In this document: positions 1-63,262 of the stretch, piece after piece
Layout of the letters: every line of letters starts with the position of its first letter
Numbering within the stretch: position 1 is the first letter of the stretch
NCBI GenBank assembly: GCA_018335795.1
Contig: JAGXRP010000007.1
Coordinates: forward strand, 1 to 63,262
Reading direction: 5' to 3'
DNA: 63,262 nucleotides
DNA from: Desulfobulbaceae bacterium
GTDB taxonomy: Bacteria > Bacteroidota > Ignavibacteria > Kapaibacteriales > UBA2268
Notes under the pieces: generated by a model
Databases searched by the model: none
What the model saw: only the letters and a program-made list of their open reading frames with translations
What the model was told of the DNA's origin: nothing
Program-made: the position numbers and the translations under genes

Positions 1-1069
1 TCTTTGTCGGCGAAAATGTTGATTCAAAAAATCCACCTGCCGTTATATTTGCCATTATAGTTACGAAAATTACAACTATGAAAACTGTAGGATAGGCATA
101 TGGTTGCAATCCGAATGGGGACCCAAGCGCCATATATGTACCAAGCAAAATTCCAATAATGATGAATATGGCATCCATTGCCATTAACTTTACATCAAGT
201 TTGTATTTGTAAAGGTATGAAAGTGATGCACGTGTCAAAATACCTAATTTCAAAAGAGCCAAGAAAAATCGAGAGTTAGAGTAATGCTTAGAAACAAAAA
301 TTTCCATTGCTTCGTAAAACAAATTAATTTCATTCAAGCTACTCCGTTTAGAACTTTCGCCTTTATGATGAATTATACTTGTAGTATGGACATAAGCGTT
401 TTTGTAACCTGCTTTTACTACTCTGTAGCATAAATCCAAATCTTCGCCATACATAAAAAATTCCGGGTCGAATCCATTGACTTGCTTTATTACGTCGGTA
501 CGAGCAAACATAAAAGCACCTGTTACAGCATCTACGTAGTAAGTACTATCAGTGGGCATATAGGTCAGATTATATTTTCCGAATAGCTTAGATTTGGGGA
601 ATAATGATTGCAGTCCGAAAAGTTTACTGAACGCCGACCATGGTCCCGGAAAACCACGACGACAAGATGCTTGGAAAGTACCATCCGTATTCAATACTTT
701 GCAAACTGAGATAGCAACTTCGGAATGATTCTCCATATATTTAAACATCTCATCGAGTGTATTCGATTGTAATATAGTATCTGGATTCAAAATTAAGATG
801 TATTTGCCCTTAGACTTATCAAAACCGAGATTATTTGCTTTGCCAAAACCGATATTCTCGTTTACAGCAATGATTTCGACATCAGGGAATGCTTGAGAAG
901 TGAATTCGACTGAGCCGTCTTCGGAGTTATTGTCAACAACTATGATTTGCGTTTTTAAATTTGTTGATGCTTGGTGTATAGATTCGATACAACTATAGAG
1001 ATAATCCTTCACATTATAATTTACAATTACAATTGAAATATCTGTTTGAGTCGAATCATTCAAAATCAT
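1..1069 (-). CDS. GT2 glycosyltransferase, rhamnosyltransferase-like (partial, C-terminus off window)
   Basis: The reading frame stays open from an ATG at 1069 to the window edge (356 codons), so the C-terminus is missing. The translation has a family 2 glycosyltransferase fold: an N-terminal IVIVNYNV strand, VVDNNSEDGS, the GFGKANN loop, the LNPDT metal/nucleotide motif near residue 97, and a central FMYGEDLDLCYR acceptor-side motif. This pattern is typical of WbbL/RfbF-like rhamnosyltransferases that extend lipid-linked O-antigen or EPS units. The visible C-terminal part has hydrophobic segments, suggesting membrane attachment. The ATG overlaps the stop of the upstream Dpm1-like gene (ATGA), so the two are probably translationally coupled. 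The sugar and acceptor cannot be read from sequence. Confidence 0.85.
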   Translation of the reverse strand, partial: MILNDSTQTDISIVIVNYNVKDYLYSCIESIHQASTNLKTQIIVVDNNSEDGSVEFTSQAFPDVEIIAVNENIGFGKANNLGFDKSKGKYILILNPDTILQSNTLDEMFKYMENHSEVAISVCKVLNTDGTFQASCRRGFPGPWSAFSKLFGLQSLFPKSKLFGKYNLTYMPTDSTYYVDAVTGAFMFARTDVIKQVNGFDPEFFMYGEDLDLCYRVVKAGYKNAYVHTTSIIHHKGESSKRSSLNEINLFYEAMEIFVSKHYSNSRFFLALLKLGILTRASLSYLYKYKLDVKLMAMDAIFIIIGILLGTYMALGSPFGLQPYAYPTVFIVVIFVTIMANITAGGFFESTFSPTK

Positions 1070-1788
1070 TTCTTCTTATTTTTAAAAGTCCATGAAAACA
1101 ATTTCAATTTCCAGACTAAGAAAATGGCTTCATAAATGATGCTTTTGTTCATCTTGGAAGTACCGCTTCTTCTGTCTATAAAAATAATTGGGATTTCTTT
1201 AATGCGGGCACCATTTTTCCACATGCGATAGTTCATTTCAATTTGAAATCCATAGCCATTTGTCTTGACTGATTTCAAGTCAATTTGAGCTAATTTTTCG
1301 GCTCTGAAACATTTGAAACCACCGGTGGCGTCCTTCACGGGCATACCGGTAATAATCCGGGTATATAGATTAGCACCATAACTTAAAATCAGTCTGCTAA
1401 GGGGCCAATTGATAACATTAACACCTTTGATGTAGCGTGAACCAATGATTAGGTCGTGATTTTCCAATTCAACAAGAAATCTCGGCAAATCGGCAGGGTC
1501 ATGAGAAAAATCTGCATCCATTTCGAATATCGCCTCGAAACCTTTATCCAAAGCATATTGAAAGCCTTCGCAATAGGCTGTTCCCAAGCCCATTTTACCT
1601 GCTCTGACTATCAAATGAATTCTGCTATCGTTAGCCATCATTTGCTGAACTATCTTAGCAGTACCATCTGGTGAATTATCATCAACTACTAATACATTCA
1701 ATCCATCAATCATCTTGAGTACTTCGGTAATAATATGTTCGATGTTTTCAAGTTCGTTATATGTCGGTATTACAACAATTGCTTTCAT
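1066..1788 (-). CDS. Polyprenol-monophosphomannose synthase-like GT2 (Dpm1 family)
   Basis: This 240-residue protein matches the single-domain Dpm1/polyprenol-phosphate mannosyltransferase family, which transfers a hexose from a nucleotide sugar to a polyprenyl phosphate on the cytoplasmic face. Visible motifs are IPTYNE (about 7-12), VVDDNSPDGT (about 34-43), GLGTAY, the catalytic MDADFSHDP (about 90-98) and the C-terminal RRSGTSKM segment. There is no C-terminal GtrA-like membrane domain, so it is the soluble short form. It follows the sugar-phosphate transferase by 21 bases and overlaps the next GT2 by 4 bases. It may supply lipid-linked sugar for GT-C enzymes; the actual sugar (mannose, glucose or other) is inference. 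Confidence 0.9.
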   Translation of the reverse strand: MKAIVVIPTYNELENIEHIITEVLKMIDGLNVLVVDDNSPDGTAKIVQQMMANDSRIHLIVRAGKMGLGTAYCEGFQYALDKGFEAIFEMDADFSHDPADLPRFLVELENHDLIIGSRYIKGVNVINWPLSRLILSYGANLYTRIITGMPVKDATGGFKCFRAEKLAQIDLKSVKTNGYGFQIEMNYRMWKNGARIKEIPIIFIDRRSGTSKMNKSIIYEAIFLVWKLKLFSWTFKNKKK

Positions 1789-1809
1789 AGTTATTCCTTA
1801 ATCAAATTC

Positions 1810-3294
1810 TTAAGCTTGTCCCCTTCCCATAATCATACACCAAAGGGTGCGAACAATAATTTCAATATCTAATTTTAGTGACATGTTTTCAATATAATGA
1901 AAATCATTTCTCAATCTGTCCCGAATTTCCTCGGCAGATAATTCATATCCGTAACTAGTGACTTGATGCCAACCGGTGATTCCGGGACGAACTTTCAAGC
2001 GACGTTTATAATGTGGAAAATCTATTGCGAAATCATCTACAAATTTTGGTTGCTCAGGTCTAGGTCCAACGATGCTCATATGACCGAGCAAAACATTAAG
2101 AAATTGTGGGATTTCGTCTAAATGCGTTTTTCTGATAAATCGCCCAAATCTTGTTACTCTCGGGTCATTAGTCGTTGTCCATGTTTGGTCTTTACGTTCA
2201 GGTTGGTAAACCATTGACCTGAATTTGAAAATTTCAAAAATTCTTCCATCTTTCCCAACTCTTTTTTGAGTATAGAAAATAGGACCACGAGAATCAATTT
2301 TAACTCCAAGTGCAATCAATACCCAAAATGGTAAACCGGCAAGTAAGACTAAAAAGCTAAACGTAAAATCAAATATTCGCTTTATAGTTTCTTGCCAAGG
2401 TTTCAAAAGTTGCGTAGAGACTTCAATTAATGGTAAGCCATATAAATAATATGTTTTGGTTTGTCCGGCAAATACATCATACAAATCCGGCTCGATTTTA
2501 ACTCGGACTTTCTCATCTGCACATTGGTTGACTATATCAACAAGTAGCTTATGGTCAGGCTTTTCAGTAGCAATTACAACCTCTTCGGGTTTTGTATGTC
2601 GGAGAACTTCTTCTAATTGGTCAACCGTTCCCAAGTAAGTACCACTTTCAATTACTATATCAAAAGATTTTTCAAGCATTTCATCATTTGAAATCAACAA
2701 AACAGCAAGAGGGTGATAACCCCAAGTTTTGACTCTTTTGAATTTCTTGAAATAGTTGATTACCCTTTCGAAATCTCCTACAATCACCACAGGAATGCTT
2801 AAAATCCCTTTGATTCTCATATATCTTTCGATGAATCGAGCTGTAACCCTGCCCCCGATCAGCAATGTTGAATGAAGAACAAAATATATCAAAAACAACT
2901 GTCTGGGAGATGATTGACTATCGATTTTTACTGCAAAAATAATGATTATGCAACCGATTAAAGATACTTTGATGATAGACCAAAACTCATCAAAAGGAGA
3001 ACGCTCATACCAATTTTTATACATCCCCGAAAAAAAGAACATTACTAACCAAAAAATCAGGAAAATTATAGTACCTATTGTTATTTCAAGTGCTCCTGGT
3101 TTGACTGCAGAAGGGTAAATACCTGAACCGAATCTGATAAAGAAAAAAATCAAATATGCTGCAATAATAGCAAGATTATCCACAAACAATTGGATAACAA
3201 ATCTCCATTGCCCCGACTTGATAAGTCGCTGGGGTTTGAATGTGTCAAGCAAATTGCTTATTTCAGCTATATGTCCTTTTTGAGTTTCTATCAT
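1810..3294 (-). CDS. Polyprenyl-phosphate sugar-1-phosphate transferase (WbaP/WcaJ-type)
   Basis: This is an initiating transferase of exopolysaccharide synthesis, moving a sugar-1-phosphate from a UDP-sugar to undecaprenyl phosphate. The N-terminal part has four or five hydrophobic helices, followed by a cytosolic CoA-binding-like region with VVIVGDF. The C-terminal bacterial sugar transferase domain has KRIFDFTFS, the re-entrant hydrophobic helix, KFRSM, LDEIPQFLNVL, SIVGPRPEQP and RPGITGWHQV. I chose ATG 3294, 7 bases beyond the stop of the upstream GT2 gene. An in-frame ATG at 3348 would overlap that gene by 47 bases and add 18 polar residues before the conserved part. About 494 residues, normal for the family. 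Confidence 0.92.
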   Translation of the reverse strand: MIETQKGHIAEISNLLDTFKPQRLIKSGQWRFVIQLFVDNLAIIAAYLIFFFIRFGSGIYPSAVKPGALEITIGTIIFLIFWLVMFFFSGMYKNWYERSPFDEFWSIIKVSLIGCIIIIFAVKIDSQSSPRQLFLIYFVLHSTLLIGGRVTARFIERYMRIKGILSIPVVIVGDFERVINYFKKFKRVKTWGYHPLAVLLISNDEMLEKSFDIVIESGTYLGTVDQLEEVLRHTKPEEVVIATEKPDHKLLVDIVNQCADEKVRVKIEPDLYDVFAGQTKTYYLYGLPLIEVSTQLLKPWQETIKRIFDFTFSFLVLLAGLPFWVLIALGVKIDSRGPIFYTQKRVGKDGRIFEIFKFRSMVYQPERKDQTWTTTNDPRVTRFGRFIRKTHLDEIPQFLNVLLGHMSIVGPRPEQPKFVDDFAIDFPHYKRRLKVRPGITGWHQVTSYGYELSAEEIRDRLRNDFHYIENMSLKLDIEIIVRTLWCMIMGRGQA

Positions 3295-3301
3295 TATATT
3301 T

Positions 3302-4471
3302 TTATGAAGAACTGAATCCTTGTCTGTCCCAAATTGCATTTTGTGCACCTTTCAGAAATCGAAATGAACCAAGCAAAATAGCATAGTTGATTACAACAAA
3401 AAAAAGAAATGGTCTGAACAGAGAAAAATTTATTTTTGCTTTTTCGACAAAGAACCCCAATATTGCACCAACATATAAAATTAACTGAGATACCAGAATA
3501 ACTTGAAATGTAATCGTTCTACTATTCATCATTATTGTTAAAAGAATCAAAAGTATCATTAAATATGGAGTGGTCCATCTTGTAACTTTGTGCGACCAAA
3601 TAAAAAACGATACCCAACCGTATTCGAAAATATTCAACAAATGCCGAAAGTGGAATACAGTTGCCATTCCTCCGGCTGAAGCTCTCAATCTTCTGTGCTT
3701 TTCGTTCTCTAAAGATTTTTCGCGAACTTCATTCACCATAGCTTCAGGTGCAAATTTCACTTTACTTTTGTTTTCTAAGACAGTATAAATTGTAAACATA
3801 TCGTCACAAAGCAAATCGCTTGCGATTGGTTTGAAAAATTTGCTGCGTATAGCATAAAAATACCCGAATGCATTGACGCAGGAGTCAATAGCCGATTCGT
3901 AGTATTTGAGGAAGTTCTCGTATTGTTGGTAAATCAAAACTCCGGCACTGCCACTGTTTTCATTTTTTTCATTTTCAATATTTTGAGTTGCTATTACTCC
4001 ACCAACTTTATCATCTGCAAAATTAGAGATAATGATGCTCAAAGCATTTTCATTCAATCGGATGTCTGCATCCATCATGACGATGATTTCAGTTTCCGCA
4101 AGTGGAATAATTTTGTTGAGTGTATTGTTTTTGCCTCCACGTCCGAAGCAATGAAATGATAGACTTGCATATTTGGTGGAAAGTTCGGCTAAAATTTGAT
4201 TAGTCCTATCAGTTGAGCCATCGGAACCAACGAGAACGCGAATTTTTTCTTTGGGATAATCACCTTCGAAAACCGAATCAATTGCATCTGCAATCAGCTC
4301 TTCTTCGTTGTAGGCTGCAATAATTACAGTGATTTCGGGTTGAAATTCCGGGTGACAATAGTTAAATTTGGGTATAAACAGGCTTACAACCTTCAATATC
4401 AACGGATAGAAAGTATAATTAAAAATTATTGCTATGCCAATAACAAGTAATATTACATCAGTAAAAATCAA
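3302..4471 (-). CDS. Membrane-anchored GT2 glycosyltransferase (processive-type)
   Basis: This 389-residue family 2 glycosyltransferase has an N-terminal membrane helix (about 5-30), the catalytic GT-A domain with VIIAAYNEEE, GSDGSTDRT, a MMDADIRL DxD-type motif and an RRLRASAGG segment, then about three C-terminal membrane helices. This layout resembles poly-N-acetylglucosamine or hyaluronan-type synthases, although the product is unknown. No in-frame ATG lies near the conserved N-terminus; the only suitable start after the upstream in-frame stop is TTG at 4471, 36 bases past the Wzi-like gene. Its place between export genes and the initiating transferase supports a role in the same polysaccharide. 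Confidence 0.87.
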   Translation of the reverse strand: MIFTDVILLVIGIAIIFNYTFYPLILKVVSLFIPKFNYCHPEFQPEITVIIAAYNEEELIADAIDSVFEGDYPKEKIRVLVGSDGSTDRTNQILAELSTKYASLSFHCFGRGGKNNTLNKIIPLAETEIIVMMDADIRLNENALSIIISNFADDKVGGVIATQNIENEKNENSGSAGVLIYQQYENFLKYYESAIDSCVNAFGYFYAIRSKFFKPIASDLLCDDMFTIYTVLENKSKVKFAPEAMVNEVREKSLENEKHRRLRASAGGMATVFHFRHLLNIFEYGWVSFFIWSHKVTRWTTPYLMILLILLTIMMNSRTITFQVILVSQLILYVGAILGFFVEKAKINFSLFRPFLFFVVINYAILLGSFRFLKGAQNAIWDRQGFSSS

Positions 4472-4507
4472 TTTATCTTGCTGATTAATTTACAAACTAC
4501 AAAAATA

Positions 4508-6139
4508 TCAAAATTCATCAAATCGTAGCATAGCTCGTATAAAATGCTCCCCCGAATTGTTAGTGTTTATGAATCTATAATAAAGCTGAAGGTTGAAACC
4601 ACGCGATAGTTCAAGCCCTGATGATAATGAAAATGAAAAATATTCTTCCAAATTCCCATCAAGAAATTTTACTTCTTGGCTATCAACTTCGAATCTAAAC
4701 CCTTCGAGATGATTTCCGCCCACATTTCTTACTAATTCTCCAGTTTCGGAATAGATATTATCGCCGTGTCGGAGATATGCGAATTCTAATTCAATCGGAT
4801 ATCTGCTACCCCACCAAAAGCGAGTACTTATGGAATATTTTTCCGAATTTGGCAAAATATAAGATGAGACTACAAAGCCATCATTGACAACGGAATTATT
4901 TTGATTGAAATGAGAATATGTATAAGGTTGAACTCGTGCATACTCGGCGATAAGGTCAATATTTGGGATTAGCGATAGCATTGCTCCCAAATTATATGCA
5001 GTTTTGTTGCCCCAATAATCTGTTCCAATCTTTTCAAATCTGATATCATCTAATAAAAACGAGCCTTTAACTAATAAACCTGTAATCGGTTTTATAGTTA
5101 AGTCAAATCCCATCAAAGAATTATCTCTGTCTCTTAAAGCATGTTCTAAAGACTTTAGAAAGCTGAGAGGATTCAAATATGCTATATCGGGATGACGATT
5201 GGAATATACTAAAGATTCCCAAAAAGCTAATTCCCCCCAACTTGGAGTAATAGCAAATCTATGTGTAACAATATATTTGCTCGGTATGTCAATATGCGAA
5301 CCTGTTTCGCCTATATTTGGTTGAGCAAGCAAAGAAGCATGAACAAATTTGTAACGAAAACTTTCAAACTCGGCACCTGCTGAAATAACATCCATTGCAG
5401 GAGAGTTATCGGACATGATTAATCTTTGACTAAATCCTGTACCCATTAATCTGGATTCGCGACCAATGTTAAAATTGAACCAACGGGATACATAATTGAT
5501 GTGTGATTCGGTGAAATCTATGTCATCCTGATAAACGGTGAATTTTATATTTTGAGAATATTTTCTGACTTCATTTGCAACACTACGACTTCCTGAAAAC
5601 AAAGTTCCGTTTGTTACTTGCAAATTATATCCGAAATCACTTTCAATCGTACCAAATAATCGAAATCCCAAATTACCAATAATAGCCGAGTTGTCATAGT
5701 CATTGTTGTTTCTCATGAATTCGATTGATGCTAATGGCATTATCAGTACATTAGTTTCATCGTTTGAATTGCGATAGAAGAATTTTTCATCATTGGAAAA
5801 AAGACCGCCAAATAAAATTTGATTTGAGTCTGTGTCGCTTGTAATCAAAGTATATGTTTTGGAATCTGAGATGAAGAATTCTTGCTTGAATTTTTCGAGT
5901 AGCTTTCTATCAGCGTTTCCAAGTTCAGAAATATTTCTACCAATTCCTATCAATGCCTCTGTGATTTTGGAACGTCGCATAGGTAAATCATTCAAAGGGT
6001 AGCCTTCGTAATGCCCTTGATTATACATTCGCTCCAAAAAAGGATATACAGAATGGTAAATATGTACGTGTTCAGATTGCGAATAAGTAATGAATATATT
6101 CGCTATAAATAAGAAAATGATTGCGGATGATATTCTCAT
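4508..6139 (-). CDS. Wzi-like capsule assembly outer-membrane protein
   Basis: The 543-residue protein has an N-terminal signal peptide (hydrophobic stretch about 4-20) and a long region of alternating short beta strands ending in an aromatic residue (MLRFDEF), as expected of an outer-membrane barrel. Local features such as the N-terminal PMRRSKI segment, the GRESRLMGTGFSQRL loop and the AYLNPLSFLKSLEH segment are typical of the CapAssemb_Wzi family. Wzi in E. coli anchors group 1 capsule to the cell surface. The ATG overlaps the stop of the SLBB export gene by 4 bases. The neighbourhood (SLBB protein, glycosyltransferases) supports a role in surface polysaccharide attachment or export; the substrate is unknown. 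Confidence 0.85.
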   Translation of the reverse strand: MRISSAIIFLFIANIFITYSQSEHVHIYHSVYPFLERMYNQGHYEGYPLNDLPMRRSKITEALIGIGRNISELGNADRKLLEKFKQEFFISDSKTYTLITSDTDSNQILFGGLFSNDEKFFYRNSNDETNVLIMPLASIEFMRNNNDYDNSAIIGNLGFRLFGTIESDFGYNLQVTNGTLFSGSRSVANEVRKYSQNIKFTVYQDDIDFTESHINYVSRWFNFNIGRESRLMGTGFSQRLIMSDNSPAMDVISAGAEFESFRYKFVHASLLAQPNIGETGSHIDIPSKYIVTHRFAITPSWGELAFWESLVYSNRHPDIAYLNPLSFLKSLEHALRDRDNSLMGFDLTIKPITGLLVKGSFLLDDIRFEKIGTDYWGNKTAYNLGAMLSLIPNIDLIAEYARVQPYTYSHFNQNNSVVNDGFVVSSYILPNSEKYSISTRFWWGSRYPIELEFAYLRHGDNIYSETGELVRNVGGNHLEGFRFEVDSQEVKFLDGNLEEYFSFSLSSGLELSRGFNLQLYYRFINTNNSGEHFIRAMLRFDEF

Positions 6140-7875
6140 CGAGTTGACAGAGTTACAATTGTACTTAACAATATTGAAAATGTTGCAATCAGACTTGCCA
6201 AAACTGCATAACGTTGCAATTTCAATGTTGTCGGTTCATCAGGTACTCTTGGAGCATAAATTTGGTCACCGGCGTAAACAATGATGTCATCAGAGCCTTC
6301 AATCCAAACATTTGTTCTGCCTCGAATAATTCTTGCCCTATCAGGTTCAGAACCTTCAGCAAAACCACCTGCGCGTTCTATATACCATTTCATATTTCTG
6401 CCTTCTTCAAATTCCACATAGCCGGGATTTTTTACCTGACCGTTCACAAAGACTAATCCGGGATTTGTAGGTATATGAATAATATCACCGTCATATAAAA
6501 GCACATCATTGATATTGTTATTCTTTTCAAAAAGTTCAACAAAATCAGTCGCAACTAATGGCTGTTTGTACTTCATATCAATGTAGTATCGAGTTGTGTC
6601 ATCCATAGTCAAATCACTGTATTGCATAATTTCATAGGTTTCTTGGCGTGGGTCTGTAAGAGATTTCAGCTTAGATTCGCGGCGGACAATATTAGCAAGT
6701 GGCAAATATGCATCTTTGGTGAAACCACCAGCCATGTCAATCAAATCTCGTAGGCGCGTGTTTCTCAATGTTATCAAGTAATTGCCGGGATTACGAACTT
6801 GCCCTTTAATTGAAACAGTACCTGTACTCTGGCTTTGTGGCGTAATATTTTGTCCCACAATTATTACAGCACCCGGTTCAATCTCAAAATCTTCTCCAAT
6901 CAGATTCAAACTTTTGTCTGTTTTGAGTAAAATTTGCTTGTTTTGAGATGGCATGTAGATTTTTATATTATTTATATCGGCATCATCGGTCAGTCCATAA
7001 CCAAATTTTAGTAATAATGATGCTTTGTCTCCGGGTTTATAAGGCAAAATTATTGGTCTTGTTACGCCACCTGAAATGGAAATCATCGGGAAATTATCCC
7101 TATCGAACGGGACGATAATTTCATCACCTTCCTTAACATATGGGTCGAATGATGCGTCATTAGTTGCTGCTGCTTTTTCGAGGTCAATCGTCAACGAAGT
7201 GCCATCTTTACGAAGTAAAATTATATTTCTAGATGAATAGAATGGTTTTGTACTCAGCCCGCTTTCCGAAAAACGACGTTCAGTTTCTCGCTCTGCTTCT
7301 TGAACTTGGAGCAATGCTTCCATTTGAGGCAAAGCGATTGCAGTATTTTTTTGAAGCTGATTAGCGAAAAGTATAGCAGTTGATACTTGATAACTTGAAG
7401 GCATTGTATATATTGATGGATAAAGTACATTGCCGGAAATTTTAACGATACATTGTCGTGCAGCACGTAAATTGGTCGAAACTTCAAATTTGGGATTGAA
7501 TGCTTTGAAAAATGATTCAATGCTATCTTGTGCTTGTTTCAAAGTAAGTCCTCGCATATCAATTTTGCCGACTCGTGGAATCATTATGGACATATCCGGC
7601 GATAATTTGATGCTTCTAGGATTATTCATAATGGGCACAATTTGGATTGTTAGAATATCCTCGGGACCCAGAAAATATAATTCAGGGTCAATGATATTGC
7701 CCACGGGCATAGTTTCGGAGCGCATAGCATCATCAGAAAATTGGCTTTCAAGTTCCATTTTCAGTAGCTCATCGCCACTCATTCCTGATAAGCCTTTTAT
7801 TTGAGCTTGAAGATTTGAGTGATTTGCAATCACTACTAAAAACAAAAATATGCAAGTTGCAATATTACGATACAT
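6136..7875 (-). CDS. Polysaccharide biosynthesis/export protein with SLBB repeats
   Basis: The 579-residue protein has a signal peptide (about 1-24), a Poly_export domain (about 65-150, starting at GPEDILTIQI), then SLBB beta-grasp repeats (around 265-330, 350-410 and 470-530, e.g. VSIKGQVRNPGNY and VFVNGQVKNPGYVEFEEG). It ends in a hydrophobic helix (about 553-575). This family includes Wza, the outer-membrane channel of Wzx/Wzy-type polysaccharide export. Unlike Wza it shows no lipobox cysteine, and its C-terminal helix is fully hydrophobic rather than amphipathic. It heads the polysaccharide block, overlapping the Wzi-like gene by 4 bases. Confidence 0.9.
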   Translation of the reverse strand: MYRNIATCIFLFLVVIANHSNLQAQIKGLSGMSGDELLKMELESQFSDDAMRSETMPVGNIIDPELYFLGPEDILTIQIVPIMNNPRSIKLSPDMSIMIPRVGKIDMRGLTLKQAQDSIESFFKAFNPKFEVSTNLRAARQCIVKISGNVLYPSIYTMPSSYQVSTAILFANQLQKNTAIALPQMEALLQVQEAERETERRFSESGLSTKPFYSSRNIILLRKDGTSLTIDLEKAAATNDASFDPYVKEGDEIIVPFDRDNFPMISISGGVTRPIILPYKPGDKASLLLKFGYGLTDDADINNIKIYMPSQNKQILLKTDKSLNLIGEDFEIEPGAVIIVGQNITPQSQSTGTVSIKGQVRNPGNYLITLRNTRLRDLIDMAGGFTKDAYLPLANIVRRESKLKSLTDPRQETYEIMQYSDLTMDDTTRYYIDMKYKQPLVATDFVELFEKNNNINDVLLYDGDIIHIPTNPGLVFVNGQVKNPGYVEFEEGRNMKWYIERAGGFAEGSEPDRARIIRGRTNVWIEGSDDIIVYAGDQIYAPRVPDEPTTLKLQRYAVLASLIATFSILLSTIVTLSTR

Positions 7876-7902
7876 CGTTCATAACCATTTGTTAATAAAT
7901 AA

Positions 7903-9450
7903 CTAAAGAAGCTTTAATGCTACCTTTCTACCGCTTAGCTCTATTACTACAGATGCTAATGACGGAAAAGAGTCAGAATAAGTCCAAATTTTTACGGACG
8001 AATCAAAAATTTCGCCAAAATACGGATTTCCCAGAAAAATAACTATGGTGTCTTTGCCCGCACTTAGTTTATCAAATATTTCTTTTGCTTTGGTGATTAA
8101 ATCGGTTCTGCCATCATAAGCAATTGCTTTGATAAATACCGCAAAAATCAAAATTTTGGCATCTTTGATACCATTTTTGATTGCCGAAATGTCGCTATCA
8201 GTGATAGTTTCGCTTACAAAAGCAAAGTCACAATCGTTTTCAATTGCTTGGGATAACATGGTGAAAAAACGTGTCGCAGTACGCAAATCTTTGTCTTGTT
8301 GCAAAAATGCAATTCCTGCAAAATTAACATCATCTGCAATAGGGATAATCGGTTTATCTAACTTTATTTGCAATGCTTTATAAGCAACATTTAAAGCTAA
8401 ATTCAAATGGTCGGTAAAGATTTGTTTAGTGCTTTCGAGTGTCGCAAATAATGGGATTAATTTCGCTTTTCGTTTGGTGGCAACAATTCGTTTTGCTGAT
8501 TCGAAACAATTTTCATACAATTTTTCGTCAATTTCAACTCTTTCGATTAATGCTGTTGCGGCTTCGATTGCATTTTCCGGCATCAGTGCAATATCGGCTC
8601 CTGCAAGTAGGCAATCTATAGTTGCTTCTGCAGAATTACGTATCTTTGTGATACTTTTCATATCCAAAGCATCAGTAACTATAAGCCCTCTAAACTTCAA
8701 TTCATCGCGAATATAGCTGTAAACTTTGGATGATAGCGAAGTCGGTAGCAAATTATTGCTCATAGACGGAACGTATAAATGTCCAACCATAATGGAATCT
8801 ACCCCGGCATCAACAGCTGCTTTAAATGGAATAATTTCAAATTCTTCCAATTCCTCCAAAGTTTTAGTGACTGCAGGCAATTCAATGTGCGAATCAGATA
8901 AAGTATCGCCATGACCCGGGAAATGCTTTGCACATGTCAAAATATCAGTAGAATGAGCGCCTTCGATAAATTTCACAACATTCTCAGAGACTAATTTGGG
9001 ATTTTCACCAAAGGAACGAATATTGATTATTGGATTAGATGGGTTTGAGTTAATATCGCAAACAGGAGCAAGATTCCATTTAACACCTACTGATTTGACT
9101 TCTTTAGATATTGCTACTGATATTTTAAAACTTGCATCTGGGTCCGAATTATTACCCAATGCCATTGCATGAGGGAACTCAGTGCCTTCGGAAAGTCGCA
9201 TAGGCAAACCAAATTCAAAATCACCCGAGAAAAGCAATGGCACAGTTGCAATATTTTGGAGAGAATTTGTCATTTGCTCTACCTGAACGGTATTTCCACC
9301 AAAAACGCAAAATCCCCCAACTCCCAACTCTACTAAACGAAGAACTTCTTGCTTGTAATCGGGACTTGAGTAAAATTCTTCAGTAGAAAGTTTTGGGAAT
9401 AGACACTGAGCAACGATTTGTTGCTTAGTCCAATTCATCGGATTGCTCAT
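7903..9450 (-). CDS. Glycoside hydrolase family 3, beta-N-acetylhexosaminidase (NagZ-like)
   Basis: The 515-residue enzyme has the GH3 N-terminal barrel, with the signature KHFPGHGDT followed by DSHIELP (the acid/base His loop of NagZ-type enzymes) and the nucleophile aspartate in the IVTDALDMKS motif. NagZ enzymes release N-acetylglucosamine from muropeptides or chitin fragments. E. coli NagZ is about 340 residues; here an extra C-terminal Rossmann-like GH3_C domain (about 345-515) is present, as in Bacteroidota and Firmicutes relatives. No signal peptide is visible, so it is probably cytoplasmic and acts in cell-wall recycling. It is directly followed, 27 bases on, by the SLBB export gene, and preceded by the thioesterase with no gap. 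Confidence 0.9.
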   Translation of the reverse strand: MSNPMNWTKQQIVAQCLFPKLSTEEFYSSPDYKQEVLRLVELGVGGFCVFGGNTVQVEQMTNSLQNIATVPLLFSGDFEFGLPMRLSEGTEFPHAMALGNNSDPDASFKISVAISKEVKSVGVKWNLAPVCDINSNPSNPIINIRSFGENPKLVSENVVKFIEGAHSTDILTCAKHFPGHGDTLSDSHIELPAVTKTLEELEEFEIIPFKAAVDAGVDSIMVGHLYVPSMSNNLLPTSLSSKVYSYIRDELKFRGLIVTDALDMKSITKIRNSAEATIDCLLAGADIALMPENAIEAATALIERVEIDEKLYENCFESAKRIVATKRKAKLIPLFATLESTKQIFTDHLNLALNVAYKALQIKLDKPIIPIADDVNFAGIAFLQQDKDLRTATRFFTMLSQAIENDCDFAFVSETITDSDISAIKNGIKDAKILIFAVFIKAIAYDGRTDLITKAKEIFDKLSAGKDTIVIFLGNPYFGEIFDSSVKIWTYSDSFPSLASVVIELSGRKVALKLL

Positions 9451-9939
9451 CTATTTAGTCTCACTTTCGATTATTTCCAAGTCATCTCCTTCGACCATCA
9501 AAATTGCATTCCTCATATAATCCGGCAAACGAGTAGGGCGATAATCGGTATTACTCATATAAACGAGCGTCACTTCAGCTTTTATCGCAATTTTGCCCGA
9601 ATTCATGCGAATAACATTTTCCATTACAATTGATGAATTCCCTATCGTTTTGGTTCGGGTCAATACATCATAGTAATCGGTAAAATATAGTGGGTTGAAA
9701 TAATCCATCACGTGCCGAACAGTCATAATAGGGTTTTCGGCGGTATAGGTGCGATGATTGAGCGGCATTCCGATAAACTCAAAATATTTGGTACGTGCCC
9801 ATTCTAAAAAATAAAAATACTGAATATTGTGGACTACACCAAATGAATCAACTTCGTGAAATTTGACTTGAGCATTTGTTGTATGCTTGTATTTATCTAT
9901 GTCTTTGAGTATATCTTGCTCTGTTATTCTGTTGCTCAT
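9451..9939 (-). CDS. Acyl-CoA thioesterase, hotdog fold (YbgC/4-hydroxybenzoyl-CoA thioesterase type)
   Basis: The 162-residue protein carries the YbgC/FcbC pattern: KFHEVDSFGVVHN near residue 25-37, with the catalytic-type aspartate, then YFYFLEWARTKYFEFIG on the central hotdog helix. Family members hydrolyse short acyl-CoA or aromatic acyl-CoA thioesters. The stop codon abuts the start of the hexosaminidase gene, and its own start is 2 bases from the threonine aldolase stop. About 20 residues at each end flank a standard-length domain. The substrate cannot be predicted. Confidence 0.85.
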   Translation of the reverse strand: MSNRITEQDILKDIDKYKHTTNAQVKFHEVDSFGVVHNIQYFYFLEWARTKYFEFIGMPLNHRTYTAENPIMTVRHVMDYFNPLYFTDYYDVLTRTKTIGNSSIVMENVIRMNSGKIAIKAEVTLVYMSNTDYRPTRLPDYMRNAILMVEGDDLEIIESETK

Positions 9940-9941
9940 TT

Positions 9942-10985
9942 TCAGTCCTTCATCATTTTAATCATTACTTCTTTTACTATTTCGACAGCATTTTGAATAT
10001 TGGTTTTCGATATTTGGTGATATGTCACAATTCTTATTTTATTATCTCCAAAATTGCTAAGAAGTAAACCTCTCTCTTTGCATTGCTCAACAAAAACTTC
10101 AGATTTGATTCTTTTATCAAGTTCAAAAATAACGATATTTGTTTGTACTTTCCGCAAATCAATGCTAATTCCATCAAGATTCGCAATCTCATTGGCAAAA
10201 TATCGTGCATTATCGTGGTCAATTTTCAAGAGTGGCAAATTATTTTCTAAGGCATACAAACCACAAGCAGCTATATAACCAACTTGTCTCATTCCGCCAC
10301 CTAATATTTTACGCCATTTGAGAGCTTTTGGGATTCGTGGTTTATCGGAAATAATCAAAGAACCAATTGGAGCACCCATACCTTTCGATAAACAAACAGA
10401 AATTGTGTCAAAATATTTTCCGTATTCTTCAAATGATACACCGGAAGCAATATGTGCATTCCAAATTCTTGCTCCATCGAGATGCGTATGTATTCCATGC
10501 TTATCGGCTAAATCTCTCACGGCTTTGATGTAATCAAGTTCGATTACAGTACCACCGTGACGGTTATGCGTGTTTTCAAGAGCAATGATTTTCGTATCTG
10601 CGAAATAATAGATTTTGGGACGAATATGCTTTTCGATTTCATCAATTGGAATTTGACCTGATTCAGATGGAATTGTTCGAAATAAAAGATTGGAAAGTAT
10701 TGCCGGTGCAGCAGTTTCGTAATAAAAAACATGTGCATCGGCATCAGTGATTACTTCGTTTCCCGGCTCGGAAAGCACTTTGAGAGAAAGCTGATTGCTC
10801 ATAGTTCCGGAAGGTACAAATAATGCGGCTTCTTTACCGAAAAGATTTGCAATTTTCTTTTGTAATAAATTGACAGTCGGGTCTTCTCCATAAACATCAT
10901 CTCCGACATCGGCATTTATCATAGCTTGCAACATCTCGGGAGTTGGCTTTGTAAAAGTATCACTTCTCAAATCAATCATTGTCAT
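9942..10985 (-). CDS. ltaE: Low-specificity L-threonine aldolase
   Basis: This 347-residue PLP fold-type I enzyme cleaves L-threonine or L-allo-threonine to glycine and acetaldehyde. It begins with the family-defining MIDLRSDTFTKPT, followed by DDVYGEDPTVN, PSGTMSNQL, the LENTHN and HLDGARIWN cofactor-contact motifs, and the PLP lysine in CLSKGMGAPIGS. Two possible ATGs lie two codons apart (10985 and 10979); either keeps the conserved start. It overlaps the end of the upstream lipoprotein gene by about 14 bases. Length and motifs are complete. Confidence 0.93.
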   Translation of the reverse strand: MTMIDLRSDTFTKPTPEMLQAMINADVGDDVYGEDPTVNLLQKKIANLFGKEAALFVPSGTMSNQLSLKVLSEPGNEVITDADAHVFYYETAAPAILSNLLFRTIPSESGQIPIDEIEKHIRPKIYYFADTKIIALENTHNRHGGTVIELDYIKAVRDLADKHGIHTHLDGARIWNAHIASGVSFEEYGKYFDTISVCLSKGMGAPIGSLIISDKPRIPKALKWRKILGGGMRQVGYIAACGLYALENNLPLLKIDHDNARYFANEIANLDGISIDLRKVQTNIVIFELDKRIKSEVFVEQCKERGLLLSNFGDNKIRIVTYHQISKTNIQNAVEIVKEVMIKMMKD

Positions 10986-11469
10986 CTCTTTGCTTTAATA
11001 TGTCAATTGCTTTATAACCTTTTTTGGGGACAAAAACAGAAGTCAAAATAACAGTATCCTTTGGGAAAGGCATCCCTTCAGTAATTTTTGAAAAACCTGT
11101 GTAAACAGCACCCTTTTTTGCTAATAACAGCTTATTTGTAATCTCGGGATTTTTATACTTCTCTCTGAGTATTACTGCTTGCTCTTCAGGAATTTCATCA
11201 TATTCTTTGGGGATATAGAAATATGAAATAAGGACATGAAGTATGGAATCATGTGCAACTCTCATTATGGTGTCATTCGACTTAAATTCTTTAGTCCAAT
11301 CTAAAATTTCGCTTTGAATGATAGTATCGGTTTCGACAAATAGGAATACAAATTTACCTCTGTCTGTGCTATCAGTAAAATAATCCACAATCTTGTACTC
11401 TGAATGTTTTGAACATGAAGTCAAGAATGCAATTGACATTAGGAATAATAAAAAAAAAGTTTGTTTCAT
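10972..11469 (-). CDS. Small lipoprotein of unknown function
   Basis: A 165-residue protein with a lipoprotein signal: a positively charged start, a hydrophobic stretch and the lipobox LTSC with the cysteine near residue 20. The mature part is polar, with mixed alpha/beta composition and no motif I recognise. It lies 1 base after the kinase-like gene and overlaps the threonine aldolase start, so it is probably cotranscribed with both, but this gives no clue to its role. It is probably anchored in a periplasmic-facing membrane leaflet. Confidence 0.7.
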   Translation of the reverse strand: MKQTFFLLFLMSIAFLTSCSKHSEYKIVDYFTDSTDRGKFVFLFVETDTIIQSEILDWTKEFKSNDTIMRVAHDSILHVLISYFYIPKEYDEIPEEQAVILREKYKNPEITNKLLLAKKGAVYTGFSKITEGMPFPKDTVILTSVFVPKKGYKAIDILKQRDDND

Positions 11470-11470
11470 T

Positions 11471-12208
11471 TTACATCATGTTTAAAAAACTTGCAGTATA
11501 ACCATCAAAAATAAAATCCACTAAGAGCATTACTATACCCACGGAAGTCGGTATTGACAAGTTGTCATCAACTTTCATTTTTTTGGAATAAGCTTCGACA
11601 AACCCACCGATTATGGCAGCGGAAATACCTGCAATATAATAGACCCAATTACCACCAAAAAAGAATCCGATTACAAACACAACTATAATAGCAGACACGA
11701 TGAATGCCATTGTCCCTTCGAGAGACTTGTTGAACAATTTCGTTTTACCAAACTTTCTGCCAATCAACGCTGCCGACATATCGGAAATAATCAATATAAG
11801 AAATGCTAAAACAGCTACAATTTTCGGGAACACCAAAACAGTTATAACAGCTGAAATCAAAACCCATGAAGCACCATTCAGAATGAGTCTTTTCTTCTTT
11901 TTCTCGTGCTTTCGGAGCATACCCCCAAAATATTTTTGCATCAACTCAGAAACTACTTGATTTTTTTTGCTAATAATATCAATAGTTACAAACAATATAC
12001 ACATTGGTATCAGTATTGATAACGCTAATGTTTTCGAAACAAAAATGTAAAGAATTGGAATGTTCAAGGATAACAAGTGAATACCTTTTCTAAGCAATTC
12101 TTGCTCAAAAGGAATATTCTCCTTAATTTTTTTCTCTTTTTTCTTTGATGACTTTTCTATACTTTCGTCATTCTCGTTTGGAAACTGTTCTTTTATAATT
12201 TCTTCCAT
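11471..12208 (-). CDS. Diacylglycerol/polyprenol kinase family membrane protein (SEC59/DGK1-like)
   Basis: The 245-residue integral membrane protein has a charged lysine-rich N-terminus (about 1-40), then ELLRKGIHLLSLNIP, the family's RKxxH signature, and several hydrophobic helices. A second conserved block, DMSAALIGRKFGKTKLFNKSLEG, matches CTP-dependent dolichol and diacylglycerol kinases and their bacterial homologues, often labelled phosphatidate cytidylyltransferase-like. The likely reaction is phosphorylation of a lipid alcohol such as polyprenol or diacylglycerol. I use ATG 12208; the codon before it is TTG. It stands at the head of the minus-strand run and is divergent from ispE with about 43 bases between starts. 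Confidence 0.8.
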   Translation of the reverse strand: MEEIIKEQFPNENDESIEKSSKKKEKKIKENIPFEQELLRKGIHLLSLNIPILYIFVSKTLALSILIPMCILFVTIDIISKKNQVVSELMQKYFGGMLRKHEKKKKRLILNGASWVLISAVITVLVFPKIVAVLAFLILIISDMSAALIGRKFGKTKLFNKSLEGTMAFIVSAIIVVFVIGFFFGGNWVYYIAGISAAIIGGFVEAYSKKMKVDDNLSIPTSVGIVMLLVDFIFDGYTASFLNMM

Positions 12209-12251
12209 CAATCCTTAATAACAAATATGTGAATCGGTAAAAACTAAGAAT

Positions 12252-13097
12252 ATGAAAATATTAAAAAAATACGCACGAGCCAAAATAAATTTAGGGCTTG
12301 AGATAATAAATAAGAATAATGACGGATACCATAATATAAATACTGTATTCAAATCCATTGATTTATTTGACGAATTGACTTTCAGCTTGAGAGAAACAAG
12401 TATTGAAACAAATTTGGATTCTCATATCCCCTTAGAATCAAATTTGATTTATATCGCAGCCCGAAAAATTTTCAACAGAACAAGCTATAATGGTGGAGTC
12501 CTAGTTGATGTTGAAAAAATGATTCCACAAGGTGCAGGACTTGGTGGTGGCAGTTCTGATGCTGCAAGCACTTTGCAAGCTTTAAACATTCTTTGTGACT
12601 TCAGATTAAGTTACGAAGAATTATTTGAAATTGCCCAAACAATCGGTGCTGATGTCCCCTATTTCTTGAGATACGGGACTGCAGCGGGCAGTTCCCGTGG
12701 TGAACAACTCAAGTACTTCAGTTTCTATATGCCTTATTATATTTTGCTTGTGCATCCTGTCATTCATGTTTCAACCAAAGAGGCATACCAATCATTAGGG
12801 AGAGATGAAAATTTCAGCCGCGAAGTGACTGATTTGCCCAAATTGTTGAAAAATTCAATATTTGATACTGAAAAGTTAAGAAAAAATTTGGTTAACGATT
12901 TTGAGCCCTTTGTTTTTGAAATTCATCCCGAATTATCAAGAATCAAAGACGAACTTTACAAAAATGGAGCGATTTATGCTTCGATGTCAGGTTCGGGTTC
13001 GTCACTATTCGGATTGTTCACAAATTTTTCCAAAACAAAATCAGCTGAAAGCAAGTTCAGTAAATACTTTACACATATTAGCTATCCCGGTTTTTAA
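12252..13097 (+). CDS. ispE: 4-diphosphocytidyl-2-C-methyl-D-erythritol kinase
   Basis: IspE is the fourth step of the non-mevalonate (MEP) isoprenoid pathway and phosphorylates CDP-ME with ATP. The 281-residue GHMP kinase shows the N-terminal ARAKINLGLEI with DGYHNINTVF (substrate side), the GHMP ATP loop PQGAGLGGGSSDAAS near residue 92-106, ADVPYFLRYGTA, and the C-terminal MSGSGSSLFGLF. All key motifs are present and the length is normal. The next gene, glgA, follows after about 75 bases. Isoprenoids made here feed the carotenoids and polyprenyl carriers encoded elsewhere in the window. Confidence 0.96.
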   Translation: MKILKKYARAKINLGLEIINKNNDGYHNINTVFKSIDLFDELTFSLRETSIETNLDSHIPLESNLIYIAARKIFNRTSYNGGVLVDVEKMIPQGAGLGGGSSDAASTLQALNILCDFRLSYEELFEIAQTIGADVPYFLRYGTAAGSSRGEQLKYFSFYMPYYILLVHPVIHVSTKEAYQSLGRDENFSREVTDLPKLLKNSIFDTEKLRKNLVNDFEPFVFEIHPELSRIKDELYKNGAIYASMSGSGSSLFGLFTNFSKTKSAESKFSKYFTHISYPGF

Positions 13098-13171
13098 TAA
13101 TATGTTTAATTTCTATGAATTTTATGATTAGATTTGTAGCTTATTTTGTTGCAACGAAATAAATTGAATTG

Positions 13172-14647
13172 ATGAATATATTATTAGCATCTACAGAAGT
13201 AACTCCTTATGCCAAAGCGGGCGGACTTGCCGATATCACGGCATCGTTGCCTATTGAATGGCAGAAATACGGTCAGAATCCGATTATTATTATGCCGAAA
13301 TATGGATTCATTGATGTCCATAAATACGGTTTCACACCACTTGAAAAAACTTTGATTGTCCCGATGGGATATTGGACAGAATTTGCTCGATTATGGCTTG
13401 GTTATCTAAATGGTTCGAGAGTGCCTATATATTTGGTCGAACATAATGAATATTTTGACAGAACCGGAATATACGGTGACCCTCACGAATATTCAGATAA
13501 TGACAGAAGATTTATCTTTTTTAGTCGTGCAGTATTCGAAGCAGCAAAAGCACTGAATTTTTCTCCTCATATAATCCATGCTCATGACTTTCATACTGCT
13601 TTCACGATGGCTTTCCTCAAATCTTATTATAACAATGACCCTCACTTTTCCGGTGCAGCCGGCGTTTATACGATTCATAATTTAGCATATCAGGGTAAAT
13701 TCAATCCAAATTCGGCGATGTTATACTCCGGATTCGGAATGAAAGAAATATTTCCGGGCTCATGGTTTGAACAATTTGGTGCAGTTAATTCAATGAAAAC
13801 GGGTATCATGTTTGCCGATAAAATCACAACAGTTAGCCCTACTTATGCAAAGGAAATTCGTTATGATTACTATAGCGAAGGTCTGCGTGATGAGTTGAAT
13901 ATTAGGGGTGCCGATTTGGTTGGAATATTGAACGGTGTGTATTATGATGTTTGGAATCCCGAAACCGACAAGTATATAACTCATAATTATAATGCCGATT
14001 CTTTGCATTTGAAGAAAGCTAACAAGTTTGAGTACCTCAAATCGTTTGGTTTGGACGAATCAGACAATCTCGATATGCCTCTAATTGGAATGGTAACGCG
14101 ATTGACCGAACAAAAAGGAATTGATTTGATTCAGGAAAGATTAGAACATTATTTAGCTAATAACGCTTGTCGTTTTACTTTACTTGGAACAGGTGAATCT
14201 AAATATGTTGATTTCTTTAATTATCTAAAATGGAAGTATCCTAAAAATTGCTTTATCACAATTGGATACAATGAAAATTTGTCACATAAAATCTTTGCAG
14301 CATCTGATTTTTTACTGATGCCTTCTCGATTTGAACCTTGTGGTTTGACACAAATGTATGCTCTCAAATATGGAACTGTACCAATTGTTCGCAATACGGG
14401 CGGATTAGCTGATACTGTAACTGAATACATACCAGATAGTGGTCAAGGTTGGGGCTTTTCGTTTTGGCAATATAACGGCGACGACTTTTCATATGCCATA
14501 CGACGAGCTTTAACGGTATTTGGACAAGAGCCTCATTGGGATTTGTTACGAAAAAATTGTATGGCAAGGAACTATTCTTCTGCACAATCAGCTCTGGATT
14601 ACCTTAAAGTATTCAAATGGGCATTAGAAAAGGCAGGTCTGAAATGA
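13172..14647 (+). CDS. glgA: Glycogen synthase (ADP-glucose type)
   Basis: The 491-residue GT5 enzyme transfers glucose from ADP-glucose to alpha-1,4-glucan. It has the N-terminal TPYAKAGGLADI (the KxGG nucleotide-binding motif), HAHDFHTAF, TIHNLAYQG, a middle ILNGVYYDVWNP, and the C-terminal GT-B motifs LIGMVTRLTEQKG and PSRFEPCGLTQMYALKYG with the catalytic glutamate region. The start is ATG 13172, directly after an in-frame TTG. The stop overlaps the start of the acetyltransferase gene (ATGA), so coupling is likely. No glgB, glgC or glgP lies in this window. Confidence 0.96.
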   Translation: MNILLASTEVTPYAKAGGLADITASLPIEWQKYGQNPIIIMPKYGFIDVHKYGFTPLEKTLIVPMGYWTEFARLWLGYLNGSRVPIYLVEHNEYFDRTGIYGDPHEYSDNDRRFIFFSRAVFEAAKALNFSPHIIHAHDFHTAFTMAFLKSYYNNDPHFSGAAGVYTIHNLAYQGKFNPNSAMLYSGFGMKEIFPGSWFEQFGAVNSMKTGIMFADKITTVSPTYAKEIRYDYYSEGLRDELNIRGADLVGILNGVYYDVWNPETDKYITHNYNADSLHLKKANKFEYLKSFGLDESDNLDMPLIGMVTRLTEQKGIDLIQERLEHYLANNACRFTLLGTGESKYVDFFNYLKWKYPKNCFITIGYNENLSHKIFAASDFLLMPSRFEPCGLTQMYALKYGTVPIVRNTGGLADTVTEYIPDSGQGWGFSFWQYNGDDFSYAIRRALTVFGQEPHWDLLRKNCMARNYSSAQSALDYLKVFKWALEKAGLK

Positions 14648-15114
14648 TAACTATTCGCAAAGCAACGATAAATGATATTGATTTGATAATTCAATTTATC
14701 AAAGATTTGGCAGAATTCGAGAAGTTAAGCGACTCAGTAGTTTTTGATAAAGGAACGATTTCCGAGAATTTATTCGGCAAAGTTCAATACGCAAATTGCT
14801 TAATTGCTGAATATGACAATGAAGCCGCCGGGTTTGTCATATACTTCTTCAACTTCTCAACATTCGAGGGCAAACCCGGATTATATATCGAGGATTTGTT
14901 TGTTAAAGAAGAACATAGAGGCAAAGGAATTGGTTTCCAACTATTCAAGGAATGTACGAAAATTGCATCGGAAAAATCTTGTGGCAGAATGGAATGGAGC
15001 GTGTTAGATTGGAATCCTGCTCGCGAATTTTACGAAAAACTGGGCGCCAATGGTCTATATGATTGGATATTACACAGATTAAACGCAGATAAATTCGAAT
15101 CTATTACTGGTTAG
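14644..15114 (+). CDS. GNAT family N-acetyltransferase (diamine acetyltransferase-like)
   Basis: The 156-residue protein has the GNAT fold: IRKATINDIDLI at the N-terminus, YIEDLFVKEEHRGKGIG (motif A with the acetyl-CoA loop R-G-K-G-I-G) near residue 90-107, and the C-terminal WNPAREFYEKLGA. The spacing and the EDLFV/VLDWN elements resemble spermidine/spermine or thialysine N-acetyltransferases, but other amine substrates are possible. I use ATG 14644, which overlaps the glgA stop by 4 bases; an upstream in-frame start would lie within glgA. The next gene starts 4 bases after its stop. Confidence 0.85.
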   Translation: MITIRKATINDIDLIIQFIKDLAEFEKLSDSVVFDKGTISENLFGKVQYANCLIAEYDNEAAGFVIYFFNFSTFEGKPGLYIEDLFVKEEHRGKGIGFQLFKECTKIASEKSCGRMEWSVLDWNPAREFYEKLGANGLYDWILHRLNADKFESITG

Positions 15115-15118
15115 GAGA

Positions 15119-16666
15119 ATGAATAAGTACATTATTTGCTTAGTCATTTCAATTTTGTTTCTTGCAGTAACCCTACTACATATTCTTAGTATTGATAACA
15201 AATTCGGTGAATATATTTACCCGCTTGATGACACTTACATACATTTAGCGATTGCAGATAATTTGATTAATCATGGTGTTTGGGGTGTTACCCAACATGG
15301 CTTTACATCTTCATCATCATCACCTATTTACCCAATTCTTATCGGTTTTTTCAACATTCTAACAAATTGGGGTATTTACATTCCTTTAGTTCTAAATACT
15401 TTATTTGCATTTTTGCTTTTCTTCTTTCTTATAAGATTTTCTGAAAATGAGATGAAAAATCACTTATGGGGTATAATCTATATAATTGGAATATTCATAG
15501 TTTCGCCTTTAAGTGCTAATATATACAATGGTATGGAGCATTTACTTCATATTTTAGTTTCAGTATTATTTATAACATCATATATTATATATAATAAAGA
15601 ACAATCTTACTTTAAATATCTTGCTGTTTGGACATTTCTTTTAGCATGTATCAGGTATGAAAGTATATTCATAATAATCGCCTTCTCATTCATCGAACTA
15701 TTTGAAAAAAGATACAGAAAAGCTTTTCTTATCATTGCTATAACAATTTTACCAATTGTCATTTACGGTATCATTTCTATAATAAATGGCGAATTGTTTT
15801 TGCCTAATTCGATACTATTGAAGGGTGACGCTCCACGTGGATTAAGCGCAATTGTTAATTTCCCCATGAAGATACTTGAAAAATTAATGAATGCACCTCA
15901 TTTATTAGCATTTATTAGCTTATCAATCTGTTTTCTTATTTTTCAATATATCACTAAAAATCGCTTTGCTTTGTTAATCAAACTACATTTTTTATGTACT
16001 CTGACAGCAATGATGCATATTGCCTTTGCCAAAACAGGTTGGGTTTATAGGTACGAATCATACATTATGGCAATGTATTGCTTGACATTCATCTTTAGCT
16101 TAAATAGGCTTTTTGAGCAATATCCAAAATTTTTGCATCGCTTAGTATTGTCTTCTATTCTCGTTTTATTCTCAATCCCATCAGGAATGAGATACATTGA
16201 ATCACTTCAAACTCTACCACAGATGTCCAAAAACATTCATGACCAACAGATTCAAATGAGCAAGTTCCTACATAGTTATTATGACGAATCTTCAGTTGTG
16301 TTGAATGATATCGGGGCATGTTGCTATTTCACATCAATTCGATTGACTGACATGATTGGCTTAGCTGATAAAGATATAATACAACTGAGATTGCAAAAAA
16401 TATTCAATAAAACATCCATCGAAAAATTAACTTTTGAAAGGAATTCAAAAATTGCCATTATTTACGTTCAGGGATTTCAAGAATTCCTTCCTGAATCATG
16501 GGTTCCGGTTGCAAGGCTGAAAATCAACGATAATATAGGTTGTGCCTATGATGATGTAACTTTTCTTTCATGCTCAGATGATAATGAAGACGTGAATCTT
16601 CTTATCAAAAATTTGGAAATGTTTCGAAAAAACTTACCTGAAGATGTTTTTTTAGAAATTTTCTAA
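15119..16666 (+). CDS. Polytopic membrane protein, possible GT-C glycosyltransferase
   Basis: The 515-residue protein has about ten hydrophobic helices between residues 3 and 365 and a soluble C-terminal part of about 150 residues. After the first helix an acidic YPLDDTYIHLAIADN segment sits where GT-C enzymes (ArnT/PMT/GT39) carry their catalytic aspartate pair in the first extracytoplasmic loop. A serine-rich FTSSSSSPIYP segment follows, as in other predicted GT-C proteins. If correct, it would use a polyprenyl-phosphate sugar, such as the product of the Dpm1-like enzyme at 1066-1788. The family assignment rests on topology and one motif, so it stays tentative. Confidence 0.6.
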   Translation: MNKYIICLVISILFLAVTLLHILSIDNKFGEYIYPLDDTYIHLAIADNLINHGVWGVTQHGFTSSSSSPIYPILIGFFNILTNWGIYIPLVLNTLFAFLLFFFLIRFSENEMKNHLWGIIYIIGIFIVSPLSANIYNGMEHLLHILVSVLFITSYIIYNKEQSYFKYLAVWTFLLACIRYESIFIIIAFSFIELFEKRYRKAFLIIAITILPIVIYGIISIINGELFLPNSILLKGDAPRGLSAIVNFPMKILEKLMNAPHLLAFISLSICFLIFQYITKNRFALLIKLHFLCTLTAMMHIAFAKTGWVYRYESYIMAMYCLTFIFSLNRLFEQYPKFLHRLVLSSILVLFSIPSGMRYIESLQTLPQMSKNIHDQQIQMSKFLHSYYDESSVVLNDIGACCYFTSIRLTDMIGLADKDIIQLRLQKIFNKTSIEKLTFERNSKIAIIYVQGFQEFLPESWVPVARLKINDNIGCAYDDVTFLSCSDDNEDVNLLIKNLEMFRKNLPEDVFLEIF

Positions 16667-16761
16667 TAAATTTTCCACAATCGTAAGATTCCTGAGATTT
16701 TTTGCCGATTCATGTGTCTATATTATAAACAGTAATCAGTAAAATTTGGGAGTTTTTTACA

Positions 16762-17613
16762 ATGAAGTATCAGATTATTTTTATAATTCTGTTTGCATTT
16801 TCAATATTTTTCACCTCACAAAATTTAGTTTCCCAATCGGGTGAAGTCGTCATCAACGAAATAATGTACAAATCGCTCAAAGATTTTGATACTGATGATT
16901 GGATTGAATTGTATAATCCTAGCGATATAGATTTGAACATTGGTGGTTGGTTATTAAAAGATGATAAGGACTCACGGCATTTCGCATTTCCGGCAAATAC
17001 TATAATCAAAAAGCGAGATTTTTTAGTGATAGTCGAAAGTAAAAACAAGTTTGCAAAAGTTCATCCGGGAATTGAAAACTATTTTGGTTCATTCACTTTT
17101 GGCTTTGGTACAGAGGATATGGTGAGAATTTACAATTCCAATCTTAAGTTAGTAGATTCAGTCAAATATACAAGTAAAAGCCCTTGGTACCCTGAAACAG
17201 ATAGCCTTGGTCCATCATTAGAGCTAATCAGTCCTGAGCTTGACAATTCCAAAGCTCAATCATGGCGTCCATCCTATGTAATGCACGGCACTCCCGGAAG
17301 ACCGAATTCTGCGACTCACGCCGAAGATGAAGTATTTGATAATGTGCTTTTATACATTTTTCCAAATCCGGCATTCGATTCAATCAATATCGAATTTGAT
17401 ACACAAGTTGATGGTGATGTGTTGATTGAAGTATATGATATTTTGGGAAATAAAGTCAAGACTATTCTTGATCATTACATGCACTCTGGATTTTACAACA
17501 GCTTTTGGGATGGGCTTCATGAATCCGGCAACCCGACACCGGCAGGGATATACATCATTAATATAAATACTCCAACAGGAAGCTCAAATACGAAAATTGT
17601 AAAATCAAATTAA
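16762..17613 (+). CDS. Secreted lamin-tail-domain protein with T9SS type A sorting domain
   Basis: The 283-residue protein has a signal peptide (about 1-24), a lamin tail domain (about 28-140) with VVINEIMYKS, DWIELYNPSD and GGWLLKDD, and a C-terminal T9SS sorting domain (about 205-283). The latter has FPNPAFDSINIEF, VYDILGNKVKTI and a final PAGIYIININT before the terminal strand, overlapping a FlgD-Ig-like pattern. Such proteins are exported by the type IX system and attached to the surface or released. Its TAA stop overlaps the stop of the convergent rtcB gene in a shared TTAA. The function of the lamin tail module in bacteria is not established; surface or nucleic-acid-related roles have been proposed. 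Confidence 0.85.
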   Translation: MKYQIIFIILFAFSIFFTSQNLVSQSGEVVINEIMYKSLKDFDTDDWIELYNPSDIDLNIGGWLLKDDKDSRHFAFPANTIIKKRDFLVIVESKNKFAKVHPGIENYFGSFTFGFGTEDMVRIYNSNLKLVDSVKYTSKSPWYPETDSLGPSLELISPELDNSKAQSWRPSYVMHGTPGRPNSATHAEDEVFDNVLLYIFPNPAFDSINIEFDTQVDGDVLIEVYDILGNKVKTILDHYMHSGFYNSFWDGLHESGNPTPAGIYIININTPTGSSNTKIVKSN

Positions 17614-18776
17614 GCCTTTATAACTGCTAAGGGTGATAGTTCAATTAACATTTTGACTAAATCACTTTGGTTTTGCATCACTTTGTTTATGTCCTTATAT
17701 GCTCCCGGAGCTTCGTCCAATTGCTTGGAAGAACGAATTCCATGAAGAATACCAAGTTTATTCATATTGGCAACTTCTTCGTCAAAGTCAAGTTCTCTAA
17801 TGGCTCTGTTTCTGCCAATTTTTCTGCCGGCACCATGAGAACTTGACTCAAAGCTTTCGGGATTGCCCAAACCTTCTACAATGAATGATTTTGTGCCTTG
17901 TGAACCTGGGATAATGCCGATACATCCAAGATATGCCGGTGTTGCCCCCTTACGGTGCACCCAAACTTGTTCACCGAAATGTTCTTCGAGAGAAGCGAAA
18001 TTGTGAGGAATATTTATTGAGTCATCAAATACACAATGTCCGGCTATATCAACGACAATTTCTTGAACCGTTTCCATAATCAGCAATCTATTTGCCAGAG
18101 CAAATTTGACACAGTATTCCATTTCGCTAAGATATTTGCGACCGTCATCGCTATCTATATGCAAAAACGCTAAATCCCACTTGTCGGGAATTTCCTTGTG
18201 TTTTTCATTCTGTTTTTTTGCAAGATTGTTATAATGTTCGGCAACCGTTTTTCCAATATTCCTACTGCCGCTGTGAATCATCAAATATATGAAACCATCG
18301 GAACCCTTCTGGATTTCGATAAAGTGATTGCCACCACCGAGAGTGCCAACTTGGCGACGCGCACTATTAAATTCGCGTTTAGTGATTGAATCAAAATCTT
18401 CGACGGATTCGGTGTCTGGCATCATTGCAATATCTTGCATTTCTTTGTGGTGATTGAATCCAAGCGGGACAAATTCTCGGATTTTACCGAGTATTCTTTT
18501 CAGATTGGCTGTATCAATATGCGTGAATGATGTTTTAACGGCACACATTCCACACCCAATATCCACACCGACAGCATTTGGTACTATGACATCCTTAGTT
18601 GCCATTACTCCACCAATAGGCATGCCATATCCGACATGAGCGTCAGGCATAAGAGCGATATGCTTGAAAGCATACGGAAAATTTGATAAATTGATGGCTT
18701 GATTCATAGAATCTATGTCTGCATCGTCAAGCCATAACTTGATAGGGATATTTCCCTGATTGATTTCGTATTTCAT
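17610..18776 (-). CDS. rtcB: RtcB-family RNA ligase
   Basis: RtcB joins RNA 2',3'-cyclic phosphate or 3'-phosphate ends to 5'-hydroxyl ends with GTP and Mn2+. The 388-residue protein retains the active-site set: the D and C metal ligands in GVDIGCGM, HF in GGGNHFIEI, MIHSGSRNIG, and the guanylated histidine in SSHGAGRKIGR. It is shorter than E. coli RtcB (408) but within the family range. No archease or RtcA/RtcR gene is adjacent. It is a single minus-strand gene, convergent with the lamin-tail gene and 97 bases from DUF6132. Confidence 0.94.
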   Translation of the reverse strand: MKYEINQGNIPIKLWLDDADIDSMNQAINLSNFPYAFKHIALMPDAHVGYGMPIGGVMATKDVIVPNAVGVDIGCGMCAVKTSFTHIDTANLKRILGKIREFVPLGFNHHKEMQDIAMMPDTESVEDFDSITKREFNSARRQVGTLGGGNHFIEIQKGSDGFIYLMIHSGSRNIGKTVAEHYNNLAKKQNEKHKEIPDKWDLAFLHIDSDDGRKYLSEMEYCVKFALANRLLIMETVQEIVVDIAGHCVFDDSINIPHNFASLEEHFGEQVWVHRKGATPAYLGCIGIIPGSQGTKSFIVEGLGNPESFESSSHGAGRKIGRNRAIRELDFDEEVANMNKLGILHGIRSSKQLDEAPGAYKDINKVMQNQSDLVKMLIELSPLAVIKA

Positions 18777-18873
18777 AATTAAAGCCGTCCCATTTTAAAA
18801 ATTCAACATATTAAAAAATATGCAAATTATCAAATAAAACGACTTTAATTATTACGGGAGACCTTGTATTTTC

Positions 18874-19062
18874 TTATTTCGCTTTTTTGCTGCTTGGAAA
18901 AGCTGCAATAAATCCGATAACTGCACCATAAAGAGTTGATACGTGCCAATTTGATGTGATGGGGCAAGTACCTGAGTTGCATCCGATGAAGTAATAGTAT
19001 GCAAAACCGATAGCTCCACCCAAAGCAGTCAAAGCAACAAACTTTATATACTTGGTTTGCAT
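18874..19062 (-). CDS. DUF6132 family small membrane protein
   Basis: A 62-residue protein starting at ATG 19062, immediately after the thioredoxin stop. It consists of two predicted membrane helices (about 6-26 and 40-57) around a short loop with GCNSGTCPITSN, where two cysteines are five residues apart. The loop and the following STLYGAVIGF match the DUF6132 family common in Bacteroidota. Its function is unknown. The start chosen avoids a 26-residue extension inside trxA. The position behind thioredoxin and the cysteine pair suggest, without proof, a thiol- or metal-related role. Confidence 0.82.
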   Translation of the reverse strand: MQTKYIKFVALTALGGAIGFAYYYFIGCNSGTCPITSNWHVSTLYGAVIGFIAAFPSSKKAK

Positions 19063-19063
19063 C

Positions 19064-19432
19064 TTAGTTAACTTCCGGTTCTGGAATACCAAAAATTTCG
19101 TTGAATGCACGTTTATAGTCATCTTTTTGCATCGCACCAACTGACATACGTGGCTTATCGTTCAATGGGATGAACAATACAGATGGAATGCTTCTGATAC
19201 CAAAAGCTGCCGCCAATTCGGTTTCCTGTTCGGTATCAATTTTGTAAATATCAATTTTGCCGTCGTACTCTTTTGATAATGCTTCCATAACAGGCGATAA
19301 TACCTTGCATGGACCGCACCAATCAGCATAAAAATCAATTACAACAGGACGATTCCCTGAAAATTCCCACTCTGTTTTGTTTTCGAAATCGAAAATCTTA
19401 TCTAAAAATTCTTGTTTTGATAAAAATTGCAT
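19064..19432 (-). CDS. trxA: Thioredoxin
   Basis: A 122-residue cytoplasmic thioredoxin with the active-site WCGPCK at residues 38-43, preceded by VVIDFYAD and followed by the cis-proline segment GIRSIPSVLFIP. The N-terminal 25 residues are a short helical extension seen in many Bacteroidota thioredoxins. A purine-rich AAGGAAA lies about 6 bases before the ATG, one of the few Shine-Dalgarno-like sites in the window. It is followed with a 1-base gap by the DUF6132 gene, so the two form a likely operon. Confidence 0.94.
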   Translation of the reverse strand: MQFLSKQEFLDKIFDFENKTEWEFSGNRPVVIDFYADWCGPCKVLSPVMEALSKEYDGKIDIYKIDTEQETELAAAFGIRSIPSVLFIPLNDKPRMSVGAMQKDDYKRAFNEIFGIPEPEVN

Positions 19433-19508
19433 CTTACTTTCCTTGATATGAACATATTGACATATATATAAACGAACGTATATTTTTAATATTTTGTTAT
19501 CTCAAAAA

Positions 19509-20258
19509 TTATTTCAATTCATTATCAATTGGTAGAATATACCCATTAAAATTGAAGTCTTTTTCTTCTTCATCTGCCGAAGTGACAGGTTCGTGAATGT
19601 CTGAAGAAGCTATTTCTTCAATTTCTTTCAATTTTGGTAATTCTTGCAATGAATTCAAACCGAACGTACGAAGAAAATCATTCGTTGTTGCATATAAAAT
19701 CGGCTTACCGAGAGCCTCGCTCCTCCCTGCAATTTTAATTAGATTTTTCTCAATCAGAGAGTTCACTACTTCGTTAGAATTAACACCTCTGATTTGTTCA
19801 ATCTCAGGCTTTGAGACAGGTTGTTTATAGGCGATTATTGCAAGCACTTCGAGCGATGCTTGAGATAATCTTTTACGAAATTTGGTCTTTAGTACACTAT
19901 TGATGAGTTCTCCATATTCCGCTTTGACAGAATAGAGCCAACCACCTGCCGATTTGATAATTCGGAATGGACGACCTGAACTGTCGAGTTCGGAGTTGAT
20001 TTTGTCAATCAAATTCTCGAAATACAAGTCGTCAGCCATTGATTCGGCAATTTCGTCATTAATTGTGACTTGGTCAATGTCTTCGTCAAAATTATGCTTT
20101 TTAAGAGATAAATAATCGGTTACCAATAATTTACGCATAGTATCTGTATTCAACGGCACTTCAGATGAGAAAATAATTGCTTCGAGAGCTAATCTTTGTT
20201 CATCATTATCCAATTGCAAAAATGGTGCAACTTGCTTTATTTCGTTTGATTCTTTCAA
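19509..20258 (-). CDS. scpB: Segregation and condensation protein B
   Basis: ScpB binds ScpA and the SMC ATPase in the bacterial condensin complex. The 249-residue protein shows the two winged-helix domains: ALEAIIFSSEVPL at the N-terminus, then the conserved LSQASLEVLAIIAYKQPVSKPEIEQIRGV block and LYATTNDFLRTFGLNSLQELP. The C-terminal 45 residues are acidic and variable. The only suitable start is TTG at 20258, which overlaps the scpA stop as TTGA; the next in-frame ATG lies about 40 codons in, beyond the conserved first helix. Confidence 0.93.
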   Translation of the reverse strand: MKESNEIKQVAPFLQLDNDEQRLALEAIIFSSEVPLNTDTMRKLLVTDYLSLKKHNFDEDIDQVTINDEIAESMADDLYFENLIDKINSELDSSGRPFRIIKSAGGWLYSVKAEYGELINSVLKTKFRKRLSQASLEVLAIIAYKQPVSKPEIEQIRGVNSNEVVNSLIEKNLIKIAGRSEALGKPILYATTNDFLRTFGLNSLQELPKLKEIEEIASSDIHEPVTSADEEEKDFNFNGYILPIDNELK

Positions 20259-20974
20259 TTCAATATAGTCCTGTCTGTAATTATTATATCATCAAAATGT
20301 TCATCTTGGTAAATCATAATGATTTGAGATTTCATCAAATCAAGAATCGCCAAAAAAGTGGCTATTAGGTGAGATACGGATTGATTTTGTGTAAGTGTGA
20401 AAAAGCTCAATCGTGATTTTGTTTTCAATTGCGAAATTATATCTTTTGCTTTTTCTTCTGCAGAAATATTTTGCATCTCGACTATATGGTCAAAACTTTC
20501 TTCTTTGGCTTTCTCCATAACTTTTTGGAATGCTTTAATTAACTCAAAAAGAGTGGCATTTTTGTACTCTGCAGTTGCCTCCACAACCTCTTTATCAGCA
20601 TCGAAAAGATTCCTGTATAAAATATACTTGTTATCGTCAGCCTTCAAACTAAGTTCGTGAGCTGCATCTTTCATTTGCTTGTATTCCAGTAATTTCTGAA
20701 CCAATGCAGTTCGTGGGTCTTCTACCTCACTATCGGAATCGGATTTGGGTTTTGGAAGTAAAAGTTGGGCTTTGATGTACATCAACGTGGAAGCCATAAG
20801 TATGAATTCGCCGGCTAATTCGAGGTCGAAATAACGAATGATTCTGATATATTCCAAAAATTCCGACGTGACACGCGCTATCGGTATGTCATATATATTG
20901 AGCTCGTCCCGCTTGATGAAATAAAGCAACAAGTCAAATGGACCCTCAAAATTCGGTAATCTTATTTTGTACAT
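20255..20974 (-). CDS. scpA: Segregation and condensation protein A
   Basis: The 239-residue kleisin subunit of the SMC-ScpAB complex. The N-terminal LPNFEGPFDLLLYFIKRDELNIYDIPIA motif region (about 5-32) contacts the SMC neck, and EFILMASTLMYIKAQLLLP follows. The C-terminal winged helix that contacts the SMC head is recognisable but divergent (RLSFFTLTQ, VSHLIATFLAILDLMKS). It is directly coupled to scpB by a 4-base overlap. Length is normal. Confidence 0.93.
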   Translation of the reverse strand: MYKIRLPNFEGPFDLLLYFIKRDELNIYDIPIARVTSEFLEYIRIIRYFDLELAGEFILMASTLMYIKAQLLLPKPKSDSDSEVEDPRTALVQKLLEYKQMKDAAHELSLKADDNKYILYRNLFDADKEVVEATAEYKNATLFELIKAFQKVMEKAKEESFDHIVEMQNISAEEKAKDIISQLKTKSRLSFFTLTQNQSVSHLIATFLAILDLMKSQIIMIYQDEHFDDIIITDRTILN

Positions 20975-21046
20975 CTTTTAAGTATGAATTTAAAAATCAA
21001 TAAAAGTAAGCATAAATGAAACTCATTTGTTTACAAGTTTTCCACA

Positions 21047-22150
21047 TCAAATGTATATACGTGGTATTCTCCATTTCAAGGCAGTAGTAATTTCATATGG
21101 AATTGAACCCATCGCATTTGCCAAATCATACGCATCAACTGATTCTTCGCCCTGATTTCCAATAAAAACGACATCGTCTCCAATATTTACATTTTCGTCA
21201 CCAATATCAATCAAGCACTGGTCCATACAAATTGTTCCGACTATAGGGAATTTCCTACCGTTAATTAAGCAATGCACTTTATTTGCTAAAACTCGATGAT
21301 AGCCATCGCCATAACCCAAAGGGACTACTGCAATCCTGCGTTTTGCATCCGAGATATAATTCAAGCTATAACCAACAGTATCGCCTGCGTCAACAGTATT
21401 TATGTTAATCACCTTTGAAACTAACTCAAGAATTGGTTTCAATTTTAACTTATCCGACAAATTCTTATAGTCCATATATCCATATAGTGCGATGCCACAA
21501 CGCGCTAAATTGTAGGGTCTATCGGAAAAGTTCAAAGTGCCGGCACTATTCAAAGCATGAATATATTTGAAACTGTGTCCGGCATTTTGCAACTCAGCAA
21601 GAACACTATCAAACAAATCCAATTGTTGATTAGAAAATGTTCTGTCCTCCAATTCCGAACCTGCAAGATGTGTCAAGATACCAAACATATCAATACCCGG
21701 TAATTCTACTGCTCGGTTCATGAAATCTAATGCCATATTCGGTTTGATACCATCGCGGTTCATTCCCGTGTTGATAAACAAATGGGTTTTGATTGTCATA
21801 TTTCGTGAATGTGCTTCGTGCGAGAGCTTTTTCAGTACATCAAAATCCTCTACTGATGCTTGGAGATTGTATGCACAATACAAATCTGTATCATACTCTG
21901 TACCCGGGATGAGCACAAAAATTTCACCTGTATCTCCGGATTCTCTCATTTTTACAGCTTCGTCTGCAAAGGCTACACCGATTATACGTGCTTTTTCTGC
22001 ACGTAAGATTCTCGAGATTTCAACGATACCGTGTCCGTAGGCATCTGCTTTGACTACAGGCATAATTTCCATTTTTTGAGCAACTTGGCGCATCATTTGC
22101 AGGTTATGCTTCAAATTTGCAACATTTATCTTAGCGATTGTGGATCTCAT
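21047..22150 (-). CDS. alr: Alanine racemase
   Basis: The 367-residue PLP enzyme interconverts L- and D-alanine for peptidoglycan. It starts with AKINVANLKHNL, carries the PLP lysine in VVKADAYGHG at residue 34, and has the second catalytic region around VGYSLNYISD, followed by AVVPLGYGDGY and a C-terminal beta domain (GTICMDQCLIDIG). All of the usual elements are present. It is a single gene, divergent from the PD40 lipoprotein gene at 22243 with about 92 bases between. Confidence 0.95.
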   Translation of the reverse strand: MRSTIAKINVANLKHNLQMMRQVAQKMEIMPVVKADAYGHGIVEISRILRAEKARIIGVAFADEAVKMRESGDTGEIFVLIPGTEYDTDLYCAYNLQASVEDFDVLKKLSHEAHSRNMTIKTHLFINTGMNRDGIKPNMALDFMNRAVELPGIDMFGILTHLAGSELEDRTFSNQQLDLFDSVLAELQNAGHSFKYIHALNSAGTLNFSDRPYNLARCGIALYGYMDYKNLSDKLKLKPILELVSKVININTVDAGDTVGYSLNYISDAKRRIAVVPLGYGDGYHRVLANKVHCLINGRKFPIVGTICMDQCLIDIGDENVNIGDDVVFIGNQGEESVDAYDLANAMGSIPYEITTALKWRIPRIYI

Positions 22151-22242
22151 TTTAAATTTTTTACTTTTTTTACCGATTATCTAAATTGATAATTATATTT
22201 TTACAAACTTAAGAATAATAAATATTCAGGAATTTATAAAAA

Positions 22243-23973
22243 ATGTTTAATTCATTAACTATATACATCGCTTTTTCAACTTTTATTGTGTTAGCTTCAT
22301 GTTCGAGTCCCAAGATTTGCACAGTTGATACAACAGACGGAAACATAGGTGCTACATTCAACTCCTCAATGCATGAGTTTTCGCCATTTATTTTTGAAGG
22401 AAATTTCTACTACCACAGAATTGACCCTCATAATGCGGAATTATTTCAAATAAACAAAGCCCAAATCATAGATGGTGTGTTGAGTGAGCCTGTACTTGTA
22501 AGTGATTTCCCGAATGAAGGGTTTGAAATTCTCGGTTCGCATTTTATTTCGCGAAATCCCAAAACAGGCGATATTGAACTATTTTTTTCAGCTTCAATCA
22601 GCAACAAAAACTACAACAGCGAATTGTTCAAATCAACATATGTTAAGGGCAAATGGTCGAGACCTTCTGCTATTTCCGAATTGAACACAGTTCATTTCGA
22701 GTCAATGCCATTTGTTTCCGAAAATGGTGATTATTTGGTCTTTGTGTCTGACCGCCCTGATTCTTACGGGGGATTGGATATTTACATCAGCACCAGAAAT
22801 GATGATGGCTCGTGGTCGACTCCCAGAAATGCCGGAGCAATGATAAATAGCGAAGCAAACGAAATTAATCCAACATTTCAAAATTCCGAGAAAATCATTT
22901 TTGCTTCAAATCGAGACGGTTACTTTAATTTATATGGAGCTGATTTGCTCAACCAAATGAATTCCACGGGTCCTACAATGTTGAAAAGCCCTATGAATTC
23001 CTTAGACAACGAGTTTGGTGCTTTCGTTCACGAAGATATGATATATGTAGTTTCAGACCGATTGCCGAGTTGCGGCAACGGAGATATTTTCCTATTCAAA
23101 TACTGTGGTCCTGTGATTTTAGACGTTGAAATCAAACCTGAAAGTGCTGCATTCCCTACTGATGGCTTCGTTCGATTGCTGGACAAGGATAGAAATTTTA
23201 TTATGAGCGAAGCAATCGAATCATCAAAAGCTTTGAAATTGGAAATTTTCCCGAATAAGCAATATATAATTCAATATTTCAACAAATGTATCCCACAATA
23301 TATTCCTGAGCAACGCATTATAGCTCCGTGTTCGGATTCTTCAATTGTTAGATTGAGAGCACAATTTGTAATCCCTAGAACGAGTACGGAATTTGATTTT
23401 GGGCAATATGATGTTCCATTCTTTGTCACGGGATACTATCACCCAAATACAATTGAAAATTTGGAAATGTTGCGAAAGAAATTTGCAAACAAAAGTCTTG
23501 GCAAGAACGACAGTACGAAATATATTGAAAATCCGGGCGAAATTTACGATGGTTACGCAATAGTTGTTGACAATGCCTTAGATGATGCGATTGATTTCAT
23601 TAATAATATCCTGAACAGTATTGATGATGAATGTGCTCAACAAAACGTGGGCGGATTATCAATCAAAATTATAGGATTTGCAGACCCGAGACCGTTATCA
23701 CCAATTGCTACTTATGTCGAAAGCGACATTGATGATGAGGAGTACGAGCTCCAAATCGAAAGAGGCACTCAAATGGACAACGAATTGCTATCCAAATTGA
23801 GAGCCTACTATACTGCAAAATATCTTGATGATAAATTAAGCGACAACCCGAAATATAATGAAATCCGCAGCAACATAAATTGGGGTATCGAAGGCAGAGG
23901 CATTGATACCACAGATTTAGCAAACGAACTCAAACGACGAGTCAGTATCGAAATCGGCGTTTTCGAAAATTAG
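22243..23973 (+). CDS. PD40 beta-propeller lipoprotein with OmpA-like C-terminus (PorE-like)
   Basis: The 576-residue protein has a lipoprotein signal with lipobox LASC (cysteine near residue 20). PD40/WD40-like blades follow (about 35-290; e.g. YLVFVSDRPDSYGGLDIY and IIFASNRDGYFNLYG). Next is a carboxypeptidase-regulatory-like beta domain (about 293-375) and a C-terminal region resembling OmpA_C (about 390-576), with IIGFADPRPL, NELLSKLRA and a final RRVSIEIGVF. This order matches PorE of the type IX secretion system, a peptidoglycan-binding lipoprotein, except that no TPR domain precedes the propeller. The stop overlaps the convergent ftcD stop. A non-T9SS peptidoglycan-anchored lipoprotein is the alternative. 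Confidence 0.72.
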   Translation: MFNSLTIYIAFSTFIVLASCSSPKICTVDTTDGNIGATFNSSMHEFSPFIFEGNFYYHRIDPHNAELFQINKAQIIDGVLSEPVLVSDFPNEGFEILGSHFISRNPKTGDIELFFSASISNKNYNSELFKSTYVKGKWSRPSAISELNTVHFESMPFVSENGDYLVFVSDRPDSYGGLDIYISTRNDDGSWSTPRNAGAMINSEANEINPTFQNSEKIIFASNRDGYFNLYGADLLNQMNSTGPTMLKSPMNSLDNEFGAFVHEDMIYVVSDRLPSCGNGDIFLFKYCGPVILDVEIKPESAAFPTDGFVRLLDKDRNFIMSEAIESSKALKLEIFPNKQYIIQYFNKCIPQYIPEQRIIAPCSDSSIVRLRAQFVIPRTSTEFDFGQYDVPFFVTGYYHPNTIENLEMLRKKFANKSLGKNDSTKYIENPGEIYDGYAIVVDNALDDAIDFINNILNSIDDECAQQNVGGLSIKIIGFADPRPLSPIATYVESDIDDEEYELQIERGTQMDNELLSKLRAYYTAKYLDDKLSDNPKYNEIRSNINWGIEGRGIDTTDLANELKRRVSIEIGVFEN

Positions 23974-25592
23974 CTTTTTCTGGCTACTAATAATTCTATA
24001 ATCTCTTTAGATTTGAGTGCTGCACGTTGGACGAGTTCATCGGCTTCTTTCGTTTTTATAGCCTTGAACTCAGCATCTTTAATGCCGTCCATATTTATCA
24101 TTACGTTTCTCCAGGCACCCCAAATGCCTGTTTCGAGGGCTTTGGTGCCAACTTCAATGTCAGATTTCGAGCTTATGTTGCCATATTTTGCTGTTTCGAG
24201 CATCGCTTCCCAAGCGGAATCTGCGAATCTCATAGTATTTAAGGGCACTTCAATTGCCGATTTCAAGCCTTTTTGCATTGCTGCAATTCGTTCGGCTTTT
24301 TCTTCATCTGTGCCTTTAGGCATTCTGAGCGCTTCCATGTAATCGCCAAATGCGTTTGTATCAGCATCAATCATTGGAATAAGTTCGCGGCTGACTTTCA
24401 AAAGATTTGGGATAATCTCTCTCATTTTCTCGTCGAGATGCTCAAATTTTCTGAATCCGTAAGTCAATTGTGCCACCATACAACCCAAAGCTGCACCAAT
24501 AGCAGCAATTGCCGCAGATGCCGAACCACCGCCGGGAGCCGAAGTTCTTGCCGAAATTGATTCTACAAAATCACGGACGCTCAAATTTGCCAAAGGTTCA
24601 TCTTTTTTCTCATCAATCATGTACTCGATTACCCGTTTTTTGGGGTCGAATTGAGCTATGGAATTCAGACCCAATCTGTCAATCACGAGTTTGATTTTTT
24701 GCTCATCCTCGAGTATAAAGAGATTTTCCTTTTCGATGTAATATTCAGCTGACATCAACATAGCTTCCAATGGAACAAGCCCGACCATTTCCGAGCCTGC
24801 AATGCCGACTTTGAGAATTTCTGCTTCTTTTTTAGCTTCTTCAAATGCGATATGAATCGGCGTTACTTTGTAATTTGTGAGATTAATCGAAATTTGAGCC
24901 ATGCCGTATTCCTCCACAAACCAGCCCAAAGCTTTCACTTCTTTCAATTTTCCGGGTTCGCCTTCTCCCCTGCCTGCTTCGCGAAGATTTAGGGCTATGC
25001 GGTGAGCTTGATTATGTGTGCCGAGAACATTCACATTGTAAGCAATCAAGAAAAATCTCGCACCTGTGACAGTTGCGCCCCATTTGGGAAGAAATTCCGC
25101 CGGTCCGTAATCCGGCTTCCATTCGGGGAGTTTGATTTTCTTTGCAAAGCCTTCGTATTCACCTTGACGTATTTGTGGCAATGTTTTGCGGTGTTCTTGA
25201 GTTGAAGCACATTCATACAAATAAATTGGTATTCCGAGCTCTGTAGAAGCTTTTTCGGCAAAACGCTTGGCGCAATCAACACAATCATCCATCGTGGCAC
25301 CACGAACCGGAATGAATGGACAAACGTCCAATGCACCCATACGCGGATGCTCGCCTGTTTGTTTGCTCATATCAATTAGTTTATGTGCAACTCTTGCGGC
25401 AGCCAATGCACCTTCTACCACACTCATTTCATCGCCTACGAAAGTATAGACAGTGCGATTTGTGGAATAGCCCGGGTCAACATCGAGCAAGGTTACGCCC
25501 TCAGTTTGTCTGATAGCTTCGGCAATAGCTTCTATAACTTCTTTATTTCGTCCTTCAGAAAAATTCGGAACACATTCGATTATTTTTTTCAT
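23970..25592 (-). CDS. ftcD: Bifunctional glutamate formimidoyltransferase/formimidotetrahydrofolate cyclodeaminase
   Basis: The 540-residue protein joins the two FtcD activities of histidine degradation and one-carbon metabolism. The N-terminal formiminotransferase (about 1-300) starts with IIECVPNFSEGRN and includes EHPRMGALDVCPFIPV and the GEGEPGKLKEVKALGW glycine-rich loop. The C-terminal cyclodeaminase (about 340-535) starts at SVRDFVESISARTSAPGGGSAS and has AAIGAALGCMVAQLTYG. ATG 25592 puts the conserved start at residue 2; an upstream in-frame extension of 10 residues is unlikely. No hut gene is adjacent. Confidence 0.94.
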   Translation of the reverse strand: MKKIIECVPNFSEGRNKEVIEAIAEAIRQTEGVTLLDVDPGYSTNRTVYTFVGDEMSVVEGALAAARVAHKLIDMSKQTGEHPRMGALDVCPFIPVRGATMDDCVDCAKRFAEKASTELGIPIYLYECASTQEHRKTLPQIRQGEYEGFAKKIKLPEWKPDYGPAEFLPKWGATVTGARFFLIAYNVNVLGTHNQAHRIALNLREAGRGEGEPGKLKEVKALGWFVEEYGMAQISINLTNYKVTPIHIAFEEAKKEAEILKVGIAGSEMVGLVPLEAMLMSAEYYIEKENLFILEDEQKIKLVIDRLGLNSIAQFDPKKRVIEYMIDEKKDEPLANLSVRDFVESISARTSAPGGGSASAAIAAIGAALGCMVAQLTYGFRKFEHLDEKMREIIPNLLKVSRELIPMIDADTNAFGDYMEALRMPKGTDEEKAERIAAMQKGLKSAIEVPLNTMRFADSAWEAMLETAKYGNISSKSDIEVGTKALETGIWGAWRNVMINMDGIKDAEFKAIKTKEADELVQRAALKSKEIIELLVARKS

Positions 25593-25728
25593 TGATATTT
25601 TCCATTTTGTTAAAAAGTACAATTACAAAATTAAGAAATATAGTGCATATGAAAGTAAAGATGAAATGGTTTGGGGAACTTTACCGAAATTCTAAATACC
25701 TCAGTCCCTCCTACGTCTTTATATTAAC

Positions 25729-25761
25729 TTTTGCTCAAGATGCAAAATAGAGTTACTTTTG
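25729..25761 (+). promoter_or_regulatory. Candidate Bacteroidota-type promoter of the panD operon
   Basis: TTTTG at 25729-25733 and TACTTTTG at 25754-25761, separated by 20 bases, match the known Bacteroidota primary-sigma consensus TTG-N17-23-TAnnTTTG. A start site about 7 bases downstream would give a leader of roughly 30 bases before the panD TTG. Seen by eye; not tested statistically. Confidence 0.55.
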
Positions 25762-25799
25762 TTTCTCGTACCATAACAAATTAGCAAAAAGGTATTGAA

Positions 25800-26183
25800 T
25801 TGTTAAGAAATTTTTTAAAATCGAAGATTCACCAAGCTACTGTAACCCAAGCGGAATTATATTACGAAGGTAGTTTGACAATCGATATTGAATTGATGGA
25901 AAAAGCCGACATCCGCCCCTACGAGAAGGTTTCGGTGGTTGATATAAATAATGGCGAAAGATTCGAAACTTACGTGATTCCGGGCAAACGCGGCACGGGT
26001 GTAATGTGTGTCAATGGTGCAGCAGCCCGCTTAGTATCTGTCGGTGATTTGATTATCGTCATGAGCTACTGCCAATTGAACGCCGAAGAAATCGAAAACT
26101 ATAAGCCACTTGTAGTATTGTTGGACAAAGAAAATCACATCAAGCAAATTTCGCATTTAATCACAAACGAATTAGGCGAATGA
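25800..26183 (+). CDS. panD: Aspartate 1-decarboxylase precursor
   Basis: PanD makes beta-alanine from aspartate for coenzyme A synthesis and uses a pyruvoyl group generated by self-cleavage. The 127-residue protein has KIHQATVTQAEL, the cleavage site Gly24-Ser25 in YYEGSLTID, GKRGTGVMCVNGAAARL, and the DLIIVMSY strand. The frame has no ATG before the conserved region; TTG 25800 gives the normal N-terminus and an in-frame TAG lies at 25782. Its stop overlaps the next gene's ATG (ATGA). Its partner panC is 17 kb away in this window. Confidence 0.95.
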   Translation: MLRNFLKSKIHQATVTQAELYYEGSLTIDIELMEKADIRPYEKVSVVDINNGERFETYVIPGKRGTGVMCVNGAAARLVSVGDLIIVMSYCQLNAEEIENYKPLVVLLDKENHIKQISHLITNELGE

Positions 26184-26956
26184 CAAGGAATCTATCTACA
26201 ATTGTGCTTGCTGCAGGTAAGGGCAAGCGTATGCTCAATCCCGAATTACCCAAAGTTCTGACCAAACTCCAAAACAAAGCATTGATTGATTATGTACTTG
26301 AGTTGATTCAAGAGCTTAATCCTGAAAAATCTGTGATTGTAGTAGGTTTCCAAAAGGACCAAGTCATTGAACACATCAAAAGCTTGAACTTCCCGAATAT
26401 TGAATTTGCCGAACAAAAAGAGCAACTCGGCACAGGGCACGCTGTTATGTCAGCATATGATAATCTTGCCGAATTCGACGGCGATGTGCTTATTCTTGCC
26501 GGAGATGTACCAATGATGCGTAATTCAACGATTCGGAAATTTATTAATTTGCACACTCAAGCCGCTTCAAAGGTTTCGGTACTTTCCACTGATGCCCCAA
26601 ATCCGACAGGATATGGACGCATAATAAGAGATTCGGCTGATAGTTTTATTAAAATCGTCGAGGAAAAAGATGCCGACACTGAGCAAAAACTCGTTAAAGA
26701 GATTAATAGTGGAATTTTCCTGGTGGATAGCAAATTGCTTTTCGACGCACTACAAAAAATTGGCAACAAAAATGCCCAAAATGAATATTATTTGACCGAT
26801 ATTATCCAAATTTTGCGAGATGAGGGCGAATCGGTTCATGCAATAAATTGTTCGGACTTTGCAGAATTGCAAGGTATCAATACTGCGGAAGATTTGCTCC
26901 GCGCCGAACAAATTTTACAACATTTAAAACAAACAATGGAAAACGACAATGTATAA
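26180..26956 (+). CDS. N-acetylglucosamine-1-phosphate uridyltransferase-like nucleotidyltransferase (GlmU N-domain only)
   Basis: The 258-residue protein matches the pyrophosphorylase half of Glm[19 protein letters not shown] (the catalytic lysine), [19 protein letters not shown], and the GYGRIIRDS and [10 protein letters not shown] segments. GlmU normally has about 450 residues with a left-handed beta-helix acetyltransferase. Here the gene stops after the first domain and overlaps gpmA by 8 bases, with no sign of hexapeptide repeats in any nearby frame. It probably makes UDP-GlcNAc or another UDP-sugar; a separate acetyltransferase would be required elsewhere if it replaces GlmU. Confidence 0.88.
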
Positions 26957-27695
26957 GTTAGTATTAGTACGACACGGTGAAAGCACCTGGAATCAGGAAA
27001 ACAGATTTACCGGTTGGGTTGATGTGGATTTGACCGAAAAAGGTCGGACAGAAGCCCTAACTGCAGCCCGTATGCTGAAAGAATCGGGATTGACATTCGA
27101 TGTGGCTTACACATCGGTACTCAAAAGAGCTGTCCGCACACTTTGGACAATTTTGGACGAGATGGATTTGCTGTGGCTTCCGGTAATCAGGGATTGGAGA
27201 TTGAACGAACGTCATTACGGTGCTTTGCAAGGGTTGAACAAATCCGATATGGCAAAACAATATGGCGAAGAACAAGTTTTGATTTGGCGTCGCAGTTACG
27301 ACACTCCTCCGCCTGCACTTGAAGAAAGTCATGAATATTTTCCGGGTCACGACCGCCGCTACGCGAATGTTCCGAAAAATCTACTTCCAATGGGCGAATG
27401 CCTAAAAGATACAGTCGAACGCGTTATGCCATTATGGAATGATATTTTAGTTCCGGAAATTAAGTCCGGCAAACGCTTAATCATCGCAGCACACGGTAAT
27501 TCATTGAGGGCGATGGTTAAAATGTTGGATAAAATGCCTGATGATGAAATTCTGAAATTCAATATTCCTACAGCAATTCCTATTGTTTACGATTTGGACG
27601 AAAATTTGCAACCTATAAAAAGAGAGTTTCTTGCAGATGAAGAAACCCTCAAAAAAGCTATGGAAAGCGTCGCTAACCAAGGCAAAGTAAAATAA
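26949..27695 (+). CDS. gpmA: 2,3-bisphosphoglycerate-dependent phosphoglycerate mutase
   Basis: The 248-residue glycolytic enzyme interconverts 3- and 2-phosphoglycerate through a phosphohistidine. It shows [18 protein letters not shown] with the catalytic histidine near residue 9, [32 protein letters not shown] and the second histidine in [13 protein letters not shown]. The full-length C-terminus is present, as expected for the cofactor-dependent form. It is the last gene of the panD unit and is followed by a hairpin terminator. Confidence 0.96.
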
Positions 27696-27701
27696 GCAAT
27701 A

Positions 27702-27740
27702 AGCCCGTTCGGATTCAAGCAATTAGAACGGGTTATTTTT
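27702..27740 (+). terminator. Rho-independent terminator after gpmA
   Basis: A 9-base-pair stem (27702-27710 with 27726-27734, one G-U pair, CCCG core) closes a 15-base loop and is followed by ATTTTT. It also covers the stop codon of the convergent STAS gene. The opposite strand has only a weak U-tract, so termination is mainly for the plus strand. Confidence 0.65.
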
Positions 27741-28086
27741 CAATTGTGGCGTCATCTACGGTATTATAAACACCAATAATATCACCTATTCTGAGCAAAT
27801 TAAACAATGATTGAACATTCGGCGTCAAACAGCAAATGCGAAATGATGCTTCTTCGTTCATTTTTTTTGATACTTCCTGCAAATGATTATACGCTGCAAT
27901 CACCGAGCCTAATGCCGAGCTATCCATAAAAGACACTTTTGACAAATCGAGCACGATTTTGTAATGCCCCTCATTAATCAATTGAATTAATCCTTCCCTG
28001 AATTCGTTAGAAATGTTTACTGTAAGCTTTTGTTCGGCTATCAAAAGAACAAGATAGCCGTTTTGGCTTGAATTTTTTACGAACAT
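27733..28086 (-). CDS. STAS-domain protein, anti-sigma factor antagonist-like
   Basis: The 117-residue protein is a single STAS domain: LVLLIAEQKLTVNI, then YKIVLDLSKVSFMDSSALGSVIAAYNHL with the phosphorylatable serine of the MDSSALG motif, and a C-terminal helix with LFNLLRIGDIIGVY. Such proteins bind anti-sigma kinases of the SpoIIAB/RsbW type or act in other partner-switching systems. No kinase or phosphatase is adjacent. I chose ATG 28086 over an upstream in-frame extension of 10 residues because the extension has no conserved feature. Confidence 0.85.
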   Translation of the reverse strand: MFVKNSSQNGYLVLLIAEQKLTVNISNEFREGLIQLINEGHYKIVLDLSKVSFMDSSALGSVIAAYNHLQEVSKKMNEEASFRICCLTPNVQSLFNLLRIGDIIGVYNTVDDATIEK

Positions 28087-28185
28087 TTGTATTCTCCAAT
28101 TTATATAACAATGCAAAGTAGCAAAAAAATTTGTAATTTGAAAATTGAAATTGCAAACAATTGGTTGTTTAGATTAATAAATGTG

Positions 28186-28216
28186 TTTGAATTCAAAAAT
28201 TTTTGGCTTAACTTTG
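28186..28216 (+). promoter_or_regulatory. Candidate Bacteroidota-type promoter of the AhpD-like/carotenoid run
   Basis: TTTG at 28186-28189 and TAACTTTG at 28209-28216 with a 19-base spacer fit the TTG-N17-23-TAnnTTTG consensus. The predicted start lies about 39 bases before the ATG at 28262. The 175-base gap between the divergent STAS and AhpD-like genes holds nothing else that I can identify. Confidence 0.5.
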
Positions 28217-28261
28217 GAATTGAACTTAATACAAAATTTGTAAACATATTGAAATTTGCTA

Positions 28262-28606
28262 ATGAGTTTATTTGAAGACTTCCAAAATAGACGAACTCGA
28301 GGAAATGAGTTAGTCAATTCACAAGAATTTTTGCCATATAAGCGATTTTACAACCTTGATACTAATGCATATTCCGATGGTGCACTATCATCAAAATCTA
28401 AGGAATTGATGGGATTAGCTTGTTCATTGGTCATGCGCTGCAATGATTGCGTGTTATATCACATTGACAAAGCTATCGAATGTGGTGCTACTCGCGAAGA
28501 ACTGAACGAAACAATGAACATTGCACTCGTTATTGGCGGCTCGATTGTAATTCCCCACTTGCGATTTGCTGTAGAAGCAATGGAAGAGCGATTAAGTCGT
28601 GATTAA
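28262..28606 (+). CDS. Carboxymuconolactone decarboxylase/AhpD-like protein
   Basis: The 114-residue helical protein contains the AhpD-type motif CNDCVLYHIDKAIECGATREELNE near residue 60-83, i.e. a CxxC redox pair followed by a histidine, and ALVIGGSIVIPH. Proteins of this fold include alkylhydroperoxidases AhpD and gamma-carboxymuconolactone decarboxylases. The CxxC...H pattern favours a thiol peroxidase-type role. I use ATG 28262; two codons before it is an in-frame TTG. It is the first gene behind the predicted promoter and is followed 12 bases later by a small T9SS cargo. Confidence 0.85.
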   Translation: MSLFEDFQNRRTRGNELVNSQEFLPYKRFYNLDTNAYSDGALSSKSKELMGLACSLVMRCNDCVLYHIDKAIECGATREELNETMNIALVIGGSIVIPHLRFAVEAMEERLSRD

Positions 28607-28618
28607 TAATAAGTAATC

Positions 28619-29035
28619 ATGAAAAATGTAATATATATAGTTGCTTTTATTTTGACCTTTGCGAATTGCTTCGCTGAGGAGTTAGATAATTGCAAAATCC
28701 AAGGCTTTGAGCGAGCCGCATGGACAAAGCCCGATTCGATACCAAATACCGTAGAAACAAATGAAGATTTGAATCAAATAGTAATATTGCACCCAAACCC
28801 AACCGGCGGCTCATTTATACTCACTTCAGCAGCAATAGAATTCTTTTCAGGAAGCATCTCGATTACTGATTTATTGGGAGAAATCGTGATTGATAATATC
28901 AAATTTGATGTTATAAACCCAGGAGCAATCGAAATTTCCGACGATAGATTCAAGATTGCCCCAACCGGTATATATATTTTGAGACTAAATTCTACCGAAC
29001 AGAGACTTCACCTCAAACTTATCAAGTTCGAATAA
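28619..29035 (+). CDS. Minimal secreted protein with T9SS sorting domain
   Basis: The 138-residue protein consists of a signal peptide (about 1-20), only some 35 residues of unassigned sequence, and a T9SS type A sorting domain (about 57-138). The latter has ILHPNPTGGSFIL, ITDLLGEIVIDN, PTGIYILRL and a short C-terminal LKLIKFE strand. The N-terminal stretch has a single cysteine and no known domain. Either the sorting domain is itself the function or the cargo is a short peptide. It sits between the AhpD-like gene and crtZ. Confidence 0.78.
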   Translation: MKNVIYIVAFILTFANCFAEELDNCKIQGFERAAWTKPDSIPNTVETNEDLNQIVILHPNPTGGSFILTSAAIEFFSGSISITDLLGEIVIDNIKFDVINPGAIEISDDRFKIAPTGIYILRLNSTEQRLHLKLIKFE

Positions 29036-29062
29036 CAATTTTTGTATGCTTTTTTTCGTTAT

Positions 29063-29536
29063 ATGTTTATGCAATTAATCATAAACATATTTATCCTCAT
29101 AACTACATTTTTTATAATGGAATTTGTCGCTTGGTTCACTCACAAATACGTGATGCACGGATTTTTATGGAATCTACATCGCGACCACCACGTTCAACCA
29201 AAGACCTTCCTCCAAAAAAATGATTCATTTTTCCTGATTTTTGCCATCCCAAGTTGGTTATTCATCATGTTTGGAATGATAGATGGTTTTGATTTCAAAT
29301 TGTGGATAGGTTTGGGAATCTTATTATACGGTATATCATATTTTTTGATACATGAAGTTCTGATTCACAATAGATTAAAAAAGCTGCGTAAAGTATTATT
29401 TCCAAATATTAATTCTCCTTATCTTAAAGCAATTTTAAGGGCTCACAAGTCTCATCACAAGTATATTGACCAAAATCCCGGTGAATCATACGGTATGTTG
29501 GTTATTGGTCGCAAGTATTTTGGTGATAAGGCTTGA
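29063..29536 (+). CDS. crtZ: Beta-carotene hydroxylase, fatty-acid hydroxylase superfamily
   Basis: CrtZ adds hydroxyl groups at C3 and C3' of beta-ionone rings, converting beta-carotene to zeaxanthin. The 157-residue membrane protein has the di-iron histidine clusters HKYVMH, HRDHH, and C-terminal HEVLIHNR and HKSHHKY, which match CrtZ spacing, with hydrophobic helices between. I chose ATG 29063 (or 29069, two codons later); an upstream TTG extension adds nothing conserved. It ends 10 bases before the lycopene cyclase ATG, so the two act in one pathway and probably one operon. Confidence 0.9.
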   Translation: MFMQLIINIFILITTFFIMEFVAWFTHKYVMHGFLWNLHRDHHVQPKTFLQKNDSFFLIFAIPSWLFIMFGMIDGFDFKLWIGLGILLYGISYFLIHEVLIHNRLKKLRKVLFPNINSPYLKAILRAHKSHHKYIDQNPGESYGMLVIGRKYFGDKA

Positions 29537-29546
29537 ACGCACTAAC

Positions 29547-30248
29547 ATGGACAGCATTTATACTTACCTTCTCATCAACATTGCAACAATAGCATATCCT
29601 ATTGCTCAGAGCTTTGAACGTCGTCTAAAGTTCTATAATAACTGGAGATTTCTATTCCCTGCAATGGCAATTACAGGGAGCTATTTTATTGTTTGGGACA
29701 TACTAAAGACATACTATAAAGTCTGGGAATTCAACCCAAAATATCTACTTGGAATCAATATTATAAATTTACCAATAGAGGAATGGCTGTTTTTTATAAC
29801 TGTTCCATTTGCGTGTGTGTTTTTATATGAAGTCTTGAATTACTATGTTAAAAAGGACATATTGGGTAACATTGCACCTAGCATATCCCTATATCTTGGT
29901 TTGATTTTGGTGGTACTTGCTTTTCTGAACTATGATAAAGCATATACTTTCGTGGTTTTTTTAATGCAAGGAGCATTTCTACTTCTTCATTTTTTTGTTT
30001 TGAAACGTCAATGGTTAGGAAGGTTCTTTTTGGCTTACTTCGTCTCACTTGTTCCGTTTATGGTTGTTAATGGCATATTAACTTCATTGCCTGTAGTAAT
30101 ATACGATAACACTCAGAATCTCGGAATAAGGCTATATACAATACCAATTGAAGATACCATATACAGTATGATGTTGATTATGATGAACATAACATTTTAT
30201 GAACAATTTAGAAATAAATCCAAAATCAAAGAGAATAAGCACAATTGA
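29547..30248 (+). CDS. crtY: Lycopene cyclase (CrtYcd-type, two fused domains)
   Basis: The 233-residue polytopic membrane protein has two related halves, each with three or so helices. The first has WEFNPKYLLGINIINLP followed by EEWLFFI, and the second has GIRLYTIPIEDTIY followed by MLIMMNI. The PxEE and PxED motifs are the catalytic acidic pairs of the heterodimer-derived CrtYc/CrtYd cyclases found in actinobacteria, archaea and Bacteroidota. It closes lycopene to beta-carotene. ATG 29547 is used; the longer frame overlaps crtZ. The stop overlaps the ATG of the DUF5686 gene by one base (TGATG). Confidence 0.88.
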   Translation: MDSIYTYLLINIATIAYPIAQSFERRLKFYNNWRFLFPAMAITGSYFIVWDILKTYYKVWEFNPKYLLGINIINLPIEEWLFFITVPFACVFLYEVLNYYVKKDILGNIAPSISLYLGLILVVLAFLNYDKAYTFVVFLMQGAFLLLHFFVLKRQWLGRFFLAYFVSLVPFMVVNGILTSLPVVIYDNTQNLGIRLYTIPIEDTIYSMMLIMMNITFYEQFRNKSKIKENKHN

Positions 30249-32686
30249 TGATTATATTATTATTGCTGATTTTATTTAGTACTACTGAATCTAATTCGAA
30301 AGAGAATCTTTTAATGAAAGATACTACTTTTGTATTTTCCGGCTATGTTTACGACCGCGAAGAAGGCAATCCTTTGCAAAGCGTGACTGTACGCGTTGCG
30401 GATTTGGATATTGGAACATATACCAAAAGCGATGGCTCATTTAATATACGAATGATACCGGGTAAACATACGATAATGTTTTCTATGGTTGGTAGAGAGA
30501 AATACATTCTTGATATTGATTTGACAGGTGATTCGAACAATAGCCAAATTTTTCTCAAAAATAGTTCATCAATGACTGAAGCAGTCGTAGTTATTGCCGA
30601 AGACCCGGGAGAAAGAATAATGAGGCAGGTAAATGAACGTAAACAATTCTACCAAGATTCGCTCCAAACTTATACATATATGCTTTATACTAAATTTTCA
30701 GCTGCCACCGATTCATCAACTGCCGGTAGGAGTGAAGATAGGACTGATACTACGATAATATCAATATTTGAATCATACTCCAAAGGATACTTCAGAGCAC
30801 CTGACAGCTATTTCAATGAAATAATTCAACGAAGGCAAAGTCAAAATATTCCGGCAAGCTCCAATTTTGTTACATTCGGTACTAACACTAATTCATACGA
30901 AGATGTCGTTACCATACTCGGTGAGAAAATTACGACACCATTTTATCCTAATGCACACGAATTTTACGAATTTATTCTTGATGATAAGTATTTCGACCCT
31001 GAGAATCGAATGATTGCAAGAATTCTCGCATATCCTGAAAGTAAGACACGAAAAATGTTTACGGGCATTTTGTTGATTGACACCTTGAAGATGGTTCCGA
31101 AATATGTCGAGCTATCCCCTACTCAAGCGGTACAGTTGCCATTTTCAGCCATTTTGCGTTTCAATCAATCATTCAAATTAGTTGATTCAAATTATGTAAT
31201 GCCAAAAGAATTAGACATATTCGCATCAGCTGAAGCGGATATATTATGGCTAATATCTCCCCGAATAGACATCCATATTACTACCCGCGCATACGATTAT
31301 GAGATAAATCAACCTATACCAAATTCAATTTTCAGTCGGAGAAGAGTCGAAGCAGCTCCTACCGCATCCGAATTCGATTCTACATTTTGGAAACAAAACG
31401 ATTTCGGACTACTTAACACAAAAGAAATTCAAGCTTATGAATCCATAAGATTGAACATGGAGAATCCTGATTCTGCTTTGAGACAAAATCTGTTCAATGA
31501 ATATTTCGGAGTTGTAGCTCGAACAATTTCCAGATTAGACAGGAAACCATTCACCGGATTTGAGGATGTAATTTCATACAATCGAATACAAGGGTTATAT
31601 TTGGGTATGGGAATTCAAACTCCCCTTACCGATAATTTGACTATGCAAAATAAAATTGGCTACGGATTCTCAGATAATGAACTCTACGGGCAGCTGCAAT
31701 TGCAATACTTTTTTGATGATTTGGAACAATTTTCAGTTTATTCGCTTGTGCATAAAAGCTTGAATAGGTCTGATGAGCTATCGCAATTAAGAAAACCTAC
31801 GATGAGTTTTGTTACATTACTCAGCGGAAAAGATTATGGAGATTACTATTACGCACAAGGTTATGAATTGGGAATTGAAGCCGGAATTGGACAATTGGTA
31901 TTTCTCAGACGCGATAATTACTTTAGACCAAAGAGAATCAAATTGTATTTCAAATCGGATAAACAACTGAATGCCGATATTAATAGTCCATTTTCATTTT
32001 TTGGTAAGGGCATATCCAGGTTTAACCCAAGGATAATAGAAGGAAATATGAATTCAATTGGAATGGAAATGAATTGGGATTATCATACGAGAAGAAGATT
32101 TTCGGAGAGTGGAATCCAATTAGCTGCTGAAATTTCTAATAAGGCAATTGGAAGTGATTTTGATTTCACAAAATTTCACGGGATATTTTTTATCAGATTT
32201 CAAACTATGCCTTCGTGGCTTGCCGATTTCAGGATTATTGGTGGATATTCGATTGGAAAGGTACCACCACAAAAATTCTTCAGCCTCGAATCATCTACTT
32301 CAGGCATTGCAAGTTCAATTTCTCTCAGAGCTTTGAATGTGAAGGAGTTTTACGGTTCGGAATTTTTTATAGCATCCTTTGAACATAATTTTGGCGAAGT
32401 TATTCCCGGAATATTGAGAATACCAAGTGTAGCAGCTTTTGGGATTGAATTCATCACTTTTGGCCGATTAGCTTTTACAGATTTTGGGAAAGATGCGATT
32501 TTTGCAAGCAATGGAATAAATTCATTTATTCCGCCTACAACTGCAGCAAGTACGGATAAATATTACTATGAGGCAGGCATCGGATTCAACAAAATTCTCA
32601 TTTTTTTCCGTATAGATGTAACAGCGAGACTATCACAGAGAAGCAAACCTGATTTTATTCTTACTTTTACTAATGCATCGTTTTAG
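30248..32686 (+). CDS. DUF5686 outer-membrane protein with carboxypeptidase-regulatory-like domain
   Basis: The 812-residue protein has a signal peptide, a carboxypeptidase D regulatory-like beta domain (about 27-105; SGYVYDREEGNPLQSVTVRV and YTKSDGSFNIRM), and the DUF5686 region with DPGERIMRQVNERK. The C-terminal half has many amphipathic strands ending in an aromatic residue, as in outer-membrane barrels. It resembles TonB-dependent-receptor-associated and other Bacteroidota envelope proteins whose function is unknown. It is coupled to the lycopene cyclase by TGATG and ends 3 bases from the convergent kinase gene. Confidence 0.85.
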   Translation: MIILLLLILFSTTESNSKENLLMKDTTFVFSGYVYDREEGNPLQSVTVRVADLDIGTYTKSDGSFNIRMIPGKHTIMFSMVGREKYILDIDLTGDSNNSQIFLKNSSSMTEAVVVIAEDPGERIMRQVNERKQFYQDSLQTYTYMLYTKFSAATDSSTAGRSEDRTDTTIISIFESYSKGYFRAPDSYFNEIIQRRQSQNIPASSNFVTFGTNTNSYEDVVTILGEKITTPFYPNAHEFYEFILDDKYFDPENRMIARILAYPESKTRKMFTGILLIDTLKMVPKYVELSPTQAVQLPFSAILRFNQSFKLVDSNYVMPKELDIFASAEADILWLISPRIDIHITTRAYDYEINQPIPNSIFSRRRVEAAPTASEFDSTFWKQNDFGLLNTKEIQAYESIRLNMENPDSALRQNLFNEYFGVVARTISRLDRKPFTGFEDVISYNRIQGLYLGMGIQTPLTDNLTMQNKIGYGFSDNELYGQLQLQYFFDDLEQFSVYSLVHKSLNRSDELSQLRKPTMSFVTLLSGKDYGDYYYAQGYELGIEAGIGQLVFLRRDNYFRPKRIKLYFKSDKQLNADINSPFSFFGKGISRFNPRIIEGNMNSIGMEMNWDYHTRRRFSESGIQLAAEISNKAIGSDFDFTKFHGIFFIRFQTMPSWLADFRIIGGYSIGKVPPQKFFSLESSTSGIASSISLRALNVKEFYGSEFFIASFEHNFGEVIPGILRIPSVAAFGIEFITFGRLAFTDFGKDAIFASNGINSFIPPTTAASTDKYYYEAGIGFNKILIFFRIDVTARLSQRSKPDFILTFTNASF

Positions 32687-32689
32687 AAC

Positions 32690-33838
32690 CTAAACGAGGT
32701 CGAATTCAACTGTAAATTTTGTACCTTTACCTTGAATTGTTTCGAATGATATTTTTCCACTCATTGCTTCGGTAAGTTTTTTGACAATTGACAAACCCAA
32801 TCCTGTAGTGCTTTCTTCACCGGTAGGTTTCGCTGATAGCTTTGCAAACTTTTTAAACATCATCGGAATGTCTTCATCTTTGAAACCCGGTCCTTCATCA
32901 ATTATTTCAGCTATCACAGCTGGCCGATTTGTTGCTTGAATTATTTTGCAATTGATAGTAATTTTAGTATATGAAGGAGAAAATTTCAAAGCGTTTGAAA
33001 TCAGATTGTCAAAAACTCTTTCAAGCTTAACCCCATCTGCTTCTACAAAGCATTCTTCATCAGTTTCGTTATAAATTATCGAAATTTGTTTTTCTGATGC
33101 TTTTTGAGTAAAAGAATCTACTGCTCTCATCAGTACATCTCTAAAATCAATTTTTGAAATATCGAGAATGTAATTTCCTTCCTCTAAACGATTCACTTCA
33201 AGCAGATCCTGAATAATATTTATCGCCTGCAAAGTAGATTGTCGCAAAGGATTTAGGAATTTCAATAAATCATACTCGTCGCTTTTGAAAAGTTTTCTGA
33301 TTATCAAATCAGAATAGCCCAAAACTGTTTGTAATGGATTTTTCAAATCGTGAATAGTGATTTGCAGCAAGCCGTCTTTCTCTTGATTTAAAAAATTCAG
33401 CTTTTGATTTTGCTCTTTGATAATTCGAGTTTGGGTTATAATGTTGATGTGGTTCTTGACCCGTAAAATGAACTCTTCTCTCGTGAATGGTTTGGTGATA
33501 TAATCAACTGCACCATAATTGAAAGCCTTCACAATATCTCTTGTTTCGGAAAGAGCCGTCAGAAAAATAATAGGAATATCCTTTGTAGTCTTTTTTGATT
33601 TGATGATACTACAAAATTCAAAACCGTCCATCACAGGCATCATTATATCTAAGATTATGAGGTCAGGCTTGTCTGATTCTATCATCGAAAGTGCCTTCCT
33701 TCCCGAACTTGCAATGCTCACAATGTACTTTAAGCTATTCAAATAAGTACGTGCTATTTCAAGGTTTTGGTCATTGTCGTCAATAACTATAACTTTAGGG
33801 ACAAAAGTATTATTATTTGGCGAAGTTGTATTAGTCAT
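32690..33838 (-). CDS. Receiver-histidine kinase (REC-HisKA-HATPase)
   Basis: The 382-residue soluble protein has a complete N-terminal receiver (about 14-130; VIDDND acidic pair, phospho-acceptor in LIILDIMMPVMDG, TKP lysine). A HisKA dimerisation helix follows with ITIHDLKNPLQT (H-box), then an ATPase domain with NLISNALKFSP (N-box), DEGPGF and GLGLSIVKKL. There is no membrane segment and no DNA-binding output. The receiver-first layout means that it probably responds to phosphate input from another kinase. It follows the PAS-kinase gene by 22 bases and is likely cotranscribed. Confidence 0.9.
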   Translation of the reverse strand: MTNTTSPNNNTFVPKVIVIDDNDQNLEIARTYLNSLKYIVSIASSGRKALSMIESDKPDLIILDIMMPVMDGFEFCSIIKSKKTTKDIPIIFLTALSETRDIVKAFNYGAVDYITKPFTREEFILRVKNHINIITQTRIIKEQNQKLNFLNQEKDGLLQITIHDLKNPLQTVLGYSDLIIRKLFKSDEYDLLKFLNPLRQSTLQAINIIQDLLEVNRLEEGNYILDISKIDFRDVLMRAVDSFTQKASEKQISIIYNETDEECFVEADGVKLERVFDNLISNALKFSPSYTKITINCKIIQATNRPAVIAEIIDEGPGFKDEDIPMMFKKFAKLSAKPTGEESTTGLGLSIVKKLTEAMSGKISFETIQGKGTKFTVEFDLV

Positions 33839-33860
33839 TATAAAATATCTTCAATTATTT

Positions 33861-35336
33861 TCAATTATTTTCTTTAAGATTCTTGTCTATTTGTCTCAAT
33901 ACTGAGTTTAGTTCATCACTTTTTATGGGTTTATTAATGATAGCATAAAACAAGTGCATTTCTTCATCTAATTTTAATACTGAATGGACATTACTCATGG
34001 CAATAATTGGTATGTTTCTAGTGTTTTTGTTAAGTTTGATATGCCTTGTTGCTTCTATTCCATTCATTCCGGACATTCTCAAATTCATAAAAATCAAATC
34101 CGGTTTGATTTCAGCTGCTAATATTATGGCACTTTCAGCTCTATCAGCTTCATAATAACTAGCATTATAAGATCTGAACATTTGTTTAAGGTTTTTTCTA
34201 TCTAATTTCTGGTCATTCACTACTAATATGGATTTGATATTTTTCAATATAAATACTTCGCTATTAGTGTACTTCATTTCCGAAACTTTATTCTCTTTTA
34301 TAAAGGGAACGTTAGCAAGTTTCAAAGTAAATACAGAGCCAACTCCCAATTTTGAATCAATATTCAATTCACCTTTTAGTTTCTTGACTAATTTCGAAAC
34401 AATCGCCAAGCCCAACCCTGCACCACCAAAGCTTTTGCTGTTATTCTCATTTGCTTGAGAAAATATTTCGTAAAGATGCTCTTTATACTCGTCGGAAATA
34501 CCCAATCCTGTATCAATCACTTGGAGTTGGAGGTCTAATTTATTATTTCTCAGATTTTGGAATTCAACTTTTACAATTACAGAACCTTCGTGAGTAAATT
34601 TTATAGCATTGCCGATAAGATTGAATAGAATCTGCCGAAGCATGATCTCATCTAAACTTAATCTAACATTGATGAACTGCTTGAATTGAATATCAAAATT
34701 CAGTCCTTTATTTTTGATTTGAAAACTGAAAATATCATAAATTTCATCAAAAACTTGTTTCAAGTCTGTTGCATCTGCTACAACGTCAACTAATCCAGAT
34801 TGAAGCTTGGACAAACTGAGCAGGTCGTTTATTAATGATAGAAGATTATTACTGTTTTGTTTGATTATATTTAGTCTCGAAATATGATTTTCATCAACCG
34901 ATTCGTTAATCAAAATATCCGAATACCCCAATATTGCATTAAGCGGAGTTCGGAATTCATGGCTAATATTTGAAATAAAATCAATCTTCGTATTACCAGA
35001 AATTTCATTTTCAATTTCTGAGAGATTGTCTAATTCATTGAGTTCAAAGAGTATGAATTTACTCCCATTTTGGGATATATCTGTCGCCTTTATTTGGATT
35101 GTCCGGATTGAATCGTTATCATTCAAAAAAATTCGTAAAGACATCTTATTATCATCTGATTTCAATTCATTATACGAATCAGTTAACAACTCTTTTATAA
35201 AATCTACTGAATATACTGACTTATCAATAATTTTAGAGGCAGCAGAATTACTATAAATGACTGAAAAATCGCTATCAGCAACTATTATTCCATGACTTGT
35301 TGAATCCAAGACAATATTTAGCAGTTTTTCCATCAT
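33861..35336 (-). CDS. PAS-histidine kinase with degenerate C-terminal receiver
   Basis: The 491-residue soluble protein has an N-terminal PAS-like region (about 5-105), HisKA with NISHEFRTPLNAI, and an ATPase with NLIGNAIKFTHEG, DTGLGIS and GAGLGLAIVSKL. A C-terminal receiver-like domain (about 366-485) follows. In that domain the phospho-acceptor position reads IFMNLRMSG (Asn instead of Asp; codon at 34083-34085) and the upstream acidic pair reads VVNDQ, while the KP lysine stays. It is therefore a pseudo-receiver. ATG 35336 (or 35333) is used; the track start upstream is GTG. It lies 36 bases beyond aroC and precedes a second kinase. Confidence 0.9.
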   Translation of the reverse strand: MMEKLLNIVLDSTSHGIIVADSDFSVIYSNSAASKIIDKSVYSVDFIKELLTDSYNELKSDDNKMSLRIFLNDNDSIRTIQIKATDISQNGSKFILFELNELDNLSEIENEISGNTKIDFISNISHEFRTPLNAILGYSDILINESVDENHISRLNIIKQNSNNLLSLINDLLSLSKLQSGLVDVVADATDLKQVFDEIYDIFSFQIKNKGLNFDIQFKQFINVRLSLDEIMLRQILFNLIGNAIKFTHEGSVIVKVEFQNLRNNKLDLQLQVIDTGLGISDEYKEHLYEIFSQANENNSKSFGGAGLGLAIVSKLVKKLKGELNIDSKLGVGSVFTLKLANVPFIKENKVSEMKYTNSEVFILKNIKSILVVNDQKLDRKNLKQMFRSYNASYYEADRAESAIILAAEIKPDLIFMNLRMSGMNGIEATRHIKLNKNTRNIPIIAMSNVHSVLKLDEEMHLFYAIINKPIKSDELNSVLRQIDKNLKENN

Positions 35337-35372
35337 AAACACATTAATATAAATTTTATATTACAAATATAG

Positions 35373-36350
35373 TCAATATACTTTATTTAGTAGAATCAAG
35401 TCTGCAATACATATTGCAGAAACAGCTTCTAAAACAGGCGGTATTCGCAATGCAATACACGCATCATGTCGTCCTTTAGTAATCAATTCAGCATGTTCGC
35501 CGGTTCTGATATCAATTGAATTTTGGGCTTTCGAAATTGATGAAGTCGGTTTCACAGCAATTCGAAATATTATATTGTTGCCATTTGAAATTCCGCCGTT
35601 AACACCACCTGAATTATTTGTAGTTGTCTTACCTTCATAGCCAATAATCTCATCATTCATTAAACTACCCGTAATTTTGGCAGATTCAAATCCTCTGCCA
35701 AATTCAATTGCTTTTATTGCCGGAATTGAGAATACTGCATGAGCCAAAACGGATTCTACAGAGTCAAAAAAGGGCTCACCCAGACCTATCGGAACGTCCG
35801 AAATAATACATTCGACTATACCACCTAAGGAATCACCCGATTGAATAGCAATATTAAGCACTTCTTCATAATTCGCAACTCCGCCAATTTCAACAATTCG
35901 GGCTTCGATTTTGATAAGGCCAAGCAGCTTTTTAGCAACTACACCTGCTGCTACTAATGGAGTTGTAAGTCGTCCTGAGAAATGCCCACTGCCTCGAAAA
36001 TCATTGAAACCCTTGTATTTGAAATGTGCTGAAAAATCAGAATGACCCGGACGAGGAATGAATTTATTCTTATCATAATCACTACTTCTTTGTTGATTAT
36101 TTTCAAAAGTTATTGCTAATGGTGCTCCGTTAGTTTTTCCTTCAAAAACACCCGAAAGTATTATCGGAACATCATCTTCTATTCGAGCTGTTGTTCCAGT
36201 TTTTCCGGGTTTTCGTCGCTCTAGATCGGCTTTGAAATCATAAGGAGAAAGAGAAATTCCCGGTGGACAACCGTCAATTAATACACCAACAACGGGACCA
36301 TGCGATTCACCGAATAAACTCACTCTAAATATTCTTCCGAAGGAATTCAT
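35373..36350 (-). CDS. aroC: Chorismate synthase
   Basis: The last shared step of aromatic amino-acid synthesis: EPSP to chorismate, with reduced FMN. The 325-residue protein has LFGESHGPVVGVLIDG at the N-terminus, ERRKPGKTGTTARIEDD, FRGSGHFSGRLTTPLVAAG, NNSGGVNGGISNG and the C-terminal TKGRHDACIALRIPPVLEA, all expected active-site blocks. It is at the short end of the family (usual 350-400). The start overlaps the aroA stop by 4 bases; it is the last enzyme gene of the shikimate run. Confidence 0.95.
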   Translation of the reverse strand: MNSFGRIFRVSLFGESHGPVVGVLIDGCPPGISLSPYDFKADLERRKPGKTGTTARIEDDVPIILSGVFEGKTNGAPLAITFENNQQRSSDYDKNKFIPRPGHSDFSAHFKYKGFNDFRGSGHFSGRLTTPLVAAGVVAKKLLGLIKIEARIVEIGGVANYEEVLNIAIQSGDSLGGIVECIISDVPIGLGEPFFDSVESVLAHAVFSIPAIKAIEFGRGFESAKITGSLMNDEIIGYEGKTTTNNSGGVNGGISNGNNIIFRIAVKPTSSISKAQNSIDIRTGEHAELITKGRHDACIALRIPPVLEAVSAICIADLILLNKVY

Positions 36351-37594
36351 TTTACTTCTAAATTTAGTTTCTTCATGTCATCCCAAAATTTTGGGTATGA
36401 TTTGCTAACACAATGTGAATCGTCTATTATCACTCCACGCTCTGAAATTGCCCCTGCAATTGCGAATGACATAGCTAATCTGTGGTCATTGTAGGTTTGG
36501 GCATTTCCGCCAATAAATCGCCCACCATTTATGACAATAGCTTTATCTACAATTTCGATTTCAGCATGCATTCTCTTAAATTGATTTACTAAATTAGCCA
36601 ACCTGTTACTTTCTTTAAATTGCAGACGTTCGACGCCGCGAATAGTTGATTTACCTGAAACTGTCAGTGCTATAGGGATTAAAACAGGAACCAAATCAGG
36701 TGTATTAGTCGCATTGTAATCAAATGACTTAAGTTCTGATTTTTCAATTATAATGCTACCATCAACTAATCTCATTTTTGCCCCAATGCTTATTAATAAA
36801 TCCATAATTGCCCTATCAGGTTGAATTGAATTAATATTCAATCCATTTATTTTGATAGTACCTGATGCAATAGCACCTAAGCCCATTATAAATGCAGCAG
36901 CACTCCAATCACCCTCGACAACGAATTCATGAGTGTGATTATGACTGATGTTCAAGAGTCTGAATTTTGAATAATCCTCATTTGAGAAGTTGACTCCAAT
37001 GCTCTTAAGTGATTCTAAAGTATAATCTATATATCCTTTACTTTTCAATGTTTTAACACGAACAGTTTGATAAATATGCAATTTTGAAAATAGGTACAAA
37101 ATTCCTGTAAGATATTGTGAGCTAATGCTTCCATCTATACTGATTTCGATACCTTTTGCAGCACCTTTTGAAGTAATTCTACATCTCTCATAATCAATGT
37201 CTATTGAAGAATTCAGTTGTTTTGCAATTGATTCCAAATCGCTTAATGGTCTTTTGAACAAACTTTTTGCCCCAATGAAGACCGTTTTTCCTTCAAAGCA
37301 AAGTGCGACTAACGGTAAAACTCGTGCGCAGAATCCGGATTCACCAAGGTAGATAACGTTTTCCGTTTTATTTAATTCGCCGGAAATGATTGCAGTACCG
37401 GAGTCGAATTCAATAGATTTGCCCCAATGTCTCAAAGCATTTATAAGCACAATGCTGTCATCGCTATCCGAAAGATTCTTGATTTTCACTTCTGATTCTG
37501 TCATCATAGAATTAAGCAGAAGCCGCTGTGAGTGGCTTTTGGAAGGAGGTGCGGAAACGACACCTTCAATATTAGAACGTGTTACGAATTTCAT
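36347..37594 (-). CDS. aroA: 3-phosphoshikimate 1-carboxyvinyltransferase (EPSP synthase)
   Basis: AroA joins phosphoenolpyruvate to shikimate-3-phosphate. The 415-residue protein has PPSKSHSQRLL at the substrate site, GESGFCARVLP, SSQYLTGIL, VEGDWSAAAFIMG, LQFKESNRLANL and the C-terminal YNDHRLAMSFAIAG. The length is normal. The start lies 23 bases inside the aroEK gene end, and the stop overlaps aroC by 4 bases. It belongs to the run that encodes the whole pathway. Confidence 0.95.
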   Translation of the reverse strand: MKFVTRSNIEGVVSAPPSKSHSQRLLLNSMMTESEVKIKNLSDSDDSIVLINALRHWGKSIEFDSGTAIISGELNKTENVIYLGESGFCARVLPLVALCFEGKTVFIGAKSLFKRPLSDLESIAKQLNSSIDIDYERCRITSKGAAKGIEISIDGSISSQYLTGILYLFSKLHIYQTVRVKTLKSKGYIDYTLESLKSIGVNFSNEDYSKFRLLNISHNHTHEFVVEGDWSAAAFIMGLGAIASGTIKINGLNINSIQPDRAIMDLLISIGAKMRLVDGSIIIEKSELKSFDYNATNTPDLVPVLIPIALTVSGKSTIRGVERLQFKESNRLANLVNQFKRMHAEIEIVDKAIVINGGRFIGGNAQTYNDHRLAMSFAIAGAISERGVIIDDSHCVSKSYPKFWDDMKKLNLEVK

Positions 37595-38801
37595 TTTCGA
37601 GCAAATCTAAGGTTTTCTCAAGTTGATTATTATGAAAAATCATATCAGATGATTGAAAATACGCATCTATTCTACTTTCGTAAAGTTCAGCAACATTTTG
37701 GCTAAGTAATGGTCTTTTCATATTGTCAGTTCGTTCCATAATTTCACGTAAGTAATTGAATATCCATATATTATAACCACTCGATTTGATAGTTTCTACA
37801 TTCGTAGGGTCGAGTATAGTGCCACCACCAAGCGAGATAATAGTCTTGGTTCGCATCGAAATTTCTTTTAATACAGTGCTTTCTATCTCTCTGAAACCAC
37901 TTTCTCCAAGTGTATTGAAAATATTAGAGATAGTCATACCTGTAATCATTTCTATGTATTCGTCCAAATCTATGAAATCGTATATAAGCCTAATTGCTAA
38001 CTCCTTGCCAATTGTAGTTTTGCCGGACTTCATAAATCCAGTTAGATAGATATTGCTTTTTTCGTTTATTGAAAAATCGCTATTTAGTTCAAAATCAGAA
38101 GTATCTATATCTATAGCATACTCGAAGGATTTCATACCTTGCAACTTCAACCATTCAAGCCCTTCAATGTAAAGTTTAGCTTGAAACGCTTTCAACCAAG
38201 GCTTATGATAAATTGCATCAATAACGATTGAATCTTTGAAAAAAGTAGCCGGATAGTTGAAAGCTTTTTTGGGATGAGTGTTGATAATCAAATCAAATTG
38301 GCTATTAAAATTCATCAACTCATCGAACTTAAATGATTGATAATAAGGGTTATTAGAATCTCGGATTGATAGTCCGATAATTTCTTCACTGAATTTTTTG
38401 AGCACAAGATAGCTAATTAAAGCTGTATCACCACCACCTATAATGAGTGCTTTTTTAATATTCTTTTGTGGTAATTGCTTTAGAATTTCTGAAATTGCAA
38501 AAGTATCAGAATTTAATGCAATCGGTTGGGAAGAATTGAACAAGATTGTATTGACTAATTTTGTTTCAAATGCAGTAGATTGCATTATATAGCCGAGTTT
38601 CATTGCTTCACTTTTGAATGGCGATGTGATGTTGATGTAATCAAGTTCAAGATAATTTACAAGATTTATTACATCATCAAAATCACTTCCGCAAATGCGA
38701 GAATAATGACCTTCAATGCCACTGATTTGAAATAGCTGATGAGCCAAAATCGGGCTTAAGCTATGTAAAATTGGACTGCCAATAACTGCCGCTCTAATCA
38801 T
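37572..38801 (-). CDS. aroEK: Shikimate dehydrogenase-shikimate kinase fusion protein
   Basis: The 409-residue protein joins two consecutive pathway steps. Residues 1-240 are shikimate dehydrogenase: IGSPILHSLSPI, INITSPFK with the catalytic lysine, NSDTFA at the catalytic Asp position and a Rossmann-type IIGGGDTALIS. Residues about 248-409 are shikimate kinase: P-loop GFMKSGKTTIG, DLDEYIE, FREIES with the shikimate arginine, SLGGGTIL and KRPLLS in the lid. No internal stop or start that would split the two parts is visible. The start overlaps the aroD stop by 4 bases. The dehydrogenase part is shorter than free AroE (about 270). Confidence 0.9.
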   Translation of the reverse strand: MIRAAVIGSPILHSLSPILAHQLFQISGIEGHYSRICGSDFDDVINLVNYLELDYINITSPFKSEAMKLGYIMQSTAFETKLVNTILFNSSQPIALNSDTFAISEILKQLPQKNIKKALIIGGGDTALISYLVLKKFSEEIIGLSIRDSNNPYYQSFKFDELMNFNSQFDLIINTHPKKAFNYPATFFKDSIVIDAIYHKPWLKAFQAKLYIEGLEWLKLQGMKSFEYAIDIDTSDFELNSDFSINEKSNIYLTGFMKSGKTTIGKELAIRLIYDFIDLDEYIEMITGMTISNIFNTLGESGFREIESTVLKEISMRTKTIISLGGGTILDPTNVETIKSSGYNIWIFNYLREIMERTDNMKRPLLSQNVAELYESRIDAYFQSSDMIFHNNQLEKTLDLLENEIRNTF

Positions 38802-39430
38802 ATTCCCATAGTTTTGGCAAATAAATCGTATTCGTCATTAGTCAATTGTCCCTCACCTGTTTTACCGGATTCGTTAAGGGAAACATAAGTGAATGGCGAA
38901 CCAAGCACCAGACTTAACATTCGAGTAAATTTCATCGAATCCCCTGCAACAAAAGAAATCATTTTGGGTTGAAATATTTTGAAAGTGGAAATATAATCCA
39001 TAATGTAGCTTCGTTCACATTCGGAATAAATGATTTTGATGTAGTCGCAATCAACTTGTTGGAACTTTTCGAAGACAATGTCTAATTCAGCTTTTTGAGA
39101 TAAATCCACATCGTGTTTTGATAAAATCAACTGTACACCATTGTTTCTTAACATTGCTACAAATGGCATTGTTTGTTGATTGATTAGTCCCAAATCTAAA
39201 TCAACAGCCATAACTTTTAGTCCAATAGCAAGGGCTACAAATTCTTTTAAATTTGTTTCATCAACATTCTTATCTGTTAAAATGAGTTTTCGTTTAGAAT
39301 AATCAGAAATAGTACTTAGTTGTTCATATTCGAATTGAGCCAAGTCCTGCCTTAGTTCGACAAGCGGAAAACGCTCAAACATATTTAAAAACAAATCAAG
39401 CTCTTTCTTTCCATAGCTTAAGCACTTCAT
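38798..39430 (-). CDS. aroD: 3-dehydroquinate dehydratase, type I
   Basis: The 210-residue protein matches the Schiff-base type I dehydroquinase. PLVELRQDL is at the N-terminal strand, the catalytic histidine lies in ILSKHDVD, the Schiff-base lysine in CDYIKIIYS, the phosphate-type arginine in FTRMLSL, and the C-terminal PFTYVSLN and GEGQLTN close the active site. The usual glutamate in the DiE motif is aspartate here (VDLDLGL). ATG 39430 is used; it overlaps the aroB end by 35 bases. The first 15 residues are less typical. Confidence 0.87.
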   Translation of the reverse strand: MKCLSYGKKELDLFLNMFERFPLVELRQDLAQFEYEQLSTISDYSKRKLILTDKNVDETNLKEFVALAIGLKVMAVDLDLGLINQQTMPFVAMLRNNGVQLILSKHDVDLSQKAELDIVFEKFQQVDCDYIKIIYSECERSYIMDYISTFKIFQPKMISFVAGDSMKFTRMLSLVLGSPFTYVSLNESGKTGEGQLTNDEYDLFAKTMGI

Positions 39431-40403
39431 GGCATACACTCTTAAATTCGATTATATCTGTGTTGAAAATATATGGCTCGCCGATGGCTTTTAGCAAAAT
39501 AAATTCTATTTTTTCATATGATGATTTCTTGTCTTGGCTAACAATTTTAGCGACATCATCAACTACAAAATCATACTTGTATTGCATATTGTAAGCATTC
39601 ACTATTTTATAAAAGGACATCAATTCGTCACTTGAGATGTCTCCTTTTAAATGTGAGAATTCCATCCCGAAACTCATTCCAATGCTCACAGCTTGCCCGT
39701 GAGAAATATTATAGAGTAATTCAATCGCATGACCCAGTGTATGACCGAAATTCAGGATTTTTCTAAACCCAACATCAAATGGGTCATGAGCAACGATTTC
39801 ACTTTTGATATTTGCAGAACGTGAAATGATTTTTTCAAAAAGTGTATCATCTTTCAAAATAGATTTCAAATCATTTTCTATCAGCCAATTCATAATTTTC
39901 TCATCATAAATCAATCCGTATTTGATGACCTCCGCCATTCCATTCTTTAATTCTTCGCGAGGCAAAGTATTTAGAAAAAATCTGTTCACATAGATGTATT
40001 CAGGAGTTTTGAATGTTCCGATAAGGTTTTTATAATCCTGGAAATTCACGCCGGATTTGCCACCGATTGAAGCATCAACTTGAGCTAACAATGTGGTAGG
40101 GACAAGCCCAAGCTTTGTTCCACGTTTATAAACAGATGCCAAAAATGCAGCAATATCAGTAACCACGCCACCGCCGACGCCAACAATCATTTGGTTGCGA
40201 CGTAAATTGAATTTCAACAATTTTTTGATTATCTGCTCCAAATTGCTCATTGATTTGCTTTCTTCGCCGCTTGGAATTTTGATAATTTTATATGAATCAA
40301 AATGCGACTTGAAATGTTTATATGCATTCTCATCAATCAAAAAAACGTCCCCGTCAATGTGTCGGAGATACTCGAATTCATCATCGTGTTCGATTATTAA
40401 CAT
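39396..40403 (-). CDS. aroB: 3-dehydroquinate synthase
   Basis: The NAD- and zinc-dependent second step of the shikimate pathway: DAHP to 3-dehydroquinate. The 335-residue protein shows SGEESKS, VGVGGGVVTDIAAFLAS (NAD loop), VPTTLLAQVDASIGGKSGVN, NGMAEVIKYGLI with a zinc glutamate, and ILNFGHTLGHAIE with the zinc histidine. The N-terminal 20 residues are short compared with E. coli AroB (362), but the domains are complete. It lies 4 bases after the DAHP synthase gene and overlaps aroD. Confidence 0.95.
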   Translation of the reverse strand: MLIIEHDDEFEYLRHIDGDVFLIDENAYKHFKSHFDSYKIIKIPSGEESKSMSNLEQIIKKLLKFNLRRNQMIVGVGGGVVTDIAAFLASVYKRGTKLGLVPTTLLAQVDASIGGKSGVNFQDYKNLIGTFKTPEYIYVNRFFLNTLPREELKNGMAEVIKYGLIYDEKIMNWLIENDLKSILKDDTLFEKIISRSANIKSEIVAHDPFDVGFRKILNFGHTLGHAIELLYNISHGQAVSIGMSFGMEFSHLKGDISSDELMSFYKIVNAYNMQYKYDFVVDDVAKIVSQDKKSSYEKIEFILLKAIGEPYIFNTDIIEFKSVCHEVLKLWKERA

Positions 40404-40407
40404 GACA

Positions 40408-41442
40408 TTATCTAATTAAAAGTTTCAAAATTCTTTCCAATTCTTGCGGAGAAATCGTCTGCGACGAATCCGACACCGACTCCTCCGGGTTTACATGACA
40501 TTCAATCATCAGTCCATCAGCACCCAACTCCAATGCTGCTTTAGAAACAGGATAAACATAACTTGCTTTTCCGGTGGCGTGAGATGGGTCAAAAATCACC
40601 TTTAAAGGCGAATTACGTTTCAATTCTACAATCGAAGCCAAGTCAGGTGTATAACGCAATTCAGATTCAATTTGTTCAAATGAACGAATTCCTCGCAAAC
40701 AAAGCATCACATTTGGGTTGCCCTCGTTTATAATATACTGCGATGCTAGAAGAAATTCATTAATAGTGGAAGCGAAACCTCTTTTGAGTATAATAGGCTT
40801 TTTATCCTTAGATGTTCTTTTACCAACCTGTTTAAGAAATCCTGACGAAGTCATATTCCGACTGCCGATTTGGATTATATCCACTTCGTCATAGTGCTTC
40901 TCTAATTGCTCTGAATCAGTAAATTCACTAACCACAAACATATCATATTTGAGAGCCGTTTCTTTCAACAATCGAATACCTTCGTTTTCGAGTCCCTGAA
41001 ATGACATTGGAGAAGTACGAGGTTTAAAGGCACCACCACGCAATAATCTTATACCGAGATTACTCAATTTTTGAGCAACGCTTTCGATTTGCTCTTGATT
41101 TTCTACAGTACATGGTCCTGCAATTATAAAAGGTGTATTTGCTAAAATTTTCTCAAGACTTAGATTTTGCAAGCCTGAAAACTTAAAATAGTCAATCTTA
41201 GAGTAAAACAAAATGTCGCCGAATATGTGTTCAATCTGAAAACTGTCTATTCGGTCATGAAATTTAGTTTTGAGCCTGTTCAGTATGTCTAACTCTCTGT
41301 CCGAGTCATAAATCGGAATCTGAGCATTGACTTTTTGTTTTATGATTCCATCCGATTGAGTCTTTCTATCAATAAGCAGTTCGACGATTTGGTCGTCAAT
41401 CCTATCAATTTCCTGTCTCAATTTTTCAATATTATTAAGCAT
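40408..41442 (-). CDS. aroF: Chorismate mutase-DAHP synthase bifunctional enzyme
   Basis: The 344-residue protein has an N-terminal AroQ-type chorismate mutase (about 1-85; KLRQEIDRIDDQIVELL) fused to a type I-beta DAHP synthase (about 95-344). The latter has IIAGPCTVEN, LLRGGAFKPRTSP, IQIGSRNM, LKRGFAS, CLRGIRSFE, VIFDPSHATGK and IECHVNPEES. In relatives the mutase domain acts as the sensor for chorismate/prephenate feedback. ATG 41442 is used; the track start is an upstream TTG that overlaps the FKBP gene. It sits 7 bases after that gene and 4 bases before aroB. Confidence 0.93.
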   Translation of the reverse strand: MLNNIEKLRQEIDRIDDQIVELLIDRKTQSDGIIKQKVNAQIPIYDSDRELDILNRLKTKFHDRIDSFQIEHIFGDILFYSKIDYFKFSGLQNLSLEKILANTPFIIAGPCTVENQEQIESVAQKLSNLGIRLLRGGAFKPRTSPMSFQGLENEGIRLLKETALKYDMFVVSEFTDSEQLEKHYDEVDIIQIGSRNMTSSGFLKQVGKRTSKDKKPIILKRGFASTINEFLLASQYIINEGNPNVMLCLRGIRSFEQIESELRYTPDLASIVELKRNSPLKVIFDPSHATGKASYVYPVSKAALELGADGLMIECHVNPEESVSDSSQTISPQELERILKLLIR

Positions 41443-41449
41443 AATTAAT

Positions 41450-41887
41450 TTAATCGTGTTCAATTATGTCAATAAGTTCAACTTCAAAGGACAAAGATTT
41501 ACCTACATAGGGATGATTAGCATCTATCAGCACTTCATCTTCCTGATTCTGAACGACTTCAACAGTTATCAATTCACCCGAAGGCAATTGCAGTTCTACT
41601 ATGTCTCCCGGTTCTGGTTCAATGTCGAAAACAAGGTCTTTCCTGTCAACAAGTAAAATAAAATCAGGATTATGCAGCCCATAAGCTTGTTCAGGTTCAA
41701 TTGAAAAATTTCTTTTTTCACCAATTTTCATACCGATAATATTTTCTTTCAAACCAGGCAGGAGTTCCTCATCGGTTAATAAAAATTCATACGGAGATGA
41801 ATTGGTAGTGTTATCAAAAATGAATCCGTCATCGAACATACCGAGCAAATGAACAACTATTCTGTCACCCTCTTGAGCAATTTTCAT
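41450..41887 (-). CDS. FKBP-type peptidyl-prolyl cis-trans isomerase, SlyD-like
   Basis: A 145-residue isomerase with the SlyD-type arrangement: VHLLGMFDDGFIFDNT, LPGLKENIIGMKIGEKRNFSIEPEQAYG, then an inserted chaperone flap (about 78-125) and the closing LSFEVELIDI strand. The His-rich metal-binding tail of E. coli SlyD is absent. It stands first in the shikimate run, 7 bases before the DAHP synthase ATG, so it is probably cotranscribed with it. Whether it aids folding of these enzymes is inference. Confidence 0.88.
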   Translation of the reverse strand: MKIAQEGDRIVVHLLGMFDDGFIFDNTTNSSPYEFLLTDEELLPGLKENIIGMKIGEKRNFSIEPEQAYGLHNPDFILLVDRKDLVFDIEPEPGDIVELQLPSGELITVEVVQNQEDEVLIDANHPYVGKSLSFEVELIDIIEHD

Positions 41888-41975
41888 AATTTATTTCTCA
41901 TACAATAAAAAAATACAAATTTAATCTTTATTACAAAACGAATATACACAATTTAATGATTTAGGAAAAATATTT

Positions 41976-42257
41976 ATGGCAACAATTAACAAAACTTTTC
42001 AGACATCCGCAAGTGCAATGGAAATGCGTCACTATATTGACACAAAAATCTTACCTCAAGCCGCTCTAAAACCTTTGCTGGAGAAGGTATCTTGGTCTGA
42101 AAACACACTTTACATCAATTCCAAGCTCGGAGACGGGCATATAATATTGAGAGATAATGAAGTAGAAATTTTTATTGAATTGACTCTTTTTGGTTCAATG
42201 GCAAAGAAAACATTGGAATCTGCTATTGACAAAGAGTTTAAGCAATTGAAATCATAA
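41976..42257 (+). CDS. Small conserved protein, PHA_gran_rgn-like
   Basis: A 93-residue protein with a helix-strand pattern: a first helix (MEMRHYIDTKILPQ), a middle WSENTLYINSKLGDGHIILRD hairpin and a terminal LESAIDKEFKQL helix. The spacing resembles the polyhydroxyalkanoic-acid-system family (PHA_gran_rgn), where the short W-x-x-x-x-L strand pair precedes two helices. No pha gene lies nearby. It is transcribed alone, convergent with the DMT permease gene, with stops 2 bases apart. The assignment is weak and rests on pattern only. Confidence 0.5.
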   Translation: MATINKTFQTSASAMEMRHYIDTKILPQAALKPLLEKVSWSENTLYINSKLGDGHIILRDNEVEIFIELTLFGSMAKKTLESAIDKEFKQLKS

Positions 42258-42259
42258 CC

Positions 42260-43126
42260 TTATTTGATAATTCGGCGGAGGAAAACTCCGCCGATTATTA
42301 GCAATAGCCCTAAGATTGATGTAAATTGAATTGACTCTCCAAGAACGAAATGAATCATGACGAGCGATAAAAAGGGTGACAAATATATTACCATGCCGAT
42401 TTGGGCATTGTTTTGGGATAATTGCAATGCTTTCATCCATAAAACGAAAGTAACTCCCATTTCAAATAATCCGACATATGCTGAGCTTAACAGCATTTCG
42501 GTTGAAAGAGTTGGGATTGAGAATCCTCTGTAGAGCAAAATATATATAGAACCAAACAAAAAACTCCAAAACAGCTTGATTTCAGCTGACCGATTGTCTT
42601 TCAAATTTAAAATCCAATATGCTCCCCACAGTAATGAGCTGCCGATTGCTAAAACAATCCCAATTGTACTGTAATTTGTATCATAAACCAACTTTCCTCC
42701 TGACGCAATGATTGCGACACCGAGCAATCCAATGCCAAGAGAAACTAATTCAACTGTTCGGATTTTTTGCTTCAATACAACGATACTCAAAATGGAAATG
42801 ACGATTACCCAACTGTAATTGAGCGGTTGAGCAAGTTGTGCAGGTAGTAAATCATAGGATATGAAAAGCACAAAGTAATACAAAAAAGGGTTAATCAATC
42901 CTGCCACAGCCGATTTGACTAAATCAATTATCTTAGGGAGTTTGAATTTTGTATTATTGGAAAAGAGAACATAAATTGCAAAGAAAACAGTCGAGAAAAA
43001 TACTGAAAAAAATAGCAAATCATCCGGAGATTGATACTTTAGAGCTATCTTGAATGCAGTTGCTACTGTTGACCATAAAGCAACAGCAGCCAAAGCAAAT
43101 AAAAGTGATTGTGACTTGTTTGTCAA
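42260..43126 (-). CDS. EamA/DMT-superfamily permease
   Basis: The 288-residue protein has ten hydrophobic helices in two EamA-like halves (about 5-135 and 148-285). The first half has LWSTVATAFKIAL after helix 1 and the second has SSLLWGAYWILN, plus the final VLGESIQFTSILGLLLIIGGV. Such permeases move metabolites or amino acids across the inner membrane; the substrate is not predictable. No ATG lies between the panC stop and the first helix; the only start is TTG at 43126. It follows panC by 15 bases. Confidence 0.88.
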   Translation of the reverse strand: MTNKSQSLLFALAAVALWSTVATAFKIALKYQSPDDLLFFSVFFSTVFFAIYVLFSNNTKFKLPKIIDLVKSAVAGLINPFLYYFVLFISYDLLPAQLAQPLNYSWVIVISILSIVVLKQKIRTVELVSLGIGLLGVAIIASGGKLVYDTNYSTIGIVLAIGSSLLWGAYWILNLKDNRSAEIKLFWSFLFGSIYILLYRGFSIPTLSTEMLLSSAYVGLFEMGVTFVLWMKALQLSQNNAQIGMVIYLSPFLSLVMIHFVLGESIQFTSILGLLLIIGGVFLRRIIK

Positions 43127-43141
43127 TTTAGTCTCGAATTG

Positions 43142-44014
43142 TTAATTAAATTTACCCGAATATGGGATATCGCAGACAGAATTGTCTATCAGTCGCGTTT
43201 TGCCTAGATAACATGCAATTAACAGAACAATTTTATCGCCCGGAAAGAAGTGTTCCGGCTCTTCTAAAGTTTCGGAAAGTGCTGAAGCAACATAGTCAAT
43301 CCTGATGTCATACACTTCTTTCAGTACTTTCAACATGTGCGAATTGATGATTTTCCTGTCAGTCTGTCCTATCGAAATCACTCTTTTGGCTTCTTCAATT
43401 GCTTTGAAAATTATTCCGGCTTTTGCCCGATGTTCGAGTGACAAATAAGAATTTCGCGAACTCATTGCTAAACCGTCGTGTTCTCGTATTGTAGGGGCAA
43501 TGATTATATTTATATCAAAATTCAAATCTATAGTCATGCGCTTAATCAACAAGCATTGCTGATAATCCTTTTGTCCAAATACTGCAAAATGCGGCTTAGT
43601 ACAGTTGAATAACTTTGCAACAACTGTTGCTACTCCACTAAAATGCGATGGACGGCTGATTCCTTCAAATTTGTTGGTCACTCCGTCCACTTCAACTTTT
43701 GTATTATATCCAATTGGGTAAATTTCCCTCACATCAGGAATGAACAAATAATCAGTGCCGTTCGTTTCGGCTAAATGACTATCTCGGTCTATATCGCGCG
43801 GATACTTCTCGAAGTCTTCGTTTGGTGCAAATTGTTTGGGATTTACAAATAGCGTTGTTATTACTATATCGGCTAAATTTTTGGCAATTCTCATTAGTGA
43901 AGTATGCCCTTCGTGCAAGTAACCCATTGTGGGTACAACGCAAATTTTTTTATTTTCAAGTCTAATTTTATCGCAAATTCTTTGCATTTCAGCTACAGTC
44001 ATAATAATTTCCAT
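43142..44014 (-). CDS. panC: Pantothenate synthetase (pantoate-beta-alanine ligase)
   Basis: PanC condenses pantoate with beta-alanine, the product of PanD, using ATP. The 290-residue enzyme has VVPTMGYLHEGHTSLM (HIGH-like motif), TLFVNPKQFAPNEDFEKYPRD, FEGISRPSHFSGVATVVAKLF, FGQKDYQQ and the KMSKS-like AMSSRNSYLS. Complete and of normal length. It follows the YigZ-like gene by 14 bases and precedes the permease; panB is not in the window. Confidence 0.95.
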   Translation of the reverse strand: MEIIMTVAEMQRICDKIRLENKKICVVPTMGYLHEGHTSLMRIAKNLADIVITTLFVNPKQFAPNEDFEKYPRDIDRDSHLAETNGTDYLFIPDVREIYPIGYNTKVEVDGVTNKFEGISRPSHFSGVATVVAKLFNCTKPHFAVFGQKDYQQCLLIKRMTIDLNFDINIIIAPTIREHDGLAMSSRNSYLSLEHRAKAGIIFKAIEEAKRVISIGQTDRKIINSHMLKVLKEVYDIRIDYVASALSETLEEPEHFFPGDKIVLLIACYLGKTRLIDNSVCDIPYSGKFN

Positions 44015-44028
44015 GTGTTCTCCTATTC

Positions 44029-44649
44029 TTAGATTTTGACAGGCGTTATCCTGCCGTTAGTTGATGAAAAAATATAATCTATAAATGTATCGGATGCCGA
44101 TTTTAAAATCTTAGCTTTAAAAGCAACTTTTTCGGAATAAGTTTCGGTTGATTCAATTGACAAATCGGCAATTAATCGTTTAATCGTGGATACATCAGTG
44201 TATTCGCAACGTATTTCAAATGTTTCAGTCAAATAGATGGGTTCTCTGATGCAAAGCTCAAGGGCAGATTCTGCTGCTTCGCTATAAGCTCGAACCAATC
44301 CACCAACTCCAAGTTTGGTACCACCAAAAAAACGAGTCACAACGACCAAAATATCAGTATAATTATACTTCCCAATAGAAAAATATATTGGTTTACCCGC
44401 CGAGCCTGATGGTTCGCCATCGTCCGAATATCTGTACAAATCACCTCTTACTCCAATCTTATAAGCAAAACAATTATGATTAGCATCGTAAAATTCAGCT
44501 TTTATCTTAGTTAACTCATTGTTTGCTTGTTCGATATTACTTACCGGACAAACTGACGCAATAAAATCGGAAGATTTTACTTTTATAGCATTTCGTACTG
44601 TATTTTTTACAGTATAATACACATCAATATCGTCTATTATCTTTTTCAT
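44029..44649 (-). CDS. YigZ/IMPACT family protein
   Basis: The 206-residue protein has the N-terminal UPF0029/IMPACT fold (about 20-125), with HNCFAYKIG, SDDGEPSGSAGKPI and TRFFGGTKLGVGGLVRAYSEAA, followed by a C-terminal DUF1949-like beta domain (about 140-200; EIRCEYTDVSTIKRLI). Homologues are widespread and are thought to bind nucleic acid or ribosome-associated partners, but no bacterial function is firm. It is divergent from bshA with about 28 bases between the starts. Confidence 0.9.
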   Translation of the reverse strand: MKKIIDDIDVYYTVKNTVRNAIKVKSSDFIASVCPVSNIEQANNELTKIKAEFYDANHNCFAYKIGVRGDLYRYSDDGEPSGSAGKPIYFSIGKYNYTDILVVVTRFFGGTKLGVGGLVRAYSEAAESALELCIREPIYLTETFEIRCEYTDVSTIKRLIADLSIESTETYSEKVAFKAKILKSASDTFIDYIFSSTNGRITPVKI

Positions 44650-44677
44650 TTTAATATAATGATAATTGGAGCGATTG

Positions 44678-45793
44678 ATGAAAATTGGTATTGTATGTTA
44701 TCCCACATTTGGTGGAAGTGGGATTGTAGCCACAGAACTTGGACAAAAACTTGCAGAAAGAGGGCATCAAATACATTTCATAAGCTATGCATCTCCTATG
44801 CGATTGGAAAAATACAGAGAAAATATTTTCTATCACGAAGTTGACGTATCGCACTACCCTCTTTTCGAGTTTAACCTTTATACTCTTGCTCTGACAAGCA
44901 AAATCATTGATGTCATCAAATTTGAAAAACTGGATATTATCCATGCCCATTATGCAATTCCTCACGCTATAAGTGGAATTCTTTCAAAACAAGTTCTCTC
45001 AGATACAAAAATAAAACTTTTAACCACATTACATGGTACAGATATAACTTTAGTTGGTCTCGAGCCTGCTTTTCATCCCTTGGTAAAGTACTCCTTAGAT
45101 AATTCGGACGGGATTACAGCAGTTTCCAACTATCTTAAAAATAATACTTTGCAACACTTCAAAATCAACAAGGACATTTCGGTTATACATAATTTCATTG
45201 ACCCTGAATTGTATCAACGAGTGGATTGTACTGAAATTAAACCTGCGATATGCCCTAATAGAGAAAAAGTTCTAATACATATTTCAAATTTCCGCCCTGT
45301 AAAACGCGTAAAAGACACTGTACTGATTTTGAACGAAGTCTTGAAGGAAATGCCAGCTCGATTAGTTCTCGTAGGCGATGGTCCTGAAAGAGGCGAAACG
45401 GAGAAATTGGCAAGAGAACTTGGAATCTCTGAACATGTGAAGTTTTTAGGCAAACAACACGCTTTGATTGAACTACTTTCTTGTGCCGATGTTTTTCTGT
45501 TGCCGAGTCAGTCGGAAAGTTTCGGATTGGCTGCTCTGGAAGCAATGAGTTGCGGTGTACCTGTTGTAGCATCAAATATAGGAGGAATTCCCGAAGTTGT
45601 TGCACATGGTGAAACGGGCTATGTAGCTGAATTTGGGGATATAAAGCGAATGTCAAAATATGTAATCGAACTTCTTACAAATCAAAGAAAGTGGAATGTT
45701 TTTTCAGAAAATTCAAGGCGTCACGCTGTAGATAAATTCAATACGGACATTATTATTCCCCAGTATGAAAAAGTATATGAAGACTTGCTTTAG
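44678..45793 (+). CDS. bshA: N-acetyl-alpha-D-glucosaminyl L-malate synthase
   Basis: BshA makes GlcNAc-malate, the first step of bacillithiol, from UDP-GlcNAc and malate. The 371-residue GT4 enzyme starts [22 protein letters not shown], the BshA signature, and has [58 protein letters not shown] and the usual C-terminal helix. ATG 44678 gives the correct N-terminus; the longer frame begins at a TTG. BshB and BshC are not in the window. Thioredoxin and an AhpD-like protein elsewhere in it fit a thiol-redox theme. Confidence 0.93.
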
Positions 45794-45804
45794 AGACAAA
45801 TTGT

Positions 45805-46482
45805 TTAAATCAAATCTGCATCTATAAGTTCAAATACTTGTTTGGGATAATGATTGCCACCCTTGTCAATCTCATAGTAAATAATTTTGACGATACCGAA
45901 ATTAGGCGCGATATAATAGTCAGCAAAGGGATGATAGAGAATATTTGCATTTGCATCTCTCTTTTCATCTCGGTAAAAATAGGTCTGGTAATCTGTTTGA
46001 TCGATTGAGAGTTTTGAATCTATTTCAACTACAAAACGAGCAAAATAATCTCCATTTGATTCATCTTTAGCTTTTACGATGTATTGTTGACCATTTAAAG
46101 CAGGGTATTTAAACAGCAATTCTTTTTCTGATTTTGATATTTCTGATTGCACATTGGTTTTTGCTACCCAAACACCATCATCAAAATTTGTTACTGTCAT
46201 TTCAGTAAGATTGGAATTTTCATCAAACAATCTGTACCAAATTTGGTTGTCAAGTTGAAAAACTGAAATGATACTGTAAACAGAGTTTGTTGTTTGAGTT
46301 ACATTTCCAAATTCGTCGTATTCTGTAACTCTGTATGTCCATTTATTGTTTAGCTCAAGCGGTAGAAGAACATTTTCATTTACAGTTTTTTTGAGATTAT
46401 CATCCAATCCGATTGGAGAATCACTACAACTCATCAAAAATAACAACGCCATTACCAATGCTAATGCAATGAAACTTCTCAT
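45805..46482 (-). CDS. Lipoprotein of unknown function
   Basis: The 225-residue protein has a lipoprotein signal with lipobox LMSC (cysteine near residue 19). The mature part alternates strands with many aromatic residues (NNKWTYRVTEYDE, YFYRDEK, FADYYIAPNFGIVKIIYYE) and has no domain I know. It resembles small beta-rich lipoproteins of Bacteroidota. It lies 3 bases after the anti-sigma gene and may be part of the sigma regulon unit; role unknown. Confidence 0.7.
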   Translation of the reverse strand: MRSFIALALVMALLFLMSCSDSPIGLDDNLKKTVNENVLLPLELNNKWTYRVTEYDEFGNVTQTTNSVYSIISVFQLDNQIWYRLFDENSNLTEMTVTNFDDGVWVAKTNVQSEISKSEKELLFKYPALNGQQYIVKAKDESNGDYFARFVVEIDSKLSIDQTDYQTYFYRDEKRDANANILYHPFADYYIAPNFGIVKIIYYEIDKGGNHYPKQVFELIDADLI

Positions 46483-46485
46483 AAA

Positions 46486-47733
46486 CTACCTAATATTATA
46501 AATGATTCCGTAATTTAGACCGTATTTTGTTGAGCCAAAATTTTCGGCATTATGCCGAAAAAATAATCTTTTTAGTTCAACTCCAAATTCAAACGAAATT
46601 CCACTATAAATATTATAAGACATAGACGTACCAATGCCGGCCACAAATCCACCTTCATTTAAGCCCGCTAAGATTTTGGGGTGGACTGCCAGATTCTCAG
46701 TAATGAAGTAATTGTATTGTATTTGAGTTCCAATTGTCTGAAGAAGAGGCTGTTGCTCGTAATCTATTTTTCTTCCAACTTCATCAAAACCATCAAATTT
46801 TTGAAAATAAGCTTCATTTAATGCAAAAACGCCGATAGACCAATCTGAATTAAACTTGAATCTTAATGAAAATGAAATGTCTCTCAAATCATGATTTTTT
46901 GATGGCTCAACTGTAGGTTTGATTGTATGAGCATAATGATTTTTGAGGATTACGATTGAAAATCTGTTATAAATATTATAATCTTTTATGGAAAAAGATT
47001 CTTCTACAAAGGCTATTGAACTGAAATTATCATTTTTGAATTGCAGTGTGCTCAAATCCTTATTGCTCATAAGTTCGGATTTAGAAATATCAAAAGTATA
47101 ACTACTACTGCTACTGTCATTATTATTTGTAAAACTAAATCTTTCATTACTACCTTGTTCTTGGGAGTCAAAGCTATTATTAACTAAATTTTGTGGAAAT
47201 ATAGATTCGTCTTTAGCTAATTTTTTTGTTGCTTCGATTGATTTGCTATTGATACTTGATTCATTAGTTTCTGCCAATTCATATTGCTCAGTTATCGGCA
47301 AATTACTTTCAAACATAATTTCGCGTTTAGTTTTTTCGGAAGTCAATTCTCTTAACACATCGGTGCTGCTAAATATATTATTTTCCAATGCGTAATAAGA
47401 AACACCTGACAAAAGCAACAGGCTTAATGTAGGCAGAATAAAATTGAGGCTTTTCAAAAATGGCATGAAAGTCGAAACTTTTAAAACACTCGCTGTTGTA
47501 ATAAGGGTTTGTGGCGGTGTAAAACCTAATTGACTAAAAATAGCTTTTGTTGAATTGACAGTTGGAGCGTAAAAAGATGGGTTAGCAGAAACAGTTTGTT
47601 CTATAGCCATCAAATCTTTAAGTTTTTGACGTAACTCATCATTGACCGTAAGCTCGTAAAATAAGGTTTGCTCTTCTTCTATTGATAGATTTCCATCTAT
47701 AAAATCTAATAATATTTCATTTTCGTCTTTCAT
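46486..47733 (-). CDS. Anti-sigma-like membrane protein with OMP-like C-terminal domain
   Basis: The 415-residue protein has a cytoplasmic N-terminus of about 85 residues with anti-sigma-type spacing (LLDFIDGNLSIEEEQTLFYEL, VNDELRQKLKDL), one membrane helix (about 92-113) and a long serine/asparagine-rich linker. A C-terminal region of about 150 residues follows, made of strand pairs (SIGVFALNEAYF, IQYNYFITENLAVH, TSMSYNIYSGISFEFG) that looks like a small outer-membrane-type barrel. It follows the ECF sigma gene by 10 bases, which supports anti-sigma function. The C-terminal call is by pattern. Confidence 0.7.
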   Translation of the reverse strand: MKDENEILLDFIDGNLSIEEEQTLFYELTVNDELRQKLKDLMAIEQTVSANPSFYAPTVNSTKAIFSQLGFTPPQTLITTASVLKVSTFMPFLKSLNFILPTLSLLLLSGVSYYALENNIFSSTDVLRELTSEKTKREIMFESNLPITEQYELAETNESSINSKSIEATKKLAKDESIFPQNLVNNSFDSQEQGSNERFSFTNNNDSSSSSYTFDISKSELMSNKDLSTLQFKNDNFSSIAFVEESFSIKDYNIYNRFSIVILKNHYAHTIKPTVEPSKNHDLRDISFSLRFKFNSDWSIGVFALNEAYFQKFDGFDEVGRKIDYEQQPLLQTIGTQIQYNYFITENLAVHPKILAGLNEGGFVAGIGTSMSYNIYSGISFEFGVELKRLFFRHNAENFGSTKYGLNYGIIYNIR

Positions 47734-47743
47734 TTATTCACCT

Positions 47744-48307
47744 TTAGTAGCTTAAATCTTTTAAATATGGTTGCAATATTTCCATAAGTTTTATTCTTGC
47801 CCTATTGACTCTCGTTTTTGCACCCTCTACACTAATTTCGAGAGTATCAGCAATTTCTTGCAATGAAAAACCGTCTATTTTCCTAAGAACAAATGCTTCC
47901 TTATATTTGAAATCAAGTAAATCTAATGCTTTCATTACAATTTCAAGTAGTTCCTTTTTTTCATAATCGTTTTCACTATCAAACAATGAATGTACTTCTT
48001 CAATCTGAAGTGCTTGCTTTCTGTCTCTGAAGTAGTTTAAAGCCAGATTTCGAGCAATCTTGATCAAATATGCCGGTACATTAATGACTTTGAAATCGGT
48101 TTGTAAACTCTTGTAAAAGCGAATAAAAGTCTCTTGAAAAATATCTTCAGCAACATCAGTGGATTTAATCATATTCTTACAATATGCTCTGACGTGAGCT
48201 GCATATCTTTCATACAGAACTGTAAAAGCTCTTTCGGAGTTAGATTTTGAACTACGAAGTAGCTCAACAAGTTCTAAATCACTATATTTTGCAAATGTGT
48301 TTTTCAT
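47744..48307 (-). CDS. ECF-type sigma-70 family RNA polymerase sigma factor
   Basis: The 187-residue protein has sigma region 2 (about 22-95; ERYAAHVRAYCKN, AEDIFQETFIRFYK, PAYLIKIARNLALNYFRD) and sigma region 4 (about 120-180; LDFKYKEAFVLRKIDGFSLQEIADTLEIS, AKTRVNRARIKL), and no region 3, as usual for extracytoplasmic-function factors. It sits directly before the anti-sigma-like gene. Its target promoters are not visible. It is divergent from the S9 peptidase gene with about 215 bases between the coding starts. Confidence 0.93.
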   Translation of the reverse strand: MKNTFAKYSDLELVELLRSSKSNSERAFTVLYERYAAHVRAYCKNMIKSTDVAEDIFQETFIRFYKSLQTDFKVINVPAYLIKIARNLALNYFRDRKQALQIEEVHSLFDSENDYEKKELLEIVMKALDLLDFKYKEAFVLRKIDGFSLQEIADTLEISVEGAKTRVNRARIKLMEILQPYLKDLSY

Positions 48308-48521
48308 ACAGAGTTAAAACACTCTATTATTTGAAATAGGTTCAAAAATTCATTGCGAAAATAAATTATTAGGCATGACGAAAATCAAATGTTTCTTGTT
48401 TGATAATTATTATGAAATTGAATATGTGGATTAAAAAGTTAATTAATCACCAAAATTTATGACATCAATCAGATTTTTCGTTAAATTTGCTGTTTATATT
48501 AAACACTATTTGGAATTTATT

Positions 48522-50609
48522 ATGTTCAAAATCATAATATCAACAATCGCTCTAACTTTTTTAGTACTTGCATGTACACCAAAAGAACAAGAAAAAAGTG
48601 AGGTTAAGACTATGGATTTATCTTTAAATCAAAGCAATCTTGGATTTAGAAACATGTCTGCATTGGATTTATTCTCAACCAAAAGATTAGGCGAATTCAA
48701 ACTCTCTCCGGACGGACAATGGATTGTTTATCGCTTGTCAATGCCTGCCATTGCCGATAACAAAATCTATGGCGACCTATATGCGATGAAAATTGATGGA
48801 AGCGAAACAATAAGGTTAACAGAAGACCTTTTCTCGCAATCAAATTTAATTTTTTCACCTGACGGTTCTCAGTTGGGCTTCATTTCCAACTTTGAGGGTA
48901 GCCAACAGCTTTATGTGATGGATTTCCCTAAGGGGACACCAAAGAAAATGACTTCGATTGAGCAAGGGGTTGCAAATGCTGCTTGGTCACCGGATGGCAA
49001 ATATTTTTACTTTACCGCTGAAGTCCAAATCAAACCTACTCTTAAAGATATGTATCCTGATTATGACAAAGCTAATGTTAAGATTTATGATGAATTGCCA
49101 ATTAGACATTGGGATGAATGGACTGATGAAAATAAGAGCCATTTGTTTATTCAACCGGTCGATGGTGGTACACCAAAAGACTTGATGGAAGGTGAAGTTT
49201 ACGATACACCTCTGAAGCCATACGGTGGAGCTGAGGAAATTTGCTGGGGCGCTGACAGTAAACATATTGCTTATACATGTATGAAAGTTGATGATTTCGT
49301 AATGAGTACAAACTCTGATATTTACATCGTGAATATTGAAACAGGAAATACTGTAAATGTAAGCAAGTATAATCTCGGATACGATAAAGTTCCCTTATAT
49401 TCACCTGATGGAGCATACATAGCTTATACTTCAATGGAAAGACCTGGTTTTGAATCCGATAAGCCTCGTTTGGTGGTTTTCGAATTGGTCAGCGGTGCAA
49501 TAACTGATATTAGTATTAATATTGACCAATGGGTCACCGAATTCGTTTGGGCAAATGACAGCAAATCATTGTATTTTGTAGCAACCGATTCCGGAAGTTA
49601 TAATATATTCAATGCTGATTTGAACGGCAATATTTCTCGCATTACGAATTACAAAGAAAAGTTTGGAGGCGGATTACAAATCACACCTGATGGAAAAAAA
49701 TTAATAACAACAAGAGAAACATTCACAAAACCAAAAGATTTGGTTTCGATTGATATTCAAAGCGGTAAATACACTACTTTGACAGATTTTAACGGTGAAT
49801 TGTACGAAAAAATCAATCCTATCGCAGTAGAAGAAAGATGGGTAACTTCATTTGACGGAAAAAAAATCCATTGCTGGGTCATTTTTCCACCTCAATTCGA
49901 CCCTACTAAACCCCACCCGATGATAACTTATTGCCAAGGTGGACCTCAAAGTATGCTCAGCCCGAACTTCCATTATCGTTGGAATTTTTACTTGTTTGCA
50001 TCACAAGGTTATGTTGTATTAGCAACTAACCGCCGCGGTGTTCCCGGATTCGGGCAAGAATGGAACGACGCAATCAGCCTTGATTGGGGCGGATGGGCAA
50101 TGAACGATTTATTGGCAGCAACTGATGACATTTCAGTTGAGCCATATATTGACTACGACCGTAGAGCGGCAATTGGAGCAAGTGCCGGCGGATATGCAGC
50201 ATTTTGGCTTGCAGCCCACCACAATAAACGATTTAGTGCATTTATGTCGCATTGCGGAGTATTTAACTTTGAGAGCATGTATGGCTCTACTGAGGAACTG
50301 TTCTTTTCAAATTGGGAATACGGCGGTCCATATTGGGACCCTAAACATAAACCAAATTATGACAAGAACTCTCCTCATAATTATGTCAGTAAATGGGACA
50401 CACCAATTTTGATTTCGACAGGTATGAATGATTTCAGAGTACCTTATACACAAAGTCTTGAAGCATTTACTGCTGCAAAAGCACAAGGGATTCCTGCTGA
50501 GATTTTGATTTATCCCGAAGAGACACATTTTATCCAAAAACCTCAAGAATACTTGATTTGGTCAGACAGAGTTTTCTCATTTTTGGATAAATATTGCAAA
50601 AGCAAATAA
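48522..50609 (+). CDS. S9-family prolyl oligopeptidase lipoprotein
   Basis: The 695-residue protein has a lipoprotein signal with lipobox LVLAC, a PD40-like propeller (about 35-410; e.g. IVYRLSMP, LIFSPDGSQLGFIS, AAWSPDGKYFYFTAE) and a C-terminal S9 catalytic domain. The catalytic triad is Ser554 in GASAGGY, Asp637 in NDFRVP, and His669 in EETHF. Such enzymes cleave peptides after proline or other residues in the periplasm. ATG 48522 places the signal at the N-terminus; the ATG at 48459 would add 21 residues of no clear type. TAAATTTG at 48482-48489 is a possible -7 element. Confidence 0.9.
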   Translation: MFKIIISTIALTFLVLACTPKEQEKSEVKTMDLSLNQSNLGFRNMSALDLFSTKRLGEFKLSPDGQWIVYRLSMPAIADNKIYGDLYAMKIDGSETIRLTEDLFSQSNLIFSPDGSQLGFISNFEGSQQLYVMDFPKGTPKKMTSIEQGVANAAWSPDGKYFYFTAEVQIKPTLKDMYPDYDKANVKIYDELPIRHWDEWTDENKSHLFIQPVDGGTPKDLMEGEVYDTPLKPYGGAEEICWGADSKHIAYTCMKVDDFVMSTNSDIYIVNIETGNTVNVSKYNLGYDKVPLYSPDGAYIAYTSMERPGFESDKPRLVVFELVSGAITDISINIDQWVTEFVWANDSKSLYFVATDSGSYNIFNADLNGNISRITNYKEKFGGGLQITPDGKKLITTRETFTKPKDLVSIDIQSGKYTTLTDFNGELYEKINPIAVEERWVTSFDGKKIHCWVIFPPQFDPTKPHPMITYCQGGPQSMLSPNFHYRWNFYLFASQGYVVLATNRRGVPGFGQEWNDAISLDWGGWAMNDLLAATDDISVEPYIDYDRRAAIGASAGGYAAFWLAAHHNKRFSAFMSHCGVFNFESMYGSTEELFFSNWEYGGPYWDPKHKPNYDKNSPHNYVSKWDTPILISTGMNDFRVPYTQSLEAFTAAKAQGIPAEILIYPEETHFIQKPQEYLIWSDRVFSFLDKYCKSK

Positions 50610-50691
50610 AAAATCAACTTAAATGCATAGAAATATGATAGTAAATGTCATAAAAAGTGAATTTTGTTTTTTATTTGTGAAGAAATTTGAT

Positions 50692-50816
50692 TACTTTTGT
50701 AATGCTTAAATAGGCTTTTAGGATTTCTATGTGCATTTTGAGTTTTTGGTTTTTATTTTTTGAGTATAAACTCAAGTTTTTATTTTTGTATTATTTTTTT
50801 TTCAAAAGGGTTTTCT
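50692..50816 (+). promoter_or_regulatory. T-rich leader of the RNA-binding protein gene with hairpin
   Basis: TACTTTTG at 50692-50699 fits a Bacteroidota -7 element, though no TTG lies at the best spacing (TTTTG is 25 bases upstream, TTTG 14). The roughly 110 bases that follow are strikingly T-rich and hold a 6-base-pair hairpin (TTGAGT at 50760-50765 with ACTCAA at 50770-50775) followed by a long T-run. It may be a cold- or self-regulated leader or an attenuator; weak evidence. Confidence 0.4.
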
Positions 50817-51059
50817 ATGAATATTTATGTTGGTAATTTGAATTACAGAACTAGTGAAGAGTCTCTTAGACGTTTGTTCGAAGAATACGGAGAGGTTCAA
50901 TCAGTCAAACTTATAACTGACCGCGAAACCGGCAGACGCAAAGGCTACGGCTTTATCGAAATGGACAATGACGGAGGACAATCCGCAATTGACCAATTAA
51001 ACGACAAAGAATTTGATGGAAGAAACATCAAAGTTAACGAAGCCAGACAAAGAGATTAA
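50817..51059 (+). CDS. RRM-domain RNA-binding protein
   Basis: An 80-residue single RNA recognition motif with RNP2 IYVGNL at residues 3-8 and RNP1 RKGYGFIEM around residue 42-50. It is the glycine-poor short type found in Bacteroidota and cyanobacteria, often cold-induced. The start at 50817 puts the motif at the N-terminus; the longer frame begins at TTG 50760 inside the T-rich leader. A strong terminator follows at 51097. Its targets are unknown. Confidence 0.94.
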   Translation: MNIYVGNLNYRTSEESLRRLFEEYGEVQSVKLITDRETGRRKGYGFIEMDNDGGQSAIDQLNDKEFDGRNIKVNEARQRD

Positions 51060-51096
51060 TCCAATCTTTCGTTTATCCTAAGACTATTTAAAGCAG

Positions 51097-51124
51097 AAGG
51101 CTCTCAGATGAGAGCTTTTTTTTT
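51097..51124 (+). terminator. Strong rho-independent terminator after the RRM gene
   Basis: GCTCTCA (51100-51106) pairs with TGAGAGC (51109-51115), extended at the base by A-T and G-T pairs with the start of the T-run, and is followed by at least nine T. This is the clearest terminator in the window. Confidence 0.88.
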
Positions 51125-51171
51125 GACTATTTTCGATTTCCTTTGTAAATTAACATTTTTTTGACTATTTT
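51118..51171 (+). repeat. Direct repeat, 16 bases, 38-base period
   Basis: TTTTTTTGACTATTTT occurs at 51118-51133 and again at 51156-51171. The first copy overlaps the T-run of the preceding terminator; both contain TTGACT. It may reflect a duplicated promoter region or an operator pair upstream of the CRTAC1-like gene. Confidence 0.7.
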
Positions 51172-51189
51172 TAAGATTGTGTTTATAAA
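51161..51189 (+). promoter_or_regulatory. Candidate sigma-70-like promoter of the CRTAC1-like gene
   Basis: TTGACT (51161-51166) and TATAAA (51184-51189) are spaced by exactly 17 bases, each with one mismatch from the E. coli consensus. The predicted start is about 51196, 14 bases before the ATG at 51210. The usual Bacteroidota TAnnTTTG element is absent here. Confidence 0.45.
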
Positions 51190-51209
51190 CTACTTATGGA
51201 ATTGCTAAG

Positions 51210-53621
51210 ATGAAAATTTTACTTACTTCAATAATATTTTGTTTAGCTTCATTAGGTATGTTGCAATCCCAACAGCCGGGCAATTTCCACGTTGATAACG
51301 GTAACTTAGCAGGCTTTTTTGGTGACGGAACTCGAGATAATTGGGAAGAAACAGTCATCATACGGGCTCCCGCTCCCGGGCAAATTAAAAAAGTTTACAT
51401 TTACCTCTGTGGCACAGTTGCTAAAAAGGACACAATTTGGATTGTTGGTGACCCGACAGATGGACCAACATTTCCACCTTCATTATTTTCCCGATATATA
51501 AATTCCTTTGCAGGTTTTATAATTGATTATAGTGGACAGCAAGGATGGCACGAACTCGATGTCGAGTATTTGAATCTAAAATCAGGTGGTATTAACTCAA
51601 TCGGTGTGCAACACTTAATCAAGCCCAATGGACCATATTTCGGCGTTGACACAAAAGCACAGTCACAAAGCAATGTGACATCATTTTTAGCAGACGTATT
51701 TCGACCAAATCCACAGTTTTATAATTTACGAGGTACTATAGCCACTGCCACTCCGGGTTCGTATATGGCTGGCGTGCTAATCGAATATGGCAATGCAGAT
51801 CCCGAAGGCAAGCCATTGCCTGCACCAAATCCAAGTTTGATTGATGTTACGATCGAGGCAGGACTTGTTGATAATGCAGGAAATCCGATTAAATCTGCAA
51901 TTGCGAGCGTAGCAGATTGGAATAATGATGGTAGGGACGATATTGCAATAGCAGGCGGACATTTTTTCAAGAATAACGGAAATGGCACATTCACAAATGT
52001 ATCGAGTAGCATAAATGTACCGAATTCAGGCACAATTTGGGGCGATATTGACAACGATGGTTATTTGGATTTTTTCGCTGTGCGTGGATGGGGCAATGAC
52101 AAAATTTACTACGGCAATGGCGATGGAACTTTCACCGAAGATACCGACCCGACTATAGTTATGAATGCTCCAACTGTATCGCCGATGTGGTTGGATTATG
52201 ATATGGATGGCTTGCTGGACTTATTCATTGCTTATGGACGTAAAGAAGAAGGTGGAATGGAAACATTTTATCCTGACCAATTATTCAGAAATTTGGGCAA
52301 TAGAAAATTTGAAAATGTAACTGCCAAAGCAGGTATCTCCTCAGGTGAACCAGCACCCTATTTTGATTGTTGGGGAGCCAGCATTACTGATTTTAATGCA
52401 GATGGTTTACCTGATATTTTCGTTGCTACTTATCGTTTAGCTCCTGATTTACTTTATCGCAATAATGGTGATGGAACATTTACGGAAGTTGGCGTTACCA
52501 CTGGCGCGCGAGGCGTTGCTACATATTCGCCTCAATATTTCGGACATGGAATGGGCTCTGATTGGGGCGATTATGACAATGACGGCGACCTCGACTTAGT
52601 AGTTGGTAATCTAGGGCATCCGGACGAAAGAGCTTTGTCTTCTAACCGTTCATTACTATTGGAAAATAAGATTAACGAAAATAACAAATTCGAAGATGTC
52701 ACCGAAAAATCAAGGCTCCTGTTTTTTGAAATGAATGCCGGTGCAGCTTGGCTTGATATTGATAATGACGGGAATTTGGATTTAGTCCATTGCCAATATG
52801 CTTACTATGCTAAAGATGCAGGCAAAGCAAAAAACACGCGCTTTTACAGAAATTTAGGCGCTGACTATTTGTACCAACTCGAAGATAAAACATGGGAATG
52901 GGGTGCTTATATTCACGGAGCGTGGTCACCGGTCAGGTTTGATTACAATCGTGACGGAAAAATGGATATGCTTGTAGCAAGTTCCAATGATTATGTCAAG
53001 TTATTCAAAAATAATGTCGCTCAGAATTCCAATTACATCAATTTCCGGATTAAAGGAAAAGTAGGCTCAAATGTTAATTCATCAGGTTTTGGTAGCAAAG
53101 TCATAGTTGATATGGGTACAAAACAATACTATAGATTTCTCCCGGGTTCAGTTCTAAATGCAAGAGCATCACAAAGCAGTAACGATTTGCATTTTGGTCT
53201 CGGTGATGCTGAAAGCGTTTTCAATGTAGTAGTAAATTTTTCAGACGGACAAGTATTATCATTTGATGACTTGCAAATCAACAAAACATATTTGATTGAT
53301 TATGATGGCAAAGTTGAATTCATTAGTCAAGGCGGCACTTCGAGCGTTAAAGAGAACAATGCGAATCAGCAACTGACTATATATCCCAATCCTGTTACCG
53401 GAAATTCGACGATTGAATATAACGTAACTTACGCCGGAAATGTAAATTTGAGTATTTACGATATGTCAGGTATTGAAATCATGAGTCTGAAAAATGAATT
53501 CACAGAATCCGGCACTCATCATGTAAATTTGAATGGGAATGATTTGCCAAACGGCGCCTACGTTCTGAGATATACTACGAACAATGTAATTTATTCGCAC
53601 AAATTCATTATATCGGATTGA
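51210..53621 (+). CDS. CRTAC1-like FG-GAP/VCBS protein with ASPIC/UnbV and T9SS sorting domains
   Basis: The 803-residue secreted protein has a signal peptide (about 1-20), a short N-terminal beta region (20-200), and a seven-bladed-type propeller with calcium-binding FG-GAP/VCBS motifs (about 210-600; DWNNDGRDD, DIDNDGYLD, DYDMDGLLD, DYDNDGDLD, DIDNDGNLD, DYNRDGKMD). An ASPIC/UnbV-like domain follows (about 605-700; GFGSKVIVDMG, ARASQSSNDLHFGLG), then a T9SS type A sorting domain (about 725-803; IYPNPVTGNSTIEY, IYDMSGIEIMSL, LPNGAYVLRY). It probably binds ligands on the surface after type IX export. Confidence 0.92.
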   Translation: MKILLTSIIFCLASLGMLQSQQPGNFHVDNGNLAGFFGDGTRDNWEETVIIRAPAPGQIKKVYIYLCGTVAKKDTIWIVGDPTDGPTFPPSLFSRYINSFAGFIIDYSGQQGWHELDVEYLNLKSGGINSIGVQHLIKPNGPYFGVDTKAQSQSNVTSFLADVFRPNPQFYNLRGTIATATPGSYMAGVLIEYGNADPEGKPLPAPNPSLIDVTIEAGLVDNAGNPIKSAIASVADWNNDGRDDIAIAGGHFFKNNGNGTFTNVSSSINVPNSGTIWGDIDNDGYLDFFAVRGWGNDKIYYGNGDGTFTEDTDPTIVMNAPTVSPMWLDYDMDGLLDLFIAYGRKEEGGMETFYPDQLFRNLGNRKFENVTAKAGISSGEPAPYFDCWGASITDFNADGLPDIFVATYRLAPDLLYRNNGDGTFTEVGVTTGARGVATYSPQYFGHGMGSDWGDYDNDGDLDLVVGNLGHPDERALSSNRSLLLENKINENNKFEDVTEKSRLLFFEMNAGAAWLDIDNDGNLDLVHCQYAYYAKDAGKAKNTRFYRNLGADYLYQLEDKTWEWGAYIHGAWSPVRFDYNRDGKMDMLVASSNDYVKLFKNNVAQNSNYINFRIKGKVGSNVNSSGFGSKVIVDMGTKQYYRFLPGSVLNARASQSSNDLHFGLGDAESVFNVVVNFSDGQVLSFDDLQINKTYLIDYDGKVEFISQGGTSSVKENNANQQLTIYPNPVTGNSTIEYNVTYAGNVNLSIYDMSGIEIMSLKNEFTESGTHHVNLNGNDLPNGAYVLRYTTNNVIYSHKFIISD

Positions 53622-53632
53622 TACTGAATTGA

Positions 53633-55147
53633 TTACTTGCGACTGAAACTCGAAAGCCGCATCAAAATCAGGTCTTGCAAATTTTGTGCAGTTGTCATTG
53701 GGGCAGTGAAGTTTTGCATCATAATCGAAAAAGCCAGAACTTCATTGTCCCTTGTGGTAACATAACCACAAATAGCCGAAATATTGTTCATCGAACCTGT
53801 CTTAGCTCTCACGTTATTTTCTGCACGGCTACGCTTCATTCGCCTCAATAAAGTTCCTTCTTCGCCGGGTTCTGCAAGTGTTTTGACAAATTGTTCACGA
53901 TAATTTGAACGGTAAATATTATTCAACAAGGTGACGAAATTTCTTGGTGTGAAAAGATTAAACCGTGACAAGCCTGAGCCATCAAGTATTCTAATGTTAT
54001 CTGATGTGATACTATTTGATTTGAGATATTTAAGTAAATAATCGGTTCCTTTATCAAATGAGCCCTCGCCTTGAGTCTCTTTTGCAAGTGTTTTGAGCAA
54101 CATTTCGGCACAGAAGTTATGACTTTCTGCATTGACGACCTTGAGAATTTCTGATAAAGGAGGAGATACGTGAGTATAAGCAGGCAAAAGATTCGTATAT
54201 AAAATAGGATTTTGAGACATAGAAATTGGCAACAAAGCTCCATTGTGTCTAATTCGGAATTTGGTCAAAGACGATTTGAAAAGTTCCAAGAAAAACATAG
54301 TAGGATTATCAATTGCGATTTTTTGAACATGAGTCCTCTTCTTAGTGGAATCATATGCAATATTACCATTTATTTCGATATAATTGCTCTTGAAGTCTCT
54401 CGCTGTGATAATATCCGTGATTTTGTCGGGTTCGCTTGTCATTACATAATTGTAAATCCGCGCCAAATTGTTTTCAGGAATGACTGAATATTTTGACAAT
54501 GAATTGACCGAATCACCTTGCGTAATCACTAAAGAAATCGAATTGTCATTAATCGAAAGTGCATTTATTTGAGAAGAGAAAGGATACATAAAATCATCCC
54601 ACGACCATCCGGGACCATAATAAATATTATCGAAGTAAGAATCATCGCCAATTATATTGCCTTTGATAATGCTGATGCCAAGTGAATCCAATTGTTTTGC
54701 AAATGATTCGATGATTTTGATTGGTTCGGCATAGAAAAATTCAGACATTGTTGGGTCACCTGAACCTCTTATAATCACATTACCGTGATACTCACCATTT
54801 TCGTTAATCACACCATCAAGATACATATTGGTCTGAAAGCGGAAGTCCGGTCCGAAATAATCAAGTGCAGCAATTGTTGTTACTATTTTGATAGTAGATG
54901 CAGGAATCAGATTTTTTGATTCGTTCAATCTGTAAAACATTTCCCCTGTTTCGATTGATTGGACGCATGCACCAATTATTGCGTTAGACATATCGGGGCT
55001 TTCAATTAAAGCATCCAAGTCATGTCTCAGCTCCTGCAATGGATTTACCTGTAGTACTGAATCAATGCTCTGCTGGGCAAAGATACTTGTAGTATAAGCA
55101 TTGCCCCAGAAAAGTATGAGAATTATAAAATTACACAATTTAAACAT
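53633..55147 (-). CDS. dacB: D-alanyl-D-alanine carboxypeptidase/endopeptidase (PBP4 type)
   Basis: The 504-residue periplasmic enzyme has a signal peptide (about 1-24), the active-site ASTIKIV (SxxK serine), the SxN motif in AESHNFCAEM and the KTG motif in RAKTGSMNNIS. The region between SxxK and SxN (about 100-340) holds the extra PBP4 domains. It trims or opens peptidoglycan crosslinks. ATG 55147 gives a proper signal peptide; the longer frame starts at TTG. It is convergent with the CRTAC1-like gene, 11 bases between stops. Confidence 0.94.
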   Translation of the reverse strand: MFKLCNFIILILFWGNAYTTSIFAQQSIDSVLQVNPLQELRHDLDALIESPDMSNAIIGACVQSIETGEMFYRLNESKNLIPASTIKIVTTIAALDYFGPDFRFQTNMYLDGVINENGEYHGNVIIRGSGDPTMSEFFYAEPIKIIESFAKQLDSLGISIIKGNIIGDDSYFDNIYYGPGWSWDDFMYPFSSQINALSINDNSISLVITQGDSVNSLSKYSVIPENNLARIYNYVMTSEPDKITDIITARDFKSNYIEINGNIAYDSTKKRTHVQKIAIDNPTMFFLELFKSSLTKFRIRHNGALLPISMSQNPILYTNLLPAYTHVSPPLSEILKVVNAESHNFCAEMLLKTLAKETQGEGSFDKGTDYLLKYLKSNSITSDNIRILDGSGLSRFNLFTPRNFVTLLNNIYRSNYREQFVKTLAEPGEEGTLLRRMKRSRAENNVRAKTGSMNNISAICGYVTTRDNEVLAFSIMMQNFTAPMTTAQNLQDLILMRLSSFSRK

Positions 55148-55304
55148 ATTTGAAAACTTACATTTTATCAATCATTCAAAAATACTATTAATTTTGCAAT
55201 CTAAATTCAATATACGAATAAGCATTTCGTCACAAATCAATATGAAATTTCGGATTTCGGAATTTCATTGTTTTGTTATGTTTAATCAATTGTTGAATTG
55301 AAAT

Positions 55305-57170
55305 ATGAGTCAAGTATCTACAGAGCAATCGGAGACTTTTGAATTTAGAGCTGAAATGAAGCAATTGCTCAACATTATCATTCACTCATTATATACCAAC
55401 CCTGAAGTTTTTCTACGTGAATTAGTATCCAATTCATCTGACGCACTGAATAAAGTGCGATTTATGAAATTGACAGAAACGAACATCATCAATCCCGAAA
55501 GCGAACTGAAAATCAATATTCACGTTGATAAAGACGCAAAAAGTTTGACCATTGAAGATACCGGAATAGGAATGACTCATGATGATATGGTCCAACATTT
55601 GGGAACAATAGCCAAATCCGGTACAGCAGAATTGATTAGCCAAATAAAGGAATCCGGAAAAAGTGTTGATGCCAATCTTATCGGTCAATTCGGCGTTGGA
55701 TTTTACTCGGTCTTTATGGTAACAGATGAAGTTGTTGTAGAATCAAGACATGCAGCAGAAAATTCAGTCAGTTTTAGATGGAAATCAAGCGGTGAATATG
55801 GTTTTGAAATTGAGCCAATCGAAGAAAGAAATCGCGGAACAAAAATCACATTCAAACTGAAAGAGGAATATCATCACTTTGCTGATGAAACTAGTATTAA
55901 GCAATTACTTAAGAAATATTCCAACTTTGTTGATTTTCCGATTTACGTAAATGACGAAGAAGTCAACAAGGTACAAGCACTTTGGCACAAACGCAAAGAT
56001 GAGATTTCAACTGAGGAACTCAATGAGTTTTATAAATTCATAAGCGGTGATTACCAAGAACCTCTCTCCCACTTGCATCTCAATCTCGAAGGCAATATAA
56101 ATTTCAAAGCACTTTTATTCATTCCACAAATGGCTCCGGCAAACCTCTTTCGCGATATTGCCGACAACAATATACATTTATATTCTAATAAGATTTTCAT
56201 CCAAGACGACCCTAAGGATTTGCTTCCTGAATATTTGCGTTTCATTCGAGGTGTGGTTGATACTGAAGATTTACCTTTGAATGTGTCGCGAGAAGTGACA
56301 CAATCAAGCCCTGTGATGGCTAAAATCAAGCAAATTATTACAAGTAAAATGTTAGCTCATCTTGACGAAATGGCTTCAAAAGAACCTGAAAAGTATGACA
56401 AATTCTTCAAACAGTTCGGCTCATTATTTAAATCCGGTGTCAATCAAGATTACACAAACAAAAGTAAAATTGTTGAACTATTGCGATTTGAATCTTCAAA
56501 AACTTCGGCTGGAGAATTTACCTCACTCAATCGTTATGTATCGAATATGAGGACTGAGCAAAATGAAATTTACTATATAATGGGTAATTTTCGGAATGAA
56601 GTTGACCGTAACCCGAATATGGAATATTTCAAAAAACACGATATTGAAGTGCTTTACTTGCTCGACCCGGTTGATTTATTTACCGTTCCATATATATTCG
56701 AATATGATGGCAAGCATTTGACATCAATCGAAAAAGCAGATATTTCTATTCCTGAATCAAAATCCGAAAACGATACTACCGAAAATGATGAAGTTAAGAA
56801 TATAATCACGTTCGCAAAAGAAATTTTGGGAGACAAAGTTGAGGATATAATTCAATCCAAACGATTAGTAGATTCTGTTGCTTCACTTGTTGTAGGTAAA
56901 AATTCCTTAGACCCGCAGATGGAAAAAATGATGAAAATGATGGATAAGGAATTTATCCCTTCTAAACGGATTTTAGAACTGAACATTGAGCATCCGATTT
57001 TGAAAAATTTATCTTCAAAACTTAGCTCCGAACCGGAAAATGAAATATTGAAACTTACGATTTTACAGATTTTTGATATCGCAATGCTAAATGATGGGCA
57101 ATCAATTGATGTAAGCGATTTTACAAAACGTGCCAATGAAATGATGTTGCACGCAACAAATAGGATTTAA
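55305..57170 (+). CDS. htpG: Molecular chaperone HtpG (Hsp90)
   Basis: The 621-residue protein shows the N-terminal ATPase with FRAEMKQLLNIIIHSLYTNPE region, LVSNSSDALNKVRF, IEDTGIGMT, GTIAKSGTAEL and GQFGVGFYSVFMV, the middle domain with LPEYLRFIRGVVDTEDLPLNVSRE-type catalytic loop (about 315-340), and a C-terminal dimerisation region. The length is normal for bacterial Hsp90. The next gene queA starts 29 bases after its stop. Confidence 0.97.
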   Translation: MSQVSTEQSETFEFRAEMKQLLNIIIHSLYTNPEVFLRELVSNSSDALNKVRFMKLTETNIINPESELKINIHVDKDAKSLTIEDTGIGMTHDDMVQHLGTIAKSGTAELISQIKESGKSVDANLIGQFGVGFYSVFMVTDEVVVESRHAAENSVSFRWKSSGEYGFEIEPIEERNRGTKITFKLKEEYHHFADETSIKQLLKKYSNFVDFPIYVNDEEVNKVQALWHKRKDEISTEELNEFYKFISGDYQEPLSHLHLNLEGNINFKALLFIPQMAPANLFRDIADNNIHLYSNKIFIQDDPKDLLPEYLRFIRGVVDTEDLPLNVSREVTQSSPVMAKIKQIITSKMLAHLDEMASKEPEKYDKFFKQFGSLFKSGVNQDYTNKSKIVELLRFESSKTSAGEFTSLNRYVSNMRTEQNEIYYIMGNFRNEVDRNPNMEYFKKHDIEVLYLLDPVDLFTVPYIFEYDGKHLTSIEKADISIPESKSENDTTENDEVKNIITFAKEILGDKVEDIIQSKRLVDSVASLVVGKNSLDPQMEKMMKMMDKEFIPSKRILELNIEHPILKNLSSKLSSEPENEILKLTILQIFDIAMLNDGQSIDVSDFTKRANEMMLHATNRI

Positions 57171-57199
57171 TCAAACAAAAATTATAGAGGGAATCACAA

Positions 57200-58243
57200 A
57201 TGAAGTTGTCAGAATTCAAATATACAATTACGAAAAATGCTGTTGCAAAATTTCCCGCAGACCCAAGAGATTCATCTAAATTGATGGTCTTAAACCGTCA
57301 AACCGGTGAAACTGAGGATATGAAATTCGATAAGATTTTGGATATTTTCCAAAAAGGAGACGTAGTTGTGTTGAATGAGACCAAAGTCTTCCCGGCGCGA
57401 CTTTTCGGAACCAAGGAAAAAACTAATGCCACGATTGAAGTCTTACTTCTAAGAGAGCTAAAACGTGAAGACAGAATTTGGGATGTGCTCGTTGAACCTG
57501 CAAGGAAAGTAAGAATAGGAAACAAAATCTACTTCGACAATGGCGCATTTTATTGCGAAGTGATTGACAATACTACTTCTCGTGGGCGTACCGTAAGATT
57601 TAGCTATGATGGCAATCTTTTTGATGTAATTGAACGAATCGGCGAAATGCCTTTACCTGACTACATTAATCGAAAACCTGAAGACCATGACAAAGAAACA
57701 TACCAATGCGTTTTCGCCAATGATAAATATTTGTCATCTATCGCTCCTCCGACAGCCGGATTGCATTTTTCGGAAGAGTTAATTCAAGCACTTGAAGATA
57801 AAGGTGTCAGAATTGCAAAAATAGTCATGAACATCGGTCAAGGTGTTTTCGAAAAAATCGAAGTTGAGGATTTGACTAAACATAGAATGTATTCGGAATA
57901 TTTTGAAATTTCAAGAGAAACAGCCGAAAAAATCAACATCACCTTGAAATCGAAAAAGAATGTTTATGCTGTTGGGTGTAGTGTAGTTAGAGCAATGGAA
58001 TCATCAGTATTAACGACCGGAGCAGTCAAGCCCAACAAGGGATGGACTGACCGTTTTATTTATCCACCTTACGATTTCAAGATTGCAACTCGATTCATAA
58101 CTAATTTTCATCCCTCGGAAACGCCTTCATTTCTATTAGCTGCTACTTTCGCGGGGACTGAGAATTTGCATGCTGCTTACAAAAAAGCTATGAAAAATGA
58201 TTACAGATTCCATGCATATGGCGATGCAATGTTGATTATTTAA
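57200..58243 (+). CDS. queA: S-adenosylmethionine:tRNA ribosyltransferase-isomerase
   Basis: QueA adds the ribosyl part of SAM to 7-aminomethyl-deazaguanine in tRNA, making epoxyqueuosine. The 347-residue enzyme has FPADPRDSSKLMVLNR, VVVLNETKVFPARLFG, GEMPLPDYINR, SIAPPTAGLHFSEEL, HRMYSEYFEI and TNFHPSETPSFLLAATFAG, the last being the family signature. It follows htpG closely and is followed by a strong hairpin terminator. No tgt or queG lies nearby. Confidence 0.96.
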   Translation: MKLSEFKYTITKNAVAKFPADPRDSSKLMVLNRQTGETEDMKFDKILDIFQKGDVVVLNETKVFPARLFGTKEKTNATIEVLLLRELKREDRIWDVLVEPARKVRIGNKIYFDNGAFYCEVIDNTTSRGRTVRFSYDGNLFDVIERIGEMPLPDYINRKPEDHDKETYQCVFANDKYLSSIAPPTAGLHFSEELIQALEDKGVRIAKIVMNIGQGVFEKIEVEDLTKHRMYSEYFEISRETAEKINITLKSKKNVYAVGCSVVRAMESSVLTTGAVKPNKGWTDRFIYPPYDFKIATRFITNFHPSETPSFLLAATFAGTENLHAAYKKAMKNDYRFHAYGDAMLII

Positions 58244-58265
58244 GATTTTCTAATGAATTTTTAAG

Positions 58266-58306
58266 ACTGTCATTGAAATCATACGATTTTCATGACAGTT
58301 TTTTTA
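58266..58306 (+). terminator. Rho-independent terminator after queA
   Basis: ACTGTCAT (58266-58273) pairs with ATGACAGT (58292-58299); after one mismatch a second 6-base-pair stretch (58275-58280 with 58285-58290) closes a 4-base loop. Seven or more T follow. It ends the htpG-queA unit. Confidence 0.85.
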
Positions 58307-58412
58307 TATACAACCTAAATTAGCATTTTAATAACACATTTGTGACAATATTTTCATTATTCATGAATTATTTCGTAATTTTGAATTATAGAATTGTCAT
58401 AATTTTGAAAAT

Positions 58413-60566
58413 ATGAGAAAAATAATGGAAACGAACTTTGATAATTTTTTTAGTGAATTTGACGAAGCAAAGTATGAACAGTGGAAGTCTGAGGCTGAAG
58501 TAGCATTGAAAGGTGCTCCCTTTGATAAACTTATGTTTACTGATACGTATGAAGGTATCAAGTTAAAGCCAATATATTTTAAAGAGGATAGAGCAAACAC
58601 TTCGTTCATGTCAAATCTGCCCGGGTTTTACCCTTTTAGTCGCGGAACAAACCCTTCGGGATACAAAAAATCAATTTGGGAGATAAGTCAAAACATACCC
58701 TACGCCGATTGCGACGAGTTTAATATAGCTCTTAAGAATGATTTAGCAAATGGACAAAATTCAATTAGACTAAACTTCGATAAAGCAATCGCAATGTATG
58801 AAGATTTCACCGAAGATGATATTTGGGGTTATGCAAATATGATTTCCGATTTGGGCGATATGGAAAAAGCTCTGAATGGAATAGACGTGAGGCTTTACCC
58901 AATTCATATTGATGCCGGTCTGGCATCTTTGCCGGCATTTGCTCTACATATTGCATATTTGAAGAGTAAATCAATTGATACCAATCAAGCAAAAGCTTCA
59001 ATAGTTTGCGACCCGCTTAAAGAACTTTGTATCGAAGGCACTTTGCCGGTGTCGTTGGAAAGACTTTATGATGAAATGGCAGTGATTACGAAGAAAGCTG
59101 TTTCAGAATTTCCACAAATCAAAACGATATCCTTTGCGACCAGTCACGTTCATGACGAAGGTGGAAGCGCAACACAAGAACTTGCTTACATGTCTTCAGT
59201 TCTGACTGAATACATCAGCCAAATGTTAACCCGAGATATAGACATTAATTCACTAGCTGACAAATTCATTGTCGGCTTTTCTGTTGGGACCAATTATTTT
59301 ATGGAATTGGCAAAGCTCAGAGTTGCAAGAATAATTGTTGCTAAAATTTTCAACGCGTTTGGAGCATCACCTGAAAATTGCAAAATCACAATCCATGCAA
59401 CAACATCGGAGCGTGATATTGCGGCACTTGACCCACATATAAATATTTTGAGGGGCACGTCACAAACATTTTCAGCAATAATGGGTCTGTGTGACATCTT
59501 AACAGTTACTCCTTTTGATAATGTATATGGAGCACCAACTGATTTTTCACGACGCATAGCTCGAAATACACAAAACGTTTTGCTACACGAATCCCATTTA
59601 ACAGATTCGATTGACCCCGCTGCAGGTTCATATTATATTGATTGCTTGACTGAGGAATTGGCTACAAAGGCTTGGGAAGAGTTTCAAGAAATCGAATCTA
59701 AAGGCGGAATTGTTGAATATATTAAATCTAACGGACTCATTGAAAGTGTTCGTAAAACATTGAAATCAAGATATGACAATCTTGCAATTCGCAAAGATGT
59801 AATAATCGGAACAAATAAATATCCAATTCTAATCCAAAAAGCTATTGATTCAGTAGTTTGCAACCAAGAATTAATTGAAAATTATGTCAATGAATATGAT
59901 AAAAAGCTAATTGGTAGAAATATTGAAACCATTGACCATAATCTTGATGAATTTGAAAATTTGTTGGCGTCAAATTCCGTACAAGCAATTGATTTTGCTG
60001 TAAAGGCATTCGAAAGTGGAGCTGTTATGGCTGAAGTTTTCAATAGTTTAATTCATAATATTGATTTCGATTTCGAAGTTCAGCATTTTGAATTAAATCG
60101 TTCATCTGCCCCATTTGAAGAAATCCGTGAAAAAGCAATTTTATATAAATATGAAAATGGAGCTTTGCCTAAATTACCATTGATTTGCATTGGGAAGTTA
60201 AAAGAATTCAAACCAAGAGCCGATTTCTCTAATGATTTTTTCAAAGTTGGTGGATTTGATTGTGATATATATTCAGGGTTCGAAGATATTTATAATATTA
60301 ATTTAAGTAAAATTCCACAAAGCAAAGCGTATGTATTTTGCTCAACAGATGATTTATATGCTGAATTTATACCGACTTTTGCAAAAATAATGAAAGAACA
60401 ATATCCTGAATCATTTTTGGTTTTAGCAGGATTCCCTAAAGATAAAATTGATGAATACAAGAATGCCGGAATTGATGATTTTATTCATATTAAATCCAAT
60501 ATTATTGATTCATTAAATACATTACATTTAAAATTTAAAAAACAAGATGACAAAGGAGCTTTGTAA
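58413..60566 (+). CDS. mutA: Methylmalonyl-CoA mutase small (beta) subunit
   Basis: The 717-residue protein follows the MutA pattern: a TIM-barrel with [15 protein letters not shown], a shortened [12 protein letters not shown] substrate part, [26 protein letters not shown]-type region and [17 protein letters not shown], followed by a degenerate C-terminal Rossmann domain (about 590-717) with no DxHxxG cobalamin loop. The small subunit is catalytically inactive and supports MutB. A possible second start is ATG 58425. TAATTTTG sites at 58376 and 58400 may be -7 elements. It ends one base before mutB begins. Confidence 0.94.
60552..60558 (+). promoter_or_regulatory. Shine-Dalgarno of mutB
   Basis: AAAGGAG ends 9 bases before ATG 60568, inside the last codons of mutA. 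It supports this start over the upstream ATG at 60547, which would overlap mutA by 20 bases. It is one of very few clear Shine-Dalgarno sites in the window. Confidence 0.75.
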
Positions 60567-60567
60567 A

Positions 60568-62739
60568 ATGAAAAAGCCCGATTTTTCTAAAATCAAACTG
60601 GATTTTGATAAAGTCGAAAATAAATTTGAAGATTGGAAAGAAATATTTTTAAATGAAATGAATTCCGATTTCTCTGAATTAAAAATTAATTCAATGGAAA
60701 ATATTCCAATTGACCCATTATATAATTTTGACGATGTAAGTAATTTAGAACATACAAAATTTACAGCAGGTATTGCACCATTTTTAAGAGGTCCCTACCC
60801 TACAATGTTCGTCACTCGTCCTTGGACAATCAGGCAGTATGCAGGTTTTTCTACTGCCGAAGAGAGCAATGCCTTTTATAGACGAAATATTGAAGCCGGG
60901 CAACAAGGGCTTTCAGTAGCATTCGATTTAGCAACCCACAGAGGATACGATTCCGACCACGAGCGCGTCGTCGGGGATGTCGGTAAAGCAGGCGTTGCAA
61001 TTGATTCGATTTTGGATATGAAGGTATTATTCGATGGAATTCCCTTAGATAAAGTCTCAGTATCTATGACTATGAACGGCGCTGTACTTCCTGTTTTAGC
61101 ATTTTATATTGTTGCAGCATTGGAACAAGGCGTTAAATACGAACAACTTACAGGCACAATTCAAAATGATATTCTGAAAGAATATATGGTACGAAATACT
61201 TATATTTATCCACCTGAACCTTCGATGCGAATAATTGCAGATATATTTGAATTTACTTCGCAAAAAATACCGAAATTTAATAGTATTTCAATTTCCGGTT
61301 ATCATATGCAAGAAGCCGGAGCCACCGCCGATATTGAGATGGGATATACCTTAGCGGATGGATTGGAATATGTCCGTACCGGAATTAAAGCCGGAATTGA
61401 TATTGATGCATTCGCTCCACGTCTGTCGTTTTTCTGGGCAATTGGCATGAATTATTTTATGGAAGTAGCTAAAATGCGCGCTGCCAGATTGATTTGGGCT
61501 AAAATAATTAAACAATTCAATCCGAAAAACCCTAAGTCTTTAGCTTTACGTACACATAGCCAAACTTCAGGATGGAGCCTTACAGAGCAAGACCCTTATA
61601 ATAATGTCGTAAGAACTTGCATGGAAGCCATGGGAGCAGTGTTGGGGCATACTCAGTCATTGCATACAAATGCACTCGACGAAGCAATTGCTCTTCCAAC
61701 AGATTTCTCTGCGAGAATTGCCAGAAATACTCAAATTTATTTGCAGGAAGAAACCGGAATTACCAAAGTTATTGACCCATGGGGCGGCTCTTATTATGTG
61801 GAAAAATTGACTTATGAATTGGTAAAAAAAGCGTGGGGACACATTCAAGAAATTGAAAGTCTTGGCGGAATGGCAAAAGCCATCGAATCCGGCATCCCGA
61901 AAATGAGAATTGAAGAAGCAGCCGCAAGACGTCAAGCAAGAATTGACTCTGGTGCAGAATATATTATCGGTGTAAATAAATATCGTTTGGAACATGAAGA
62001 CCCGCTAGATATTTTGGATATTGATAATTCTGCGGTTAGAGAACAGCAACTAAAACGATTGCAAGAACTTAAATCGAATCGGAATGAAAATGATGTGAAA
62101 ATAGCTTTAGACGCAATTACAAAATCTATCGAAACGGGCGAAGGCAATTTGCTCGAATTATCCATCAAAGCTGCACAGGTTCGTGCTTCTTTGGGCGAGA
62201 TTTCATCTGCGATTGAAAAAATAGTAGGCAGACATAACGCACAAACTCGTACTATCTCGGGTGTTTACAGTTCGTCGTATGCTGAATCAGGCGCTATTGA
62301 TAAAGTTAGGGATTTGACTGACCAATTTGAAACTTTGGAGGGTCGCCGTCCGAGAATACTCGTTGCAAAAATGGGTCAAGATGGGCACGACAGGGGCGCC
62401 AAAGTTATCTCTACAGCCTTTGCGGACATGGGTTTTGACGTTGATGTAGGTCCACTTTTCCAAACTCCACGTGAGACTGCCAAACAAGCCGTCGAGAATG
62501 ATGTCCATATTATTGGAGTCAGTTCGCTAGCGGCAGGGCATAAGACCTTAGTACCACAGCTTGTTGCCGAGTTGAAAACTTTAGGACGTGATGATATTAT
62601 TATTTGCGTTGGCGGTGTGATTCCTCCGCAAGATTACGATTTTTTGTATCAAAATGGAGCAGACGAGATTTTCGGTCCCGGTACAATTATTCCTCTTGCT
62701 GCCGAAAAGCTAATGCACGACTTGTTAGACAAAGAATAA
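60568..62739 (+). CDS. mutB: Methylmalonyl-CoA mutase large (alpha) subunit
   Basis: The 723-residue catalytic subunit interconverts (R)-methylmalonyl-CoA and succinyl-CoA using adenosylcobalamin. It has the barrel with [67 protein letters not shown] and GGSYYVE, and the C-terminal B12 domain with the ligand histidine His607 in [23 protein letters not shown] and [10 protein letters not shown]. It is used for propionate metabolism. No epimerase or MeaB GTPase lies within the window. A terminator follows. Confidence 0.96.
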
Positions 62740-62757
62740 ATTTATATTTAAATAATC

Positions 62758-62788
62758 ATGGGTGGTGATTAGCCACCCATTTTTTTTA
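62758..62788 (+). terminator. Rho-independent terminator after mutB
   Basis: ATGGGTGG (62758-62765) pairs with CCACCCAT (62773-62780) around a 7-base loop, followed by seven to eight T. It also overlaps the end of the convergent T9SS gene. Confidence 0.88.
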
Positions 62789-63262
62789 CTTCATTATCAT
62801 AACTTGTTGCGAAACTTTATTCCAAGGGGTGATGAGTTGAATCGTGTATGTTCCGCTGCCGATGGATTTTGTGTTTACGTTGAACTCTAAGATTTCCAAT
62901 GTGTTAGCGGCGCGTTTGAAGTCACCTTTGTGGACGATTCTGCCGTGAATGTCGTAAATTTCGATGCGGAAATTGCCTTGTTCTTGGGTTGAGATGCTTA
63001 GTGTGATTTCATCACGAGCGGGATTGGGAGCGACTGTCAAGGCAGTTGGCTTGAACATCTGTATGCCACTCAAATCATTGACGCAACCTTCGACAGTGAG
63101 TTCGCCATTAATGGTTTCGGAATAATATTTCGGTTCATCTAATGTAACAGAATTAATTTTTAATGCTGTGGCTTCGCTGCGACCAACGAGGGCTTTGCCA
63201 TAAATATAATTAATTATTTTATTTTGGGGAGAAAATTCTGCTGCGGGAGCTTTGATTGTGAT
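62786..63262 (-). CDS. C-terminus of a T9SS-exported protein (partial)
   Basis: The frame is open from the stop at 62786 to the window end (about 158 residues), so the N-terminus is missing; the codon at 63071-63073 is only an internal TTG. The last 80 residues are a T9SS type A sorting domain (VAPNPARDEITLSIS, IYDIHGRIVHKG, IGSGTYTIQLI, VSQQVMIMK). The preceding 75 residues (GKALVGRSEATAL, ETINGELTVEGC) look like a beta-rich surface module. It is convergent with mutB, and the terminator between them touches its stop. Confidence 0.8.
   Translation of the reverse strand: MTIKAPAAEFSPQNKIINYIYGKALVGRSEATALKINSVTLDEPKYYSETINGELTVEGCVNDLSGIQMFKPTALTVAPNPARDEITLSISTQEQGNFRIEIYDIHGRIVHKGDFKRAANTLEILEFNVNTKSIGSGTYTIQLITPWNKVSQQVMIMK

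Follow-up and report, generated by a model that had tools for sequence, protein, structure and literature searches.

The window, a stretch of 63,262 nucleotides from a genome of the Kapaibacteriales, carries a shikimate operon in which two enzymes appear to be encoded by one gene. This gene, here termed aroEK (37572..38801, minus strand), joins a shikimate dehydrogenase (AroE) to a shikimate kinase (AroK). It is a single open frame of 409 codons plus a stop, with an ATG start in the open reading frame list and translation, and it has in-frame orthologues in other genomes. The locus raises the question of whether aroEK encodes one protein that catalyses both reactions, and whether such a fusion is peculiar to this genome or part of a wider pattern.

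The AroE half comprises residues 1 to approximately 233 (38103..38801, minus strand) and is assigned from PF08501, conserved residues and the alignment of a predicted model to AroE structures. The linker covers residues ~234–248 (38058..38102, minus strand); it is fast-evolving and its length varies across the host's family (f1). The AroK half covers residues 249–409 (37575..38057, minus strand) and is assigned from PF01202 and conserved residues. In the Pfam search, SKI (PF01202) matches residues 257–395 with an E-value of 2.9e-35 (122.2 bits, cut-off 22.1) and Shikimate_dh_N (PF08501) matches residues 6–86 with an E-value of 3.2e-12 (47 bits, cut-off 27). Both families are above their cut-offs, in agreement with the original prediction of a complete AroE-like part and a complete AroK-like part in one frame. 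The dehydrogenase half had also been described as short, which its length of about 233–245 residues bears out; the NAD(P)-domain model PF01488 is not reported for the protein at an E-value of 0.01. The curated NCBIfam equivalog cut-offs are missed by the AroE half (TIGR00507, 70.2 bits against 200.2) and by the AroK half (best shikimate kinase model, 108.4 bits against 204). By these scores both halves are divergent. The AroE half is AroE-like by fold, residues and context, and is no equivalog by its TIGR00507 score. None of the 25 of 28 NCBIfam matches listed for the protein is a model for the AroE–AroK pair, which is relevant to annotation.

The residues expected of both enzymes are conserved in an alignment of 29 of the 35 fused proteins from family f1, from which three trifunctional proteins, the contig-cut G249 and G253, and G277 were omitted. 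In the AroE half, S14, S16, K63, N84, N97, D99 and Q221 are invariant in 29/29 proteins. K63 (38613–38615) and D99 (38505–38507, both minus strand) are presumably the catalytic Lys and Asp, and the other five are presumably substrate-site residues. In the AroK half, G255, G260, K261, D280, R304, E307, G325, G327, P364 and R377 are likewise invariant (29/29). We take these to include the Walker A Lys (K261, within GFMKSGKT at 38016–38039, minus strand), the magnesium/shikimate Asp (D280), the substrate Arg residues (R304 and R377) and the GGG motif. The sequence NSDTFA, which had been noted as unusual for the catalytic Asp site, is present as N97-S98-D99 and onwards, but the catalytic Asp itself is retained. 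The two other genes of the genus read NTDTHA and NTDTYA, and NSDTFA is, from these sequences, a Thr-to-Ser change at species level.

The cofactor side is the least certain part of the protein and is treated here as a candidate Rossmann domain only. G122 and G124 are invariant in the 29-member alignment. R147 is invariant there and variable in a second alignment, and it is this variability, together with the unreported PF01488, that makes the cofactor side uncertain. An AlphaFold2 model built from the 29-row family alignment has a pLDDT of 89.3 and a pTM of 0.88; confidence drops to 57–68 at residues 141–170, within the cofactor domain. Residues 1–245 of the model align to solved shikimate dehydrogenases with Z 22.6 and rmsd 2.5 over 244 residues. 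In the fold search (VIA-align), residues 1–247 are covered in most rows and the AroK half is barely covered; the assignment of the AroK half rests on sequence.

The operon, encoded on the minus strand, follows the order of the reactions from step 1 to step 7 (DAHPS, AroB, AroD, AroE-K, AroA, AroC). At the head of the run is an FKBP-type peptidyl-prolyl isomerase (41450..41887; PF00254), which overlaps the next frame by 14 bp. That frame is a chorismate mutase–DAHP synthase (40408..41463; Pfam CM_2 and DAHP_synth_1, with NF009239 above cut-off), itself an already known type of fusion. It is followed by aroB, 3-dehydroquinate synthase (39396..40403; TIGR01357 above cut-off), and aroD, a type I 3-dehydroquinase (38798..39439; PF01487, E 1.1e-15). 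Downstream of aroEK are aroA, EPSP synthase (36347..37594; TIGR01356 above cut-off), and aroC, chorismate synthase (35373..36350; TIGR00033 above cut-off). By the listed starts, the overlaps are 44 bp at aroB/aroD, 4 bp at aroD/aroEK, 23 bp at aroEK/aroA and 4 bp at aroA/aroC. Promoter-like sites in the operon number 43 (29.7 expected, sd 6.1) and terminator-like sites number 9 (3.9 expected, sd 2.4).

The host genome assembly totals 3.53 Mb over 82 contigs, with 99.93% completeness and 3.09% contamination. AroE_N, SKI and type I dehydroquinase (PF01487) have one match each in the genome, all within the aro operon. The check for separate aroE or aroK copies that had been proposed at the outset thus finds no second match to either AroE_N or SKI. 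A scan of genome contigs with the aroEK protein gave one relative, which matches the AroK half only.

From its domains, conserved residues and context, aroEK very probably encodes a bifunctional enzyme that catalyses steps 4 and 5 of the pathway. The N-terminal half would reduce 3-dehydroshikimate to shikimate (step 4), the C-terminal half would phosphorylate shikimate with ATP (step 5), and the product would pass to AroA, encoded by the next gene of the operon. Both activities are predicted, and the benefit of joining them may lie in fixed 1:1 production and in co-localisation through a flexible tether, with no tunnel. The fusion may have originated through loss of the stop between neighbouring genes, in an operon that is ordered by reaction and has overlapping frames, and the same step may have recurred in relatives.

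Selection on the two halves differs from selection on the linker. By NG86, comparison of the window gene with each of the two same-genus genes gives a dN/dS of 0.08 and 0.07 in the AroE half; the AroK half gives 0.12 and 0.09, and the linker 0.46 and 0.27. When the two relatives are compared with each other, the values are 0.10 for AroE, 0.18 for AroK and 0.50 for the linker. In all three gene pairs the linker value was computed over residues 230–248. Purifying selection acts on both halves, and the linker is the fastest-evolving part. Within family f1 the linker varies in sequence and in length, and in some relatives palindromic DNA insertions are present in the linker or in the domains. A search across genomes for a co-conserved linker had been proposed at the outset; the fusion is found family-wide, with this variable linker.

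The linker bears on the strongest of the alternatives, in which shikimate is channelled directly between the two active sites. The steps are consecutive, and the pTM of the model would be consistent with halves that hold a defined arrangement. A fast-evolving linker of variable sequence and length, interrupted in some relatives by palindromic insertions, argues against such an arrangement. By analogy, so do related fusions, which gave no sign of channelling (PMC9074039; PMC10792529). The AROM protein of C. thermophilum did not increase throughput in vitro (PMC9074039), and both active sites are open to solvent in the crystal structure of a Clostridia AroD–AroK protein (PMC10792529). Channelling is thus improbable, and the simple tether remains the preferred reading.

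It is less probable still that one half is catalytically dead and serves as a scaffold or regulator. Such proteins exist: in genus g124 (two genomes, no AroC) the joined frame persists and the kinase half has lost its catalytic residues, so that a joined frame by itself is no proof of two activities. An inactive domain is also described for Candida albicans AROM (PMC9074039). The aroEK protein, unlike the g124 proteins, retains the expected residues in both halves, and its halves are the sole AroE_N and SKI matches in a genome that has the rest of the pathway.

A slightly weaker candidate is that the AroE half serves another dehydrogenase reaction, which would make the protein more than a pathway enzyme. 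Quinate is a substrate of some AroE relatives, and the AroE half is short and divergent, with a weakly matched cofactor domain. Set against this are its place as the only AroE_N match of the genome, in the same operon as the rest of the pathway, and the substrate-site residues conserved in every protein of the 29-member alignment. This reading is doubtful, and the bifunctional enzyme is favoured over it.

That a sequencing or assembly error has joined two overlapping genes into one frame is scarcely credible: operon neighbours do overlap in different frames and one false base could fuse them, but both other genomes of the genus (83% and 81% identity) and 32 further family f1 genomes have the fusion in frame, and in none of the three genes from the genus do the linker and the beginning of the kinase contain a start codon of their own between codons 223 and 257. 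The possible frameshift or error between 38080 and 38020 that the original prediction had raised can be set aside, since the frame is also joined in both same-genus genes.

A related claim, that the frame has no visible internal start, very nearly holds. Between codons 223 and 257, the latter inside the Walker A loop, no in-frame ATG, GTG or TTG occurs in any of the three same-genus genes, but start-like codons are present at codons 218–223. They belong to the final helix of AroE, 26 residues or more ahead of the first strand of the kinase. Codon 223 is the only ATG among them. With no start between codons 223 and 257, and with TTG in place of that ATG in both relatives, it appears unlikely that the kinase is translated separately; start-codon data alone do not settle it.

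The fusion is widespread in family f1. A SKI match with an E-value of 0.001 or better is present in 39 of 54 genomes. Of the 54, 35 have a strong match (E 5.8e-26 or better), and in 35/35 of these it is in frame with AroE sequence; the remaining matches are weak (E 5e-6 to 6e-4). Thirty-two of the 35 proteins are E-K, two are D-E-K (G160, 664 aa; G247, 629 aa) and one is E-K-A (G234, 917 aa). Two of the 35 loci, in G253 and G249, are truncated at contig ends. AroC is found in 30 of the 54 genomes: 29 belong to the 35 that carry the fusion and one (G236, 76% complete) to the 19 that do not. The presence of the fusion therefore tracks the pathway, and genomes that lack it nearly always lack the rest of the pathway as well. 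The six genomes that have the fusion but no AroC are 72–94% complete.

In a sample of 395 genomes from the phylum, six rows among the matches listed, sorted by E-value, span both halves, and all six are from family f1. This is consistent with the original view that the pairing is uncommon. For a further three f1 genomes of the sample, no such row is among the matches listed. Four long AroE frames in the sample (L007, L015, L018 and L030) were considered as fusions and rejected; by B, D, E, K and A profiles they contain AroE alone.

The gene order of the operon is also shared. The full order of DAHPS, B, D, E-K, A and C occurs at six loci, one of them with D fused and one outside family f1, and shorter loci contain parts of it. 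Exceptions are G247, in which B and DAHPS are on the opposite strand, L059, which is without AroB between DAHPS and D, and L067, which is without B or DAHPS upstream. E-K stands alone at several loci (L044, L048, L055, L056, L058 and L066).

In a tree of 99 AroE domains, a clade of 37 rows has support of 100/99. It contains 34 of the 35 family f1 proteins, one f14 protein and two relatives with dead kinases. Domains with at least 75% model coverage were kept in this tree, which leaves out the f46 K-D-E proteins, G253 and G614; duplicate loci were omitted. Distances between AroE halves are correlated with distances between AroK halves (r 0.82 across 35 loci; 0 of 2000 permutations as high).

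The trifunctional proteins branch among the E-K proteins. The E-K-A protein and one D-E-K protein each have an E-K protein as sister (100/97 and 100/96, respectively); the second D-E-K protein falls in a different supported group (98/86). Because the two D-E-K proteins are in different groups, aroD was most simply joined twice, and aroA would have been joined once. The ATG of the second enzyme is absent from the D-E junction of G247 and from the K-A junction of G234; it is present at the D-E junction of G160. Each trifunctional frame is known from one genome, so that a sequence error is possible there, unlike in the E-K fusion. A second alignment, a small one that includes the trifunctional and f14 proteins, shows that these retain K63, D99, Q221, K261, D280, R304 and R377, and G160 has the changes N57 to S and G326 to A.

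The f14 sequences, from genus g161 of another order, nest inside family f1. One is whole (G367) and one is cut at a contig end (G614). In the third genome of the genus, G348 (97% complete), the E-value reaches only 2.8e-7; among the remaining 42 of the order's 44 genomes, the best match has an E-value of 7.7e-11. Transfer and mis-binning are both possible.

Other shikimate fusions occur elsewhere in the class, as judged from HMM architectures on fetched loci, with ten proteins checked against Pfam. Outside families f1 and f46, the counts are examples from selected long frames and not frequencies. They comprise D-E-A in f42 (959 aa), B-D-E in at least three f43 genomes and at least two f44 genomes, A-K in at least one f44 genome, D-E in f44, f45, f7, f13, f54, f49 and f10, and K-B in f12 and f10.

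Family f46 differs in having two long frames. All 12 of its genomes contain an AroK-x-AroE frame of 608–668 aa. No Pfam dehydroquinase is reported in the two of these proteins that were checked. The middle domain matches the AroD profile with a probability of 93% and an E-value of 2.8e-7, and six other aro profiles with at most 0.4%. Its predicted model (pLDDT 91.4) matches type I dehydroquinases and AROM first, although weakly (best E 5.6e-4, TM 0.57). In sequence and model, it looks like a divergent AroD. The AroE part is matched across only the first 127–145 of 248 model positions, and its cofactor domain is therefore divergent. In the same 12 genomes, AroB and AroA share one open frame, of 770–866 aa in 11 and cut by a contig end in one. 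In six genomes a longer similarity match ran beyond stop codons, and the AroB and AroA domains still share one frame.

The domain order of AROM, the pentafunctional shikimate protein, is B-A-K-D-E. The B-A and K-D-E frames of f46 reproduce this order in two pieces, and the claim is limited to the same order. Descent shared with eukaryotic AROM was considered and is not claimed, as the per-domain matches to solved structures show no preference. The f46 AroB domain scores 131.7 bits to a bacterial chain and 126.2 to AROM; the AroA domain scores 117.0 bits to a bacterial chain and 105.9 to a Candida domain.

The aroEK protein resembles several known systems and is distinct from each. An AroE–AroK fusion in Methanomicrobiales, for which the describing paper counts only two bacterial assemblies (mSystems 2024, PMC11237513), has by that description the same two enzymes in one protein; its host is archaeal, unlike that of aroEK. 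AROM (Aro1), from fungi and protists, is likewise a multi-enzyme shikimate protein, and its shikimate dehydrogenase domain (6hqv) aligns to the aroEK model with Z 21.5. The aroEK protein shares only E and K with the five domains of AROM, in the opposite relative order, and B, D and A are separate genes. The AroD–AroE protein (DHQD-SDH) of plants, reported also in some archaea and bacteria, ties AroE to the enzyme of an adjacent step. There the partner is the preceding step, whereas in the window aroD is a separate frame that only overlaps aroEK. The Clostridia AroD–AroK protein (CASP15 T1180) is also bacterial and bifunctional and contains shikimate kinase, but it joins steps 3 and 5 instead of 4 and 5 (PMC10792529). 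In AroK–AroB fusions (NCBIfam PRK13951 and PRK14021) shikimate kinase is again part of a two-enzyme protein, with a different partner and order.

The authors of the same CASP15 source say that they are aware of several prokaryotic shikimate fusions with two functions, and they call the presence of five shikimate enzymes in one fungal or protist protein a long-standing enigma, as prokaryotes typically keep them apart (PMC10792529). Multi-domain EPSPS is described in another paper as rare in bacteria and mostly two-domain (PMC9394408). No description of D-E-K, E-K-A or split AROM in bacteria was recognised in the open literature searched. The AroE–AroK pairing is thus of a kind already described; neither its distribution across a bacterial family nor the larger fusions came up in that literature.

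In family f1, the E-K fusion is the only AroE and AroK found, and close relatives stand at different stages of further fusion. Fused and separate forms can be compared directly in related sequences. On balance, the evidence leans towards a class that repeatedly builds multi-enzyme shikimate proteins from aro operons: E-K in f1, to which D would have been added twice and A once; D-E-A, B-D-E and A-K in other families of the order; and an AROM in two pieces in f46. If this is true, bacteria would hold half-way states toward the five-enzyme AROM of eukaryotes, and the class would provide a natural series on the benefit of fusion.

In family f1, the family of the source genome, the fused AroE-AroK frame is extended to a third domain in three genomes. 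AroD-AroE-AroK is present as a 664-aa frame in one genome (L079:3518-5509) and as a 629-aa frame in another (L081:5741-7627), and a single genome contains a 917-aa AroE-AroK-AroA frame (L080:6648-9398). In further families of the same order, the joined frames are AroB-AroD-AroE, AroD-AroE-AroA and AroA-AroK (L074, L075, L078, L111, L114, L115).

In f46, another family of the same class, all 12 of the 12 genomes encode AroK, a probable divergent AroD and AroE, in that order, as a single frame, and AroB-AroA as a separate second frame (L118, L119, L163-L172, L180-L191); one AroB-AroA is cut by a contig end. This arrangement matches the domain order of the fungal and protist AROM protein but is split over two proteins.

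In the window, the gene directly downstream of aroC (33861-35342), also on the minus strand, encodes a histidine kinase whose C-terminus carries a receiver domain.

An aro operon of the f1 type, including the AroE-AroK fusion, is present in two of the three searched genomes of one genus of f14, a family of another order (L104 in G367; L144 in G614). Strong matches are absent from the other sampled genomes of that order. The f14 occurrence is possibly the result of transfer or mis-binning.

Some open fused frames contain palindromic sequence. In two genomes of one genus (L063:1444-2937 and L064:5122-6519), a palindromic element of approximately 40 nt (CCCCCTTT..AAAGGGGG) is present in three copies within the open aroEK frame, with corresponding spacing in the two genomes (254/600 and 254/591 nt). 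G245, which has the longest AroE-AroK linker in the family alignment, contains a different palindrome at this linker, also within the open frame (L067:5222-5292); its 28-nt arms are 89% complementary.

In genus g124, the joined AroE-AroK frames are full length (L069:2514-3719 and L070:4832-6043). The AroE half retains K63, D99 and Q221, and the kinase half lacks its catalytic residues. AroC was not found in either of the two g124 genomes. Both AroC and a strong AroK match are missing from some f1 genomes that are 96-100% complete (for example, G109, G228 and G260-G268), and the shikimate pathway looks to have been frequently lost within this family.
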